DNA from: Verrucomicrobium sp.
GTDB lineage: Bacteria > Verrucomicrobiota > Verrucomicrobiia > Methylacidiphilales > UBA1321
Length of the DNA: 64,000 nucleotides
Reading direction: 5' to 3'
Assembly: GCA_017849585.1 (NCBI GenBank)
Contig: JAFIGT010000017.1
Location: 62,001-126,000 of the forward strand
Numbering within the stretch: position 1 is the first letter of the stretch; each line of letters begins with the position of its first letter. The notes under the pieces were generated by a model that saw nothing but the letters and a program-made list of their open reading frames with translations, did not search any database and had not been told where the DNA came from. Below are positions 1-64,000 of this stretch, piece after piece. The position numbers and the translations under genes are program-made.

Positions 1-1492
1 GGCGGCCCTGAAAGCGGCGTTCGAGTTCGACGAGCAGCTCTTCGTCCTCCTTCTTGAGGCGGTCGAGCACCTGCGGGTTGACCTGAATGCGCAATTCGTG
101 CACGCCCGGGTGCATGCGCATGACGCGGGTGATGCCGCGCTGGATTTCGACGCTCATGGTCTCGGGGGATTTGATGATGCCTTTGCCCTTGCAGTGTGGG
201 CATTCCATGAAGACGGTGCGGCTGACGCTTTCCTGCACGCGCTGGCGGGTCATTTCCATGAGGCCGAGCGGCGAGATGGGAAGGATGTGGGTCTTGGCCT
301 TGTCGCGACGGATGTTTTCTTTGAGCTTGTTGTAGACCGCCTGCTGGTCGCGACGGTTTTTCATGTCGATGAAATCGAGAACGACGAGTCCACCGATATT
401 GCGGAGGCGGAGCTGGCGGGCGATTTCCTCGGCGGCTTCGAGATTGGTTTGGAGGATGGTGCGGTCCTGGTCCTTGCCGCCCTTGTTGCGACCGGTGTTG
501 ACGTCGATGGCGACGAGGGCTTCGGTTTCATCGATGACGAGGTAGCCGCCGCAGTTGAGCCAGACCTGACGGCGGAAGGCGCTGTCGATCTGTTTATCTA
601 CTTGGAACTTTTCGAAAATGGGTGTGGCTTCGTTGTAGAAACGAATTTTTTTCTGCGACCGTTTGGAGATGGCACCGATGAGGTTTTTCATCCGGTCGGC
701 GGCCTTTTCGTCGTCGATGACGATGCGGTCGATCTCGTCGGTGAGGAAATCGCGCACGGTGCGTTCGATGATGTCGGGCTCGGAGAGGAGCAGGTTCGGC
801 GCGGGAACGGCTTCCATCTTCTGCTCGATGGTGCGCCATTGGTCGAGTAGCATGGCGAGATCTCGCACGAAGAAGCGGGCCTTTTGACCTTCGCCCACGG
901 TGCGCATGATGACGGCCATGCCGTCCGGAATGTCGAGTTCGTTGAGGATGCGGCGCAAACGCTGGCGTTCCTTCGGGTCCTCGATCTTGCGGGAGATACC
1001 GCATTGGTCGCTAAAGGGCATGAGGACGAGGTAACGACCGGGCAGGGAGATATTGGTGGTGATGCGGGGTCCCTTGGTACCGATCGGGCCTTTGGTAACC
1101 TGCACGATGATGTCGGAACCGGGAGGGTAGAGGCGGGGGATGTCGCCTACCGTGATCTTCTTCTGGTTGCGGCGGCGGCCTTCGCGTTCGATCGTTTCGA
1201 TGCCGGCGTCTGGTGCGGCGGGAATCGCATCCCAGTAGTGGAGGAAGGCGTTCTTTTCGAGGCCGATGTCGACGAACATGGCTTTGAGGCCGGGTTCGAG
1301 GTTCTTGACCTTGCCCTTGTAAATGCTGCCGGAAATCTGCCGGTCACTATCGCGTTCGATGGAGAATTCTTCGAGCCGCCCTCCCTCAAGCAGAGCAATG
1401 CGCCGTTCGAGGCGTTCACAGCTGATGATGATTTCTTTTTCGTCGCCTTTTTTCTTAAAACCAAAAAATCCGCGGATTGAGTCGAGTATCAT
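1..1492 (-). CDS. rng: Ribonuclease E/G family endoribonuclease, C-terminus cut by window edge
   Basis: Single-strand-specific endoribonuclease for rRNA and mRNA processing in the cytoplasm. About 497 residues are visible; the C-terminal end lies beyond position 1. Reading from ATG at 1492, an S1-like RNA-binding part is followed by the nuclease core, with the family signature LDFIDM and the zinc-link motif CPHCKGKG shortly before the truncated end. A ribosome binding site (GGAG) lies 6 bases upstream of the ATG. The gene follows rodA on the same strand with a 78-base gap, so it may be the last gene of the mre/rod operon. The long open frames on the plus strand over this region are its shadows. 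RNase E and RNase G cannot be separated without the missing end. Confidence 0.9.
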   Translation of the reverse strand, partial: MILDSIRGFFGFKKKGDEKEIIISCERLERRIALLEGGRLEEFSIERDSDRQISGSIYKGKVKNLEPGLKAMFVDIGLEKNAFLHYWDAIPAAPDAGIETIEREGRRRNQKKITVGDIPRLYPPGSDIIVQVTKGPIGTKGPRITTNISLPGRYLVLMPFSDQCGISRKIEDPKERQRLRRILNELDIPDGMAVIMRTVGEGQKARFFVRDLAMLLDQWRTIEQKMEAVPAPNLLLSEPDIIERTVRDFLTDEIDRIVIDDEKAADRMKNLIGAISKRSQKKIRFYNEATPIFEKFQVDKQIDSAFRRQVWLNCGGYLVIDETEALVAIDVNTGRNKGGKDQDRTILQTNLEAAEEIARQLRLRNIGGLVVLDFIDMKNRRDQQAVYNKLKENIRRDKAKTHILPISPLGLMEMTRQRVQESVSRTVFMECPHCKGKGIIKSPETMSVEIQRGITRVMRMHPGVHELRIQVNPQVLDRLKKEDEELLVELERRFQGR

Positions 1493-1570
1493 GAAAGTCT
1501 CCAAAGCTCCTTAACGCTTGAGTATACACCAAGTTTCGAGAGCTATTAAATGAATTAATACGAGTTAGAA

Positions 1571-2719
1571 CTAAAAGTTTTGACCTTTACGGTGAATCCA
1601 AACGCTTTGTATCACTCCAATACAGCTCATGCAGACCACCAGGAAGGTGCCGCCGTAGCTGATAAAGGGAAGTGGAATGCCGGTAATGGGCACCACCTGG
1701 ATGCTCATGCCGATGTTGATGAAGATATGGGTAAATAGCATGGCCATGATACCGGCCGTGATGAGGCAGCCGGCCTGATCACGGGAAGAGGCTCCCGCCC
1801 GTAAACATAATAGTAGCAACAAACCCTCCAGAGCAATCACGCTGGCTCCTCCCACGAAGCCCCATTCTTCTCCGATTACAGAAAAAATAAAGTCGTTATA
1901 TGAAGTTTTTTTCGGCAGGTAGCCCAGCACGTTCTGGGTGCCCTTGCAGTAGCCTTTGCCGGAGACTCCACCGGAGCCGATGGCGATGAGGGATTGGTTG
2001 ATCTGCCAGCCGCGGCCCTTGGGATCGAGGCTGGGGTCGAAGAACATCTTGATGCGGGCCAATTGATATTCCTTCACCTTCGGAATCTTCATGTTGGCCT
2101 TGTATATGCCAAAGTAGCAGAAGGCGAATAGTGCCGCCCCGGCCAGCAGGATGATGAAAATGTAGCGGAAGCGAATCCCGGCCACGAACATCATGACGAG
2201 CGCCACCGGCAGGAACACGGCGGCGGAACCCAAGTCGGGTTGCTTGAGGATGAGGCCGACCGGTACGAGGGTGATGCCGAGGACGCTGATGAAGGTGGAG
2301 AATTCCTTGACCCGGGTGCCTCGTTCGAGGAGATACCAGGTGAGAAAGAATATGAAGGCCATTTTGGCCATTTCCGAAGGCTGAATGCTGATGCCGCCGC
2401 CAAGTCGTATCCAGTTCTTCTGGCCGTAGCGTTCCGTGCCAACGAGGTGGACGAGAATCAGGGCGAGGAGAGCGAGGCCAGCAATGATGAGGGCGTACTT
2501 GACCCAGATCTTGTAATCGATCAGCGAGAAAAAGAAGAAGCCCACGAGACCAACGGGAATATAAAGCATCTGCGCCCGATAGGAGTTGCGAAATTCCTCG
2601 ATCTCGTTGGTGTAGGTGGCGCTGTAGATGAAGGCCACGCCCGAGGCGGTCAAGCCGGCCATGACGAAGAATAAAATCCAGTCCAGGCGCATGAGTTTCT
2701 GGAAGATCGAGAGTTTCAT
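1571..2719 (-). CDS. rodA: RodA, SEDS-family peptidoglycan polymerase
   Basis: Inner-membrane glycosyltransferase that polymerises glycan strands during cell elongation, working with PBP2 (MrdA) and the Mre complex. 382 residues, normal for RodA, with about ten hydrophobic segments. The family C-terminal motifs are visible: DFIFSVIGEEWGF and LPFISYGGT. Its ATG overlaps the stop codon of mrdA by one base (TAATG), which indicates translational coupling with its partner transpeptidase. It belongs to the minus-strand mreB-mreC-mreD-mrdA-rodA block. Confidence 0.95.
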   Translation of the reverse strand: MKLSIFQKLMRLDWILFFVMAGLTASGVAFIYSATYTNEIEEFRNSYRAQMLYIPVGLVGFFFFSLIDYKIWVKYALIIAGLALLALILVHLVGTERYGQKNWIRLGGGISIQPSEMAKMAFIFFLTWYLLERGTRVKEFSTFISVLGITLVPVGLILKQPDLGSAAVFLPVALVMMFVAGIRFRYIFIILLAGAALFAFCYFGIYKANMKIPKVKEYQLARIKMFFDPSLDPKGRGWQINQSLIAIGSGGVSGKGYCKGTQNVLGYLPKKTSYNDFIFSVIGEEWGFVGGASVIALEGLLLLLCLRAGASSRDQAGCLITAGIMAMLFTHIFINIGMSIQVVPITGIPLPFISYGGTFLVVCMSCIGVIQSVWIHRKGQNF

Positions 2720-4857
2720 TAGAATCCCCTCCGTTTGGGCATGATGGGAGGGGCATCATCTTCCTGCACGGTGGCCGGTTCATCGCCGCCGCCATTGGTC
2801 GGTTCCGACGAGGGAGCCGCAGGTGCGCTGGGGTCCACATTGGCGGCGGGGGCGGAGGGTGAAGCCGGGGCATTGGCGCCGAGGGGATGGGGCACATCGA
2901 CCACGCCACGGAAATGACCGACGGCGGGGGTCAGGTAGGACAGGGTGATTTCTTTGCCATTTTCCATGTCGAAAATGTTTTGGAGAATCTCATGCGCTAT
3001 CGGGGCGCAGGTGCCGCCGCCGGAGACGCCACCCTCGACCATGACGCAGAAGACGTAGCGCGGTTTATCGTAGGGTGCGAAGCCGTAGAACCAGGTTTTG
3101 TTGTCCTGCATTTTGTGCCCGTTCAGCACGCGCCAGGCCTGTGCGGTGCCGGTCTTGCCGGCCACTTTGATCCCCTGCACTTGGGCGCGGCGGCCCGTGC
3201 CATCGGCCACGACGGCGAGCAGCCCGTCGCGAACGGCTTCGATATCGTTCGGTTTCATCCCAAGAGTGGGGTTATCCGGATCGCGCGGTTGGGCGGCGGG
3301 AATTTCCGCTTTCTGCTCACCGTCGATATCGACCACTTCCTGAATGAGGCGCGGTTTGTAGATGTGACCGCCGTTGGCCACGGCGGACATGAGGACGCAC
3401 ATTTGTAGCGGGCTGACCTGTACCGCGCCCTGTCCGATGGAGACGTTGGCGGTGTAGGCTGAGGTCCAGCGTTCGCGGGGGAAGTTCTTCTTGAGCCATT
3501 CCGGACCGGGCATGATGCCCTTCGATTCGGGAGAAAGTTCGATGCCGGTCGGTTCGCCGAAGCCGACGCGCTGGCCCATTTTCACGATGGGATCGATACC
3601 GGTCTTGTTCGCGCCAAGCTGATAGAAGAAGGTGTTGCACGACATGCGCAAGGCGTCGCGCAGTTTGATCGAGCCCTGACCGTTGGGCGACCAATCCTTG
3701 AACGGATGCCCCGCAATGTAGACCACGCCGGGCGAATCAATGATGGTGTCCTTCGTGATGGCTCCCGCCTTCAAGGCGGCCAGGGCAATCAAGACCTTGT
3801 ACGTCGATCCCGGTGGGTAGGTGGAGAGCGCGCGATCCACCAGCGGGGCGGTGGGATCGGTGTTGAGCGCCTTCCATTCTTCGCTGGTGATGCGGGGGAT
3901 GAAATCGTTCGGATTATAATTCGGCACGGAGACGAGGGCGAGGACGTCACCCGTTTGCGGGTCCATCACCACGGCGGCACCACGACCGACCCCGCGCATG
4001 GCTTGCTCGGCGATGTACTGGATGCGGGCGTCGAGGGTGAGCTTGACGGTGTTGCCGACGGTGGGCCATTTGACCTCTTCTTCGCGATCCACATAGCCGC
4101 GGTAATTCACGCGCAGAATTTTGCCGCCGGGTTGACCCTGCAATTGCGGGTCCATGCGGCCCTCGATGCCCTGACGGCCCACCGTTTCGTAGGGGTAACC
4201 GTCCGCGGCCAGTGCTTCGCTGTTTTCGTCGGGCTTGCCAACGTAACCGAGCACGTGCGAAGCGAAGGCGCCGTAGGTGTAACGGCGGACGGGCCGTGCC
4301 ACAATGTCGATGCCGGGAACGCCGAGATTACGCTCGGAGAATTGGGCGAGGGTGTTGAAATCCACGTCGGTGCGAAATTGGAAGGGAATTTCCTTGCGGG
4401 TGCGGAAGTGCTCGCGGATTTCTCGCTCGTCGGGACGGTGGGAAAAGCCGAGGCTGCGGGCAATGGGGTCAATGGCCTCGTCCACGATTTTCACGATGTC
4501 GACTTGTTCGACGTAGTGAATCTCGCCGTGACGTTTCACCGGTACTTTCACCTTCGGCAGGCGACCGCGATGAGCGCGGGAGTAATTGCGCTGGAGTTCA
4601 TCGAGGTAGAAATCGACATCGAAGCTGGCGCGGTTTTCCGCGAGGGGAACGCCATTGCGGTCGACAATCGCACCGCGCGCGGGTGAGAGCCGTGTGGCCA
4701 CCGTCGTTTGCGTGCGCAGCTTCTCCGTATACACATCGCCGCGCGCGAGCTGCACATCATAGAGCCGGGTGATGAGAATGCCCATCGCCAGCAGCACCAT
4801 CAGCGCCAGCGTCAGCAACCGTCCGTACGGGAGGTTTCTGTCGTCATTCAGCAGCAT
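2719..4857 (-). CDS. mrdA: Penicillin-binding protein 2, elongasome DD-transpeptidase
   Basis: Periplasmic class B penicillin-binding protein that cross-links peptidoglycan during lateral wall growth. 712 residues. An N-terminal membrane anchor (residues about 12-33) is followed by the dimerisation domain and the transpeptidase domain. The three active-site motifs are visible: the SxxK serine in PPGSTYKV, the SxN motif in MSCNTFF and the KTG motif in VAGKTGTAQ. The last 70 residues form a Pro/Ala/Ser-rich tail that is longer than in the E. coli enzyme. The gene overlaps mreD by 14 bases and rodA by one base. Confidence 0.95.
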   Translation of the reverse strand: MLLNDDRNLPYGRLLTLALMVLLAMGILITRLYDVQLARGDVYTEKLRTQTTVATRLSPARGAIVDRNGVPLAENRASFDVDFYLDELQRNYSRAHRGRLPKVKVPVKRHGEIHYVEQVDIVKIVDEAIDPIARSLGFSHRPDEREIREHFRTRKEIPFQFRTDVDFNTLAQFSERNLGVPGIDIVARPVRRYTYGAFASHVLGYVGKPDENSEALAADGYPYETVGRQGIEGRMDPQLQGQPGGKILRVNYRGYVDREEEVKWPTVGNTVKLTLDARIQYIAEQAMRGVGRGAAVVMDPQTGDVLALVSVPNYNPNDFIPRITSEEWKALNTDPTAPLVDRALSTYPPGSTYKVLIALAALKAGAITKDTIIDSPGVVYIAGHPFKDWSPNGQGSIKLRDALRMSCNTFFYQLGANKTGIDPIVKMGQRVGFGEPTGIELSPESKGIMPGPEWLKKNFPRERWTSAYTANVSIGQGAVQVSPLQMCVLMSAVANGGHIYKPRLIQEVVDIDGEQKAEIPAAQPRDPDNPTLGMKPNDIEAVRDGLLAVVADGTGRRAQVQGIKVAGKTGTAQAWRVLNGHKMQDNKTWFYGFAPYDKPRYVFCVMVEGGVSGGGTCAPIAHEILQNIFDMENGKEITLSYLTPAVGHFRGVVDVPHPLGANAPASPSAPAANVDPSAPAAPSSEPTNGGGDEPATVQEDDAPPIMPKRRGF

Positions 4858-5374
4858 AACCAGTGTACTCGCTCCGGCTTCCGGGCTTCCAACCCAACAA
4901 GCGCAATGGCAGATTCAACAGGGCAAAAAGGAACGGACTCAGGATCGTGTTCATAATCGATCCGTAGGTGATGAGTATCCAATCTCCCGGCGTGGAAGAG
5001 CCGCTCCAGATTTGCATGAGGAAGAAAAAATAGGTGAGGCTGAGATAGAGAAAGCTTCCCACCAGCACCACGAGCAGTTGAAAATCGAGGCGGTGCAGCA
5101 GGCGGCCCTGAGTCTGGGTGAGGATGAGCGCAGCCATGAGGCTCAAGGCAATCACGCTGACCCCGATGCGGTTCGGGCAGAGCAGGTCGATGTAAAATCC
5201 CACCGCCGCCGCGATGAAGAAAACCCGCAGGTCGCGCAGGCAGATCGCGGCATAAATCACCAGCAACGCCGGCAGGGCCGGTCGTGCGCCGCCCAGTAAA
5301 TGAATCTCGGGTACAAACATTTGCACCAGCACCGAGAGCAAGCCCAGAACGAGGGTGTAGAAAAACAGGATCAT
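4844..5374 (-). CDS. mreD: MreD, rod-shape-determining membrane protein
   Basis: Small integral membrane protein of the elongasome that links MreC and the cytoplasmic MreB filament to wall synthesis. 176 residues, about 5-6 hydrophobic segments, typical length. Identification rests on size, hydrophobic pattern and its place between mreC and mrdA, because MreD sequences are poorly conserved. The start overlaps the mreC stop (ATGA) and the end overlaps mrdA by 14 bases, showing a tightly packed operon. Confidence 0.85.
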   Translation of the reverse strand: MILFFYTLVLGLLSVLVQMFVPEIHLLGGARPALPALLVIYAAICLRDLRVFFIAAAVGFYIDLLCPNRIGVSVIALSLMAALILTQTQGRLLHRLDFQLLVVLVGSFLYLSLTYFFFLMQIWSGSSTPGDWILITYGSIMNTILSPFLFALLNLPLRLLGWKPGSRSEYTGYAAE

Positions 5375-6201
5375 TTCGCGCCAATAATGATAAACAGCTC
5401 GTCGAGTTGCCGCAAGTCGACGGCGGGATCAATGATGGCTTCCTGGTAAAGTCCGGCTGCGGTGGTGTCTTTCAACTTCGGCACTTCGGCCACCGTGCCT
5501 ATCAGCAAGCCCTGGGGGAAGACGCCGCCGAGACCGCTGGTGTAAACCAATTCTCCAACGGCGATGTTCGCGGCGCGATCGATAAATTTCATGCGGGCCC
5601 GGGGACGACCCTCCTGGTAATTGCTGTCTCCGACCACGATGCCCTGGGCGTTGGAGCCCTGGATGCTCGCGGCGATCTTGCAATTCTCGTCCACGATCAA
5701 CAGCACCTCGGTATAGCGGTCGTTGACGACGCTCGTCTTGCCGATCACACCACGCGGGGAAACCACGGGCATGTCTTTTTCGAGGTTCTTGTCATCGTAC
5801 CAGCCGCGGTTGATTTGCACCGAATTCCACCAGCTCGAGGGATCGCGGCTGATGACCCGGCAGGGGAGCAGTTTGAAAAGGGAATCGGTCTTGAAACCGA
5901 GCATCTCGCGCAGGCGATCGTTTTCCTTGGAGAGATCGTGCAGCAGGTTGATCTCGGTCTGCAGCCGGGCGTTTTCCTCTCGCAACTTGATCGCTTCGGC
6001 CTGCGCTTCCTGCAGGGTCTGCAGGCCGGAGTCGACGCGGGTGAAGAACCCCTTGATCTTGCTGAAGAAACTGAGCGCGGGGGTGGACACCTCATAGGCC
6101 ACGTGGCGCATTTTCTCCTGCGTCTTGGGCGATTGGGACAGGCCCAGGACCACCAGCACCGCGAGGGCCAGGAAGGTGAAAAGATATTTTTGATTAATCA
6201 T
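5371..6201 (-). CDS. mreC: MreC, rod-shape-determining periplasmic scaffold
   Basis: Bitopic membrane protein whose periplasmic part scaffolds PBP2 and other wall enzymes. 276 residues from ATG at 6201: one transmembrane segment near the N-terminus, a coiled coil rich in Glu/Leu/Gln (residues about 60-105), then the beta-rich MreC core with the conserved stretch SPRGVIGK. An in-frame TTG at 6222 would add seven residues, but these are encoded entirely by a palindromic repeat (6202-6216), so the ATG is preferred. There is no clear Shine-Dalgarno sequence because that repeat directly abuts the start codon. Confidence 0.9.
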   Translation of the reverse strand: MINQKYLFTFLALAVLVVLGLSQSPKTQEKMRHVAYEVSTPALSFFSKIKGFFTRVDSGLQTLQEAQAEAIKLREENARLQTEINLLHDLSKENDRLREMLGFKTDSLFKLLPCRVISRDPSSWWNSVQINRGWYDDKNLEKDMPVVSPRGVIGKTSVVNDRYTEVLLIVDENCKIAASIQGSNAQGIVVGDSNYQEGRPRARMKFIDRAANIAVGELVYTSGLGGVFPQGLLIGTVAEVPKLKDTTAAGLYQEAIIDPAVDLRQLDELFIIIGAK

Positions 6202-6216
6202 GCAGCGTGACGCTGC
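6202..6216. repeat. Dispersed palindrome, family 1 (GCAGCGTCACGCTGC)
   Basis: Perfect 6-bp inverted repeat with a 3-base centre, lying immediately upstream of the mreC ATG. Read on the minus strand it is GCAGCGTCACGCTGC, identical to copies at 17848-17862 and 35848-35862. Confidence 0.7.
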
Positions 6217-6284
6217 CCGCAACTATTTGCGGGGTGGCATTCCATCAAAGTTTTCAGCGGAAAGCAGCCTACCGTAAAACACCA

Positions 6285-6307
6285 GAAGCGGCGATGAACG
6301 CCGCTTC
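6285..6307 (-). terminator. Candidate terminator or attenuator after mreB
   Basis: Perfect 9-bp stem (GAAGCGGCG with its complement) and a 5-base loop, followed on the minus strand by a T-rich stretch (TGGTGTTTT). It sits between mreB and mreC, so it may reduce rather than abolish read-through, giving more MreB than MreC. Confidence 0.6.
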
Positions 6308-6347
6308 CAGTTTTCGAGGTCTGCGTTGTGCGCTTTCCCATTTACAT

Positions 6348-7382
6348 CTACATCTGACGCTCGGCTTCGGCCACCTTGCGCAGGTAGTTGAATTCCTGCA
6401 ACACCTTGCCTGTGCCTTCGGCCACCGCGCTGAGGGGATCTTCCGCGACGTGCACCGGCAGGCCGGTTTCTTCCGCGAGGAGACGATCCATGCCGCGCAG
6501 GAGCGCACCGCCACCGGCGAGCACGATACCGCGCTCGACCAAGTCGGCGGAGAGTTCTGGAGGGCAACGCTCGAGGGTAATGCGGACGCTTTCGACGATC
6601 ACGGAGATCGGTTCGAGCATCGCTTCGCGCACTTCCTGCGAGGTGATGGTGAGGGTCTTCGGCAATCCGGCGACGAGGTCGCGGCCTTTGACTTCCATCG
6701 ACGATTCTTTTTCCATCGGGTAGGCTGAGCCGATCTTGATCTTGATCTCTTCGGCCGAGCGCTCACCGATCATCAAATTGTAGGCGCGGCGCATGTAGTT
6801 GATGATGCTCTCGTCGAGCTCATCTCCGGCGACGCGGACGCTGCGGCTGAACACGATGCCCGCGAGCGAGATGATCGCCACTTCGGTCGTGCCACCACCG
6901 ATATCCACAATCATGTTACCGGCCGCTTCCTGCACCGGCAGGCCGACGCCGATGGCCGCGGCCATCGGTTCTTCAATCAAATGCACTTCGCGCGCTCCGG
7001 CATGAAGGGCGGAATCTTTCACCGCGCGCTTTTCCACTTCGGTGATGCCGGTCGGCACCGCGATGACGACGCGCGGGGCGCGCAGCTTGCGGCGATTGGC
7101 AACCTTGAGAATGAATGCCTTCAGCATCGCCTCGGTGATTTCGAAATCCGCGATGACGCCATCCTTCATCGGGCGCACGGCAATGATGCTGCCGGGCGTA
7201 CGACCCAGCATGCGCTTGGCTTCGTCGCCGACCGCAAGCACCTTTTTCGTGCCTTGCTGGATCGCCACGACGGAGGGCTCACGCAGAACGATTCCCTGAT
7301 CGCGAACGTAGACCAGAGTATTAGCGGTGCCGAGGTCGATCCCAATGTCGTTAATGAAGAAACTGGAAATGGCTTTAAACAT
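6348..7382 (-). CDS. mreB: MreB, bacterial actin-like cell-shape protein
   Basis: ATP-dependent actin homologue forming membrane-associated filaments that direct lateral wall synthesis. 344 residues, standard length. The N-terminal phosphate-binding motif [15 protein letters not shown] and the later [12 protein letters not shown] and [10 protein letters not shown] nucleotide-binding motifs are visible. An amphipathic N-terminal helix (MFKAISSFF) precedes the core. It is the first gene of the shape operon, separated from mreC by 146 bases that hold a hairpin and a repeat. Confidence 0.97.
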
Positions 7383-7852
7383 GATGATTAGGTAAGTTTT
7401 TTCTATTTAGGGGCGGTAATAGTTACCGTCAAGGTCGAAACCCTTAAGGGGTCTTCAGCATAGATTGCGGAATTTTTCTCCTTCATCGGTTTTTCCTCAC
7501 CAAGTTGATCGGAACTCTACTGGGAAAACTTTACCGATTTACTGAGTCTTGGCACTTTTTTCCCAATTGTCCACTGATTACGTCTGAGGGGACGCGATTT
7601 TGTGGAACAGTGAAATGCAGGGCTCAAAAAATAAATGACGGCGACAAGCGGCGACAAGAATCGACCCCTTCTGTTGGGTGTCGACGACGGTGTCGGTCCA
7701 ACCGGGCGCTTTCCCATTTCAGGCTGGCGATATCAGGGGATGAGAGCTCGCGCATGATTCCTGTTTTAGCAGGAATCGGGTGGAAGTGTTTGCGTTAGGT
7801 GAGATAGGTGAGCTGCGTGTGCGATATTTTTCGCGGTGGGAGCTGGAAATAA
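7383..7852. other. Intergenic region upstream of mreB
   Basis: About 470 bases without a convincing gene. Apart from the candidate mreB promoter it holds short palindromes (GGTAATAGTTACC at 7415-7427, CCCTTAAGGG at 7441-7450). Small open frames on both strands (7505-7798, 7517-7717) have no start signals and no recognisable domains, and their composition resembles non-coding DNA. Confidence 0.6.
7404..7432 (-). promoter_or_regulatory. Candidate sigma-70-type promoter for mreB
   Basis: On the minus strand a -35-like TTGACG (7432-7427) and a -10-like TAAATA (7409-7404) are 17 bases apart. The start would fall about 15 bases before the mreB ATG. The -10 match is only partial. Confidence 0.4.
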
Positions 7853-7884
7853 ATCAGGGCCGGCTCGCGAGAGCCGACCCTGAT
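7853..7884 (-). terminator. Rho-independent terminator of the ammonium transporter gene
   Basis: A 14-bp GC-rich stem with one G-T pair and loop TCGC, followed on the minus strand by TTATTT. It lies 23 bases after the stop codon of the transporter gene. Confidence 0.85.
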
Positions 7885-7907
7885 CACTTTTTTATGGCAG
7901 ACGAAAT

Positions 7908-9482
7908 TTAGCGCGATTCGGGGTTGATATCGGCCTGGTAGCCGAGGGCACCCATTTCGGGGATGTCGAGACCGGCGATTTCATCGACGACTTCGACCCG
8001 GTTGCCGATGGTCTTTTCGATGAGGGTGAAGAAGGCGTAGGAGATGCCGTAGACGACCACGATGCAGGTGATGGTTCCGATGCATTGGGCCACCAGCTGG
8101 CTGGCATCGCCGTAGAATAAACCCTTTACGTTGCCTTCCACGCCGTTCCAGCCCGCGCCGTACTTGCCGTTAGCAAAGAGGCCGAGGGAGATCACACCCC
8201 ACGCGCCGTTGCAGCCGTGGACCGCGATGGCACCGACGGGGTCATCGACCTTGAGCACTTCTTCCACGAAGAGCGCGGCGTAAAGAACGATCACACCCGA
8301 GATGGCTCCAATCAGCACTGCCACCCAGGACTCCACAAAGGCGCAGGGGGCGGTGATGGCCACGGCTCCGGCGAGGAGGCCGTTGCACATGAAGCTCGGG
8401 TCGGGTTTGCCGAAGCGGAACCAGGTGAGGATCATCCCCACGGCCGCACCGGAGGCGGTGGCGAGCATGGTGTTCGTGGCGATAATTCCAATCTGCGGGT
8501 CGTTACCGGACAGGGTCGAACCGGGATTGAAGCCAAACCAGCCGAAGGCGAGGATGAAGGTTCCCAGCATGGCCATGGGCACGTTGTGACCGGGGATCGG
8601 GTTGGAGGTGCCGTTCTTGTTGAACTTGCCGTAGCGCGGTCCGATAATCTGCGCACCGGCCAGAGCAATCGCGCCGCCGCACAAGTGCACGACCGAGGAA
8701 CCGGCGAAGTCGACGTGACCGTGACCGAGGCCAAAGTTCTTGCCCAAAGCTGCGAGCCAGCCGCCGCCCCACACCCAGCTGCCATAGAGCGGGTAGATAA
8801 AGCCGCCGACAAACACGGCATAGATACAAAAGGGGAAGAACTTCCACCGTTCCGCCATGGCTCCGGTGGGGATGGTGGCGGTGGTGTCCATGAACACCAT
8901 CTGGAAGAGGAAGAGGGCGAAGATGCCGCCGGTCCAGAATTGAGAACCGGTCAGAAACCAACCCGTGGTGCCCATGAGCTGAAACTCTTTGCCACCCAGA
9001 TTAAAACTCAGTGCGCTATTGAGTGCGGCTCCAACATCAGGGCCGAGCGTGGCCACGGTGCTGACCGATGTCGTGGCTCCGGTCCCACCAAACATGATGG
9101 CAAAGCCAGTCATCCAGAAGCCCAGCATACCGAGCGCGTACACCATGAAGTTCATCGACATGGTATGACAGCAGTTCTTCGCGCGGGTGAAGCCGGTTTC
9201 CACCAGGGCAAATCCGGCCTGCATGAACATGACGATGAACCCGGTCAGCAGAGTCCAGACGATGTTGAGATTAACGCCGCTGGTCGCCAGACCGTCGGTA
9301 ATTTTCTGGACGTTATCGCTCAGGGCTTTGATGTCCGCCGCGTTGGCCATGACGGCCGTATGGGAGGCCGCCGGTACGGAGGCTTCGGGGGTTGTCGTAG
9401 TGGCATCCTGGGCGGTCAGCGAAGCCGCGCTGACGAAAAGCGCCGTGGTCAGGATCAAGAGTGTTTTCGATAGGGATGACAT
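7908..9482 (-). CDS. amtB: Ammonium transporter (Amt family) with signal peptide
   Basis: Inner-membrane channel for ammonium/ammonia uptake. 524 residues from ATG at 9482. A cleavable signal peptide (residues about 5-25, ending near TAQDA) is followed by an Ala/Thr-rich periplasmic segment and eleven predicted membrane helices. Amt features are visible: FMQAGFALVETGF in the first core helix, DFAGSSVVHLCGG, and the second pore histidine in AIAVHGCNGAWG. This is a different Amt lineage from the second copy at 42196-43710 and it has no linked PII gene. A longer start at ATG 9506 would read through a candidate sigma-54 promoter. The gene ends at a strong terminator. Confidence 0.92.
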   Translation of the reverse strand: MSSLSKTLLILTTALFVSAASLTAQDATTTTPEASVPAASHTAVMANAADIKALSDNVQKITDGLATSGVNLNIVWTLLTGFIVMFMQAGFALVETGFTRAKNCCHTMSMNFMVYALGMLGFWMTGFAIMFGGTGATTSVSTVATLGPDVGAALNSALSFNLGGKEFQLMGTTGWFLTGSQFWTGGIFALFLFQMVFMDTTATIPTGAMAERWKFFPFCIYAVFVGGFIYPLYGSWVWGGGWLAALGKNFGLGHGHVDFAGSSVVHLCGGAIALAGAQIIGPRYGKFNKNGTSNPIPGHNVPMAMLGTFILAFGWFGFNPGSTLSGNDPQIGIIATNTMLATASGAAVGMILTWFRFGKPDPSFMCNGLLAGAVAITAPCAFVESWVAVLIGAISGVIVLYAALFVEEVLKVDDPVGAIAVHGCNGAWGVISLGLFANGKYGAGWNGVEGNVKGLFYGDASQLVAQCIGTITCIVVVYGISYAFFTLIEKTIGNRVEVVDEIAGLDIPEMGALGYQADINPESR

Positions 9483-9495
9483 CGAAGGGCTTGCA

Positions 9496-9509
9496 GCAGC
9501 CTCCATGCC
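9496..9509 (-). promoter_or_regulatory. Candidate sigma-54 (-24/-12) promoter before amt
   Basis: On the minus strand, TGGCATGGAGGCTGCT matches the -24/-12 consensus with GG-N10-GC spacing (GG at 9509-9508, GC at 9497-9496). The predicted start falls about two bases before the ATG, so the transcript would be almost leaderless, which lowers confidence. Confidence 0.4.
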
Positions 9510-9559
9510 AAGTACTAGCGCATCGTCCGGAGCGGGAGGCCCCCTTCTTTCCACCCCTC

Positions 9560-10258
9560 TTAAACCAGATTCGTTTCCTCTGTCCGAACCTGCCGTAGAT
9601 CGTGGGACTCCTCTTTCCAGAGCCGCCACGTGCGGTAGGACATGGCCAGAAGCCAACCGACATAGGAGCCAATCCACATCCCGGTGACGACATCGCCCAG
9701 ATAATGCGCGCCGACGTAGGCCCGGGACCAACCGATGATCCCCGCCATCACCACGGCGGGCTTTCCGACTTTCGGCACTAAAATAGCCAGCGTGACCGCG
9801 ACGGCAAAGGCGGTGGTGGTGTGACCCGATGGAAAACTGGCAAAGCCGGATGTGAAGCGGGGTCCATGAAAACCATCGTCGATCTGCAGGGTCTGCGCCA
9901 CATGCGGCCGGGCCCGGCCCAGGATGCCTTTGAGCGCCATGGTCACCGTTCCCGCCAGCAAGGCAGCGGCGATGGCGACGAGGGCCGCACGCGCCCAATC
10001 CGGTCGGCGCCGCCCCACGCCGACGGCCCCCAGCGTGAGGCAAAACAAGAGGCCTCCGGGCCAAAAATCACACCAACGCGAGACCCATCGGGCGATCTCA
10101 AGTGGTATGGGGGATTGATCGGTGAGCAAATGCCAGTCGGCCAGGCTATCCCAGGGACCTTCGACTACGGCAAACATCACGAAGAAGAGCAGTCCCGTGA
10201 CGAAGATCAGCCCTGAGGTCTCAATGCGTCGGACAACACAGGAGCGCAGTAGTTTCAC
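9560..10258 (-). CDS. PAP2-family membrane phosphatase
   Basis: Integral membrane acid phosphatase of the type-2 phosphatidic acid phosphatase family, probably acting on a lipid phosphate or isoprenyl pyrophosphate at the outer face of the inner membrane. 232 residues with several hydrophobic segments. All three catalytic motifs are present in order: KGILGRARP, PSGHT, and SRAYVGAHYLGDVVTG with its conserved His and Asp. The substrate cannot be told from the sequence. It lies upstream of amt on the same strand with a 77-base gap that carries the candidate sigma-54 promoter, so it is probably transcribed separately. Confidence 0.88.
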   Translation of the reverse strand: MKLLRSCVVRRIETSGLIFVTGLLFFVMFAVVEGPWDSLADWHLLTDQSPIPLEIARWVSRWCDFWPGGLLFCLTLGAVGVGRRRPDWARAALVAIAAALLAGTVTMALKGILGRARPHVAQTLQIDDGFHGPRFTSGFASFPSGHTTTAFAVAVTLAILVPKVGKPAVVMAGIIGWSRAYVGAHYLGDVVTGMWIGSYVGWLLAMSYRTWRLWKEESHDLRQVRTEETNLV

Positions 10259-10302
10259 TGGCTGGCTTTATTAGCATAAATGGACTCCAATCCCAAAACA
10301 AA

Positions 10303-10330
10303 AGACGGCACCCCCGAGGGGATGCCGTCT
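10303..10330 (-). terminator. Rho-independent terminator after the SGNH hydrolase gene
   Basis: Stem AGACGGCA plus inner GC pairs, followed on the minus strand by TTTTGTTTT, 28 bases after the stop codon. A short A-tract on the other side may let it work in both directions. Confidence 0.8.
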
Positions 10331-10357
10331 TGTGCAGGTTGCTGAAAAATGCGCCAG

Positions 10358-11104
10358 TTATTTCTTGGCGGCCGCGAAATGCTGGTCAATCACCGGCTGG
10401 ATCGCGTCGGCCCAGATCTGATAGCCCTTTTCGTTGGGGTGGAGGAAATCGGGCATGATGTCGCGCGACAGGGTGCCATCGGGCGAGAGGAATTTGGCGC
10501 CGATGTCGAGATAGGTCACGCGCTTGCCGTCGGCCAGGGCGGAGATCTTGGTGTTGACCTCGGCCAGTTTGGCGCGGATGGCGTCAGTGGGCTTTTCGCT
10601 GCGCGGGAAAACCGCGAGGAGAAGCAGCTTCGAATTCGGGCAACGCTTGAGGTACTCGTTGACGACGGCTTTGACGCCCTCGGCAATCTGGTCCGCCGTG
10701 TCGCGGCCGGAATTGTTGGTGCCAATCATGAGGACGATGAGCTTCGGGTTCATCCCATCGACCTGTCCCTTGCCCAAACGCCAGAGCACATGCTCGGTCC
10801 GGTCGCCACCGATGCCGAAATTGGCGGCATTGAGCGCGCCGTAACGTTGCGCCCAGACTTCCTTGCCCTTGCCCTGCCAGCCGTCGGTGATCGAGTCGCC
10901 GTCGAAGATCAGGTCAAACTGCTTGCCCTGGGTCTTGTTGAAATTGTTTTGCACGCGCGCATACCAATCGTCGCGCGGCAGGGGATAGGTCGCGGGATTG
11001 ATGCCTTCGGGAATGACCGGAGGGGTGTACACTTTCTCTGCCGCCCCCACCGAAGCGAGGCCCAGCAGCAACGCCATCATCGAAACCAGAAAAGAGGATT
11101 TCAT
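10358..11104 (-). CDS. Exported SGNH/GDSL hydrolase
   Basis: Secreted or periplasmic serine hydrolase of the GDSL/PAF-acetylhydrolase-like class, probably an acyl or acetyl esterase. 248 residues. A signal peptide (residues 1-22, cleaved near VGAAE) precedes the catalytic domain. The four SGNH blocks are visible: FDGDSITDGW (Ser), NFGIGGDRTEH (Gly), MIGTNN (Asn), and the Asp/His pair in DFLHPNEKGY. The family often removes acetyl groups from plant polysaccharides, but nothing here fixes the substrate. It is monocistronic, with its own terminator. Confidence 0.85.
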   Translation of the reverse strand: MKSSFLVSMMALLLGLASVGAAEKVYTPPVIPEGINPATYPLPRDDWYARVQNNFNKTQGKQFDLIFDGDSITDGWQGKGKEVWAQRYGALNAANFGIGGDRTEHVLWRLGKGQVDGMNPKLIVLMIGTNNSGRDTADQIAEGVKAVVNEYLKRCPNSKLLLLAVFPRSEKPTDAIRAKLAEVNTKISALADGKRVTYLDIGAKFLSPDGTLSRDIMPDFLHPNEKGYQIWADAIQPVIDQHFAAAKK

Positions 11105-11183
11105 AAGGAAAAGAGCGTAAGTATTGGCCTCAAAATTGCGAATACTAATTTCGCCCTACTGTCAGTTATGTTCGCTCGTGCGA

Positions 11184-11681
11184 TCAGACCCGGTCGTACG
11201 CGAGAAAATAATAGACCACGCTGGAAACGTAGAAGGAAAGCCCAATGGCAAGCAGGATCATCTTGATGCCCAGCATTTTGGTCTTGAGATCGCGGTAGCG
11301 AAGGATGCCTTCGATGGTGTCCTGCGGATTGTCGCCGCCCATTTGGGTGACCCACTTGAGCTTTAAGCTGCTGAGGAGCATGAGGAGCGTGGTGGCGAGG
11401 ACGAACACCAGCCCGATGGCCATGGTGTAACGGGAGAATTCGTTGCTGGCGGCGATCTTCGGTCCGGAGAAACCGGTGATCGTCATGGCCAACGCGCAGA
11501 GGGTGATCATGAACTGGTAGCGGGACTGGATCACGGCGAACTGGGCGCGCAGCATGGCAATGGCATTATTAAAGGAGTCCTCCCCTTTCTTCAGCGCGAG
11601 CAATTGGCGCGCTTCTTCCTCTGTGGTCAGGGTGGGAACATTTTTGGGCGTAGCCATCGCCCTTTTCATAACCTTTTGCAT
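11184..11681 (-). CDS. Small membrane protein with four hydrophobic segments, unknown function
   Basis: About 165 residues; no family recognised. An N-terminal soluble helix (Thr/Glu/Ala/Leu-rich) is followed by paired hydrophobic segments (about 65-110 and 140-162), the pattern of small two-hairpin membrane proteins. Three in-frame ATGs (11681, 11669, 11657) compete; 11681 is chosen because a GAGG motif sits 6 bases upstream. It is divergent from the membrane protein gene at 11778. Upstream reading frame beyond 11681 is open but lacks protein-like character. Confidence 0.6.
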   Translation of the reverse strand: MQKVMKRAMATPKNVPTLTTEEEARQLLALKKGEDSFNNAIAMLRAQFAVIQSRYQFMITLCALAMTITGFSGPKIAASNEFSRYTMAIGLVFVLATTLLMLLSSLKLKWVTQMGGDNPQDTIEGILRYRDLKTKMLGIKMILLAIGLSFYVSSVVYYFLAYDRV

Positions 11682-11777
11682 GCCATGCCTCAATGTTTTT
11701 AATAAGTCGGAATGGAACACCGTTTTTTCGACAAGCGGCTTGACCAGTCTTGCGCTTCTCCCTCTATATTGTCGATC

Positions 11778-12503
11778 ATGGTTCGTTTTTTCGATTTTAA
11801 GGAAGGTTTCGGCAAGATCTTGTCCGACCGTTACTGGCTGCCGAAGGTATTGCTCGGAGGCTTCTTGCTGATTAATCCATTTTTGCTCGCGCTGTTGCCC
11901 GCGTACCTGCGCGGCATTCAGGATCCCGCCACGGAAATCGCCTGGGTCAAGGCCGCCTTCCCTTGGATTCTCGGTTTCAACGTGCTCACGTTCTGGTTCC
12001 CGCTCGGGTTCACCTATGAAGTGCTGCGCCGCGCCCGCACGGGTAGCGCGCCGCAATTGCCGGACTGGAACGTCGCGGTGTTGCCCCGCTTTGCCAAGGA
12101 GGGCGCAGTGAAATTGGTGCTGGCGATTTTCACGCTTCTGCTGCCAGTGGGGATCTGGATGGCCTTTTGTTACGTGGTGTTCATCCGCCTGTGCGGTCTG
12201 CCGGATGCGTTGCTGTCGATGTTCGTGCAGCCGATCATGCTGCTGGTGATTCCGTTCTGCGGGGTGGCGTGCTGCCGCTGGCTGGATGGCGCGAGCGTGC
12301 TGGATTGCGCGCTGGATTATGCGACGAATGTCCGCTTGTTCCGCAGGAACTGGAAAGATTATCTGCTAGCCTCGATGTTCCTGATCGGCTTGAACTCGGT
12401 CACGACCGCGTTCTTCTATACGATCCCTTTCGCCGCGGTGTTCGGCCTCTGCCTCGTGGATACTTGGTTCGGTCCGATCTACGCCGAAAGCGTCAAAGAG
12501 TAG
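11778..12503 (+). CDS. DUF4013-like multi-pass membrane protein
   Basis: 241 residues from ATG at 11778, with about six hydrophobic segments. The pattern (N-terminal FFDFKEGFGKILSDRYW followed by a membrane hairpin and later ...LPDWNVAVLPRFAKEGAVKL) resembles the DUF4013 family, whose function is unknown. The family name is an inference from pattern memory. An ATG at 11712 would add 22 residues that do not look like protein. The gene is convergent with metX, and a GC-rich palindrome covers the stop codon region. Confidence 0.65.
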   Translation: MVRFFDFKEGFGKILSDRYWLPKVLLGGFLLINPFLLALLPAYLRGIQDPATEIAWVKAAFPWILGFNVLTFWFPLGFTYEVLRRARTGSAPQLPDWNVAVLPRFAKEGAVKLVLAIFTLLLPVGIWMAFCYVVFIRLCGLPDALLSMFVQPIMLLVIPFCGVACCRWLDGASVLDCALDYATNVRLFRRNWKDYLLASMFLIGLNSVTTAFFYTIPFAAVFGLCLVDTWFGPIYAESVKE

Positions 12504-12520
12504 GGGCAGCGCCCCCAAAG
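12503..12520. repeat. Dispersed palindrome, family 2, between convergent genes
   Basis: Reverse complement reads CTTTGGGGGCGCTGCCCC, an 18-base string that recurs exactly at 21545-21562 just after nifA. It forms a GGGGC/GCCCC hairpin directly at the 3' end of the gene at 11778-12503 and next to the metX stop. A looser relative lies at 13865-13877. Confidence 0.65.
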
Positions 12521-12522
12521 AC

Positions 12523-13677
12523 TCACGCCCCGAGAACTTGGGTGAGGTGGGGGGTGTAAAGTTTGGGTTCGAGCAGGAATGAATCGTGGCCTTTGTCGGA
12601 GCTGACCGTGATCCACATTTCGTTGACGCCGGCGTTTTTCAATGTCTGCACCAGCTTCGCTTGTTCGGAAGGATGGAATGACACATCGGTATCGATGCTG
12701 AAGATCAGGAACTCCTGATTGCGGCAGCGCGAGAATAATTCCACGAGATCTTTCGCGCCCGTCCCGGCCAGCAGATCGAACCACTGCCACGCGTCGAGAA
12801 TGCGCAGGTAGGCGTTCGCATCAAAACGGCGCACGAATTTCTGCCCTTGGTGCAGCATGTACGACTCCACCGGACTGTTCATCTCGTACCAATCGAAGGG
12901 CGGCGCGTTGCTGACCACTTCGTGGCGGGCGCGTTCGCGCAGGGCCTCGGGCGAGATGAAGGTCTTGTGCGCAATGCGGCGTGCGAGGGCGAGCCCGATA
13001 TCGGGCCGGGGGCCGCCATAGTAATTGCCGCCCTTGAAATTCGGATCGAACTCAATCGCGGTGATTTGTTCGAAATTCATGATGCGCTGCAGAATCGGAA
13101 CATCGAGACCGGTGCCGATCAGCACCACATTGCGGACGCGATCGGGGTAGCGGGTGGCGAGCACTTGCGAGAGGTAACCGCCAATTGACGCGCCGACGAC
13201 GGCGTGGAGTTGCCGGATGCCGAGTGAGTCGAGCAGGCGCACTTGCGAATCGACGATGTCGCTCATGCGCAGGACGGGGAAAGTCGGTCCCCACGGTTGG
13301 CCCGTGGCGGGATTGATGGAGGCGGGACCGGTGGAACCATAGCAGCCGCCGAGATAGTTGGCGCAGAGAACGCAGTATTTATTCGTGTCGAGCGCCTTGC
13401 CGGGCCCGACAAAGCCATGCCACCAGCCTTCGTGCAACTCGTCGGTCCAGCGTCCATCCAGACCGGGCACTTCGGTGTTGATGCCGGCGGCGTGATGGCT
13501 GCCGGTCATGGCGTGAAAGAGCAGGATCGCGTTGGAGCGGTCGGCGTTCAGCTCGCCATACGATTCGTAGGCCAGCGTGTAGCGCTCCAATGCGGTGCCA
13601 CAGCTCAATGTCAGGGGATTCTTCGGGTCGTGAAACTCGAAGAATTGCGTCTCTATCTTTCCAAGCGAATGACTCAA
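12523..13677 (-). CDS. metX: Homoserine O-acetyltransferase (MetX-type)
   Basis: Cytoplasmic alpha/beta-hydrolase-fold enzyme that acylates homoserine in methionine synthesis. 384 residues from TTG at 13677. Visible family features: the early block FHAMTGSHHAAG, the nucleophile-elbow region VVGASIGGYLSQVLA (Ser in GASIGG), and the late Asp (FSIDTDVSFHP) and His (DKGHDSFLLE) of the triad. The frame is open to ATG 13815, but that extension reads through three palindromes and is unlikely to be protein. The TTG start leaves the usual ~25 residues before the first strand and has GGAAAA upstream. It lies downstream of metY on the same strand. Confidence 0.88.
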   Translation of the reverse strand: MSHSLGKIETQFFEFHDPKNPLTLSCGTALERYTLAYESYGELNADRSNAILLFHAMTGSHHAAGINTEVPGLDGRWTDELHEGWWHGFVGPGKALDTNKYCVLCANYLGGCYGSTGPASINPATGQPWGPTFPVLRMSDIVDSQVRLLDSLGIRQLHAVVGASIGGYLSQVLATRYPDRVRNVVLIGTGLDVPILQRIMNFEQITAIEFDPNFKGGNYYGGPRPDIGLALARRIAHKTFISPEALRERARHEVVSNAPPFDWYEMNSPVESYMLHQGQKFVRRFDANAYLRILDAWQWFDLLAGTGAKDLVELFSRCRNQEFLIFSIDTDVSFHPSEQAKLVQTLKNAGVNEMWITVSSDKGHDSFLLEPKLYTPHLTQVLGA

Positions 13678-13721
13678 GGTTTTCCGTTTTACGTGTTCTT
13701 CGCTTTCCTGACAAGGCTTGA

Positions 13722-13877
13722 TGGAGGACTCCGTCCTCCAAACCTCCTGCCAAGGGTATGATACCCTTGGAACCCCAACTTGCGTTTTGACTTTTTCCGC
13801 AGCGGAAAAAGTCAAAACGCAAAATTGAGGATTCCTAAGGAGTCACCCCCTTAGGCGGGGGCATGGGGGCAGCCCCC
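13722..13877. repeat. Cluster of five palindromes between metY and metX
   Basis: Five inverted repeats in 156 bases: 13722-13740 (8-bp arms, 3-base centre), 13750-13770 (10-bp arms, 1-base centre), 13780-13822 (21-bp perfect arms around a single A), 13834-13855 (7-bp arms, CCTAAGG) and 13865-13877 (GGGGGC/GCCCCC). The 43-bp element has arms beginning TTGCGTTTTGAC. No poly-T tract follows the stems on the minus strand, so this is not a simple terminator. It may be a composite of dispersed repeats, or a strong intercistronic attenuator. Confidence 0.85.
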
Positions 13878-13879
13878 CG

Positions 13880-15331
<1,452 letters not shown>

Positions 15332-16348
15332 CTAGAGTTCGTATTTGAACTGGGCCGCCCACGCGGCTTTTTCGCGTGTATCGAGCACATTACCCAGGTA
15401 GCCGTAGCCGATCGTCACGCTGGTGTGGCGGCTGGGGAGGAAACCGAGGCCGACCGTCCACCAGTCGTTTTCAGTTTCCACCAGGCCGGGGATGCGGCCG
15501 TAGTCGCTGGTCTTTTGGCGATACTCACCCGCCAGCCAGAGCCACGGCGTGAGGGAGTAGGCGAAGTTCGCCTCGAAGGTCGCATGGTAGGTGTCGCTGA
15601 AACCCACGTAGCCAAGTTGATTGGCCTCGCTGAAACGCACGCCGGCAGTGAGCAGCAAGGTGCGGTCGAATACTTTCGGAAATGCCTTGGTGGCGGTGAG
15701 GGTGTAGTCAAATCCGTAGTCACGCTTGTAACCGATATTGGTGAGCGCGCCGCCCAGAGATTTGTCGATCTGATCGATGCCATCGTTCTGCTTGAACGAG
15801 ATGCCGCCCGTGATCTGCGGGAAGGGCAGATCGAAACTGTTTTCGGGGATGATGACACCGCGTACGTTCGCGTTGTAGAGCCAGACGTCATCGCGGCCAA
15901 TGTCGACCGTGGTGGCGTCGCGGACGTGGTCGCGCAGGGTGCCAGTACCGAAGCGGCTGGCGGCAAAGCTGATTTCCACGCGCTGGATCAACGTTTCCGA
16001 AACGGCAAACGACTGCACGTTTTTTTCGCGGGCGTTGATGTAGGTGGCGGAAAAGGAGGGCAATCCCGCGATCTCGTCTTTCGGTCCGGGGTTGGAAAGA
16101 TACGCCACCGGCGTGATCAGGATACCACCCACCCCATCAATCGTGTGCAGCGGCAGAGCCGGTCCCTTTTTGGTTTCGTAATCGGCGATGTCCTTGTCGA
16201 CTTCCTTGGAAAAGCTGTCCAATTTCCCCTGACTCAGCGTTTTCACATCCTTCGGATCTTCCGTTGTCGCGCCCGCCTGCAAGGCCACGGGTAGCACCGC
16301 GAACTGTATGGCTACGACACCGGTCCATAGCCCCTGAATGAGTTTCAT
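15332..16348 (-). CDS. Outer-membrane beta-barrel protein, DUF3034-like
   Basis: 338 residues with a signal peptide (1-24, ...ALQAGA). The mature part begins with a charged helix, then GVGGILITPVAYLSNPGP, followed by alternating amphipathic strands that end in an aromatic-rich strand (WAAQFKYEL) typical of an outer-membrane barrel C-terminus. The GGILITPVAYL segment recalls the DUF3034 family; this assignment is tentative. Its role is unknown, possibly a pore or a structural outer-membrane protein. A 5' leader of about 115 bases carries a candidate promoter. Confidence 0.6.
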   Translation of the reverse strand: MKLIQGLWTGVVAIQFAVLPVALQAGATTEDPKDVKTLSQGKLDSFSKEVDKDIADYETKKGPALPLHTIDGVGGILITPVAYLSNPGPKDEIAGLPSFSATYINAREKNVQSFAVSETLIQRVEISFAASRFGTGTLRDHVRDATTVDIGRDDVWLYNANVRGVIIPENSFDLPFPQITGGISFKQNDGIDQIDKSLGGALTNIGYKRDYGFDYTLTATKAFPKVFDRTLLLTAGVRFSEANQLGYVGFSDTYHATFEANFAYSLTPWLWLAGEYRQKTSDYGRIPGLVETENDWWTVGLGFLPSRHTSVTIGYGYLGNVLDTREKAAWAAQFKYEL

Positions 16349-16471
16349 TTTCGTTATTCTCCTTGGTCACCGCCCGGCGGTCCGGCTCGATGAATCGTTT
16401 TTGAATTTGAGGGTTTTTCAGAGATTAGTCAGATCTCGAACCTGACGATTTATTAATCTCTATAGAATTAG

Positions 16472-16500
16472 TATGTAATAATAACCAAGCTGACAGTCAA
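16472..16500 (-). promoter_or_regulatory. Candidate sigma-70-type promoter for the outer-membrane protein gene
   Basis: On the minus strand TTGACT (16500-16495) and TACATA (16477-16472) are spaced by 17 bases in an AT-rich stretch, about 120 bases upstream of the ATG at 16348. Confidence 0.4.
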
Positions 16501-16575
16501 CGCTTTATTCTGTTGAATCCAAATGTATTAGTTAAGTCTATTGACATTATCAGGTTTATTAATTTCGATTAAAAA

Positions 16576-16604
16576 ACCCTTCCGGAGATAATCCCCGAAA
16601 GGGT
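16576..16604 (-). terminator. Rho-independent terminator after the exported hydrolase gene
   Basis: Stem ACCCTTTCGGGGA pairing with TCTCCGGAAGGGT (small mismatches), followed on the minus strand by a run of six T. It lies 22 bases after the stop codon. Confidence 0.85.
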
Positions 16605-16625
16605 GTGAATGGAGCGTGGCGATGC

Positions 16626-17594
16626 CTACTTCATTTCCAACGTGGCGGTGGAACCGAGCGCTTGCGCCAATCCGCCCTGTGTCAGCCATTGCTTGGCACT
16701 GGCATCGTCCTTGAGGTAGGCATTCCAAAAAGTGGTGGTGACTTCACCCACCATTTTTTGAGTTGGGGAATCGTTACCACCTTTGCCGGGCATGAGCCGC
16801 TGGCGGTTGCCGCCAAACACCATATGATCGGCTCCCTTGAAGATGATGAGGTAAGTGTCCGGGCCGGGCGACAGGTCATAGGGTTTGCGGCGAAACTCGG
16901 CCGTGTCCTCGGGCCGGATGAAGCTGGTATCCTCGGTCCCAGTGATGTGCAGGGCGGGCACGTGCACATTGGCGTAGGAATTCACGCGGGTGCCGGTGGT
17001 GGCATTGGCGGGCGTGCTCATGGCGATCACAGCTTTCACGCGCGGATCGATGAGGCTTTTATCGCGAAAGGAAAGTCCCACCACCGCCATGGTCGTGTAA
17101 GCGCCGAAGGAGTGGCCTGCGACCCCGATTTTCGCGAGATCGAATTTCCCCTTCCATGCACCATCCGCCGTGTTCAGGGCGGTAAGCTGATCAATGGCGA
17201 AGGAGATATCCTTGGGACGATTGACGAGATTGTCCACATCGGTGGTCGCCTCTTTCATGGCCTGGATCACCTGTCGGGGACCGCCCCCGCTTTTCACCAG
17301 ACTTTCGTCCGAGCCGGGATGTTGCACGTGCACGGAAATAAAACCGTGCGTGGACCAGTATTGGCCCAAATAGGAATAGCCATGGCGCGAGCCACCGAGT
17401 CCATGAGAGAAAAGGATGACAGGAAACGGCCCAGTGCCCGTGGTGGGAGCGTAGATCAACGCAGGCACATCGCGATTACGGGCGTTGTCGTGCCAGGTGA
17501 ATTCGGTAGTGGTGTAACCGGTCTTCTCTTCCGCAAGAACGCAAACCGTCGCGAGCAGGAGACCAAAGACAATAAAACGCATGGGGGTGATCAT
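16626..17594 (-). CDS. Exported alpha/beta hydrolase (PAF-acetylhydrolase/dienelactone-hydrolase type)
   Basis: 322 residues. A signal peptide (to about residue 22, VCVLAEE) precedes an alpha/beta-hydrolase core. Visible: the oxyanion-hole region ILFSHGLGG, the nucleophile elbow VAGHSFGAYT, a late acid in ITGTEDTSF and the catalytic His in GADHMVFGG. This arrangement fits the lipase/PAF-acetylhydrolase-like esterase group; the substrate is unknown. A second ATG at 17582 is possible. It has its own terminator, so it is monocistronic. Confidence 0.82.
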   Translation of the reverse strand: MITPMRFIVFGLLLATVCVLAEEKTGYTTTEFTWHDNARNRDVPALIYAPTTGTGPFPVILFSHGLGGSRHGYSYLGQYWSTHGFISVHVQHPGSDESLVKSGGGPRQVIQAMKEATTDVDNLVNRPKDISFAIDQLTALNTADGAWKGKFDLAKIGVAGHSFGAYTTMAVVGLSFRDKSLIDPRVKAVIAMSTPANATTGTRVNSYANVHVPALHITGTEDTSFIRPEDTAEFRRKPYDLSPGPDTYLIIFKGADHMVFGGNRQRLMPGKGGNDSPTQKMVGEVTTTFWNAYLKDDASAKQWLTQGGLAQALGSTATLEMK

Positions 17595-17633
17595 ACTTCC
17601 AAAGACGTCAAAGCCAATCCGCCGGTTACACCC

Positions 17634-17862
17634 CAGGGCTGAGCCCTGAACCCAGTAACGCTATCGCACGAGAGCATAGTATCCTGCACAAATTATCGAA
17701 TGCCGATGCCCTGCGGTTTTCTGTAGGGCGGGACGGTGTCCCGCCATGCGCTTCACCGAAGCGCCCTACAGCAAGGCACCAGCGGCTATCGTTTTTATAG
17801 ATGCGAATATCTTGGAGGCGATTTGCGCAGCAAATCAGCTACTGGGTGCAGCGTCACGCTGC
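17634..17862. repeat. Palindrome-rich spacer with three repeat elements
   Basis: The gap between the hydrolase and chemoreceptor genes holds (a) CAGGGCTGAGCCCTG at 17634-17648, a perfect 7-bp palindrome; (b) a 49-bp element at 17722-17770 whose ends TGTAGGGCG/CGCCCTACA pair, enclosing two further hairpins (8-bp arms with loop GGT; 7-bp arms with loop ACC); (c) the family 1 palindrome at 17848-17862. Element (b) has a diverged copy at 63898-63940. No gene is seen here. Confidence 0.75.
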
Positions 17863-17864
17863 GC

Positions 17865-19595
17865 CTACATATCGTGGAAGGAGGATTCATTCAACGGTAT
17901 GGTCGACCGTTCTTTCTTCGCGTGACTGCTCTCAGTGGGAGCCTTTGTCGGTGTCGAGGTGGGACGCAACTTCACTTCCTGGGCAAAAGAGGTTTCCTTC
18001 GGGCTCGGAGCCAGTTGGACTCCCTTCGCGACAGCCGCCCCGCCATTCACCAGACGCAACAGCCGCTCGATGGCCCCCTTGAGCTCCTCGGCCTGCGCGT
18101 TCAATTCTTCGGCGGCGCTGGCGGTTTCTTCGGCGCTCGCCGCATTGCTTTGTGTGACCTTGTCCATTTGCGACACGGCCATGTTGACCTGCGCAATCCC
18201 GGCTTCCTGTTCCCGGCTGGCGGTGGCGATTTCGGCAATCACCGAATCCACCTCGCGCGCCTTCTTCACAATTTCGTCCAAGCCCACGCTCACCCGCTTC
18301 GAGGCCTGCTCCATATGGCCAAGATCGGTGGCGACCTGTTCCGTAACGACCTTGCCGTGGTGACTGCTATCGGTGGATTCCTTGATCATCAAGGCCGTTT
18401 GCTTGGCGGCCTCCGCGCTACGATGGGCGAGAGCCCGCACCTCATCGGCCACGACCGCAAATCCCGCACCGGCTTCGCCCGCCCGCGCCGCTTCGACCGC
18501 GGCATTCAAGGAGAGGATATTGGTCTGGAAGGCAATTTCATCGATGGTTTTCAGGATCTGCGATATCTGGCCGCTGGACGATTCGATCTTGTCCATCGCC
18601 ACGCGCAGTTGCTCCGACGATTTGCCCACCGCGTCCATGGCTTGCGTCATGGTGACGATATCAGACGCCGCTTTTTCCGCGGACTTGTGGGCATCCTGCG
18701 CGAGATCCTTGGCGTGCGTGGCATTCTCCGCGTTGCGCTTGGTCATGCTCGACATTTCCTCCAGCGAGGAGCTCGTTTCCTCCAGCGACGCCGCTTGCTC
18801 GCTCGAACCTTCCGCCAGCGATTGACTGGCCATGGAGACCTGTCCCGAGGCGGAGGTGGTCTCCGCGGCTCCTTCGCCCAGCTGCCGCGCAATCTCGCGA
18901 ATCGGGCGAGAGATCGATCCCGCGATCACGATCCCGAGCACGATGGAAACCACGACGCCGATGAGTCCAAGAATGGCCATCACCCCTTGCAACCGCTGGC
19001 TATCCGCAAAGGCTTGCTTGGTGGAATCGACACCGATCCTGCCATTTAGTTCGACGATTTTGGCCAAGATGTCCTTGGTCTTGTCGATCCACTCGTCATT
19101 GTGACCAAACATCTGGTTGGTCATTTTCTCATTGGCCGCCTTCAAGGTGGCCGCATCTGCATTTTGTTGCTGGAGCTTCATGTACTCGCGCTCCAAGCCC
19201 ATATAGACCTCGTGCTGTTTTTTCCATTCGGCCAGATTCTTTTCAAATTCCTTCCACAGAACGGCCTCCTCTGCAGTCTGGGGAAGCGGTTCGTATAGAG
19301 CCACTCCCTTTTTGTAATTCGCCCAGGCCTCCTGGATGTCCTTCTCCAGCTCGGCCCGCTTGTCGGCAGGATAAACCGGGCTCAGCGTGGTGTTTTCCAT
19401 CGAATCCAAACTCGAAATGGCTTCATTTATCATTCCCAGACCGATCAAACTTGGCACCCGCACCACGCCGACTTCGTGGATCTGGGACTGCAGCCGGACA
19501 ACCCCGTAAATGCCCGCCACGCCGATCAAAAGCGTGATGGCTGAGCAAATCAGGAACGCGACGATCAATTTGGTACTGAGTTTTTGGTTGTTCAT
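17865..19595 (-). CDS. Methyl-accepting chemotaxis protein
   Basis: Membrane chemoreceptor that signals to the CheA/CheW array. 576 residues from ATG at 19595 with AAGGA upstream. Topology: transmembrane helix at about 8-30, a periplasmic four-helix-type sensor domain (about 31-205), a second transmembrane helix (about 206-230), a short HAMP-like linker, and the cytoplasmic coiled-coil signalling domain. The hairpin tip contains the conserved [20 protein letters not shown]. No C-terminal CheR-tethering pentapeptide is present. It is divergent from nifA. No ligand can be inferred. Confidence 0.93.
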
Positions 19596-19899
19596 GAGAT
19601 CCTTATTCAAAATAAATGGCCGCTATTCGGGCATAGTCCATCCCCCGAAAAGCTAAAATCGCTTTACCTCTGTAATCGGCCTAAACAGTTGATACCTGAG
19701 TCGTAAAAAAACCTTATGATTAGAATTTCGCGCGACTCGCTTAAAGCCAGCTAATAAACACTGCTGTTCGTTGACTCTCCCGAACCACCGTTGGGTAGGA
19801 TTACAGAGGGGAAGGTCGCACTCTGGAATGTGATTTGCTTCCTGAACGTCAGGTTTCGTGTCGGTAAACAGGTCCGCACGCCCACCCTAACGACGTACT
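19596..19899. other. Divergent intergenic region between the chemoreceptor and nifA
   Basis: 304 bases without a gene. It holds the upstream region of the chemoreceptor (AT-rich part 19650-19760) and a candidate -24/-12 promoter for nifA near 19824. A short minus-strand open frame (19849-20091) overlaps nifA and is not credible. Confidence 0.6.
19824..19839 (+). promoter_or_regulatory. Candidate sigma-54 (-24/-12) promoter for nifA
   Basis: TGGAATGTGATTTGCT has exact GG-N10-GC spacing (GG 19825-19826, GC 19837-19838) and an intact TTGC -12 box; two of the -24 positions differ from consensus. It lies about 60 bases before the nifA ATG. Confidence 0.45.
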
Positions 19900-21543
19900 A
19901 TGACTGACTTTACTCCATGCAATGGCTCGGGCTGCAGCCATTTTGACAACGCACCGCTTCCCACCGCGCTGGAAGGCATCGCGCCGAATGCGTGCCGCAT
20001 CATTCGTGATCTCACCCTGCTTTTCGAAATCTCCCAGATCGTCGCCGGTAATCTCGAAGTGCGTGAAACGATCCAGCCCATTCTCAAGCAACTCTGCACG
20101 ATCATTGGCGCGCAGCGGGGAATGATCAACATCATCAACCGCGAGACCTCCGAACTGCCGATCGACGAATCTTTTGGTCTCACGCCCGAGGAGAAATCAC
20201 AGAGCCACTCCAAACTCGGCGAGGGTCTCATCGGCATGGTCGGCGAAACCGGCAAGCCCATCGTCGTCTCCAATATCAGCCAGAGCGAACATTTCCGCGA
20301 CCGGACTCCCACGCCGGCGGAATTCAACGAGAGCGACGTGTCCGTCGCCTTTTTCTGCGTGCCCATCCGCACCACGCAAGCCATTCACGGCACCCTTAGC
20401 ATCGAGCGCGTCATGCGTCGCGGGGAACCGACGGATGACGACTTGCGCCTGCTGACGCTCATCGCCTCGGTCATCGCCCAGGCCGTAAGCGTGCGCCAGT
20501 CCACGCAGGAACGCCTGCAGGTATTGCGCCGGGAAAACGAACGGCTGCAGGAGCAGATCAAAAATCAATTCAAGCCGATCAACATGATCGGCAGCTCGAG
20601 CGCCATGCGTTCGGTCTACCTCCACATCGAGCAAGTCTCGACGAGCGCCACGACCACCGTGCTCATCCGCGGCGAAAGCGGCGTGGGCAAGGAACTCGTC
20701 GCGAGCGCGATCCACAACGCGAGCAACCGCAAGAGCAAAGCCTTCGTGAAGGTGAATTGCGCAGCCTTGCCGGACTCGATCATCGAAAGCGAACTCTTCG
20801 GTCACGAAAAAGGCGCGTTCACCGGAGCCATCGCAATGCGCAAGGGCCGCTTCGAAATCGCCAACGGCGGCACCATCTTCCTCGACGAAATCGGAGACAT
20901 CTCACCGGCCACCCAGGTGAAACTCCTGCGCGTACTGCAGGAAAAGGAGTTCGAGCGCGTGGGCAGCCAGACGCCGATCCGTTGCGACGTGCGCGTGATC
21001 GCGGCAACAAGCCGCAACCTGGAGCAGCTCATCGAGGAGCAAAAGTTCCGCATGGATCTTTACTACCGGCTCAACGTTTTCCCGATCTATGTGCCGCCAC
21101 TGCGCGAACGGAAATCGGATATCCTCCAGCTCGCGGATCATTTCGTTGAGAAGAACAGCCTCGCTGCGGGCAAAAATATCCGGCGGATCTCCACCGCCGC
21201 AATCGATCTGCTAATGAGCTATCACTGGCCGGGCAACGTGCGGGAATTGGAGAACTGTATCGAGCGGGCCGTGCTGCTCTGCAACGACGACGCGATCCAC
21301 GCGCATCATCTCCCGCCCACGCTGCAAGCCGCCGAACCCGCTTCCATCCAATCCCGCAGCACGCTCGATAGCGCGCTGAATTCACTCGAACGCGAGATGC
21401 TGATCGATGCGCTCAAGGCGACGCAGGGTAACATGTCGCAAGCCGCGCGCATGCTCGGCATCACGGAGCGCATCATGGGTCTGCGCGTGAGGAAGCACGT
21501 GATCGAACCCGGTATCTTCCGCCAAGCCACCCCCGCCGCGTGA
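19900..21543 (+). CDS. nifA: NifA, sigma-54-dependent nif transcription activator
   Basis: Enhancer-binding ATPase that activates RpoN-dependent nif promoters. 547 residues: a GAF sensor domain (about 30-200), a short coiled linker, an AAA+ domain with Walker A GESGVGKE (258-265), the sigma-54 contact loop GAFTGA (305-310) and Walker B TIFLDEIGD (325-333), then a Fis-type helix-turn-helix at the C-terminus (about 505-540). The ending GITERIMGLRVRKH resembles NifA rather than other activators. There is no Cys-x4-Cys pair in the linker before the HTH, so it does not look like the oxygen-sensing NifA subclass. It lies 6.3 kb upstream of nifH and is oriented alike. Confidence 0.88.
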   Translation: MTDFTPCNGSGCSHFDNAPLPTALEGIAPNACRIIRDLTLLFEISQIVAGNLEVRETIQPILKQLCTIIGAQRGMINIINRETSELPIDESFGLTPEEKSQSHSKLGEGLIGMVGETGKPIVVSNISQSEHFRDRTPTPAEFNESDVSVAFFCVPIRTTQAIHGTLSIERVMRRGEPTDDDLRLLTLIASVIAQAVSVRQSTQERLQVLRRENERLQEQIKNQFKPINMIGSSSAMRSVYLHIEQVSTSATTTVLIRGESGVGKELVASAIHNASNRKSKAFVKVNCAALPDSIIESELFGHEKGAFTGAIAMRKGRFEIANGGTIFLDEIGDISPATQVKLLRVLQEKEFERVGSQTPIRCDVRVIAATSRNLEQLIEEQKFRMDLYYRLNVFPIYVPPLRERKSDILQLADHFVEKNSLAAGKNIRRISTAAIDLLMSYHWPGNVRELENCIERAVLLCNDDAIHAHHLPPTLQAAEPASIQSRSTLDSALNSLEREMLIDALKATQGNMSQAARMLGITERIMGLRVRKHVIEPGIFRQATPAA

Positions 21544-21544
21544 A

Positions 21545-21562
21545 CTTTGGGGGCGCTGCCCC
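21545..21562. repeat. Dispersed palindrome, family 2, just after nifA
   Basis: CTTTGGGGGCGCTGCCCC starts two bases after the nifA stop codon and also lies next to the stop of the convergent GH5 gene. It forms a GGGGGC/GCCCCC hairpin with loop GCT but has no T-tract. It is identical to the reverse complement of 12503-12520. Confidence 0.65.
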
Positions 21563-21567
21563 CATGA

Positions 21568-23154
21568 TCACCAAGTGGGACGCTGGTTTTTGGAGAACCA
21601 TCCGCGCAACATTTTCTCGTTGGCGGTGGGTTCCTTGGGGGGCGTTGTATGGGCGGGGTCCGCATCATGTTCGAAGCTCCAGCCATGCCACTCGCGGTAG
21701 GAGTGGAACGTCCAGTCCCAGCCATATTTCTCGAATACCTCGATGCAGTCATTCACCCATTGACCCGCGCCCGGGGCCCAGCGAATTGCGCCGAATTCGC
21801 CGACGAAAATCTGCACGCCGTAGGTTTTTTGGAACGCGATGACCGGCGCGAGATTGCGTTCGATCTGTTGCTTGTCCCACTTCACGCCGTCGATGATGCC
21901 GGGATAGGTCTCGATCTTCTGTTGCTTATCCCAGACACGATTGTGGGTGAACATGCCGGGATTGTACATATGCAGGCTGTAGATGACGCCCGGCACGGTG
22001 ACCGGTCGTATCGTGGCGAAGGTCTCCGGGATGTTCATGAGGTCGGTCTCGATGATGAGCGGTTTGTCGGGATCGATCTTGCGGATTTCCTCGCAAAGTT
22101 TTTGCACCAGATCGTTCCAGAGCAGCGAGCCTTCCTGCCACGTGTTTTGATTGGGTTCGTTGACGATGTCGTAGGCCCAGATGACCGGCTCGTTCTTGTA
22201 GCGCTTCGCCAGCATGCGCCAGACGGAGAGCAGTTTTTCCTGATTGGCGGGACTGACGAAGAGCCGCTTGGAGAGGGATTGCAGCGTGATCACCATGTAG
22301 AGCCGATTTTTGCGGCACAACGGGATGACTCGGTCGAGTTGCTCGAGTTCGTGCTGCAAAATCGCATCGTAATGTTTCGTCTCCAACCCTTCGCGGTAGA
22401 TGCTCTCACCGATTTGCCAGCGCACCACGTTGACGTTCCATTCCTCCGCGAGCACGCGCAAGTCTTCCTCGGAAACTGCGCTGCGGATTTCCACCCCGCG
22501 CAAGCCGGAGAGTTTGTGCCCTTTGTAGACAGGACCGGTGGGCGGCACCTTGGGCGGCTCAGGCGTGACATTGAGCACCTTCACCTGCACATCCTTGAAC
22601 CAGACTTTGCCGGAGACCTGTTCCAGCCCGAGCATGAAATTAATCGCGGTGGCGTTGCGGGAAATGGAGGTGGCAAAGCCGAGTTTCATCCAGCCGAAAT
22701 CACCATCGGGCGTGGTGGCCTGCGCGTAGGTGTTGTCCTCGACATTGGCCATCGCGGCACTGGGATCGCCGAAAGCGGATTTCACCAGGAAGCGGCACTT
22801 CACGCCATTCCACGGCTGCAGTTTTTTCGAGAGACCCTCGGCCTTCGCCATCACGGTGATATAAACGTCGGCTCCGCGCAGATTTTCAACCGGGAGGTTG
22901 AGCGTCACCGCATGATCGCCCGGTAACTGGGCGGGCGTCTGCTCCACAAACAGGCCGTCCTTGGTGATCTTCGCTCCGCCCTTGGGATCTTTCCAGCGGG
23001 CGAGGAATTCCTTTTCGTCCGTGAACGACTCGCGATAAACGATGTCGCCTTTTTTCACCGGAGCCGGGGCGGCGTCCGCGGCCCGGACCACGCCAAGACA
23101 GGAAAGGAGCGCGAGGAGGCTCCACGTCACGATGGAATGTGTTGTTATGTTCAT
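21568..23154 (-). CDS. Exported glycoside hydrolase family 5-like (cellulase family) protein
   Basis: 528 residues with a signal peptide (1-26). Residues about 35-195 form a beta-sandwich-like, carbohydrate-binding-type domain, followed by a TIM-barrel glycosidase. Catalytic residues are visible: the acid/base Glu in DIVNEPNQ and the nucleophile Glu in FVGEFGAI, with the conserved HMYNPG before it. The fold matches the GH5/cellulase superfamily; endoglucanase, mannanase or another activity cannot be decided. The GntR-type regulator gene lies just upstream on the same strand and may control it. Confidence 0.87.
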   Translation of the reverse strand: MNITTHSIVTWSLLALLSCLGVVRAADAAPAPVKKGDIVYRESFTDEKEFLARWKDPKGGAKITKDGLFVEQTPAQLPGDHAVTLNLPVENLRGADVYITVMAKAEGLSKKLQPWNGVKCRFLVKSAFGDPSAAMANVEDNTYAQATTPDGDFGWMKLGFATSISRNATAINFMLGLEQVSGKVWFKDVQVKVLNVTPEPPKVPPTGPVYKGHKLSGLRGVEIRSAVSEEDLRVLAEEWNVNVVRWQIGESIYREGLETKHYDAILQHELEQLDRVIPLCRKNRLYMVITLQSLSKRLFVSPANQEKLLSVWRMLAKRYKNEPVIWAYDIVNEPNQNTWQEGSLLWNDLVQKLCEEIRKIDPDKPLIIETDLMNIPETFATIRPVTVPGVIYSLHMYNPGMFTHNRVWDKQQKIETYPGIIDGVKWDKQQIERNLAPVIAFQKTYGVQIFVGEFGAIRWAPGAGQWVNDCIEVFEKYGWDWTFHSYREWHGWSFEHDADPAHTTPPKEPTANEKMLRGWFSKNQRPTW

Positions 23155-23218
23155 ATAAAATTCCGGAACTGTTTCAGTTGGGGTGGTTGAGGGGGTGGAT
23201 TGGAGTCGGTGATGAAAG

Positions 23219-24322
23219 CTAAGCGCTTTGGCGAACGATCAAATGACCGCGCAATTGGGTTTCCTGCGCATCGGGGGATTGGCCGTTTAGTATTTGGTTG
23301 AGCTGGAGGAAAGCTTGTCGACCCATTTCCGTGTACGGAATGTGATAGGTGGTCAGTGGCAAGGTGTCGTGCGCGTGCTGCTGATAGTCATCAATGCCCA
23401 CGACTTTCAAATCTTCCGGCACGCGACGACCCAGTTCGCGCGCGGCGCGGATCACGCCCCACGCCATGAAATCGGTGGTGGCCACCACGGCCTCCACATC
23501 GGGATATTTCTCAAGAAAGACCCGCGCCACGGCAGCGTTTTCGCGCAGCGGATCGGTAAAGTCGGGATGCATGCTCGGCTCGAGATGAGCGAAGCCTTCG
23601 CCAAGACCGGCCTCGTTCATCGCCTGACGATAACCGAGATAACGGTCGCGCAGATAGGAAGCCGAGGCGTAGTTGGTGACGAATCCAATCCGCGTCGCCT
23701 TTTGCTCGATGAGGTAACGCGTCATCGTATAGCCCGCATGCAGGCCGTCCGAAACGACCGAGGGCCGTTGCGCGCCGGGGAAATTCAACTCAACCAAAAC
23801 CACCGGAAAGGGACAGGCGAGAATCATCTGCCGGTAGTGCAATTCCATCTCGGGATCGGTCGCCACGGGATAGAGCACGGCACCCTTCACATCGAATTCG
23901 CCTAACCGCTCGATAATCTCCGCTTCTTTGCGCGCGTCGAGACCGGTGGTGAGCAAGATACTGCGGCGATCGCTCGCATGCGCGGCGCGCTGAAAACCTC
24001 GCGCGGTCTGCCAGATGCCCTCGTGCTCGTCGCTCGGGTAGATAAAGGCGCAAGCGTCGAGCTGCAGCGCGGCTTTTTCGGGGGCCGCTGTCGCTTCCCG
24101 GCGAATCACTCGCGTGCCGGTACGGCGGCGGCGTTCGACGAGATGATCGTGGGCTAGACGGGTCAGCGCCTTGCTGATGGTCGTACGATTGCAGTCAAAT
24201 TCCCGCGCCAAGGCCAATTCTGTCGGCATTTGCTCACCTATTGACCACGCCCCGCTGGCAATCCGCTCCTTCAGAGTAAAATAGAGTCCTTCCACCTTAT
24301 CTGAAGACTCTGCTCGGCTCAT
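23219..24322 (-). CDS. GntR-type winged-helix regulator with LacI-like sugar-sensing domain
   Basis: Cytoplasmic transcription regulator of the AraR-like architecture. 367 residues: an N-terminal winged helix (about 8-75, with PTELALAREFDCNRTTISKAL) and a C-terminal periplasmic-binding-protein-like domain (about 90-360) containing VVATTDFMAWGVIRAARELGRRVPEDLKVVGIDDY, here noted in part only. It sits 64 bases upstream of the GH5 gene in the same direction, so it probably regulates that gene in response to a sugar. AACTGTTTCAGTT at about 23167-23179 is a small inverted repeat that could be an operator. Confidence 0.88.
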   Translation of the reverse strand: MSRAESSDKVEGLYFTLKERIASGAWSIGEQMPTELALAREFDCNRTTISKALTRLAHDHLVERRRRTGTRVIRREATAAPEKAALQLDACAFIYPSDEHEGIWQTARGFQRAAHASDRRSILLTTGLDARKEAEIIERLGEFDVKGAVLYPVATDPEMELHYRQMILACPFPVVLVELNFPGAQRPSVVSDGLHAGYTMTRYLIEQKATRIGFVTNYASASYLRDRYLGYRQAMNEAGLGEGFAHLEPSMHPDFTDPLRENAAVARVFLEKYPDVEAVVATTDFMAWGVIRAARELGRRVPEDLKVVGIDDYQQHAHDTLPLTTYHIPYTEMGRQAFLQLNQILNGQSPDAQETQLRGHLIVRQSA

Positions 24323-24371
24323 TGGATGACTTTAAAACAGTTTAGCTCATCCTTTCAAGCTCTTTTGTTGC

Positions 24372-27300
24372 TTATTGGGCCATGGCGTAGCGATAACGCC
24401 GGACAAACAGCAGCATTACCGCGCCCATCAGCAGCAAGGTAACCGTCGTCGGCTCGGGAATGGATTCCGGTTCCTCGATCTCGAATGCCTGGTTGGAAGC
24501 AAGTTTCTGCTTTTCCTTTTCCTCCATCGCTTTCCACTGGCTGGAGCGTTCGACGACGATGTAGGCGGCATCGGTGGTGAGAATGCGCGTCTTCTTGCCA
24601 AGCCGCAGCGTCGCGGCGGATTGATGACCGCTCGCAGCAGGCTGAAAGTAGGCCCGTTCCTGCGCCGCCCATGTGCGCACGCCATCGGCGTAGCGGGAGT
24701 TTTCCGCGAGCAGATTCAACTCCATGGGTTCGCTTTCGAATACCTTCAGTGCGGGCCGGTAGACAAATGGTTGCGTGCCAGCTGCCACACCTTCGGGGAA
24801 AATCGCCGGGCCGCCATCTGACACCGCAAACCTGCCGCCCCATTTCCAGAGAGTGACCGCCTTTGCCGCCGGGTGGGCAACGGCTTCGCGGGTGACGAGA
24901 TCTTGCGCTTGGGGCACGCTGCCGATCTTTTGGAGGTAGATGACCCGGGCATCGGGAACGCGCCGGAGGAACGCGTTGAGATTCGCTTCGCGCAGCTTGG
25001 ATTGGTAGGAGTACGTTTCGTTGTCGCGGGTGACAATGACGAATTGCGGACGCTGCAGCGCGGAGAATTCGCTCTGTGCGTCGTCCGCCGCGAACAGCAA
25101 ACCGCGCTTCAACGCACGGTCTTGCAGGAAACCGCCGCGCATCGGCAGCAGCGATTTGTGCAGCGCCGCGTAGTCGAGTTTCTCGATGTCCGTGAGAGCC
25201 CGCTTGAAATCGCGAATCTCGAAATTCACCGAGGTGACTTTGATCTTCCGCGCTTCCGGCACGGCGCGCGCGGCTTCCGCGACGGCCTGCCGCAGTTGCT
25301 CCTCGGAGTAGGACGCGCCGCGTGAGCAATCGATGAGCAGGTGCAGATAGGGTTCGCGCACGAGGCGATTCGCGCCGTCGCCGCGCGGGATGATCACACT
25401 TTGCTCCGGCGTCCAACACGCTGCCACGGGACCGAGCGAGGAGAGTGCCGCAGGGCCGAGGTAGAGCGGACGGTCGCCCACTTTGCCCACGACACTCATT
25501 GCGGTGGGATAGGTGAGCTCGATCACGACACGCCGTTTTTGATTGGCTTCGAGCGGGAAGACGCGCAGTTCCAACTCAGTGGGACTTTTGTAGGTGAGGA
25601 TGCCGGGATCGCGGCGTTCGACGACGCTGATCTTTTCGTAGACCCAGAGCGCGGTTTTCTTCTCCACGATTTTTCCGGGGACGAGTTGGTCGCCAATATA
25701 GAGTCCGAAATCAGAAACGTAGACGCCCTCTGGGATCGTGATCGACGTGACAAATTCGGTCTGCCGCGTGGTGGGATTTTCCATCGTGAGCATGAGCTTC
25801 GTCGTGGCGATGGCATCCTGTGCCGTGGTCTCTTCTTTCAGATCCTGCAGCACGGCGTCATGGGGCGGAGCCGTGCGGCTCACCGGACCTTCCCAGCCCT
25901 GCGGCGAGCTGTTCATGGGATTCATCAACGAGCGACTCTCGTCCGCCGGGACACCGAAGAACGCGAGCTGCAGCGTATCGATCTTGCTGTCGGGCAGGAC
26001 GAGATTGTCGAACACGACGGAGTTATAGAGACTCGAGAGGAACGGGAGCCAGATGCCGCGCTTCATGTCGCGGAGGTGTTGGAGCGTATTCTCCAAGCGA
26101 TCCAGATTGCCGGGGAAAGTGATGTCCCGGCGATAGTCGGGACTATAATAGTAGGTCAACGCCTGCTGCAGCGCGTGCCGATCCTGCACCAGCCGCACGC
26201 CGTAGCCGACCGGTAGAATACAAGCCGCGATCGCTCCCATCACCGCCGGCTTCCACGCGCGGCCATCGCGAATCTCCTCGCGATAGCCATCCACCACGCG
26301 ATACCCGTGAATCAACCCCAACACAATCGGGACGAGGATCAGCGCCCCACCACCCGCCGCAATGAGCGCCAGCGGAGCCAGCGGCAGCCATGGCAGGAAG
26401 ACGAGAAAGAAATAGGCGGAGAACGGCAGCATCGCGCATTGCGCCAACCAGATCGTGCGGCTCCAGAAATGGGATCGAACAATAGGCAGTATGAGCAAAG
26501 CACCGTTGATGATCGCGAGCATGTAGACAATCGGTGCTTGGAAATTCACCGGAAAGGGAATGTTTAGATTAAGCCAGAGGCCACCCAGCGGTCCCGCCAG
26601 CGCGACCAAAACCATCAACACCCATTGCACTCCCGGCCCGCGCCCACGCACCAAATAATAGGCCAGCAGCGTCGTGCGAATCGTGACAAAACAAAGTCCC
26701 ACTGCTCCCGCTGTGAGTAGTGGCCAGGCCAACCATTCGATGAGGCGATACGGTATAGTGATGCTCAGTTTTCCCAAAAGCCATATCGCCGCTTGCATCA
26801 CCCATGGCGCCATAATGCAAAACACCACAAATACACTAACAGCGATCAGGGATGTCCTCATCGAACGCCGTGGATAAGAGGCCAGTAATACGAGTCCGTA
26901 AAAGGCCCCCGGCATGCTCAGGACAAATCCAGTAGAAATCAGTTCGCCGGTCGAAAGAATCCATCTCGGCGTATCCCTTGGAATTGCGTATTCGAGCAAG
27001 ACCACCCCCACCGCGGCCATTAAACACGAGACAAGGACCAGTCCCGCTGCCACCCAATTTCCAATCACTTGCCGTCGCACGTGCAGCCGAATCGCCAATG
27101 CTCCCACGGCAGCGGTCAGGACGGCCAGCCCCACCGCGAGACCTCCCGCGACCCACCGCTGGGTGGCATTCGTTTCGCCCGAGACGAGATAATACGCGTG
27201 AAAGAAACTTACGAAGAGCAGGACTGCCGGGACCACATGCGTCAGCCACAACCAGCCCGGCGCGCGCATGATATCGCCGATGAGCGGAGGATTTGCTTCC

Positions 27301-27392
27301 TCGACAACCGGGGGTGGAGTCAGCGGCGGTTTCTCCTGTGACTGGAGAGTTTCAACGACTGGCCGCACGTTCGATTCGCCCATCGGTTCCAT
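24372..27392 (-). CDS. Large multi-pass membrane protein with VIT domain and PEP-like C-terminal tail
   Basis: 1006 residues. The first 410 residues carry about ten to twelve hydrophobic segments; a soluble extracytoplasmic part follows, with a vault inter-alpha-trypsin (VIT)-like domain around residues 525-660 (TMENPTTRQTEFVTSITIPE, EKKTALWVYEKISVVERRDP). The C-terminus has SIPEPTTVTLLLMGAVMLLF then RRYR, a PEP-CTERM-like sorting tail. This arrangement matches the MSEP-CTERM type of exosortase-associated protein, an assignment from memory of the architecture. No exosortase gene is in the window. It is divergent from nifH, with a 474-base gap. Confidence 0.75.
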   Translation of the reverse strand: MEPMGESNVRPVVETLQSQEKPPLTPPPVVEEANPPLIGDIMRAPGWLWLTHVVPAVLLFVSFFHAYYLVSGETNATQRWVAGGLAVGLAVLTAAVGALAIRLHVRRQVIGNWVAAGLVLVSCLMAAVGVVLLEYAIPRDTPRWILSTGELISTGFVLSMPGAFYGLVLLASYPRRSMRTSLIAVSVFVVFCIMAPWVMQAAIWLLGKLSITIPYRLIEWLAWPLLTAGAVGLCFVTIRTTLLAYYLVRGRGPGVQWVLMVLVALAGPLGGLWLNLNIPFPVNFQAPIVYMLAIINGALLILPIVRSHFWSRTIWLAQCAMLPFSAYFFLVFLPWLPLAPLALIAAGGGALILVPIVLGLIHGYRVVDGYREEIRDGRAWKPAVMGAIAACILPVGYGVRLVQDRHALQQALTYYYSPDYRRDITFPGNLDRLENTLQHLRDMKRGIWLPFLSSLYNSVVFDNLVLPDSKIDTLQLAFFGVPADESRSLMNPMNSSPQGWEGPVSRTAPPHDAVLQDLKEETTAQDAIATTKLMLTMENPTTRQTEFVTSITIPEGVYVSDFGLYIGDQLVPGKIVEKKTALWVYEKISVVERRDPGILTYKSPTELELRVFPLEANQKRRVVIELTYPTAMSVVGKVGDRPLYLGPAALSSLGPVAACWTPEQSVIIPRGDGANRLVREPYLHLLIDCSRGASYSEEQLRQAVAEAARAVPEARKIKVTSVNFEIRDFKRALTDIEKLDYAALHKSLLPMRGGFLQDRALKRGLLFAADDAQSEFSALQRPQFVIVTRDNETYSYQSKLREANLNAFLRRVPDARVIYLQKIGSVPQAQDLVTREAVAHPAAKAVTLWKWGGRFAVSDGGPAIFPEGVAAGTQPFVYRPALKVFESEPMELNLLAENSRYADGVRTWAAQERAYFQPAASGHQSAATLRLGKKTRILTTDAAYIVVERSSQWKAMEEKEKQKLASNQAFEIEEPESIPEPTTVTLLLMGAVMLLFVRRYRYAMAQ

Positions 27393-27691
27393 GGTTCCCG
27401 CCCTTTCAGATCAATCCCACCAAGATGTGTGTACGGCACCTTTTGCCCATCCCAATCCGGGAAATGCGATGCCGAATGCGCTCCCTTCATAGCAGAAAAT
27501 GACGAAAAAGCCAATCTTGCCCAGTGGAAATTCCGGATTGTTTCCAAAGTACTGAATCACGCAATCCGTCGCCCTACATTTTGGTAGCTCGGTAGGATGA
27601 TTAGAAGTCCCTTTCTACATATCCGTAGTGAATAAGTCGGACTGATTTTCGGACTTTAGATTTATTTACGATTTTTTTCGAGATTTAACGG

Positions 27692-27710
27692 ACTTGTAAC
27701 AAGTCACTTG
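27692..27710. promoter_or_regulatory. Overlapping palindromes, candidate activator site for nifH
   Basis: ACTTGTAACAAGT (27692-27704) and CAAGTCACTTG (27700-27710) are perfect inverted repeats that overlap. Their centre is about 78 bases upstream of the predicted nifH start, where an enhancer-binding protein would act, but the form differs from TGT-N10-ACA. Confidence 0.4.
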
Positions 27711-27749
27711 CACGAGGTCTCGCGAAGTTGGCACGGCAAAAAAAAATCA

Positions 27750-27765
27750 TGGCACGTGCGCTGCA
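27750..27765 (+). promoter_or_regulatory. Sigma-54 (-24/-12) promoter of nifH
   Basis: TGGCACGTGCGCTGCA matches the RpoN consensus with an intact TGGCACG box, GG-N10-GC spacing (GG 27751-27752, GC 27763-27764) and one deviation (C for T) in the -12 box. The predicted start near 27776 gives a leader of about 90 bases. Confidence 0.85.
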
Positions 27766-27821
27766 AAGAGAAGAACCGTGCAAGACAAGAATTTAACAAC
27801 CGCCGCGGCCCCGATGCTTGA

Positions 27822-28694
<873 letters not shown>

Positions 28695-28750
28695 TTCGTC
28701 CGCTGCTTACACCCAACGAGAAAACTCAAAAGGAAGAAAGATTCAAGTTT

Positions 28751-29074
28751 ATGGTCATGATTCGAGCCGTCGTGCGTCCGGAAAAATCGCATGAGATTAT
28801 GGCAGCCCTGCTGGACGCCGGTTTTCCGGCCATCACCAAGTTCGACGTCTTCGGCCGCGGCAAGCAGCGCGGTCTGAAGGTCGGCGACATCACATACGAC
28901 GAATTGCCCAAGGACATGCTCCTGACGGTGGTGAAGGATGAGGATCAGGAAGCCGTGATCAATACGATCGTCAAGGCGGGCCGTACCGCGGGCAAGGGTG
29001 CCTTCGGCGACGGCAAGATCTTCGTCAGCAAAGTCGAAGACGTTTACACCATCAGCACCGGCACCAAGGAATAA
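28751..29074 (+). CDS. nifI1: NifI1, PII-like regulator of nitrogenase activity
   Basis: PII-superfamily protein that, together with NifI2, binds and inhibits the NifDK component when ammonium (low 2-oxoglutarate) is present. 107 residues; start MVMIRAVVRPEK, T-loop region FGRGKQRGLKVGDITYDELPK, and the PII C-terminal signature GKGAFGDGKIFVSKVEDV. The position between nifH and nifD is diagnostic of NifI1. An ATG two codons later (28757) is an alternative start. Followed by nifI2 after five bases. Confidence 0.93.
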   Translation: MVMIRAVVRPEKSHEIMAALLDAGFPAITKFDVFGRGKQRGLKVGDITYDELPKDMLLTVVKDEDQEAVINTIVKAGRTAGKGAFGDGKIFVSKVEDVYTISTGTKE

Positions 29075-29079
29075 TTCCT

Positions 29080-29460
29080 GTGAAAGAAATCACCGCCATC
29101 ATCCGGATGCAGCAGATCAACGCCACCAAGGCCGCTTGCGTGGCGGCGGGGATCAGCGGCTTCACGGTCAGAAAGGTGCTGGGTCGGGGTCTGGGAGCCG
29201 TGGATTTCCGCGTGCTCCAGGCGGCCACAACCGGGCAGGAAGAAGCGATCGCGCAACTCGGCCAGGGCCCGCGCCTGATCCCGAAACGCATGCTTACCTT
29301 CGTTGTCCCGGACAACCTGGTGGAGAAGTTGGTGCAGACCATCATCTCCATCAACAAGACCGGCAATCACGGCGACGGCAAAATCTTTGTCCAGGATGTG
29401 GGCGATGCCGTTCGCATTCGCACGGGAGAACGCGGGCTGGCAGCCCTCGACGAGAAATAA
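29080..29460 (+). CDS. nifI2: NifI2, PII-like regulator of nitrogenase activity
   Basis: Partner of NifI1 in post-translational switch-off of dinitrogenase. 126 residues, longer than GlnB because of an extended T-loop (about residues 38-65, GAVDFRVLQAATTGQEEAI), as is usual for NifI2. The PII C-terminal signature GNHGDGKIFVQDVGDAVRIRTGE is clear. It starts with GTG at 29080; AAGGA lies inside the end of nifI1, suggesting translational coupling. nifD follows after 26 bases. Confidence 0.93.
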   Translation: MKEITAIIRMQQINATKAACVAAGISGFTVRKVLGRGLGAVDFRVLQAATTGQEEAIAQLGQGPRLIPKRMLTFVVPDNLVEKLVQTIISINKTGNHGDGKIFVQDVGDAVRIRTGERGLAALDEK

Positions 29461-29486
29461 CTCTCATCCATCACGGAGGAACCACT

Positions 29487-31202
29487 ATGTCAGAATTTGA
29501 AATCAAGACGGTCACCGGCGAGACGATCACTCCGCAGGCTCTCAAGGAAGAGATGCTCAAGATCTATCCGGCCAAAACCAAGCGCAAGCGCGAGAAGCAA
29601 ATCCTCTCCAATGACCCGGAGCTTCCTCCGGAAATCGGCGCCAATACGCGCACGATCCCCGGCATCATCACGCAGCGCGGCTGCACTTACGCTGGGTGCA
29701 AGGGCGTGGTGCTCGGACCGATCCACGATATCGTCCACATCACGCACGGCCCGATCGGTTGCGCATTTTACTCCTGGCTCTCGCGCCGTAATTTGGCGAA
29801 GCCGGTGAACAAGGGCGACACGAACTACCTGCAGTATTGCATGTCGACCGACATGCAGGAGGAGGAGATTGTGTTCGGCGGCGAAAAGAAACTCGCACAG
29901 GCATGCCGCGAGGCCTACGCACTCTTCAAACCGCGCGCGATCGCGATCTATTCCACCTGCCCGGTGGGATTGATCGGTGACGACGTGCACGCCGTGGCCC
30001 GCAAGATGAGTGAAGAGCTCGGCATTAATGTCTGCGGGTTCAGCTGCGAGGGATACAAAGGCGTCAGCCAGTCGGCCGGTCACCACATTGCCAACAACGG
30101 CGTGTTCAAGCACATGGTCGGCAAGCTCGACATGACCCACGACAATCCCTTTTCGATCAACGTCCTCGGTGAGTACAACATCGGCGGCGACGCGTGGGAA
30201 ATCGATACGCTCCTGCGCAAGTGCGGCATTCACGTGGTCTCCACGCTCTCGGGCGATGTGAACTACGACCAGGTCTGCTCCTCGCACACCGCGAATTTGA
30301 ACGTGGTCATGTGCCACCGCTCCATCAACTACATGGCGCAGATGATGGAAACGAAGTTCGGCATCCCGTGGTTCAAGGTGAACTTTATCGGTGCCGCGGC
30401 GACCGCGAAGTCCCTCCGCAAGATCGGTCAGTTCTTCGGCGACAAGGGTCTCATCGACCGGATCGAGGAAGTGATCGCCGCCGAAATGGCTGCGCTCGCG
30501 CCGATCCAGAAGGATGTGACCAGCCGCACGAAGGGCAAGAAGGTCGCGCTGTTCGTCGGTGGTTCCCGCGCTCACCACTATCAGGATCTCTTCAGCGACA
30601 TCGGCATGGAGACCATCTCCGCCGGTTACGAATTCGCCCATCGCGACGACTATGAAGGCCGCGCCGTGCTGCCGACCATCAAGATCGATGCCGATAGCCG
30701 CAACATCGAGGAAATCCATGTCGAGGCCGATCCGCAACGTTATAACCCGCGCAAGTCACCGGAGCAAATCGCCGCGCTCGAAGCCGGTGGTTTCACCTTC
30801 CGCGATTACGACGGAATGATGAAGCAGATGAAGAAGAACTCGCTCGTGATCGACGACATCAGCCACCACGAAATGGAAAAGCTGATCGCGATCTGCAAGC
30901 CCGATGTCATCTGCTCCGGCATCAAGGACAAATTCGTCATCGAAAAACTCGGCGTGCCCTGCAAACAGCTTCACAGCTACGACTACGGTGGACCATACGC
31001 CGCCTTCACCGGTGCGGCGAATTTCTACAAGGAAATCGACCGCCTGACCTCGACAAAGGTGTGGAAATTCGTGGTTCCCCCGTGGAAGCAAAATCCCGAA
31101 CTGCAGGCCACGATGGCCTTCGGCAAGGCCGCCGCGGCTGAGGATCTGACGCCGAAGCGTTCGATGAAAGCCAAGAATGTTGAACCCGCAGAGGAAGCCT
31201 GA
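29487..31202 (+). CDS. nifD: NifD, molybdenum-iron protein alpha chain
   Basis: Alpha subunit of dinitrogenase carrying FeMo-co. 571 residues, with GGAGGA six bases before the ATG. P-cluster ligands Cys66 (RGCTYAG), Cys92 (PIGCAFYSW) and Cys158 (STCPVGLIGDD); FeMo-co ligands Cys276 (VVMCHRS) and His496 (QLHSYDY); active-site His199 in SAGHHIANN. Compared with the Azotobacter chain there is an insertion of about 50 residues near 390-450, the form seen in clostridial and other anaerobe NifD. No delta-subunit gene lies between D and K, which argues for the Mo enzyme over the V or Fe-only enzymes. Confidence 0.97.
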   Translation: MSEFEIKTVTGETITPQALKEEMLKIYPAKTKRKREKQILSNDPELPPEIGANTRTIPGIITQRGCTYAGCKGVVLGPIHDIVHITHGPIGCAFYSWLSRRNLAKPVNKGDTNYLQYCMSTDMQEEEIVFGGEKKLAQACREAYALFKPRAIAIYSTCPVGLIGDDVHAVARKMSEELGINVCGFSCEGYKGVSQSAGHHIANNGVFKHMVGKLDMTHDNPFSINVLGEYNIGGDAWEIDTLLRKCGIHVVSTLSGDVNYDQVCSSHTANLNVVMCHRSINYMAQMMETKFGIPWFKVNFIGAAATAKSLRKIGQFFGDKGLIDRIEEVIAAEMAALAPIQKDVTSRTKGKKVALFVGGSRAHHYQDLFSDIGMETISAGYEFAHRDDYEGRAVLPTIKIDADSRNIEEIHVEADPQRYNPRKSPEQIAALEAGGFTFRDYDGMMKQMKKNSLVIDDISHHEMEKLIAICKPDVICSGIKDKFVIEKLGVPCKQLHSYDYGGPYAAFTGAANFYKEIDRLTSTKVWKFVVPPWKQNPELQATMAFGKAAAAEDLTPKRSMKAKNVEPAEEA

Positions 31203-31241
31203 CGCGCTTCCGGCCCAACCCCAAAAGCAAAAGGAAATACC

Positions 31242-32615
31242 ATGCTCGACGGAACGAAAGCAGAATTGACAGAACGTACCGCACTGCGGATCAACCCGGC
31301 CAAAACGTGCCAGCCCATCGGCGCGATGTATGCCGCCCTGGGTATCCACGGCTGCATGCCTCACAGCCACGGATCGCAAGGCTGCTGCGCCTATCACCGC
31401 AGCCACCTCACGCGCCACTACAAGGAACCGGTCATGGCGACGACCAGCTCCTTCACGGAAGGCTCGGCGGTCTTCGGCGGCTTGGCGAACTTAACGACCG
31501 CGCTGCAAAATATCTTCTCGATCTACAACCCTGATGTGGTGGCGATTCACACCACCTGTCTGTCGGAAGTTATCGGCGACGATATCCCCACGATCATCAA
31601 GAAGGCCCGCGATGAGGGCAAGGTGCCGGAAGGCAAAGTGGTCATCCACACCAACACCCCAAGCTTCGTCGGCTCGCACGTCACCGGGTTCTCGAACATG
31701 GTCACCTCGACCATCAAGTACCTCGCGGAAAAGACGGGCAAGACCACGGATCGCCTGAACGTGATTCCGGGTTACCTCGATCCAAGCGACATCCTCGAAA
31801 TCAAGCGACTGCTTGGCATCCTCGGTGTGAGCTCGATCCTCCTGCCCGACACCTCGGGCGTGCTCGATACCGGCCTGGACGGCAACTACACCATGTTCCC
31901 GAAAGGCGGCACGACCGTTGAGGACATCAAGAGCATGGGCGACAGTTTCGCGACTATCGCCTGCGGTCACTTCGCCTCGCACGCTGCGGCGACGCAGTTG
32001 GAAAATCAGTGCAACGTGCCTGCCGGATTCCTGGAACTGCCCATCGGCTTGACTGGTACGGACCGCTTCATCAATGCGGTGCGTCAGTACGCCACGATCG
32101 ACATTCCAGAAGCGATCGAGGAAGAGCGCGCGCGCCTGATCGACTTGATGAGCGATTTGCACCAGTACCTGCACGGCAAGACGGTGGCCATTGCGGGCGA
32201 CCCGGACCATGTCATCGCCATGACCCAGTTCCTGGTCGATCTCGACATGAAACCGAAATACATCGTCACCGGCACGCCCGGCCAGTTCTTCGAACGCCGC
32301 ATTGCGGAAATTTTGAAGGACTCCGGCTCGAACGCCACGGTAAAGCAGTTTGGCGACCTGTTCGAGATGCATCAGTGGATCAAAAACGATCCGGTCGATC
32401 TCATCATCGGCAACACCTACAACAAACACATCGCCCGTGTGGAAAACATCCCGCTGATCCGCTTCGGATTCCCGATCCTGGATCGCGGCACGCACCGCCT
32501 GTTCCCGACCGTGGGCTACACCGGCGCAAAGCGGTTGATCGACGAGATGGTGAATGCACTCCTCGATAAGAAAGACCGCGAGTGCGATGAGCAATGGTTC
32601 GAATTGATCCAATAA
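31242..32615 (+). CDS. nifK: NifK, molybdenum-iron protein beta chain
   Basis: Beta subunit of dinitrogenase; shares the P-cluster with NifD. 457 residues, the short anaerobe-type form that lacks the ~50-residue N-terminal extension of proteobacterial NifK. P-cluster ligands Cys23 (KTCQPIGAMYA), Cys48 (HGSQGCCAY) and Cys106 (HTTCLSEVIGDD) are present. AAGGAAA precedes the ATG. The long NifD with a short NifK is a matching pair, as in Clostridium pasteurianum. Followed by an unusual 275-base spacer before nifE. Confidence 0.97.
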   Translation: MLDGTKAELTERTALRINPAKTCQPIGAMYAALGIHGCMPHSHGSQGCCAYHRSHLTRHYKEPVMATTSSFTEGSAVFGGLANLTTALQNIFSIYNPDVVAIHTTCLSEVIGDDIPTIIKKARDEGKVPEGKVVIHTNTPSFVGSHVTGFSNMVTSTIKYLAEKTGKTTDRLNVIPGYLDPSDILEIKRLLGILGVSSILLPDTSGVLDTGLDGNYTMFPKGGTTVEDIKSMGDSFATIACGHFASHAAATQLENQCNVPAGFLELPIGLTGTDRFINAVRQYATIDIPEAIEEERARLIDLMSDLHQYLHGKTVAIAGDPDHVIAMTQFLVDLDMKPKYIVTGTPGQFFERRIAEILKDSGSNATVKQFGDLFEMHQWIKNDPVDLIIGNTYNKHIARVENIPLIRFGFPILDRGTHRLFPTVGYTGAKRLIDEMVNALLDKKDRECDEQWFELIQ

Positions 32616-32890
32616 TCAACTTCCGGTCGTAACACCTATTCACCCGTGAAGACCTGAAAAATGAAACCGCGCCGCACGCCTCTTCCGCTGGGAGTCAGCC
32701 AGCACGAGTCGGTCCGACTCGAAGGGACGTGTGGTGGGGCGCAGCGTTCCGCTGCCCTCGGGCGTGACTGCCACACGCCCGATGCGGTGGCGGAATTTCT
32801 ACGCGAAATCGGGACGCTGAACCGCCACTTCGCCAAGGTGGTCGGTCAAATTTCCTGGAGTCCTTCCTGTTCTCAACATCGGAGCCATCC
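32616..32890 (+). ncRNA. Hairpin-rich nifK-nifE spacer, candidate structured RNA
   Basis: 275 bases inside the nif operon with several stems: 32705-32721 (17-bp palindrome CGAGTCGG-T-CCGACTCG), 32741-32755 (GCAGCG-TTC-CGCTGC), 32760-32780 (GGGCGTG/CACGCCC, 7-base loop) and 32821-32846 (ACCGCCAC pairing with GTGG and CGGT). CGTGTGG (32728-32734) can instead pair with CCACACG (32771-32777), which excludes the 32760 stem. A 77-codon open frame (32661-32894) overlaps the nifE start and looks non-coding. Possibly an RNA processing or stabilising element that sets the HDK to EN ratio, or a repeat cluster. Confidence 0.45.
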
Positions 32891-34306
32891 ATGAAGGAAA
32901 TCGAAATCATCCCAGAGCGCGAGGGTCAGGTGCAGCGCAAGGGAAACGTCTCGGCACCGATGGCGTGCAACAAGAAGAGCGCCGCCGGTTCCGTCAGCCA
33001 GCGAGCCTGTGTTTTCTGCGGCTCGCGCGTTGTGCTCTATCCGATTTCCGATGCGCTCCATGTCGTCCACGGTCCCATTGGCTGCGCCGCGTACACGTGG
33101 GATATTCGCGGTTCGCTTTCCAGCGGCCAGCAACTGCACCGCAATAGTTTCTCCACCGATCTGCGCGAGATGGATGTCATCTACGGCGGTGAAAAAAAAC
33201 TCCTTCTCGCCTTGCGCCAGCTGATCGCGCGTTACAAGCCCAAGGCCGCTTTCATCTATTCTACCTGCATCGTCGGGGTGATCGGCGATGACGTCGAAGC
33301 GGTTTGCCGGACAATGACTGCCGAAGCGGGCATCCCGGTTATTCCAGTTCATTCGGAAGGTTTCAAGGGAACCAAGAAAGATGGTTACCGCGCCGCCTGC
33401 GAGGCGGTCGCTACTCTTCTCGGCACCGGATCCACCGAGGACGTGAAGCCGCACAGCGTGAATATTCTCGGGGATTTCAATCTCGCGGGCGAGACGTGGA
33501 TCATCAAAAAGTATTACGAGCGGATGGGCATTCAAGTGGTCACCTGCATCACGGGCGACGCGAAGATCGAAGACATCCGCCGCGCGCACGGCGCGAAATT
33601 GAATCTGGTCCAATGCTCGGGATCGATGACGCATCTGGCGAAGATGATGGAGGAGAAGTACGGCATTCCCTTCAAACGCGTCTCGTACTTTGGCATCGAG
33701 GATATGTCCGCCGCGCTCTACGACACGGCGAAATTTTTCAGCAATGATCCGACGATCATGCAACGCGCCCAAGATCTGGTACGCGAGGAAGTCGGTAATA
33801 TTTACCCGCAACTGCAGGCGTATCGCGAAGAGCTACAAGGCAAGAAAGCCGCCATCTATGTGGGCGGTTCGTTCAAGGCGTTTTCCCTCGTGCGCGCGCT
33901 GCGTTTGATCGGGATGCAAACCGCCGTGGTTGGTTCGCAAACGGGCGGACCGGACGATTACAAGCAGCTCGCGGAAATTTGTGATGAAGGAACGATCATC
34001 GTGGACGATTCGAACCCGCTCGAGCTGGCTAAATTTGTCCTCGAAAAGGATGTGGATCTCTTTATCGGCGGCGTGAAGGAACGCCCGATCGCATACAAGC
34101 TCGGCGTGGCGTTCTGCGACCACAATCACGAGCGCAAAGAGCCGCTCGCCGGCTTTGTCGGTATGCTGAATTTTGCGAAGGAAGTCTATTCGTCCGTGAT
34201 GAGTCCGGTCTGGAATTTTGTTCCCAGAAGACAGCCCGGGCGCGCTCACACTGGCATGCCCAGTGCTCAGGAAAAGAGTGTCTCTCTCGAGGAGAAAACC
34301 CCATGA
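32891..34306 (+). CDS. nifE: NifE, FeMo-co scaffold alpha-like subunit
   Basis: With NifN forms the cytoplasmic scaffold on which the NifB product is converted to FeMo-co. 471 residues, GGAG seven bases before the ATG. NifD-like Cys positions are kept: Cys40 (RACVFCG), Cys65 (PIGCAAYTW) and Cys126 (STCIVGVIGDD). Signature HSEGFKGTKKDGY is typical of NifE. Overlaps nifN by four bases (ATGA), showing translational coupling. Confidence 0.95.
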   Translation: MKEIEIIPEREGQVQRKGNVSAPMACNKKSAAGSVSQRACVFCGSRVVLYPISDALHVVHGPIGCAAYTWDIRGSLSSGQQLHRNSFSTDLREMDVIYGGEKKLLLALRQLIARYKPKAAFIYSTCIVGVIGDDVEAVCRTMTAEAGIPVIPVHSEGFKGTKKDGYRAACEAVATLLGTGSTEDVKPHSVNILGDFNLAGETWIIKKYYERMGIQVVTCITGDAKIEDIRRAHGAKLNLVQCSGSMTHLAKMMEEKYGIPFKRVSYFGIEDMSAALYDTAKFFSNDPTIMQRAQDLVREEVGNIYPQLQAYREELQGKKAAIYVGGSFKAFSLVRALRLIGMQTAVVGSQTGGPDDYKQLAEICDEGTIIVDDSNPLELAKFVLEKDVDLFIGGVKERPIAYKLGVAFCDHNHERKEPLAGFVGMLNFAKEVYSSVMSPVWNFVPRRQPGRAHTGMPSAQEKSVSLEEKTP

Positions 34307-35790
34307 GTACGCTCTCTTCCCAAACCGTTTCCGCTTGTGCTTCGTGCAACTCGTTTGATTGCGATCCGTCGACCTGTTCGGCACGTCAACCCGTGGAAGA
34401 AATTGTCGAGACCGCGCCGTTTGCTGCGTCCACGGAAGGGATTACCGCCGCAACACGGAACGCCTGCAAACTTTGCACGCCGCTCGGCGCGTGTCTCGCG
34501 TTTCGGGGAGTAGAGGGGGCCATCCCGCTCTTGCATGGTTCGCAGGGTTGCTCCACGTATATCCGTCGCTATCTGATCAGCCACTTTCGCGAGCCGATTG
34601 ACATCGCTTCCTCCAATTTCACGGAAGACTCAGCGGTCTTTGGAGGCTCGAGTAATTTCAAGACCGCGGTAAAAAATCTCCGCCGCCAGTACGAGCCCGA
34701 GTTGATCGCCGTCGCTACGACGTGTCTTTCCGAAACGATCGGCGAGGACATGAAGCGGCTCTTTCACGAGTATTATGCCGAGAATTGGGAGGAGGGGCAT
34801 CCGCACATGGTGCATGTCTCGACGGCCAGTTATCGCGGCACGCATATCGACGGATTCCATAACGCGGTGAGGGCTCTCGTAGAGACGCTCGCGGTTTCCG
34901 GACCGCGCACGCGCCGTGTGAATCTGCTGCCGGGCATGGTTTCAACCGCCGATTTGCAGCATCTGAAAGAAATCCTCGCTGACTTCGGTTTGCCCTACAC
35001 GCTGCTGCCGGATTATTCCGAATCGCTCGATGGCGAGACCTGGGCCGAGTACGAAAAGTTGCCGAGCGGCGGCACGCCGATGAAGGCGATTGCGGAGACA
35101 GGTTCCGCGCAGCTCTCGATTGAATTCGGTCACACCATCGCGGGAACAAAAACCGCCGGTCAATTTTTGGAAGAAAAATTCTGTGTGCCGTGCCGTTCGC
35201 TCGGACTGCCGATCGGTATCGGCGAAACCGACGCATTTCTCGAAACGCTCGGCACGGCCAGTGGCCGCACCGTTCCGGCGAAGTACCGCCAGGAGCGGGG
35301 CCGCCTGGTCGACTCACTGGTGGACGGTCACAAATACGTCTTCGGTAAGCGGGCGATTGTCTACGGCGAGGAAGATCTCGTCGCCGGACTCTGTGCCTTT
35401 CTCTGCGAAATCGGCGTGGAACCGGTGCTCTGTGCTTCCGGTGGCGAAAGTGGTCGCCTCGAAGAAGCGATCAAGACGGCGCATCCCGCACCGTTGCGCA
35501 AGAGCATGGCGAAGATGGAAATTCGCGGCGGAGTCGACTTCGCAGAAATCGGCGAAGATGCGGAACGCCTCAAGCCTGATTTTCTCATCGGCAATAGCAA
35601 GGGTTACAAGATTGCAAAAAAGCTCAACGTGCCGCTGATCCGTTGCGGCTTCCCCATCCACGACCGCATCGGCGGTCACCGCCTCCTGCACCTCGGCTAT
35701 CGCGGCGCGCAAAGGCTCTACGACGAGATTGTCAACGCGCTACTTGAAGCAAAACAGGAGGGATCCGAAATCGGATACAGCTATTTATGA
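34303..35790 (+). CDS. nifN: NifN, FeMo-co scaffold beta-like subunit with Cys-rich N-terminus
   Basis: Beta-like partner of NifE. 495 residues. The core is NifN: NACKLCTPLGACLAFRGVEG, LHGSQGCSTYIRRYLISHF and TTCLSETIGEDM. Residues 1-30 carry an extra motif Cys12-x2-Cys15-x4-Cys20-x4-Cys25 that I do not know from standard NifN and that could hold an additional metal site. Start ATG lies within the ATGA overlap with nifE. Confidence 0.93.
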   Translation: MSTLSSQTVSACASCNSFDCDPSTCSARQPVEEIVETAPFAASTEGITAATRNACKLCTPLGACLAFRGVEGAIPLLHGSQGCSTYIRRYLISHFREPIDIASSNFTEDSAVFGGSSNFKTAVKNLRRQYEPELIAVATTCLSETIGEDMKRLFHEYYAENWEEGHPHMVHVSTASYRGTHIDGFHNAVRALVETLAVSGPRTRRVNLLPGMVSTADLQHLKEILADFGLPYTLLPDYSESLDGETWAEYEKLPSGGTPMKAIAETGSAQLSIEFGHTIAGTKTAGQFLEEKFCVPCRSLGLPIGIGETDAFLETLGTASGRTVPAKYRQERGRLVDSLVDGHKYVFGKRAIVYGEEDLVAGLCAFLCEIGVEPVLCASGGESGRLEEAIKTAHPAPLRKSMAKMEIRGGVDFAEIGEDAERLKPDFLIGNSKGYKIAKKLNVPLIRCGFPIHDRIGGHRLLHLGYRGAQRLYDEIVNALLEAKQEGSEIGYSYL

Positions 35791-35794
35791 ATCG

Positions 35795-35862
35795 CTTTCA
35801 GCCGTCAGCTTTCAGCTTTCAGTCTTCGGCACACAAAATGAATGGGTGCAGCGTCACGCTGC
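35795..35862. repeat. nifN-nifB spacer: CAGCTTT repeats and family 1 palindrome
   Basis: The 121-base gap holds short tandem units (CAGCTTT, CAGCCGT; about 35795-35823) and the palindrome GCAGCGTCACGCTGC at 35848-35862. The 20-mer TGGGTGCAGCGTCACGCTGC here is identical to that at 17843-17862. It resembles a small repeat insertion within the operon. Confidence 0.65.
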
Positions 35863-35911
35863 CCGGTGTGTGTGTTCGTATCCAATCCGTCAAACAGGAA
35901 GGAGCCTCCGT

Positions 35912-37234
35912 ATGAGCACCGAAACCACCCTTTGCGAAACGGCCCCCACTCCCGGGGATGTGGCCCTCGATTTTTCGAAGCACCCGTGCTTCAACCGCGA
36001 CGCGCATCACAAATTCGGCCGCATCCATCTGCCGGTTGCGCCGCGCTGCAACATCCAGTGCAACTTCTGTAACCGCAAATTCGATTGCATGAATGAAAGC
36101 CGGCCCGGCGTCACCAGTTCGGTGTTGAAACCATGGCAGGCGGTGGATTACTTGAGCGAGATGCTCGAAAAGCGTCCCGAGATCACCGTGCTCGGCATTG
36201 CCGGTCCGGGCGATCCGTTTGCGAATTGCGAGGAGACGATGGAAACGCTGCGACTCGCCCGCGCGAAATTCCCGAATCTCATTCTTTGCCTCGCAAGTAA
36301 CGGCCTCGGCATTGGGCCGTACATCGACGAACTCGCTGAGTTGAAGACAAGTCACGTGACCATCACGATCAACGCGATCGATCCCGCCATCACGGCCAAG
36401 GTCTATGCCTGGGTGCGCGACAACAAGACACCGCTGCGGGGTCTCGCCGGTGCAGCACTGCTGCTGGAGCGCCAACTCGAAGCGATCGCCAAGTTGAAGG
36501 AAAAGAACATCGTGGTGAAGACGAACACGATCATCATGCCCGGCATCAATGATGAGCACATCCCGATCCTCGCGAAGAAAATGGGCGAAATGGGCGTCGA
36601 CATCATGAACTGCATGCCGCTGATCCCGGTGAAGGGCGCGGTGTTTGAGGACATGGAAGCGCCCAGCGCCACGATGACCGCCCGCGTGCGCTTGCAATCC
36701 GGCCTCTCTCTGCCGCAGATGGTCCATTGCGCCCGCTGTCGTGCGGATGCGGTCGGTCTGATCAATGAACAACCGACCGAGGAAGTCGCGGCGAAGCTCA
36801 ACGAGTATTCCCAACGCGCACCCAGTGGTGAAACCCGTCCCTGCATCGCCGTCGCATCACTCGAAGGCATGCTGGTGAATCAACACCTCGGCGAAGCCAC
36901 CCGTTTCCTCGTCTATGAACCCGCTGCGGAATCGAGCGCGGGTTATAAATTCAAGGAAGTCCGGCTCGCACCCGAACCCGGTCGCGGCGTCGAACGGTGG
37001 AAGGAACTCGCGGAAACGCTCAACGATTGCCGCATGGTCTTGGTGAGTGCGGCCGGAACCGGCCCGCGCGCGGTGATGGAAGAACTCGGCGTGCTCGTGA
37101 CCGAAATGGAAGGGCTCATCGACGAAGGTCTGCGCCCGCTCTTCGCGGGTCAGCCACTTCCCGCCACTTTAAAGAAGCGCCTCACCGGTTGCGGCGGTCC
37201 CTCCTGTCGCGGCACGGGCACCGGTTGCGCCTGA
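35912..37234 (+). CDS. nifB: NifB, radical SAM FeMo-co precursor synthase, with NifX-like domain
   Basis: Radical SAM enzyme that fuses two [4Fe-4S] clusters and inserts carbide to make the FeMo-co core (NifB-co). 440 residues from ATG at 35912, with AGGAAGGAG upstream. Radical SAM cysteines 46, 50 and 53 (PRCNIQCNFCNRKF); the SAM-binding GIAGPGDP follows at about 92. The C-terminal third (about 308-425, from IAVASLEGMLVNQHLGEA) is a NifX/NafY-type domain, probably for holding the cofactor. The end is Gly/Cys-rich (GCGGPSCRGTGTGCA), an uncommon tail. Confidence 0.95.
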   Translation: MSTETTLCETAPTPGDVALDFSKHPCFNRDAHHKFGRIHLPVAPRCNIQCNFCNRKFDCMNESRPGVTSSVLKPWQAVDYLSEMLEKRPEITVLGIAGPGDPFANCEETMETLRLARAKFPNLILCLASNGLGIGPYIDELAELKTSHVTITINAIDPAITAKVYAWVRDNKTPLRGLAGAALLLERQLEAIAKLKEKNIVVKTNTIIMPGINDEHIPILAKKMGEMGVDIMNCMPLIPVKGAVFEDMEAPSATMTARVRLQSGLSLPQMVHCARCRADAVGLINEQPTEEVAAKLNEYSQRAPSGETRPCIAVASLEGMLVNQHLGEATRFLVYEPAAESSAGYKFKEVRLAPEPGRGVERWKELAETLNDCRMVLVSAAGTGPRAVMEELGVLVTEMEGLIDEGLRPLFAGQPLPATLKKRLTGCGGPSCRGTGTGCA

Positions 37235-37285
37235 TTTTCGACCAAAAACTCAACCTCCATTCAAACCTCTACTTAGGAAAAGAAC

Positions 37286-37594
37286 ATGATCACGAAACCG
37301 AAAACTCACATCTTCGTTTGCGGCAGCTTCCGCGCCACCGGCGCGCAGGGCGTCTGCCACAAAAAGGAATCCGCGCAATTGCTCCAGTACCTCACGGAAG
37401 AAGCCGCTGATCGCGGTCTCGATGACGTGATGGTCTCGAGCACCGGCTGTATGAAACTCTGCGATCACGGTCCTGTCGTCGTGGTCTATCCGCAAGGTCA
37501 CTGGTACAAGAGCGTGAACGAATCCGCCGCGGACGCGATCCTCGATGCGATCGAAAACGACAGCGTGGCCGAGGAACATCTCCTCGTCGCCTAG
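37286..37594 (+). CDS. Thioredoxin-like [2Fe-2S] ferredoxin, nif-associated
   Basis: 102 residues, Shethna/FdI-type thioredoxin-fold ferredoxin. Cluster cysteines at 12, 24, 55 and 59 (FVCGSF, QGVCHK, STGCMKLCDHG). The fold and spacing match the nif-linked 2Fe-2S protein of Azotobacter and Clostridium, whose proposed roles are electron transfer during cofactor assembly or conformational protection of nitrogenase. AGGAAAAG precedes the ATG. Lies between nifB and nifV with a six-base gap to nifV. Confidence 0.9.
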   Translation: MITKPKTHIFVCGSFRATGAQGVCHKKESAQLLQYLTEEAADRGLDDVMVSSTGCMKLCDHGPVVVVYPQGHWYKSVNESAADAILDAIENDSVAEEHLLVA

Positions 37595-37600
37595 TTTGTT

Positions 37601-38755
37601 ATGACTCCTCACCTCATCGACACCACGTTGCGCGACGGCGAGCAGACGCCGGGCGTGGTGTTTTCGCGTGAGGAAAAAATCCGCATCGCCCGTGGCCTCG
37701 CTGAACTCGGGATTCCCGAGCTCGAGGTCGGCATTCCGGCCATGGGCGGTCGGCAGATCGATGACATCAATGCGGTGTGCGACCTGAATACCGGCTGCAA
37801 GATTCTCACGTGGTGCCGCGCCGCGCATGCGGACTTGGATCTCGCGGCATGCTGTCGCGCAGATGGCGTCCATATTTCCGTGCCCACATCGTCGATCCAT
37901 CTCGAAGCGTGGGGCAAATCGCGTCAATGGGCGTTGACCATTCTGCACGAACTGGTGCAGGAAGGACTTGGCAGATTTTCGTACGTCACCGTCGGCGCGC
38001 AGGACGCTTCCCGCGCGGAACCGGAGTTCGTCGGAGATCTCGCGGCGGCGGCCGCCTTTGCCGGAGCGAAGCGTTTCCGCATCGCGGACACCGTGGGCAT
38101 TCTCAATCCTCTAAGCACTGCGAAGTTGATTGAAACCGTGCGCGCGGCCACCAATGGCATCGAACTCGAATTTCACGGCCATAACGATCTCGGCATGGCG
38201 GTGGGCAATACCATCGCGGCGTTTCAAGCCGGAGCCGAGGCCGCCAGCGTGACCGTCAACGGCATCGGCGAACGCACCGGCAATGCGCCGCTTGAAGAAG
38301 TCGTCATGGCGTTGCGCGTGTCCTGCGGCATCGATTGCGGCATCAAGACGCGCCACATCTGGCAGCTCTCGCACTTTGTCGCCACCGCCTCGGGCCGCGA
38401 CTTGCATCCTTCCAAGCCCGTGACCGGCTCAGCGGCGTTTCTGCATGAATCGGGCATCCACTGCGCAGGGCTGCTGCGCAATCACGAGACCTACGAACCG
38501 TTCAATGCGGATGAAGTCGGCCGGGGTGGCTCGGAATTTGTGCTCGGTCATCATTCCGGCAAAGCGGTGCTGCGGCACATGCTGGAACGTATCGGCATCA
38601 AGGTGGACCAAGCTACGGCATCGCAATTGCTTGAACTCGCACGGGAACAGGCGCGCCTGCTTAAGCGGGCGCTCACGGCGGAGGAACTCCGCCAGCTCGT
38701 CGCGGAAACGACCGAACTCCAGGCGGAGTTTAATTACGCTCGGAGAGAATCGTGA
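37601..38755 (+). CDS. nifV: NifV, homocitrate synthase
   Basis: Condenses acetyl-CoA with 2-oxoglutarate to homocitrate, the organic ligand of FeMo-co. 384 residues, typical. Visible: the catalytic [15 protein letters not shown] at the N-terminus, the metal site HGHND (residues about 189-193) and [13 protein letters not shown]. Linked to the nif genes, which favours NifV over 2-isopropylmalate synthase or lysine-pathway homocitrate synthase. The last part of the gene overlaps a possible small minus-strand gene. Confidence 0.93.
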
Positions 38756-38954
38756 AAAACAGATTGCAGCACTTTTCCATCTCTTCGGAGTCGACCTTGA
38801 AGAGTTCCGAGCAAACCCGGAAACCACCGTTCATGTTCGGCTTGAGGAAAAGAATCTTCGCATTGCAATCGCTTTCCTCGTCGTCGTATCCGGACAGGGA
38901 GGCGATCTCAAAGCCCTCGTCATTGAGATATTTCAAGCGTGCGAGCATTTTCAT
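38730..38954 (-). CDS. Possible small gene antisense to the nifV end, unknown
   Basis: 74 residues, acidic and with four Cys (SDCNAK, RVCSE, EKCCNLF). This frame has high GC at third codon positions and a balanced, globular-looking composition, while the plus-strand frames over 38756-39011 look non-coding. It fills the otherwise empty 256-base gap between nifV and the next gene and overlaps the last 26 bases of nifV. There is no clear ribosome binding site at ATG 38954; a TTG at 38993 is an alternative. No family recognised. Confidence 0.4.
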
Positions 38955-39011
38955 GGGCGTGAACAGCTTCTTTTTTCGTTGGTAATTTGTCAATCCGAAG
39001 GAAAGAACATT

Positions 39012-39506
39012 ATGGGTTTTAAGATGTATCGGTTCGAAGTCGGTGAAAACTTGAGGGAAACTTATCACAATCCGGAATCCCTCATCCTGTCCGGATTCTC
39101 CAGTCCGCTGGCGGGTTATGTAAAAGCCGTCAAACAAGAGACCTGGAACCTGAGTGAGATTGAGCTGATTGCCCTAGCAAAGCCGGGAGTGGATATCCAC
39201 AGCACCGCGATCCTGTTCGAGGCGGGCTCGGATCAACCCGGCCATATCACACTATACCGGCTCGTAAGCCTGCACGGTCGCAGCACCGACGACACCACCG
39301 AGTTCATCGCCCATTTCAAGATTTTGCTGAACAATGCAAAGGTTGGTGATCTGTCCTCTTTCCGAACAAAGTTCACCACGGACTCCTCGGTCGGCAAGCC
39401 CGACATCTACGAAAATCTGAAACTCTCCGGCGGTACCCGCTCCGGCACCTGGCGCTGGATGGAAATCGAACAACTTCTCAATGCCGGGGTGATCGCTCCA
39501 AAATAA
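39012..39506 (+). CDS. Unknown protein encoded in the nif block
   Basis: 164 residues, soluble, no signal peptide or membrane segment, no recognised domain. GAAGGAAAG lies 8 bases before ATG 39012, so it is very likely translated. Alternating hydrophobic stretches (SLILSGFSSPLAGYVKAV, HITLYRLVSLHGR) suggest a mixed alpha/beta fold; one Trp-rich end (TWRWMEIEQLL). Being between nifV and the cytochrome gene in the same direction, it may have a nif-related role, which is inference only. Confidence 0.7.
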   Translation: MGFKMYRFEVGENLRETYHNPESLILSGFSSPLAGYVKAVKQETWNLSEIELIALAKPGVDIHSTAILFEAGSDQPGHITLYRLVSLHGRSTDDTTEFIAHFKILLNNAKVGDLSSFRTKFTTDSSVGKPDIYENLKLSGGTRSGTWRWMEIEQLLNAGVIAPK

Positions 39507-39573
39507 CCACATTCTCCCATGATTTACTTTCACACTCCACGCCGCCTGGTTTGATCAGCGGCCTCCACCTTCC

Positions 39574-40521
39574 ATGTGCTCTCACGATTCTGACTCCTCC
39601 CGACCCTGCCAGTGTGGCGGTGGTGGTCACCACCACGCCACGGCCCGGCAACCTGCACGCGTATCGGGTCGATCAGGTGGCATTCCGCTCACCGTTCTTC
39701 CGGCGGATGAAACCGAGTGTTGCGGAGGCCACGGCAAAGAGGGTGGCGGCTGTGGATGTGGCGGTCACAGTCATGATCCGCACGCCGATGTCGAGCACGC
39801 TTGCAGTTGCGGTGGTTGCCCGCGTCGTTACCATTCGCTCGCGGGACTTGTCCTTGGTGTTTATCTGCTCGTTCATCTCGGCATCAGCTTGCTCGGTTTC
39901 TGGCCGGATCGTTATCAGGCCGTTCTCTCGTTCATTCATCGCAACAGCGCAGCACTGCTGATCGTTGAAGTGGTCTTCATTCTCCTGCCACTTGTCGTGC
40001 ATGTTGGTTACGGACTCCGCTTTCTTTTGCGTGAAGGAGTCACGCTGCCCCGGGAAAAGCATCATTACGGCAATGCGACGCGTTTTTTCTGGCAACGCGT
40101 TTCGGCGATCATCCTGCTGGCGTTCATTCTCTTTCACGTGGCAACGCTGCATCGCTACGGATTCCATGCGATCTACCAGCTTACTCATTGGTCCGCGCTG
40201 GAGCGCTATGCGCCAGGCGGACTTTTCGATCCCGCGAAGGCATATGCGTCGACCGTCCGCGGTGTGCACACCTTCTGGAATGAACAGCAGCCGTGGCATC
40301 CGGGCAATGTCCTCGTGATGAGTTTTTATTTCGTCTCCATTCTCGCTGCGGTCTATCACCTCGCCAACGGCGTCGCCACCAGCGCGATGGTGTGGGAGTT
40401 TACGCCGGATAATTCACCTGCCGCCGCGCGGCTCTGGAAATTGTGCATCCTGGGAGGAATTCTTATCACGCTTGTTGGCGTGGGCGCATGGGCTGCGTTC
40501 ACCATTGGAGCCCACCTATAA
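39574..40521 (+). CDS. Orphan SdhC-type di-heme cytochrome b with Cys/His-rich N-terminal tail
   Basis: 315 residues. Residues 1-87 hold 10 Cys (2, 12, 14, 49, 50, 60, 62, 77, 79, 82) and 10 His in Gly-rich motifs such as CQCGGGGHHH and CGCGGHSHDPH, likely metal-binding. Residues 88-312 form five membrane helices like the B. subtilis-type succinate dehydrogenase cytochrome b558; helices 1-4 each carry a His (101, 143, 188, 262), the usual axial ligands of two hemes b. No SdhA or SdhB gene is next to it. Its place after nifV and before mop/modA suggests a role in membrane electron flow, oxygen protection or metal handling for nitrogenase; this is inference. Confidence 0.75.
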   Translation: MCSHDSDSSRPCQCGGGGHHHATARQPARVSGRSGGIPLTVLPADETECCGGHGKEGGGCGCGGHSHDPHADVEHACSCGGCPRRYHSLAGLVLGVYLLVHLGISLLGFWPDRYQAVLSFIHRNSAALLIVEVVFILLPLVVHVGYGLRFLLREGVTLPREKHHYGNATRFFWQRVSAIILLAFILFHVATLHRYGFHAIYQLTHWSALERYAPGGLFDPAKAYASTVRGVHTFWNEQQPWHPGNVLVMSFYFVSILAAVYHLANGVATSAMVWEFTPDNSPAAARLWKLCILGGILITLVGVGAWAAFTIGAHL

Positions 40522-40641
40522 GGAGTATGGAACGTTTGACCGTTACCAACCCAGATGCGGAACTTCGGCACGCGTCGCTCTTGAGTCGCCGCAAATTGAA
40601 ACGATACTCATTTTGTCATTCCCACTTACCAAGGAGCCTTC

Positions 40642-40851
40642 ATGAAATTAAGTGCACGTAATGTTCTCAAAGGAAAAGTCATCAGCATCAAAGCTGGTCC
40701 AGTCAGCACCATCGTCGAAATTGAAGTGGCCAAAGGGGTCGTCCTGAGCTCAGTTATTACCAGTCCCTCGGCCAAGAATTTGAAGTTGAAGAAGGGCAAA
40801 GAGGCTTATGCCATCATCAAGTCCTCAAACATCATCGTCGGCGTCGATTAG
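40642..40851 (+). CDS. mop: Mop-type molybdate-binding protein (single TOBE domain)
   Basis: 69 residues, one TOBE/Mop domain: MKLSARNVLKGKVISIKAGPVSTIVEIEV then SSVITSPSAKNLKLKKGKEAYAIIKSS, the typical oligomer-forming molybdate/tungstate store. AAGGAG precedes the ATG. In diazotrophs such proteins buffer molybdate for FeMo-co. Followed after 34 bases by modA, supporting a molybdate supply role. Confidence 0.9.
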   Translation: MKLSARNVLKGKVISIKAGPVSTIVEIEVAKGVVLSSVITSPSAKNLKLKKGKEAYAIIKSSNIIVGVD

Positions 40852-40885
40852 TTACGGTTTCCGGAAAACACACAGACCACTTCTT

Positions 40886-41704
40886 ATGAATCGAAAACAG
40901 TTTCTCCGTTCGCTGTCAGCCCTGCTCATCGGTCTGGCATTGGCGTCGGGTTCTGTCCTCACCCTACTTCACGCCGAACCGGCGAAGAAGGAAGTCACAG
41001 TCTTCGCCGCCGCGTCTCTGGTGGATGCATTCAAGGTGCTGAAGAAATCCTTCGAAAACGCGCATCCGGGCGTGACGATTACCTACAATTTCGCGGGTTC
41101 GCAGCAATTGCGCGCACAGATAGAGCAGGGCGCCACGCCTGATGTTTTTGCCAGTGCGAATCTCGACGAGATCAAGACGCTCGCGGCGAAGAAATACGTG
41201 GACGAAGCACAGTCGAAGATTTTTGCGCGCAATAAACTCGTGATTGCCGTCAATGCCCAGAGCGATGTTCCGGTGAAATCACCCACGGATCTTGCGACCG
41301 CCAAACTAAAGCTGGTCCTCGCCGACAAATCGGTTCCGGTCGGCAAATACACGGTCAAGTATCTCGAGGACGCCTCAAAAGATCCAGCCTTCGGTGCCAG
41401 CTACAAGGACGCAGTGCTGAAGAATGTGGTGTCGTATGAAACAAACGTCCGCGCCGTACTCACGAAGGTAACTCTGGGTGAAGCCGATGCGGGGGTGGTC
41501 TATGCCACGGATGCGCAGAGTGTGGAAGCAGGCAAGCTCTTCACCATCGGTTTACCGCCCGGCCTAAGCGAAATCGCGCAGTATCCGATCGCGCCCCTGG
41601 TTAAGGCGCCGAATAAGGCGTTGGCTCAGGAATTCGTGGCTTATGTCCTTTCTCCCGAAGGCCAGAAGATCCTCGCGAAATTCGGGTTTCTGGGTAATCC
41701 ATAA
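40886..41704 (+). CDS. modA: ModA, molybdate-binding periplasmic protein
   Basis: Solute-binding component of a molybdate ABC importer. 272 residues; signal peptide 1-31 (...LLHAEPAKK). The ModA start of the mature protein, VTVFAAASLVDAFKVL, carries the oxyanion-binding Ser; NFAGSQQLRAQIEQGATPDVFASAN and GEADAGVVYATDA follow in the family order, quoted in part. modB and modC are not in this window. Tungstate as substrate cannot be excluded. Ends before a bidirectional terminator. Confidence 0.9.
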   Translation: MNRKQFLRSLSALLIGLALASGSVLTLLHAEPAKKEVTVFAAASLVDAFKVLKKSFENAHPGVTITYNFAGSQQLRAQIEQGATPDVFASANLDEIKTLAAKKYVDEAQSKIFARNKLVIAVNAQSDVPVKSPTDLATAKLKLVLADKSVPVGKYTVKYLEDASKDPAFGASYKDAVLKNVVSYETNVRAVLTKVTLGEADAGVVYATDAQSVEAGKLFTIGLPPGLSEIAQYPIAPLVKAPNKALAQEFVAYVLSPEGQKILAKFGFLGNP

Positions 41705-41743
41705 CGTGCCAAGTGAGCGGATACCCGGCGTCTCTCACACCAC

Positions 41744-41780
41744 AAAAAAACGGTTTGGCATCGCTGCCAAACCGTTTTTT
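41744..41780. terminator. Bidirectional rho-independent terminator between modA and glnK
   Basis: Stem CGGTTTGGCA/TGCCAAACCG with loop TCGC, flanked by seven A on the left and six T on the right, so it can end both the plus-strand nif/mod transcript and the minus-strand amtB-glnK transcript. Confidence 0.92.
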
Positions 41781-41794
41781 GTTTTATGGAACCG

Positions 41795-42145
<351 letters not shown>

Positions 42146-42154
42146 TCAGGCAGC

Positions 42155-42176
42155 GATCCCCTGTTGCCAGGGGATC
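42155..42176 (-). promoter_or_regulatory. amtB-glnK intercistronic hairpin
   Basis: Perfect 9-bp stem GATCCCCTG/CAGGGGATC with a 4-base loop between amtB and glnK. There is no T-tract, so it is more likely an mRNA processing or stabilising element than a terminator. Confidence 0.5.
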
Positions 42177-42195
42177 ACCGCATATTCTGCCATTT

Positions 42196-43710
42196 TTAGT
42201 GGACGTAGCCTTCTTCGCCGTGATCCGTGGTGTCGAGACCTTCGCGTTCGGCTTCGGGCGTCGGACGCAGGCCGATGATTGCCTTCACCACATTGGCGAT
42301 GATGATCGTCGCCACGATGGAGATGACCAGCGTGATGCCAATCGCCTTGAGCTGCGCGATCCAGAGCGTGCCGCCTTCGACGGCTTCCTTGAGGCCGTTC
42401 TTGGCCGCATAACCTTCGCTGAGGAGGTTGGAGTTGACGCTACCGGAAGCGAGGAAACCCGTCAGCAAGGCACCGATGGTACCACCGACCGCGTGCACCC
42501 CGAAGGTGTCGAGCGCGTCGTCATAACCGAAGATACCCTTGAGCTTCACGCAGAAGAGGAAGGGAATCGCACCCGCGGCGATACCGATGATGACCGCGCC
42601 GTTCGCGGAAACAAAGCCGCAAGCCGGAGTGATGACCACGAGGCCCGCCACCGCACCCGAGCAGAAGCCGAGCACGCTCGCCTTGCCCTTGGTGAACAAT
42701 TCCAGCGCCGCCCACACAAAGGAGGCCACACCAGTTGCCAAAGTCGTCGTCATGAAGGCATTCGCGGCCACGCCGTCAGCGGCCAGGGCGCTACCGGCAT
42801 TGAAGCCGTACCAGCCAACCCAGAGCATGCCCGTACCGACCATGCAAAGGACCATGCTGTGAGGAGGCATCGATTCGGTGCCAAAGCCCACGCGCTTGCC
42901 GAGGATCAAGCACAAGATCAGTGCAGACCAACCGGAAGTCATATGCACCACCGTACCACCGGCGAAGTCAATCGCAGGGATCTTGGCGGCGGCGTTCCAC
43001 ACACCGTTCATCAGACCAGTCGCACCCCACACCATGTGCGCCATGGGGAAGTAGACCACAAACATCCAGATCGCCACGAAAAGCAACACGGCCGAGAACT
43101 TCATGCGTTCGGCAATGGCGCCGATGATGAGGGCCGGAGTGATGATCGCGAACATGAGCTGGTACATGCAAAACACGCTCTGCGAAATCCAGTAGGCGTA
43201 ATTAGTGTTCGGAGCCGCACCGACATCCTTCAGGAAGAAGAATTCCGTGCCACCGAGGAACGGTCCAAAGGCCGACTCACCGAAGCTCGTACCGAAGACG
43301 AGGCTGTAGCCCACGGCCCACCAGAGAATCACAACCAGACCGGTGATGCCTAAACATTGGGCGAGAACCGAGAGGACGTTCTTTTTACGAACCAAGCCAC
43401 CGTAGAACAGGGCCAGGCCGGGCAACGTCATAAACAACACCAAAGCCGCCGCCACCATGATGAACGCGTTGTGGCCAGGACCAGCCACACCGGCCACTTT
43501 GCTGCCAGCCGGATCCACGTTGCCCACGTAAGCTTCCAGTCCGGTCAAGCGTTGTTCCACCGTCGGCTCAGCCGCAGGAGCTGCGGCCGCAGGGGCCGGA
43601 GCCGGAGTCGCCTGCGCGAGCAGGACAGGGGTGGATTCCGCACAGAACGCTCGCGTGGCCAGGGCCAGCACGGCGATTAATGACAGCCAATACTTGGGTC
43701 GTCGCAACAT
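42196..43710 (-). CDS. amtB: AmtB ammonium transporter, linked to glnK
   Basis: Inner-membrane ammonium channel. 504 residues. A signal peptide (1-24, ...RAFCAES) and a long Ala/Pro-rich periplasmic segment precede eleven membrane helices. Family motifs: TLPGLALFYGGLVRKKNVLS, DFAGGTVVHMTSGWSALIL and the second pore His in FGVHAVGGTIGALL. Ends with a charged tail. Preceded by a sigma-54 promoter and followed by glnK, so it is probably expressed under nitrogen limitation. It is distinct from the transporter at 7908-9482. Confidence 0.95.
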   Translation of the reverse strand: MLRRPKYWLSLIAVLALATRAFCAESTPVLLAQATPAPAPAAAAPAAEPTVEQRLTGLEAYVGNVDPAGSKVAGVAGPGHNAFIMVAAALVLFMTLPGLALFYGGLVRKKNVLSVLAQCLGITGLVVILWWAVGYSLVFGTSFGESAFGPFLGGTEFFFLKDVGAAPNTNYAYWISQSVFCMYQLMFAIITPALIIGAIAERMKFSAVLLFVAIWMFVVYFPMAHMVWGATGLMNGVWNAAAKIPAIDFAGGTVVHMTSGWSALILCLILGKRVGFGTESMPPHSMVLCMVGTGMLWVGWYGFNAGSALAADGVAANAFMTTTLATGVASFVWAALELFTKGKASVLGFCSGAVAGLVVITPACGFVSANGAVIIGIAAGAIPFLFCVKLKGIFGYDDALDTFGVHAVGGTIGALLTGFLASGSVNSNLLSEGYAAKNGLKEAVEGGTLWIAQLKAIGITLVISIVATIIIANVVKAIIGLRPTPEAEREGLDTTDHGEEGYVH

Positions 43711-44125
43711 GATCTCTTATTCTCCTATGATGGGTTGTTTTCCAGTTTCGCCCGACCAGACATCCCTCCGCCATCGCGAGATCCTTATCTGCGAGGTATA
43801 GAGCGCCGTCGAATGAACTTTAGTCCGGAAAAGCAACGGCCATGCCAATTTGTAGGATTTTCTCTTACAGGTTGTAAGGCCATCGGCTTCTCCCCTCGCC
43901 AGATGTTCCTTTACAGCCATTTTCCGTAGGAAATGACCGATTCTGGCTTGTTTTGACCATACAGATCACCGAAATGGCACCTTCTCTGGGGAAGCATACT
44001 TCCGGCAAAAAGCGGAAGACTGGGTGCAGAACCTGCTTTCAGGGGAGGGGATAGAAAACCAGAACCAGATCATATGTCATGGCGTTTTGCCACGCCACGA
44101 CGTTGAGCTCTGCCTTGTTAATATT
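43711..44125. other. Divergent intergenic region between amtB and the histidine kinase gene
   Basis: 415 bases. Holds the amtB sigma-54 promoter and the inverted repeat at 43864-43878. A near match to a -24/-12 site on the plus strand (TGGCACCTTCTCTGG near 43975) has GG in place of GC at -12 and is not called. No gene seen, unless the kinase starts earlier at GTG 44024. Confidence 0.55.
43832..43847 (-). promoter_or_regulatory. Sigma-54 (-24/-12) promoter of amtB-glnK
   Basis: On the minus strand TGGCATGGCCGTTGCT matches the RpoN consensus with GG-N10-GC spacing and an intact TTGC -12 box. The leader to the amtB ATG would be about 110 bases. An inverted repeat CTTACAGGTTGTAAG lies just upstream at 43864-43878. 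Confidence 0.85.
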
Positions 44126-45175
44126 GTGATCCAACGCCTATTTGATTACTTCCAAAAGCGACCGCGCTGGTCCATGGCTACCGTGGCGACGATGCTGGCC
44201 ACCATTGGTTATTGCGATTATCTCGTCGGGGCGGAGGTGTCACTATTGGTCATTTATCTGGTGCCCGTCTGTTTTGCGACGTGGGTGATCGGCAAGCGCT
44301 TCGGCCTGATCACCGCCGTGCTGTCGGTGGGCATCTGGACTTTCAGTAACAAACTGGCGGCCGGGTTGCACATGCACAGCCCCTTCGTTTCGGGTTGGAA
44401 TATCTTTTCAGTCTTTGTCGTTTTTGTATTCATCATTTTTCTACTGAGCAATTTCGAACTTTTCCTGAAACGATTGGAAATGCGGATGGAAGAGCGGACT
44501 CTCGCCCTGCGCCGACTGGAAAAGGAAATCCTCGAGGTAAGCGAACAGGAACAACGCCGCATCGGCCATGATCTGCACGACACGGTCTGCCAACACCTGA
44601 CGAGCACGACAATTGCGGTGAAAATTCTGGAAGGAAAACTGGCAGCCAAATCACTACCCGAGGCCACCGATGCCAGAGAGATCAAAATCCTGATTCAAAA
44701 GGCGATCGAGATGACGCGCGATATGGCCCGAGGCCTTTCCCCCATTGCCATGACCGCCGAGGGCTTGATGGATGCGTTCCATCAACTGGCTGACCGGGTG
44801 AGTAAGCAGCACGATATCTTCTGCCTGCTGGATTACGACGATCCTCTCTTCATCAAGGATGTGGCCACCGCCACGCATCTTTACCTGATCACCCAGGAGG
44901 CCGTGACAAATGCGGTGCGCCACAGCAAAGCCAATCGCATCGTGATCCGGATCAAGAATGACGCGAAACAAGTGCAGATCCAGGTCGAGGACAACGGCGT
45001 GGGTCCCGCGGCCAAAACGGCACCACATACGCGAGGGATGGGCCGCCGCATCATGTCGCACCGGGCGATGTTGATCGGCGCAGAGCTGCTCGTCCGCAGC
45101 CGCGAACCTCACGGCACGCTCGTGCAATGCTCCCTGCCGCACATAACCAACCCTGCTGAAAAGATCGCCGCATGA
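44126..45175 (+). CDS. NarX-type sensor histidine kinase
   Basis: Membrane histidine kinase. 349 residues from GTG at 44126: four hydrophobic segments (about 15-115) forming an integral membrane sensor, a coiled linker, a HisKA_3 dimerisation domain with the phospho-acceptor His in RIGHDLHDTVCQHL, and an HATPase domain with the N-box QEAVTNAVRHSKA and the Gly-rich DNGVGPA and GMGRRIM. The frame extends to GTG 44024 but the added 34 residues are not protein-like. Overlaps its response regulator by four bases. Signal unknown. Confidence 0.85.
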   Translation: MIQRLFDYFQKRPRWSMATVATMLATIGYCDYLVGAEVSLLVIYLVPVCFATWVIGKRFGLITAVLSVGIWTFSNKLAAGLHMHSPFVSGWNIFSVFVVFVFIIFLLSNFELFLKRLEMRMEERTLALRRLEKEILEVSEQEQRRIGHDLHDTVCQHLTSTTIAVKILEGKLAAKSLPEATDAREIKILIQKAIEMTRDMARGLSPIAMTAEGLMDAFHQLADRVSKQHDIFCLLDYDDPLFIKDVATATHLYLITQEAVTNAVRHSKANRIVIRIKNDAKQVQIQVEDNGVGPAAKTAPHTRGMGRRIMSHRAMLIGAELLVRSREPHGTLVQCSLPHITNPAEKIAA

Positions 45176-45843
45176 CCAACCTGCCGCCCCTCAAACGCAC
45201 GGTCTTTCTGGTCGACGATCATCCGCTCGTGCGTGATTGGCTGACGCAACTGATCAATCGCGAGCCCGACCTGATCATCTGCGGCGATGCTTCCACGGCA
45301 GAAGAGGCCATCGCACAGATCGGTTTGGTGAAACCGGATCTGGCGGTGGTCGACATTTCCCTGCAGGCCACTTCCGGACTGGATTTGATCAAAAGCATAC
45401 GTCCGCTTTACCCGAAAACGCTATTGCTGGTTCTGTCGATGCATGAGGAAACCGTCTACGCGGAAAGAGCCCTTCGTGCCGGCGCGCGCGGTTACGTGAT
45501 CAAGCGGGAAAGCACCGAGCAGATCATTGCGGCGATTCGCAAGGTGCTCGCGGGCGGCATTTATTTAAGTGAAACCCATGCCGTGGGCCTGGCGGAGAAC
45601 CTGATCAAGCAGGCGGATTCGAGTGCGCAGCGATTGGAGGATCAATTGAGCAGCCGCGAACTGGAAATCTTCCGCGAGCTCGGCCAAGGCCATAAAACCT
45701 CCCAGGTTGCGGAGAAATTGGGAATCAGCCTGAAAACGGTGCATTCCTACTGCGCGCGGATCAAAGAGAAGCTCCACCTCTCAAATTCCACCGAACTCTT
45801 GCGCGAAGCCGTCTGCTGGTTTGAACAACAGCGTCAGAATTAG
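45172..45843 (+). CDS. NarL/FixJ-family response regulator
   Basis: DNA-binding partner of the upstream kinase. 223 residues: receiver domain (about 9-125) with acidic pair DD15-16, phospho-acceptor Asp61 in LAVVDIS and conserved Lys in YVIKRES; LuxR-type HTH (about 155-215) with SRELEIFRELGQGHKTSQVA and KTVHSYCARIKEKL. The ATGA overlap with the kinase gene shows co-translation. Target genes are unknown; proximity to amtB is suggestive only. Confidence 0.93.
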   Translation: MTNLPPLKRTVFLVDDHPLVRDWLTQLINREPDLIICGDASTAEEAIAQIGLVKPDLAVVDISLQATSGLDLIKSIRPLYPKTLLLVLSMHEETVYAERALRAGARGYVIKRESTEQIIAAIRKVLAGGIYLSETHAVGLAENLIKQADSSAQRLEDQLSSRELEIFRELGQGHKTSQVAEKLGISLKTVHSYCARIKEKLHLSNSTELLREAVCWFEQQRQN

Positions 45844-45858
45844 TGGCGCGTAACCCCA

Positions 45859-47292
45859 TCACACCTTGCCGCGGCGCGTTTCAAGTTGGGCGCGAATCGC
45901 TCCCATCGCCGCGCGGTCGAGCGGATAAAGCCACACGAACACCAGCGCAGCGATCCAGATAAAGAGCGGAAGGACCACGTACAGCACCAGCATCATATGC
46001 AGCACATCGGCCGGCTGCTGATGCGCCAGCTTCACATCGAAGCCCGAGATTTGCAGCACCAATCCACCCAGCCCCATGGAGCATGTCAACGCAGCCTTGA
46101 TGAACCAGGAATAGAACGCATTCAACGCACCTTCACGACGGCGGGTTGTCTTCAGTTCGTCATAATCCGCTGCATCCGCTTTCATGGAGGGCAGGAACAA
46201 CCACACCGCCGAAATCGCCGAGGATTCGAAGATACCCGGAATTAACTGCAGGTACGGGTGCTCCGGAGTCATGCAGAAATAGTTCAGCATATGACCAAAC
46301 ATTGTTCCGCTGATCATCATTCCCACTACCCACTTCTTATCGAACTTTTCCCCGAGCCACGTATAGATCGGAATGCATAACAGGCCCGTCACAGTTAAAA
46401 TCGTCCCCTTGAAACCGCCGATGATCCCCGCTGCCGCGAGATCGCCGCGGTTCACGTAATAAATGTTCACATACTGGCCCAGCGTACCCACCGCGCTGCT
46501 GCCGACTACCATGAAAAAGGAAATCCCAATAAGCATCCACAGCGGCTGACAATGGAACGACTCCTTGATGCTCTGCCAGAACGGATCGCGCGACTGGTGC
46601 TTCGCCTCCTTCTCATAATAGCGCTCCTTCACAAACAGCGGCGGCAACATGCCAATCGCAAAAATCGCTCCTGCCACAAACCAACTGCATACCTTCATCC
46701 CATGCACGATGTCCGGCTTGTGCGTCACCGGGTCGGCAAACAACGAACTGCTCAGCAGCGCCATGGCCCATGCACCACACATCCCCGTGATCTTGCCGAA
46801 GACCGTCGACCACGCCGTCAGGCGCGTGCGCTCGTCGTAATTCGGCGTCAACTCCAACTGCATGCTGTAATACGGCATCGCCCAGCATGAGAAGCAGGCA
46901 TAGAACACCATCCCCACGAGGACCAGATAAATGACCATGCCCGTTTCGCCCCACTGAGTCGGCGGACGCCAGATCCACGGTGCCAGCAGCGCGGTCAGTG
47001 TCGAACCTACGACCATGAATGGACGGCGGCGACCCCAGCGTGTGCGTGTGTTGTCGGAAATATTACCCATGATCGGGTCCAACACCGCATTCCACGCCTG
47101 GAGAATCATCAGGACAATGCCCAGCTTCGCCGGACTGATGCCGAGCCCAATATTGAAGTAGGGCATCCATAAGACGCCGATCATCAAACCGGTGGCAAAG
47201 AAGTCCATGCTGTTGCCCGCGGCAAACATGATCTTCTGAAAAAAGGGTATCCGGTCACTCTCGGGAATCGCGGTTGCGCTCTTTATCGACAT
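45859..47292 (-). CDS. MFS sugar:cation symporter (GPH family)
   Basis: Twelve-TM inner-membrane transporter of the glycoside-pentoside-hexuronide type. 477 residues. Early motif NAVLDPIMGNISDNTRTRWGRRRP (quoted in two parts: DPIMGNISD and TRTRWGRRRP) is typical of the family, and a central cytoplasmic loop with charged residues separates two six-helix halves. Probably imports an oligosaccharide or glycoside. Ends 15 bases from the response regulator, convergent. Not obviously linked to neighbouring glycosyltransferases. Confidence 0.88.
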   Translation of the reverse strand: MSIKSATAIPESDRIPFFQKIMFAAGNSMDFFATGLMIGVLWMPYFNIGLGISPAKLGIVLMILQAWNAVLDPIMGNISDNTRTRWGRRRPFMVVGSTLTALLAPWIWRPPTQWGETGMVIYLVLVGMVFYACFSCWAMPYYSMQLELTPNYDERTRLTAWSTVFGKITGMCGAWAMALLSSSLFADPVTHKPDIVHGMKVCSWFVAGAIFAIGMLPPLFVKERYYEKEAKHQSRDPFWQSIKESFHCQPLWMLIGISFFMVVGSSAVGTLGQYVNIYYVNRGDLAAAGIIGGFKGTILTVTGLLCIPIYTWLGEKFDKKWVVGMMISGTMFGHMLNYFCMTPEHPYLQLIPGIFESSAISAVWLFLPSMKADAADYDELKTTRRREGALNAFYSWFIKAALTCSMGLGGLVLQISGFDVKLAHQQPADVLHMMLVLYVVLPLFIWIAALVFVWLYPLDRAAMGAIRAQLETRRGKV

Positions 47293-47396
47293 AAGAAGCG
47301 CTCACGGTAATCCACCATGTGGAATGTCGACAAGGAGATTCCCTGCAAAATGCAGAGAAGTTTACAGGACAGTGAGGTATAACGGGGAAAGACCGA

Positions 47397-47612
47397 TTAC
47401 TTCTGTACCGACTGCCCCAGTTGCTTGGCCAAGGCCGACAGCGTAATGGTGTCCCCATCGGCGTTGCTCATCGTGACAATATTGGGACCATTCTGGAGAC
47501 CTGTACTCGTCTCACATACCTTGTAGGGATGATCCGATAATTTCCGGACCGAACCGGAATACATGGGGTATTGCGTCCCGGAGAAGCCACCAATATTACT
47601 GATTGCAGACAT
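47397..47612 (-). CDS. Small Ser/Gly-rich protein, unknown
   Basis: 71 residues. Begins MSAISNIGGFSGTQYP and ends ADGDTITLSALAKQLGQSVQK, a layout seen in short proteins of unknown role with a disordered Ser/Gly head and a helical tail. GAGG lies 8 bases upstream of the ATG. No transmembrane segment. It stands alone between the MFS gene and the UGM-like gene. Function unknown. Confidence 0.55.
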   Translation of the reverse strand: MSAISNIGGFSGTQYPMYSGSVRKLSDHPYKVCETSTGLQNGPNIVTMSNADGDTITLSALAKQLGQSVQK

Positions 47613-47700
47613 GAAGAGTACCTCATCAATGACCGGCTGGTGGCGCTCAACCGATCGTAAAATATGGACTCTCTCTTTATCGGAATCGACCCGCTAAACA

Positions 47701-47733
47701 TTAGCCGCGCAATGAAAGTATTCGCGCGGCTAA
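47701..47733 (-). terminator. Candidate terminator after the UGM-like gene
   Basis: Perfect 10-bp stem TTAGCCGCGC/GCGCGGCTAA with a 13-base loop, starting 8 bases after the stop; the following T-tract on the minus strand is weak (TGTTT). Confidence 0.6.
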
Positions 47734-47740
47734 TAGGCGG

Positions 47741-49174
47741 CTACTTTACCAAATCCTTCGCTTCTCCCGCTTCGTGATATTCCGCATCGGTATTCACCTG
47801 CCAAAGATTGTAATGCGACCCGTCGATATTGCGCGCCGCCAGCAAGGCCGTCATCATGGAGTGATCTTGATTGTTGTACTTGTGCATGCCGTTGCGGCCC
47901 ACAACCTGGAGATTTTCCAGCTGGCCCAACGACTGCCGTAATGTCTCCACGGTCTGGCTGTATTCCGCATCGTAGATCGGATACGCCTTCGGCATCCGCA
48001 CGACGGCACCGTCAAACACATCCGCTGCATTCACCAGCCCAAGCTGAGCCAGTTCGCGCGTGCCGAGAGCGATCAAATCCGCATCTGACATCGCCCAGAG
48101 ATCGTCATTTTCGAAACAGAAATACTCCAGGCCCAGACAGGTCACTCCTTCGACCGGAACCATTTCTGGACTCCAATTATTGAAGTTCTGAATCCGGCCC
48201 AGCTTCACGCTGGCATCGTGGACATAAATCCAGTTGTCCGGAAAAAGATTCGCTTTCTTCACCATCAACGCCACCGTCAAAAAATCGCGATAGGTCAGCT
48301 TGTTCGCCGCCGCCTGAGCTTCCAAGCCCAGTGAAGGCACAATGGCCCGGATCGTTTCCCGCAATGGCATTGAGATGATGAACTGATCCGCCGCCCACTC
48401 CGTCTCCACCTTGTTGGCATCGCGCGTCACCACGGACAATACACGATTGCCGTCCCGGTGTATGCGCACCACGTTCATGCCCAGCAACACCTGGTTGCCC
48501 GACTGGCGAATGTCATCGCGCGTCTTCTCCCACATCATGCCCGGACCGAGGCGCGGATACTCAAACTGGTCGATCAACGTCTTGATCGTATCGCTGCCTT
48601 TTTTGCGCTGTGGAATCAACGCATTCCAGATCGCGCTCAATAGCGAAAGTCCCTTGATCCGCTGCGCCGCCCAATCCGCATTGATCTCCTCGCACGGCAT
48701 GCCCCAGACCTTTTCCGTGTAAGTCTTGAAGAAAATCGAGAACAGGCGGCGGCCAAAACGGTTGCTCACCCAATCGGCAAACGATTTCTCCGGCTTGATC
48801 GGATTCACGCGTGCCCAGATGTAACTCATCACGCACAGAAAACTCGTCCACACCCCGAGGCCGAACAACGCATTAAAGGCCTTCAGCGGGTAATCGAAAA
48901 AAGTACCGTTGTAAAAAATGCGCGAAAGCCGGCGCACCTTGATGAAATCGTTCGGCAAGCGGCGCTGCCACCACTCCGTCACCTCGGAACTCTTGCTAAA
49001 GAAGCGGTGCCCACCGATATCAAACCGGTAATTCTTGTAGTGCACCGTCCGCGCGATGCCACCTACGTATTCGGGATCTTTCTCCAGAATTACCACGCGG
49101 TGGCCTTTTTCAATCAGTTCCGCCGCCGCAGTCAACCCTGCCGGGCCCGCACCAACAATAATCACTTTGCTCAT
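47741..49174 (-). CDS. UDP-galactopyranose-mutase-like FAD protein
   Basis: FAD-dependent oxidoreductase/amine-oxidase superfamily. 477 residues. N-terminal dinucleotide-binding motif VIIVGAGPAGLTAAAEL, then FDIGGHRFFSKS and the late FAD-contact block LQVVGRNGMHKYNNQDHSMMTA. The GGHRFFSKS region and length fit the UGM-like group often found in surface-polysaccharide clusters. The exact substrate (UDP-Gal or another sugar) is uncertain. Its start overlaps the stop of the membrane glycosyltransferase gene (ATGA). Confidence 0.85.
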   Translation of the reverse strand: MSKVIIVGAGPAGLTAAAELIEKGHRVVILEKDPEYVGGIARTVHYKNYRFDIGGHRFFSKSSEVTEWWQRRLPNDFIKVRRLSRIFYNGTFFDYPLKAFNALFGLGVWTSFLCVMSYIWARVNPIKPEKSFADWVSNRFGRRLFSIFFKTYTEKVWGMPCEEINADWAAQRIKGLSLLSAIWNALIPQRKKGSDTIKTLIDQFEYPRLGPGMMWEKTRDDIRQSGNQVLLGMNVVRIHRDGNRVLSVVTRDANKVETEWAADQFIISMPLRETIRAIVPSLGLEAQAAANKLTYRDFLTVALMVKKANLFPDNWIYVHDASVKLGRIQNFNNWSPEMVPVEGVTCLGLEYFCFENDDLWAMSDADLIALGTRELAQLGLVNAADVFDGAVVRMPKAYPIYDAEYSQTVETLRQSLGQLENLQVVGRNGMHKYNNQDHSMMTALLAARNIDGSHYNLWQVNTDAEYHEAGEAKDLVK

Positions 49175-50904
49175 GGAAGTTTTACGCTCGTTTTACCGGG
49201 AGGCGTTTCCAATAGATAGACCGCATACCGGGTTTGTCCAACTGGAATCCAACCCTCCATGTGAGGGTAAATTTGATTCACTACCGCTAAAAGAGCTTTG
49301 GCGCCCATGGCCCGCAGTGTATCCAGAGTCTGAGCACGTTCATTTGGGGAGCTGTTCCAAAACTGTTCATTATTTGGGATAAGGCCTTTGAGCCGAAAAT
49401 TACCAAAGTGAAGTAGTCGCATGTACCCCGAGTTCGCTTCGTGTATAATGGCTACGTCTGTGCCGTTTTTGACACCAAGTTCTGGCAGCAGTCGAGCCGC
49501 CTGTATATCCTCATCCGAAAAGATCTCCTCCACACTGCGATGGGCCAGATCCGCCCGCAATTTGTCGACAGCGCACAAGACCTCATTCCCAAAGCCTATG
49601 AGACTAAGCGCCACCAACACCATCCAGATGGAGCGCACCCGCGCCGGTTTCAAAACGGCCAAGCCAAGACCGAAAATCACAATGATCAGTACGCTGATAA
49701 AACCCAGACAATAACGGAGCATGATTACCACCAAAAAATAACTCCCACAGCCGACTAAGGCTGGCAAGGCAAGCTCCCAGGGAGAACGACGCCAATCCGA
49801 CCAACCTTCCCGCTTGAGAATCAACCCCAGCGTGAGCAAGGCTACCAGCGACCAGGCAAATCCTTGTATCAACGTACTGAGCAACCGATGGGTATTGAGA
49901 ACCAGCAATGAAAGCTGGCGTGGCAGGTTGAACTGGAACTTAAGGCCCTCCATCCAGTAGGAAGGATCGTTCCAAACCGGGAAAACACCGGGCACAGGGC
50001 TGTTCAAATCATAAACCTCGACGGGCTTCTCCACATAGCGCATCGGATGCTTCAGTGGAGCGCCATTCGGGCTGGTTTGCCAAAAAACAAACCACTTTTG
50101 CGACGCATAGGCACCGCTTACTCCGCAGGCCGCCACATAGTTAATCTTGCCTGTATCGCCAAACGTAAATCGTCCCTTGTGCAGCGACAATGGCAGCCAT
50201 TCGATGGCACTCCATAACACGAACAACCCCAAAACGGCCGCCGTGGCAAGCCAGCGATAGCGGTGCTGACGCAGGACGAAAAATAAGGCCCCCACAAATG
50301 CAAACGCCAGCACGAAAAACACGGCCTTAGACAAATAACCTAAGGTAAGAATCAGCGGAAACAAGAGCCAGTCCTGCCACTGTTGTTGGCCCGTCTTGAA
50401 CTTCAACAACTGACCACTCGCGAGCAAGAAGAAAGCAGCCACCAGCAGATCGGGATTGAAATAACCCCACAGCACATTCAGCCCCGCCACCGCCACCGTC
50501 ATAAAACCAAAAAGAAACAGCGCTTGCCTCCGCTGCGGATCCCATGGCTTGCCATCCCGCGTCTCGATATAGCGCACCAGCCACCGTTCAAAGTAAAAGT
50601 AGCTGACCAAAAGCAAACCGAACGTTAACCAGAAAACGCCTACCGCCACCGGCCCCATCCACATGGGAGAGATCGCTAGAAAACGGTAAGGTATCGAGAG
50701 CAAAAACGGCAGCAGCGGGCTCCAATACCCATTGGGGCTTTGCCAAAAGGTAGAGTGCGTCAGTACGCGCGCATAGTCCACGTAGGAAAGCGCATCCGCG
50801 TCCAAAGCAAATCGTTGTTCGAAAGAGATGATTCCACCCACCAAAAAAGCCAGAACAAACAGGCCAACCCTCACAATCAATCCTCTCATAAATAATCCAG
50901 CCAT
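49171..50904 (-). CDS. Multi-pass membrane glycosyltransferase-like protein
   Basis: 577 residues with about ten to twelve membrane helices and a C-terminal soluble part. An early extracytoplasmic loop has acidic residues (ALDADALSYVDYARVL) as in GT-C fold lipid-linked sugar transferases (GT39/GT83-like). The family assignment is tentative. ATG 50904 is chosen; TTG 50919 and ATG 50889 are alternatives and none has a good ribosome binding site. Translationally coupled to the UGM-like gene, suggesting joint work in making or attaching a surface glycan. Confidence 0.7.
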   Translation of the reverse strand: MAGLFMRGLIVRVGLFVLAFLVGGIISFEQRFALDADALSYVDYARVLTHSTFWQSPNGYWSPLLPFLLSIPYRFLAISPMWMGPVAVGVFWLTFGLLLVSYFYFERWLVRYIETRDGKPWDPQRRQALFLFGFMTVAVAGLNVLWGYFNPDLLVAAFFLLASGQLLKFKTGQQQWQDWLLFPLILTLGYLSKAVFFVLAFAFVGALFFVLRQHRYRWLATAAVLGLFVLWSAIEWLPLSLHKGRFTFGDTGKINYVAACGVSGAYASQKWFVFWQTSPNGAPLKHPMRYVEKPVEVYDLNSPVPGVFPVWNDPSYWMEGLKFQFNLPRQLSLLVLNTHRLLSTLIQGFAWSLVALLTLGLILKREGWSDWRRSPWELALPALVGCGSYFLVVIMLRYCLGFISVLIIVIFGLGLAVLKPARVRSIWMVLVALSLIGFGNEVLCAVDKLRADLAHRSVEEIFSDEDIQAARLLPELGVKNGTDVAIIHEANSGYMRLLHFGNFRLKGLIPNNEQFWNSSPNERAQTLDTLRAMGAKALLAVVNQIYPHMEGWIPVGQTRYAVYLLETPPGKTSVKLP

Positions 50905-50967
50905 ACTAATCTTGGGCAACCCGTTTAAGAAAGATCTAATTCCCGCATGTTTTACCCCGGCTTCTCA

Positions 50968-52005
50968 TCATCTTGTTCCGTGAAAAACCGTCAGGCACTG
51001 TAGCGTTTCTTCCACGTTACGGCTCAGATCGTATTGCCGGGCCAGCGCCTGCGCCGGGGCGCGAAACCGCTCGCGTTCGTTCCGGTCCCGCAATCGCACC
51101 AAGGCCTGCGCCATATCGCGCACCGCGTCGGCACGTTCAAAGACGATGCCGTCTTGACCACGCGTCAGAATCTCCGCCCCGCCGTTGTGGCGTGTGGTCA
51201 AGACGGGTAATCCGGCGGCGAGCGCCTCCAGCGTCACATTCGCAAACGGATCATAGAGTGTCGGCAGTAAAAAGACATCGGCCGCTGCATACACATCCGG
51301 CATTGGCACGGGCGGCGCGTTATCCATCACAATCAAGCGCGCTCCCGGCGTGCGATTCACCGCCGCTTGCGCATACTCCACGCCCTTGCGCTCGCGGCCC
51401 GCGCCGACGAGCAAAACGATGTATTCGTCTGCGCCAATTCCGAGCGCCGCACGACCCGCCTCGCGGTTGCCGCTGGCGAATCGTTCCACCGGCACGCCGT
51501 TGCGAATGACGCTGATGCGATCCGCGGGAAAACCGAACCGCCACACAATGGCATTCTTCACCATCTGCGAGTTCGCGATCACATGCCGCGTCTTCTCCGG
51601 GCGAAAGACCTCCGCTTCGAGCGCGCACATCGCGCGGTTCTTGAACTTGATCCAGTTTTGAAAATGGCCCAGCAGTCCACCGTACATGGCCCGCTGCTCC
51701 AACCAGTCCGCATGCACACCGTCGCCCGCGCGATAGACATCGCATCCGGGGACACGCTCCAGGCTGAACACCACGTCAAATTCGTCCCGCAGTTTCAACG
51801 CCGCGATAGCCTGTGCGAAACTCGCCGGATCATTGGACTCCACACGCCGCACATCGCGGATCGCACTCGCGCTGCCCTCCTGCCACGACTCGCACGCCAG
51901 CGCCACCGCATGGCCGCGTTCCTGCAACGCCCCGGCGAGACGTTCGAGGTAGCGCTCGGCTCCCCCGGTCGGGGAAAAACGGCGGCGAATGAGAGCGATG
52001 TGCAC
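50968..52005 (-). CDS. Glycosyltransferase family 4 (WaaG-like)
   Basis: Cytoplasmic GT-B fold glycosyltransferase. 345 residues. N-terminal acceptor side RRRFSPTGGAERYLERLAGAL, linker with VIRNGVPVERF, and the donor-site motif DPFANVTLEALAAGLPVLTT with the conserved Glu, quoted in part. The overall length and the RRxFSPxGGAE start resemble LPS core glucosyltransferases of the WaaG type. First gene of a three-gene minus-strand glycan group with the membrane transferase and the UGM-like gene. Confidence 0.87.
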   Translation of the reverse strand: MHIALIRRRFSPTGGAERYLERLAGALQERGHAVALACESWQEGSASAIRDVRRVESNDPASFAQAIAALKLRDEFDVVFSLERVPGCDVYRAGDGVHADWLEQRAMYGGLLGHFQNWIKFKNRAMCALEAEVFRPEKTRHVIANSQMVKNAIVWRFGFPADRISVIRNGVPVERFASGNREAGRAALGIGADEYIVLLVGAGRERKGVEYAQAAVNRTPGARLIVMDNAPPVPMPDVYAAADVFLLPTLYDPFANVTLEALAAGLPVLTTRHNGGAEILTRGQDGIVFERADAVRDMAQALVRLRDRNERERFRAPAQALARQYDLSRNVEETLQCLTVFHGTR

Positions 52006-52112
52006 AGTGTTGAGGGTGGAGGAAATTTCGATGGACCCGGTGTCACCGCGTCCATCCAGTCATACTGAATTTACCGCAGGCGCGGTCCAAGCTTTTTCTC
52101 GTTGCCTTCTCC

Positions 52113-53165
52113 TCACGATTTACCCGGCTTTGGAATCAGCAGCGTGCGGCCCGGTCGCCACACACCGGGGATGGTGATATCGCGCGGCACGGGAGGAAGT
52201 CCAAACTGCCGGTTCTGCACCAGCGAGATGACCAACTCGGCTGTGGCCATGCCGATTTCCCGTTTATGGGCCCAGATGCCGGCCCAATCCGTGCAGTCAT
52301 CTTCCATCGCGAGGTGCACCGCGCCGACTTGATCCGGAACTTTGAAACCCGCCTTTTCAATGAAATCAATCAGATCGCGGCGTTGACTCAGCACCACGTC
52401 GGGGCGGTGCTTGACCATCCATTGCCGGAAACGCACGGGACCGAATTCGTCGAGACCATGAATGGGTGGGATTCTCTCCAGTTGCGAAACCTGATCGTAA
52501 AAATAGCTCAACGCCGCCGCATACGCGTGATGGGAACGGCGGTCACTCTGGATGGGCAGTACCATACCGATACGCCGATAATGGTGGTGCTGGAGCGTTC
52601 GCAAGGCCGTGAGAATGTTTTGGTAATAATCCGGAGTGACCCGGAAAAGAGAGGGCCGCGCCAAGGCCTTTTGGAAGGAAACCGCCGCGAAGTGCCTCCA
52701 ATCGAGCCGGAAATGAATGAGACTCGCCTGCGTGGGCGGCGCGATGATGACGCCCTGAATGCCACGGTGAAAAAGGATGTTCGAAAGACGGCGCATCGTC
52801 ATACCCGATTGTTTCAACCAGAATTCCTGCAGATCGTAGCCCAGCTCACGGCTGCGGCTATAGGCCCCATTATAATAAGGCGTGAGATACTTCTCCTGGT
52901 GCCACGTCTTTTCATTCTCGTCGGTGTTGATCCAAGCCAGCGGCACCAGTTCCTTGGCTTTAGCCAAGCGCACTTCGTTCATGCGTGAAGCGGTGCGGGC
53001 GTCCGGCGTATACCCCAGTTTGCGGGCGATCTGGAGAATGCGACGCCGTGTGGCCGCGCCCACTCCGGGCTGATTGCGCAACGCGCACGAGACGGTCATG
53101 CGCGAGACACCCGCCACCCGGGCAATATCACCGAGACTGACTGATTCTGGGAGTGGTCGTGACAT
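52113..53165 (-). CDS. LacI-family transcription regulator
   Basis: 350 residues from ATG at 53165. N-terminal LacI helix-turn-helix and hinge (residues 9-58: VSLGDIARVAGVSRMTVSCAL, quoted to residue 29) and a C-terminal sugar-sensor domain. An ATG at 53246 would add 27 residues not found in LacI proteins. Divergent from the FAD oxidoreductase gene; an operator-like palindrome CCTTATGTAAGG lies in the shared region and recurs downstream of that gene, so it probably regulates itself and the neighbouring genes. Confidence 0.9.
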   Translation of the reverse strand: MSRPLPESVSLGDIARVAGVSRMTVSCALRNQPGVGAATRRRILQIARKLGYTPDARTASRMNEVRLAKAKELVPLAWINTDENEKTWHQEKYLTPYYNGAYSRSRELGYDLQEFWLKQSGMTMRRLSNILFHRGIQGVIIAPPTQASLIHFRLDWRHFAAVSFQKALARPSLFRVTPDYYQNILTALRTLQHHHYRRIGMVLPIQSDRRSHHAYAAALSYFYDQVSQLERIPPIHGLDEFGPVRFRQWMVKHRPDVVLSQRRDLIDFIEKAGFKVPDQVGAVHLAMEDDCTDWAGIWAHKREIGMATAELVISLVQNRQFGLPPVPRDITIPGVWRPGRTLLIPKPGKS

Positions 53166-53189
53166 AGGCGCGGAGAGCCCCATCCGTAG

Positions 53190-53202
53190 CCTTATGTAAG
53201 GT
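53190..53202. promoter_or_regulatory. Operator-like palindrome in the lacI-FAD oxidoreductase intergenic region
   Basis: CCTTATGTAAGGT, with 5-bp arms CCTTA/TAAGG around TG. It is identical to 54808-54820. Position between divergent genes, 25 bases before the regulator ATG, suits a LacI-type operator. Confidence 0.6.
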
Positions 53203-53300
53203 TTCCCCTCACTGGCGTCAAGCCCCGCAGCGGGATTATCTTCCACGCATCAACCTGTTCGACCTGCCGCGTATTGATTCACCTCCACCTTTTCCGACAC

Positions 53301-54794
53301 ATGAAAAATCCAAGCTCCTATTCCACCCCTCTCCCCCTCTTGAAACGCGCCGATGTCGTGGTCGTCGGTGGCGGCCCCGCCGGAGCGTGCGCCGCGATTG
53401 CCGCCGTGCGCAACGGCGTCTCCACGCTCTTGATCGAGCAGTATGGTTGTCTCGGCGGCATGATGACCCTCGGCATGGTCACTCCGCTCGATGCCCGCAC
53501 CACCCGCAGCAATCAACCCTTTGGCGGTATTCTGGAAGAACTGGTGCAACAGGTCATCACCGAAACCCGGCAATATTCCGGCGGTGGCGGCAAAGATCAT
53601 CACCTCTACTCCTCGCCCCATGTCATGAAGCATGTCCTGGTGGAGACCGCCGTGAAGAGTGGCGTGGATGTGCTCTTCCATGCGTCGCTGGTGGATGTGG
53701 TGCGACGGGGCGACGAGATCACAGGCCTCGTCGTCCATACCAAATCGGGGTTGTGCCTGATTGAGGGCCACATTTTCATCGACGCCACGGGTGATGGCGA
53801 TTTGCTGGCGCGAGCGGGAGAATGCTTCGTCACCGGCAGCGAACCGGGCGTGCTGCGCGGCCTGACCGAGACGGGGCTCAACAAGGTGCACGAGGAAGAG
53901 TCCAGCTATGGCGAGTATGAGCACAGCGGCCAGATGCAGCCGGTCACCATCATGTTCACCATGGGCAATGTCGACCTCGAACGCGGCAAACCGCTCATCA
54001 ACCGCAAGCTGAAATACGCCGACATCGGCATTACGAAGGAGGAATTTCTCAAACTGCCCTACGCCAACACACCCGGTTTTCAGGTGGACGGCGACGAACT
54101 GCCGCTGCCGCAAGGCCGCGTGCTGTTCTTCAAGAACCGGCGACAAGGGGAGGTAGTCGTGAATATGACGCGCGTGACCGGCATCAACGGCACCGACGCC
54201 CTCGACCTCAGCCGCGGCGAAGTCATTGCCCAGTTGCAGGTGTTTCATGTCATCGATTTTCTCAAGCGGTTCATTCCCGGATTCGAAAACGCCTACCTGC
54301 TCGAAAGCGGTGATGTCCTCGGCGTGCGCGAGACCCGTCGCCTGATCGGACGTCACGTGCTCCGGGGCAAGGAAGCCATCCAATGCACGCCCTTTCCCGA
54401 TGTCATCGCCCACGGCTCCTACATCATCGACATTCACGATCCGCAGGGACGTCGCAAGGCCATTGGCGGCGAGATTCACGGCGACTGCTACGACATTCCT
54501 TATCGCTCCCTCGTACCCAACACCGTCACCAATCTCATCGTCTCGGGACGCTGCATTTCCACCGATCACGTTGCCCACTCCAGCACGCGTATCCAAGGAA
54601 CCTGCATGCTCACCGGGCAGGCGGCGGGGACGGCGGCAGCGCTGGCCTTGCAGACGTCTTGCCCCGTCGCCAACATCAATGTGCCCCAACTGCAGAAACG
54701 GCTCCTTGCTGCCAACGTCCGCCTGCGCGTGCCCGCTCCATCGGAGGCGCGCAAAACGGACGATCCTTCTCTCGCCGTCCTGAACGCTCTGTAA
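53301..54794 (+). CDS. FAD-dependent oxidoreductase (FAD_oxidored / xanthan-lyase-associated type)
   Basis: 497 residues from ATG at 53301. N-terminal dinucleotide-binding motif VVVVGGGPAGACAAIAAVRNG and IEQYGCLGGMMTLGM, characteristic of the FAD-dependent oxidoreductase family common in Verrucomicrobiota and Planctomycetes; IDATGDGDLLARAG and the C-terminal SGRCISTDHVAHSSTRIQGTC complete the pattern, quoted partly. No signal peptide is evident. Substrate unknown, possibly a sugar or sugar acid in view of the adjacent LacI regulator. Followed by a second operator-like site. Confidence 0.85.
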   Translation: MKNPSSYSTPLPLLKRADVVVVGGGPAGACAAIAAVRNGVSTLLIEQYGCLGGMMTLGMVTPLDARTTRSNQPFGGILEELVQQVITETRQYSGGGGKDHHLYSSPHVMKHVLVETAVKSGVDVLFHASLVDVVRRGDEITGLVVHTKSGLCLIEGHIFIDATGDGDLLARAGECFVTGSEPGVLRGLTETGLNKVHEEESSYGEYEHSGQMQPVTIMFTMGNVDLERGKPLINRKLKYADIGITKEEFLKLPYANTPGFQVDGDELPLPQGRVLFFKNRRQGEVVVNMTRVTGINGTDALDLSRGEVIAQLQVFHVIDFLKRFIPGFENAYLLESGDVLGVRETRRLIGRHVLRGKEAIQCTPFPDVIAHGSYIIDIHDPQGRRKAIGGEIHGDCYDIPYRSLVPNTVTNLIVSGRCISTDHVAHSSTRIQGTCMLTGQAAGTAAALALQTSCPVANINVPQLQKRLLAANVRLRVPAPSEARKTDDPSLAVLNAL

Positions 54795-54807
54795 ACTCAC
54801 GATTTCA

Positions 54808-54820
54808 CCTTATGTAAGGT
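54808..54820. promoter_or_regulatory. Operator-like palindrome upstream of the PEP-CTERM gene
   Basis: CCTTATGTAAGGT, identical to 53190-53202, 47 bases before the ATG of the PEP-CTERM protein gene. Confidence 0.6.
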
Positions 54821-54866
54821 AGTCACCCTCTCGCAACACCATCACCATTTTTCCTACATTAACATT

Positions 54867-55769
54867 ATGAATTCTTCCCAACATACCCGATTGGACGTGG
54901 CGGTAACTTCGGCACGGAAACGTGGCCTCATGTGGAGCAGATGGATCGCAATCTGTTTGGTTCTGATCACGGGATTCGCGCAAGCCGAGACGTTGCTCTC
55001 GGACGACTTCGCCACCCTGAACCCCTCGACGTGGAACACCACTTCTGTGAACGCGCCGACCGTCTCGGGCGGTTCCCTCGTGGCTGCGGTCAGTACCACC
55101 AATGTGCTGAGCCATTCCGCGCTGGTCACCCAGGCCAACACGTTCAACCCGTTCACGCAGCCGATCACCATGACGCTCTCGGGCCTCACCCTCGGCGGCA
55201 CTCCCGGCAGCGGTCGCGTCGGTTTCTATGCGATGCTCGGCAACATGAACACCTCGAACCCGGACAGCTTCTACGTCAACGGCAACCCGAGCAGCAACAA
55301 CCCTTACAACAGCGGCACGGGGCTCGGCGGCTATCTCGGCATCGAAGTGTTCAAGACCAGCAGTTCCAATTACCTGAAGATCTATGATTACGGCCACGGC
55401 GGCAATGTCACGGCACCGACTCTGAGCTCCATTCCCACGTCCATTTCGCGCACCATTGACGGCGCGGCCAACTTGTTGACCATCTCCCTCACGGGAGCTA
55501 CCTTCAACAGCATGCCGGGCAGCCCGTCGACGTACTCGTATTCGCTGCAATATTTCAACGCGAGTGTCCTCGGCTCCAGCTCCTCGCTCGCCATTGGGGC
55601 GATCAATTCGAGCCTCGGCACCAACGAGCCCACGACCGGAGCCACCTTCGGAATCGATTCCATCCTCGTCACCTCCGTTCCGGAACCGCGCACGGCGCTG
55701 CTGCTGATCGTCGCCGCCGCTCCGTTACTTTACCGCCGGTGGTTCTTGCCACGGCGGACTGCCATGTGA
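54867..55769 (+). CDS. PEP-CTERM exported protein
   Basis: 300 residues. Long signal peptide (about 20-41, ...GFAQAET), a Ser/Thr/Asn-rich beta-sandwich-like body (about 42-270) and the C-terminal sorting signal VPEPRTALLLIVAAAPLLYRR with a basic end. Such proteins are processed by an exosortase and often go to the surface or matrix. The body resembles a lectin-like or LamG-like fold in outline but I do not recognise it. Its stop overlaps the GTG of the next gene. Confidence 0.85.
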   Translation: MNSSQHTRLDVAVTSARKRGLMWSRWIAICLVLITGFAQAETLLSDDFATLNPSTWNTTSVNAPTVSGGSLVAAVSTTNVLSHSALVTQANTFNPFTQPITMTLSGLTLGGTPGSGRVGFYAMLGNMNTSNPDSFYVNGNPSSNNPYNSGTGLGGYLGIEVFKTSSSNYLKIYDYGHGGNVTAPTLSSIPTSISRTIDGAANLLTISLTGATFNSMPGSPSTYSYSLQYFNASVLGSSSSLAIGAINSSLGTNEPTTGATFGIDSILVTSVPEPRTALLLIVAAAPLLYRRWFLPRRTAM

Positions 55770-56482
55770 ACTTTCACGCTTCCCGTGTATCGAGCCGCCG
55801 CGGCTTCACGCTGCTGGAGTTGTTGGTCGTGACGGCCATCGTGATGATTCTGGCCGGATTGATGCTGGCCGCGATCCGGCCCGTTCGCGCCACCGCGCAA
55901 CGCACCCAATGCGCCCAAAATCTCCGGCAGCTCAGCACCGGCCTCTTCGCTTACGCTGCGGATCACGACAACAACCTGCCTCCCGTCCTCCTCGCCTGGC
56001 CCAGTAACGCAGGTCAGGAAAATACCTGGGGCTGGCTTGTCTGGCCCTACATTTACAACGGCAAACTGCCCTCCTATCCGCTGAATGACATCCAGATGCA
56101 GCGCAGCATTTATCCGAATGTCCGGCCCAATGCCTTCCGCTGTCCCGCCACGCGCGATGCCGTCATCTACATTGGCTCCATCAAGAGCGGCCTCAGTGGC
56201 CGCATGTCCTACGGGTTGAACAATACCCCACTGGCGCAGGACCCCTGGAACTACCGCACCACCCCCATTCCCTTATCGCGTATTACCCGGCCCGCTCAAG
56301 CGGCCATGGTGTTGGAAGCCAGTTACGCCGAGGCCAATTTCGGCACCTATCGGGATAACGTGGGATTGGTTCCCCACCAAAACGGCGCCAACATCCTTTT
56401 CTACGACGGACACGTCGAATGGCGGACCGCCACCGCTATTCTGCAAGCCAACAGCACGGATGTCTTCTGGACCGGGAATTAG
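55766..56482 (+). CDS. Type II secretion pseudopilin-like protein (DUF1559-like)
   Basis: 238 residues from GTG at 55766, overlapping the previous stop (ATGTGA). A prepilin leader ends at RRGFTLLELLVVTAIVMILAG with the Phe after Gly and Glu5, as in pseudopilins; the body ends with NGANILFYDGHVEWRT, the H-X9-DG-like ending common in the Planctomycetes/Verrucomicrobia secretion proteins. Probably exported and cleaved by a prepilin peptidase. Role unknown; co-translated with the PEP-CTERM gene. Confidence 0.85.
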   Translation: MNFHASRVSSRRGFTLLELLVVTAIVMILAGLMLAAIRPVRATAQRTQCAQNLRQLSTGLFAYAADHDNNLPPVLLAWPSNAGQENTWGWLVWPYIYNGKLPSYPLNDIQMQRSIYPNVRPNAFRCPATRDAVIYIGSIKSGLSGRMSYGLNNTPLAQDPWNYRTTPIPLSRITRPAQAAMVLEASYAEANFGTYRDNVGLVPHQNGANILFYDGHVEWRTATAILQANSTDVFWTGN

Positions 56483-56494
56483 GGTTCAGGCTCG

Positions 56495-57700
56495 TCACAC
56501 CCTCGCCAACGCTCCCTGTCCCGCTTTCGCACCCGGGCGATTCGTCCGGCACAGGCGGTTCACACATTCCTCGAACGTTTCATGTCCGCTGGTGATCTTG
56601 ATTTCGACGCGGAGGAAATAGACCGGCAGCGGGCGCGTGTCCAACCGGGGCAGCCGCACTGCGTCCTTCTCCGTGGTAAGGATTACGCGGCCCCCGCGCG
56701 ATTTCGTGCGCTGGAACATGCTCTGCAATTCCTTCACCGTGAAGCGGTGATGATCCGCGTATTGCCGCGAATACAAAATCTCCGCCCCGAGCTTGACCAA
56801 GCCGTCCTCGAAACTTTCCGGTCGCGCGATGCCCGAGAGTGCTCCGACGCGTTGGCCTTTCAGATAGGAAAGCGGCTGCCGTTCCTGCGTGTAGGCCTCC
56901 TCCAGATACACCGGATGATGCGAACATTCGATGAACTCGGCATGGCGGTTATATCGACGCAACTCCGCCTTTAACTTCGTCAGGTCGCTCCCGTCGCATT
57001 TCGTGATGAAGATGATGCTCGCCCGCTTGAGGTGCTCCTTCGGCTCGCGCAACATCCCACGCGGCAGCATGTGACCATTTCCAAAAGGGGATTCGCGGTC
57101 GACCAATACCACGTCGAGCCGCTCCTTCAGCCGCAGATATTGAAAGCCATCGTCGAGCAGCAGCGTATCGACTCCATACTTGCGAATGGCATGCAGGCCG
57201 CTCTTCACCCGGTCCTTGTCCACCAGCACGAGCACATTCTTCAAATTGCTCGCCAGCATGAACGGCTCATCACCCGCCACTTCCGAGTCCAGCAGCAGCG
57301 ACCGCCCATCGGACACCACGCGCGGCGGACGGCGCAATTCGTATGGCTTGAAGGAATCCGACAATCGCTCATACCACGGGCGCGGCAGACTTTTATAGCC
57401 GCGGCTCAAAATCGCCACACGCCGGCCGCCCTTCGTCAAGGCCCGCGCAAAGATCTCCACCACCGGCGTCTTGCCCGTGCCACCGACCGTCAGATTGCCC
57501 ACACTCACCACGAGACAGCCGAGACTGTGTACCTTCGCGATGCGCTCCTCGAAAAAGTAGAGCCGCAACCGCATGATCTGCTTGTACAAGAGCGAGAGCA
57601 AAAGGAGCAGGGCGCGCAACAACGTCGCACGCTTTCCGGAGCGTCGCTCCAGAATCACATCGACTGCGAACTCCTCCAACCGTTCTAACGCCTTGGACAT
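56495..57700 (-). CDS. lpxK: Tetraacyldisaccharide 4'-kinase (LpxK)
   Basis: Membrane-associated kinase that phosphorylates the 4' position of the lipid A disaccharide. 401 residues, longer than E. coli LpxK (about 328). P-loop [19 protein letters not shown] preceded by the hydrophobic N-terminal helix ([24 protein letters not shown], noted in outline) and followed by [16 protein letters not shown] and the later GIARPESF. Indicates that the organism makes lipid A and has an outer membrane. Confidence 0.92.
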
Positions 57701-57800
57701 GGTGAAGCCACCAGTCTAACGCGCTCTCCCGGCCAAGATGAAGCCTAATTATAGGGGCGCTGAGCCGATCCTGCCACCACGCGATGCATCATGGTTACGT

Positions 57801-58286
57801 CTACCCCGCGCAAAGGATTTCCGGCCAGATCGGGCGCAAGTCCTGATCCTTGAGGGCCGTCACGATATACGTGCGATCCAAGGCAAAGGCCCGGCGCAGG
57901 CAATCGCGCGCCACCGGGATCTCACCCATTTGACACGCGTAGCATGCGAGGTTGAAATGGATCACCGCTTCGCGCGGGAACTTCGATACCGCTTGCGAGA
58001 GGATCGTGCGCGCCGCTTCGATGGAATGGGCACGCCGCGCGGCGTAGGCCAGCGCGATGCTCCAATCCGGCTCATCCGGCTGCAGTTTCGTCAGCTTGCG
58101 GGCGATTCGCTCCGCCTTGGTCCACGTTCCCGAACGCTGGGCCAGTTCGAGGCGCAAGATTAGCCCGTCGATACTGTCTGCGGTCTCCGTGGAAAGCTCT
58201 CCCACTTCGAGTGCCGCATCTTTAAGCATTCCGAGTTCGATGTACCCGAGGGCGGCACGCAACTTCATTTTGTCTGTAGCATTCAT
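57801..58286 (-). CDS. TPR-repeat protein, unknown role
   Basis: 161 residues, made of about four helical-hairpin repeats of TPR type (for example LRAALGYIELGMLKDAALEVGEL, quoted partly; AVIHFNLACYACQMGEIPVARDCLRRAFALD, quoted partly). No signal peptide, so cytoplasmic. TPR proteins act as protein-protein adaptors; no partner can be inferred. Located between lpxK and pdxA, all on the minus strand but with spacers. Confidence 0.8.
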   Translation of the reverse strand: MNATDKMKLRAALGYIELGMLKDAALEVGELSTETADSIDGLILRLELAQRSGTWTKAERIARKLTKLQPDEPDWSIALAYAARRAHSIEAARTILSQAVSKFPREAVIHFNLACYACQMGEIPVARDCLRRAFALDRTYIVTALKDQDLRPIWPEILCAG

Positions 58287-58351
58287 CGTTTCTCGTACGC
58301 ATCCTGCGCACGTACACCTCGATGATTAGACGATTCAATTTCGTCTTTCAT

Positions 58352-59287
58352 TCATCTACATCTCTTTTCGGTCTTAAATCCGGTAACTGAAGAACGAACC
58401 ATAAGCGCTGCTGTATTAATCGCCTGGATCATACTGCTCGCATCCGCAACTCCCTTTCCCGCAAGATCTAATGCGGTTCCGTGATCCGGCGATGTCCGCA
58501 CCAGCGGCAGCCCAAGGGAAATATTTACGCCTGAACTAAATGCAATCAATTTAAACGGAATCAGCCCTTGGTCATGGTACAAACAGACCACCGCGTCGAA
58601 GCCCCCTTGCACTGCTCGATGAAACAAAGTGTCCGGCGAATGTGGACCCGTAATGGTGAACCGCTCCGCCTTTTCGTAGCGGCGCAGCGCCTTCAAAGCC
58701 GGCGCCAGAATCCGCGCCTCCTCATTGCCAAATAAGCCGCCCTCGCCCGCATGCGGGTTTAGCGCGGCCAAAGCCAAGCGCGGTTTTGCGATACCAATTT
58801 GGCGCAGGAAAGCCGCGCTCGTCCGCGCCACATGAATAATCTTCGGCACGTTCAGCTGCTGAATCGCATCCAAAAGCGAACAATGCGTCGAGCACAACGC
58901 CACCCGCAATTTCGCATCGGCCAGCATCATCACCACATCGTCTTCCTTCACCCCACAATGGTGGGCAAAATATTCCGTGTGACCAGGGAAGGGGAACCCG
59001 ATCGCCGCCATCGTCTCCTTCTGGATCGGACCCGTCACAATCGCGGCCAGTTCCCCGCGCTTCCACCGCGCCACGGCTTCATCGAGTGCAACCAGCGCCA
59101 CTCGCGCCGACTTCTTCGTGCTGCGACCCGGCGCAATTCCGCCCCGCTCGCCAATCACTTCATAACGGAAACCCTTCGCCAGCTTGCCCGAACGCAATGC
59201 CTTCGCGATCACCTCCGGACCAATCCCCGCCGGGTCGCCGATGGTGAGGGCGATGGTAGGGCTGAGTGGGGAAGATGCGCGCGACAT
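58352..59287 (-). CDS. pdxA: 4-hydroxythreonine-4-phosphate dehydrogenase (PdxA)
   Basis: NAD-dependent enzyme of the DXP-independent start of vitamin B6 synthesis. 311 residues from ATG 59287. Visible: ALTIGDPAGIGPEV, GHTEYFAHHCGV (metal His), LNPHAGEGGLFGNEE, and CLYHDQGLIPFKLIAF with the third metal His, quoted partly. An upstream start at 59329 would add a hydrophobic stretch atypical for the family. Confidence 0.93.
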   Translation of the reverse strand: MSRASSPLSPTIALTIGDPAGIGPEVIAKALRSGKLAKGFRYEVIGERGGIAPGRSTKKSARVALVALDEAVARWKRGELAAIVTGPIQKETMAAIGFPFPGHTEYFAHHCGVKEDDVVMMLADAKLRVALCSTHCSLLDAIQQLNVPKIIHVARTSAAFLRQIGIAKPRLALAALNPHAGEGGLFGNEEARILAPALKALRRYEKAERFTITGPHSPDTLFHRAVQGGFDAVVCLYHDQGLIPFKLIAFSSGVNISLGLPLVRTSPDHGTALDLAGKGVADASSMIQAINTAALMVRSSVTGFKTEKRCR

Positions 59288-59416
59288 ATTTGGTAGTAAG
59301 AATAATACGAGTCTTACCAAACACACCAAAAATCAATCCGCACGGGGTAGCAGAATAAGTCCAACCGATGTGAAAGCGTTCTGGCTGACAGCTGATTGCT
59401 GAAAGTGGACCGCTTA

Positions 59417-60436
59417 TCAGAACATCTTGATGAATGCCTTCGAGCGCAGCGAATCGATCCACTCCTGCTGCAGGCGTTGGCGCTCTTCCTGGATGAGCGT
59501 CTTCTCGATTTGCGCGCGGACATCGGACATCGATTGCACCGAGGATCGCTTCACATCTTCCACCCGCAAAATGTAGTAGCCGTCGTCCGTCGTCAGAATG
59601 CGGCTATGCTGGCCCGGCTTCAGTTTGAACGCCGCGTCGCGGATTTCCGGTCGCAACGTCTCCTGCGTCACCCAACCGAAATCGCCGCCGTCTTCGCGCT
59701 TCGGACCTTCCGAATAAGTGCGCGCCATTTCCGCGAATGAGGAGCCTGTATCGAGCTTGTAGAGGATTTCCTTCATCACCTCTTCCTGCGGATCATATTC
59801 CTCGGTCTGACCGTTCGCGTTCGTCCGCTTTTCCTTGAAGACCGATCGGCGCAGGTAAATCAGGCGCAATTGAATCTGCGCTTCCTGCACAAACTGCCGG
59901 ACGTTTTCCTGGTAATACTGCTCGATGCGGTAAGGCGACACAATCACCGCTCCCGATACATTCTTCTGGCGCATGTACTGCACCACGATCTGCTCGCGCA
60001 ACTCCTTGCGGTAATTTTCCAGCGAAATGCCATTGGCCAAAAGCGTCTTGATGAAAGCCGACCGGTCGCCATCGAACTGGGAGCTGATCACATCCTTCAT
60101 GCGATCTTCCACGATGTTCTCCGGCACGAAGTAACCCGCCTTGAAAAAATCCTGGATGATCAGTTGTCGTTCGATTTCGGCGTTGAGCGCCTTCAACCGC
60201 GCTTCCTTCACCTTGTCCACCAGCTCCTGGCCAGTATAGCTTTCCTTGAGCAGCCGTTCTGTGGGATCGACGCGCTTTTTGACCTCCGAGAAGGTGATCA
60301 CCTTGTCATTCACGATCGCCGCGATACCGTCCACGATCTGCGCATCCAGACGCGCCGCTCCCGCGAGCAACAAGAGCATCGCCATTCCCGCCGTAAACCG
60401 GCGTCCGATTGCAGTACGTAAGGCTGACAAGTTCAT
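59417..60436 (-). CDS. SurA-like periplasmic chaperone with PpiC rotamase domain
   Basis: 339 residues from ATG 60436. Signal peptide (1-33, ...AARLDAQ), N-terminal SurA-like domain (DGIAAIVNDKVITFSEV) and one PpiC-type parvulin domain (about 195-300, with ARTYSEGPKREDGGDFGW). Helps outer-membrane proteins fold. Only one rotamase domain is present, against two in E. coli SurA. Follows mfd on the same strand. Confidence 0.87.
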   Translation of the reverse strand: MNLSALRTAIGRRFTAGMAMLLLLAGAARLDAQIVDGIAAIVNDKVITFSEVKKRVDPTERLLKESYTGQELVDKVKEARLKALNAEIERQLIIQDFFKAGYFVPENIVEDRMKDVISSQFDGDRSAFIKTLLANGISLENYRKELREQIVVQYMRQKNVSGAVIVSPYRIEQYYQENVRQFVQEAQIQLRLIYLRRSVFKEKRTNANGQTEEYDPQEEVMKEILYKLDTGSSFAEMARTYSEGPKREDGGDFGWVTQETLRPEIRDAAFKLKPGQHSRILTTDDGYYILRVEDVKRSSVQSMSDVRAQIEKTLIQEERQRLQQEWIDSLRSKAFIKMF

Positions 60437-60565
60437 GCGGTGCGGGCACCTGCCGAAAGCGGGGCAGTCCCGGCCAAAGCAGCTATCCACTGGTTTATCC
60501 CGAGGAGCTTAGAAGCGCCTCGGAACCGGGTCAAGCCCAGCGTAACGCTTCGCCGAAGCGCTTTC

Positions 60566-63500
60566 TCACCGTTTCGGCTTCTCGTGACCGGCCAAGGCCG
60601 CGACCCAGCCGTGAATCTCCGCGAGCTTGGCGTCGGCGGTGGAGCCATTCAGACGGGGGAATTTGCCGCCGATCATGACGAAGTCGCCACCCTGACTGAT
60701 CATGAGCTTCTCGCCCTGCGTCTCGATACGGTGGACGCGCACGGCGGCGGCTTGCACGCGAATCCGTGCGGCCAAAAGGAGCCGCGTCGCCGGAGCCGGA
60801 AGCGGGCCGTAGCGGTCCGCCCATTCGTGTTCGAGGGCGTCCACGTCGTCGAGGGATCGCATCTCGGCAATCTGCCGGTAGGCCTCAATGCGGTGGCGGC
60901 TCTCGGCCATGTAGGCGCGGGGAATGAACGCGCCGTCGCGGCTGCCGTCGCCGTCCTCGTTCCACGAGAGAAAATCGAAATCGAATTTGCATTCGACCAG
61001 CCGCTCGGTCTTGCCGGTCTTCATCTGGTCGACCGCGACCTTGAGCAATTGACAGTAGAGTTCGAACCCGACCGCGGTGATGTGCCCGCTCTGCGCGGTG
61101 CCGAGAAGGTTGCCCGCGCCGCGGATTTCCAGGTCCCGCATGGCGATCTTGAACCCAGCGCCGAGCTGCGAGTATTGGCGAATGGCGGTGACGCGCTTTT
61201 TGGCATCGCCGACGGTCATAAGATGGCGCGGCAAGAAGAGATAGGCATAAGCCTTGTTCTGCGCGCGACCGACGCGGCCCCGGAGCTGGTAGAGATCGGC
61301 GAGACCGAAGCGGTCGGCGCGGTCGATGAGGATCGTATTGGCGTTGGGAATATCGAGCCCGCTCTCGATAATCGTCGTGGAGAGGAGCACGTCGGTTTCC
61401 CCAGCGATGAATCGCGCCATGACTTCCTCGAGTTCGCCTTCCTCCATCTGGCCGTGGCCGACATCGACGCGGGCTTCGGGCACGAGAAACTTGAGCTTGT
61501 CCTTCAGCTCATGGATCGAGGAGACGCGGTTGTGCAAGAAGTAGACCTGGCCATTGCGCGCGAGTTCGCGCCGGATCGCCTCGCGGATGACGCGCTCGTC
61601 GTAAGGCCCGATGATCGTCTCGACCGGCACGCGGTTCGCGGGTGGGGTCTCGATGGTGCTCAAATCGCGCGCGCCGATAAGTGACAAATAGAGCGTGCGC
61701 GGAATCGGTGTGGCGGAGAGCGTGAGGACATCGACGAGCCGGAAACGCTGCTTGAAGCGTTCCTTCTGCACGACGCCGAAACGCTGTTCCTCGTCGACCA
61801 CGCAGAGGCCGAGGTCTTTAAATTCCACGTCCTTGGAAATCAACCGGTGCGTGCCGACGATGACATCCACGCTGCCGTCCTTCAATCCCGCGATGGCTTT
61901 CTTTTGCTCCTTGAGCGAGCGGAAGCGGCTGAGCACTTCGACGTGAATCGGGTAATCAGCGAAACGTTCGCGAAGGGTGTTGTAATGCTGCTGCGCGAGC
62001 ACCGTCGTGGGCACGAGAAACGCCACCTGCTTGCCGTCCATCACCGCCTTGAACGTCGCGCGGATTGCCACCTCCGTCTTGCCGAAACCGACATCGCCGC
62101 AAATCAGACGATCCATCGGCTTGCGCTTTTCCATGTCGCGCTTCGCATCAGCAATGGCAGTCAGCTGATCACGTGTCTCCTCGTAGAAGAACGCTTCCTC
62201 GAATTCATTCTGCCACGGCGTGTCCGGATTGAACGCATGGCCGGGCACGCTCTCGCGTTCGGCCTGCACGCGGAGGAGTTCCGCCGCGTAGTCCATCACG
62301 GCTTTGCGCGCCGACGATTTCGCCCGTTCCCAACGCGCGCCACCGAGCACGTCGAGCGGCGGATTCTTCTTTCCGACACCAATATACTTTGAGACGAGAT
62401 AAGCCTGCTCGACCGGCACGTAGAGCCGACTCTGCTCGGCGAACTCGAGAACAAGCACCTCGACCGGTTCCGCCGGGGCGCTCGTGGGAGCCGCGTCGGC
62501 CGTGCGGCCCAGCGACTCCGCAGGCAGGGTCTGCAGTCCGCGATAAAACGCGATGCCATGGTGCAGGTGCACGACGTAATCGCCTTCCTGAATGTCACTG
62601 AAATCGAGCGCCTGCGAGCGGCCCCGCATCGCGACGAGCCGCTCCTGCTTGCGCAGCGCGCGCATGGTCTGGTAGCGGCCGAAGATCTCCGCATCGCTGA
62701 GAATGACGAGTTTTCCAGCGGGCCAGACGAATCCGCGCAGAAGCGGACGCAGGACAAAACGGAGTGGTTCGGTGGGGAGATTTTCCTCCTGGATAATCTC
62801 GATCAGCCGCTTTTGTTCGCCCTCGTTATTGCAGAAAACCGCGATCTCCCACTTTTCCGAAAGCCAGTCGCGCAAATGATCGAGGAACAAATCGCGGCGC
62901 TGTTCCTGCAGGATGAAATCGCCGATCGGCGCATGCAAAAAGTCGTGCGCGAAACATTCCAGATCGACCACGGCCACGTCGTCTTTGACCGGGTCCGCAG
63001 TGGCTTGCACGCTGTCATCATCGAGCGCGAAGCGCACCGTTCCCTTCGGCAAATAATCGGCCAGCGTGGCCGATCCGCCCGAGGCGGCCTGCAGCGGCGC
63101 GAGGCTCACCGTCACCTCCAACAAGTCGCGAACCGAGCGTTGCGCCACGGCGTCGAATTCCCGCAATGAGACAATCTCGTCCCCCATCCACTCGCTGCGC
63201 ACCGGCAGGGGCGCGTGCCACGAGAAGAAGTCAACCACCGCGCCGCGGACGCTGAAGGTCCCGCGCATCGTCACTTCCGCTTCGCGCTGGTAACCCGCCT
63301 CGCCGAGCTGGGCGAGCCACTTTTCGCGGTTCAGCTCCTGATGTACCGCGAGGGTCAGGCGCGATTCGGAGAGCACCTCCGGCTTTGGGATCGGCTGCGC
63401 GACGGCGGTGGCGGTGGAAAGGATCAGCCCGGCATAGGCACCGTTGAGTTTTTCCAATACGGCGAGTCGCTCGGCGGCGATTTCCTCGTCGGGCAAGGCC

Positions 63501-63802
63501 TCGCCCACGACTGGCTCGGTCTGGGGAAAAAAGAGGAAGGGGACGCCCCACGCTTCGAGGTCGTTGGCCAGTTCCTCCTGCGCGCGGACATTTTTGACCA
63601 CGACCAGCTTCGGCACCTTGGCCAGCGAGCGGTCGCAATTGGCGGCGGCAAGAACGAACGCCTGCGCGGCAGCGGGAATTCCGGCGAGGGAATAGAGATC
63701 GCAGGCAGTGCCGGTCCACACTCCACGCGTCCACCATGACGCACAGAGGCGGTCGAAAGCATCGGAAGGAGCAGCTCGTTTTTTACCCACAGCAACCAGC
63801 AT
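60566..63802 (-). CDS. mfd: Mfd, transcription-repair coupling factor
   Basis: ATP-dependent translocase that removes stalled RNA polymerase and recruits UvrA. 1078 residues. UvrB-like N-terminal module, CarD-like RNAP-interacting domain ([22 protein letters not shown], quoted partly), superfamily 2 helicase motor with Walker [12 protein letters not shown], the DEEQ box in [10 protein letters not shown] and SATPIPRTL, then a TRCF C-terminal domain. Start ATG at 63802 gives the standard length. Confidence 0.95.
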
Positions 63803-63897
63803 GACGCTGAATCTTCAGGCTAGCGCAGGTGTAGGGGGTTGTCGAGTGGACAGGGCGCGAGGCGAGAAGCCACCACTCCCAAAGACTTACAGATCTC

Positions 63898-63940
63898 TTG
63901 TAGGACGGGACTGTGCCCCGTCGCGGCAATGCCGTGCGCT
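63898..63940. repeat. Diverged copy of the TGTAGGGCG palindromic element
   Basis: TTGTAGGACGGGACTGTGCCCCGTC is the start (quoted in parts: TTGTAGGACGGGAC, GTGCCCCGTC) and CGGCAATGCCG follows. The layout matches the element at 17722-17770: a TGTAGG end, then a GC hairpin, then a second small hairpin. It lies upstream of mfd; the rest of 63803-64000 holds no gene. Confidence 0.55.
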
Positions 63941-64000
63941 AACACTTCACAGAACCGCCACAACGCAGAGACCTCAAGAAGGGTGTTCTTAACTTACCCA

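Follow-up and report, generated by a model that had tools for sequence, protein, structure and literature searches.

An orphan SdhC-type cytochrome b with a Cys/His-rich head, linked to nitrogen fixation genes in Verrucomicrobiota

The closest described relatives of the protein analyzed here are the SdhC subunits of the b558 family (TIGR02046, PF01127) from succinate:menaquinone oxidoreductase and fumarate reductase, with which it shares a five-helix domain and four His at heme-ligand positions. In di-heme SdhC proteins, bis-His hemes link the quinone site to a cytoplasmic Fe-S subunit (PMC7447783), and electron flow toward menaquinone can be powered by the membrane potential in proteins of this class (PMC10308238). 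The present protein and its homologues, here called nif-type, differ from the b558 family in forming a separate clade, in having no SdhA/SdhB genes, in carrying a Cys/His/Gly-rich head of 46–87 residues, and in being located in or with nif. Rnf and Fix of diazotrophs are likewise membrane-linked redox genes associated with nif, but they are multi-subunit flavin/Fe-S systems and not of the SdhC type, whereas the cytochrome lacks any flavin or NADH module. The MsrQ/YedZ type and similar families also comprise small heme b proteins of the membrane that are linked to quinone. By working mode the cytochrome may be likened to these, as it would hand electrons from quinol to a partner that is not part of the respiratory chain; we know of no Cys/His head in the MsrQ/YedZ type. 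The literature searched yielded no report of nif clusters that contain an SdhC-type protein, nor of an SdhC head rich in Cys.

The gene lies in a nif region of the 64,000-nucleotide stretch that was analyzed (the window), with the following features.

34303–35790, forward strand: nifN
35912–37234, forward strand: nifB with a nifX-like C-terminal part
37286–37594, forward strand: [2Fe-2S] ferredoxin of the nif cluster
37601–38755, forward strand: nifV (homocitrate synthase)
38730–38954, reverse strand: conserved 74-residue gene of no known family, tail to tail with nifV
39012–39506, forward strand: conserved 164-residue protein (hyp164) of no known family, directly upstream of the cytochrome
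39574–40521, forward strand: nif-linked orphan SdhC-type cytochrome b, 315 residues, with Cys/His-rich N-terminal head
39574–39834, forward strand: Cys/His/Gly-rich head, residues 1–87, with 10 Cys, 10 His and 18 Gly
39817–40518, forward strand: five-helix SdhC-like membrane domain, from CPRR onward, with putative heme ligands H101, H143, H188 and H262
40642–40851, forward strand: mop molbindin (TOBE domain)
40886–41704, forward strand: modA, molybdate-binding protein

The earlier note had placed the cytochrome between nifV and mop/modA. The downstream half of this description holds, as mop and modA follow directly, but the upstream neighbor is hyp164 and then the 74-residue gene on the opposite strand. 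Because that gene separates nifV from the hyp164-cytochrome unit, there is no unbroken operon with nifV. Relatives of the 74-residue gene are present in genomes G002 (99% identity), G001 (80%) and, in the same place beside nifV, G091 (45%; L023:2295-2510). Two nif proteins of the window also have Cys-rich ends: the N-terminus of NifN (ACASCNSFDCDPSTC; window 34303–34400) and the Cys/Gly-rich tail of NifB (TGCGGPSCRGTGTGCA; window 37180–37234), the latter being present in the NifB of genome G025 as well.

The open reading frame at 39574–40521 is a real gene, since comparison with its nearest relative, from G002 (90% identity, dS about 0.48), gave dN/dS values of 0.19 for the head and 0.09 for the membrane part. 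An M-C-S start is common to three species. The membrane part matched Pfam Sdh_cyt (PF01127) at 2.5e-5 and 24.8 bits, just below the cut-off of 25.8, and residues 84–277 matched TIGR02046 (sdhC_b558_fam) at 1.3e-8 and 34.8 bits, far below the cut-off of 96; the G025 homologue matched the latter at 1.5e-16. The earlier description as an SdhC-like protein with one His in each of helices I–IV was borne out: H101, H143, H188 and H262 align with the conserved His of canonical SdhC. All four are present in four of the five family members, and G025 alone has Gln at the helix-II position, so that the di-heme architecture proposed earlier would not be universal in the family. Heme binding and the use of quinone are predicted for the cytochrome. 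In common with the SdhC type of genomes G070 and G144, it has an R-[KR]-x-H-S motif ahead of helix I. A profile search found no relative in the PDB, and AlphaFold models from two-row alignments reached pLDDT values of 46 (full length) and 49 (membrane domain plus the last head residues), too weak for use.

The head contains the motifs CQCGG, CCGGH, CGCGGH and CSCGGCPRR. The residue counts given in the earlier note were exact, and this part has no match to any Pfam family. Against a background of 16 neighboring genes, the chance of such a composition is about 3e-6 for Cys, 4e-5 for His and 1e-4 for Gly. Between the window and G002, the part of the head before CPRR has 9/9 Cys, 9/9 His and 18/18 Gly identical, compared with 31/45 of the other residues (36/36 versus 31/45, Fisher p = 1.5e-4). 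Across the five members the head shortens from 87 through 86, 72 and 60 to 46 residues, with 10, 10, 7, 6 and 5 Cys, respectively. Each of the five heads nevertheless keeps at least two CxCG motifs, and C-P-R-(R/K) closes the head before helix I in all but G025, which has A-P-R-R. The head is a putative metal-binding site. The helix II–III loop is the most positive of the inter-helix loops (6 Lys/Arg, 2 acidic residues) and CPRR precedes helix I. Under the positive-inside rule the head would then face the cytoplasm, on the side to which SdhB attaches in complex II. Short Cys clusters at the N-terminus (MSEKCCC, SPCCSSC), in some cases also at the C-terminus, were seen in ordinary SdhC proteins with sdhA adjacent from several Verrucomicrobiota (L005, L006, L011, L013, L014, L017 and L060). 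A Cys tail alone is thus not nif-specific and is no proof of a nif role.

The orphan status claimed for the gene was confirmed. The host's real sdhCAB, with an SdhC scoring 159.7 bits followed by sdhA and sdhB, is on contig 33, whereas the window belongs to contig 41 of that genome. The sdhA gene adjoins all 20 canonical SdhC genes that were compared and stands beside none of the nif-type carrier loci checked; homologues confined to sdhA/sdhB loci away from nif were thus not what was found. In G025, no sdhC besides the nif-type gene and no sdhB were found. In the phylogenetic tree, the five nif-type proteins form one group (support 83/57) that adjoins the SdhC type of G070/G144, a placement to be read with caution because of long branches, above all that of G025. 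For this tree low-occupancy columns were trimmed, and the G001 row kept part of its head owing to an early motif match. The group is far from the host's own SdhC (100/100 split). A recent duplication of the host's own sdhC is ruled out by the tree. The SdhA paired with the nearest SdhC relatives of the nif type is only 42% identical to that of the host.

Carriers were sought in overlapping genome samples of 142 relatives, 388 genomes of the phylum, 62 of the order, 384 of the class and 245 of the order of G509. Five were found: the genome of the window (G000), two more species of its genus (G002 and G001, with 90% and 59% identity), G025 from another family of the order (about 31%) and G509 from another order; G025 and G509 are draft assemblies of about 20 and 540 contigs, in which a binning error is possible. 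All five contain nifB, compared with only 20 of the 142 relatives over the cut-off. Four of the carriers are among these relatives, and the probability that every one of the four would have nifB by chance is 3e-4 when genomes are counted and 0.013 when genera are counted. One genus accounts for three of the five carriers. A scan of public genome contigs matched only the known close relative, and no match was obtained among plasmids or viral contigs.

The gene is located inside the nif cluster in four of the five carriers (all but G509), in two different arrangements. Relatives with as little as about 31% identity retain both the nif linkage and a Cys-rich head. The three species of the genus share the order nifV, hyp164, cytochrome; mop and modA follow directly in the window and in G002, and in G001 modA lies several kilobases further. 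In G025 the order is nifN, cytochrome, nifB. The cytochrome gene begins within nifN, sharing its first 23 bases with the end of that gene, and its stop codon overlaps the start of nifB in the sequence ATGA; these overlaps strongly indicate a single transcription unit. In G509 the gene is on a short contig without nif genes, and nifB is on another contig. Next after the G509 homologue (L053:5044-5559, reverse strand) comes trmO (tRNA methyltransferase; TIGR00104, 2.2e-34), and apparent ABC transporter genes of the MlaE/MlaF/MlaD type are nearby. A hyp164 homologue (22% identity) stands beside nifV in G025 (L019:15250-15756), and none was found on the nif contig of G509. G001 (L024, L025 and L026) has three nifB copies and a second nitrogenase-like nifDK set with its own nifA, 32–35% identical to NifD/NifK of the window and possibly an alternative nitrogenase. 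Many Verrucomicrobiota with nif genes (Methylacidiphilum-like genomes, G134, G090) gave no match to the cytochrome gene, so that the protein is not essential for fixation; absence in incomplete genomes, though, proves little.

Genes for NifA and a PII-like protein are in the same region as the cytochrome. No sigma-54/NifA-like site was found just upstream of the cytochrome gene. Matches to the sigma-54 pattern in the window equaled the chance level (33 observed, 33 expected), and NifA-like TGT-N10-ACA sites were fewer than expected. The best sigma-54-like sites, each with one mismatch, are at 27750–27765 (forward strand) before nifH and at 43832–43847 (reverse strand) before amtB.

The scan of public genome contigs identified the metagenome-assembled genome Tous-C9LFEB as the closest relative of the host. 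According to passages of PMC5673642, this member of the host's genus comes from a fully oxic reservoir, has an nifHDKENB operon and was proposed as 'Ca. Verrucococcus diazotrophicus'; the cytochrome gene goes without mention in those passages. The host was earlier taken for a member of the Opitutales, which this evidence does not bear out: its genus contains Tous-C9LFEB and its order contains the f9 genomes with a long nifB, which appear to be Methylacidiphilum-like.

Taken together, we favor, with a probability of about 0.4, a small quinone-linked electron conduit derived from an SdhC-type anchor, with a cytoplasmic metal-binding head, that serves nitrogenase maturation. An SdhC-type membrane anchor of complex II would have lost its SdhA/SdhB partners and gained the Cys/His/Gly-rich head. 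Menaquinone would bind in the membrane domain, and electrons would cross the bilayer through two b hemes (of which the G025 homologue probably has one) to the head, which would occupy the cytoplasmic face at the usual docking place of SdhB. The head would exchange electrons either with cargo, in the form of metal or Fe-S, or with a soluble protein of nif maturation. The cytochrome would thereby adjust the redox state of the metals, thiols or Fe-S clusters that are used for FeMo-co and nitrogenase maturation, and would not feed nitrogenase directly. Homology to SdhC, the four His, the conserved CxCG motifs, the missing SdhA/SdhB and the nif linkage are evident from the sequences; the binding of heme and of metal, the use of quinone, the direction of electron flow and a nif-related substrate are the presumed parts of the proposal. 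Because SdhB is gone and a head rich in metal ligands stands in its place, a quinone-linked conduit to a cytosolic metal center is the simplest reading. A role in maturation or redox protection is suggested by the position of the gene among cofactor-assembly genes (nifN, nifB, nifV, mop) and not electron-supply genes. In a more specific and distinctly tentative form, the protein would be a single-subunit enzyme derived from complex II, in which a redox-active metal or Fe-S center of the head replaces SdhB, and the quinone pool together with the membrane potential sets the redox state of metals and clusters for FeMo-co and nitrogenase assembly.

It is rather unlikely that the head is only a metal buffer or chaperone, storing Fe, Zn, Cu or Ni close to the membrane, or passing it on, for the assembly of nif cofactors, with the membrane domain mainly an anchor for it and the hemes vestigial. 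The invariance of the head Cys, His and Gly between two species, the adjacent molybdenum-handling genes mop and modA, and the loss of one ligand His in G025 would fit this function, but the four-His membrane domain is under stronger purifying selection than the head (dN/dS 0.09 versus 0.19), and for this reason the membrane part is probably not just an anchor. A redox or oxygen sensor, with a cytochrome that responds to the quinone pool or O2 and a head that passes the signal to nif regulators or protects nitrogenase, appears quite unlikely. The NifA and PII-like genes of the region and the fully oxic source given for Tous-C9LFEB in passages of PMC5673642 are in its favor. A signaling domain or partner kinase, however, is neither attached nor directly adjacent. 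Moreover, O2 binding is unusual for bis-His hemes. The gene might also be a passenger unrelated to nitrogen fixation, linked by chance or through co-transfer of the cluster; it is rare and patchy, and it is not adjacent to nif in G509. Its two different positions inside nif clusters, the overlap with both nifN and nifB in G025, the presence of nifB in all carriers and the purifying selection make this very unlikely.

The electron-donor route to nitrogenase raised in the earlier note is now disfavored. Quinol electrons would have to be pushed to the nif ferredoxin and on to nitrogenase, and the cluster does contain a [2Fe-2S] ferredoxin gene, RnfC above the cut-off was found in no carrier, and G025 has neither RnfC nor NifJ above the cut-off. 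NifJ is complete, however, in G000, G002 and G509. Menaquinol has a potential near −75 mV, and the carriers to be reduced lie near −400 mV. Through a two-heme path menaquinol would be too weak a reductant for them, even at full membrane potential, and together with NifJ in those three carriers this makes direct supply highly improbable. Hardly any weight falls on an anchor of an alternative complex II that recruits SdhA/SdhB made elsewhere. The cytochrome belongs to the same sequence family as SdhC and SdhA/SdhB are present in G000, but the SdhC that belongs to these is of a distant clade, a divergent SdhA (the 42% identity given above) accompanies the closest SdhC relatives of the nif type, and SdhB was not found in G025.

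The preferred reading, a quinone-linked conduit serving maturation, suggests an as yet undescribed connection of the respiratory quinone pool with the making or protecting of nitrogenase. It is not fully understood how the supply of reductant, iron and sulfur for FeMo-co is connected to metabolism at large. A family that acted in nitrogenase maturation would couple cofactor assembly directly to the quinone pool and would show a complex II subunit reused with a new metal-binding head.
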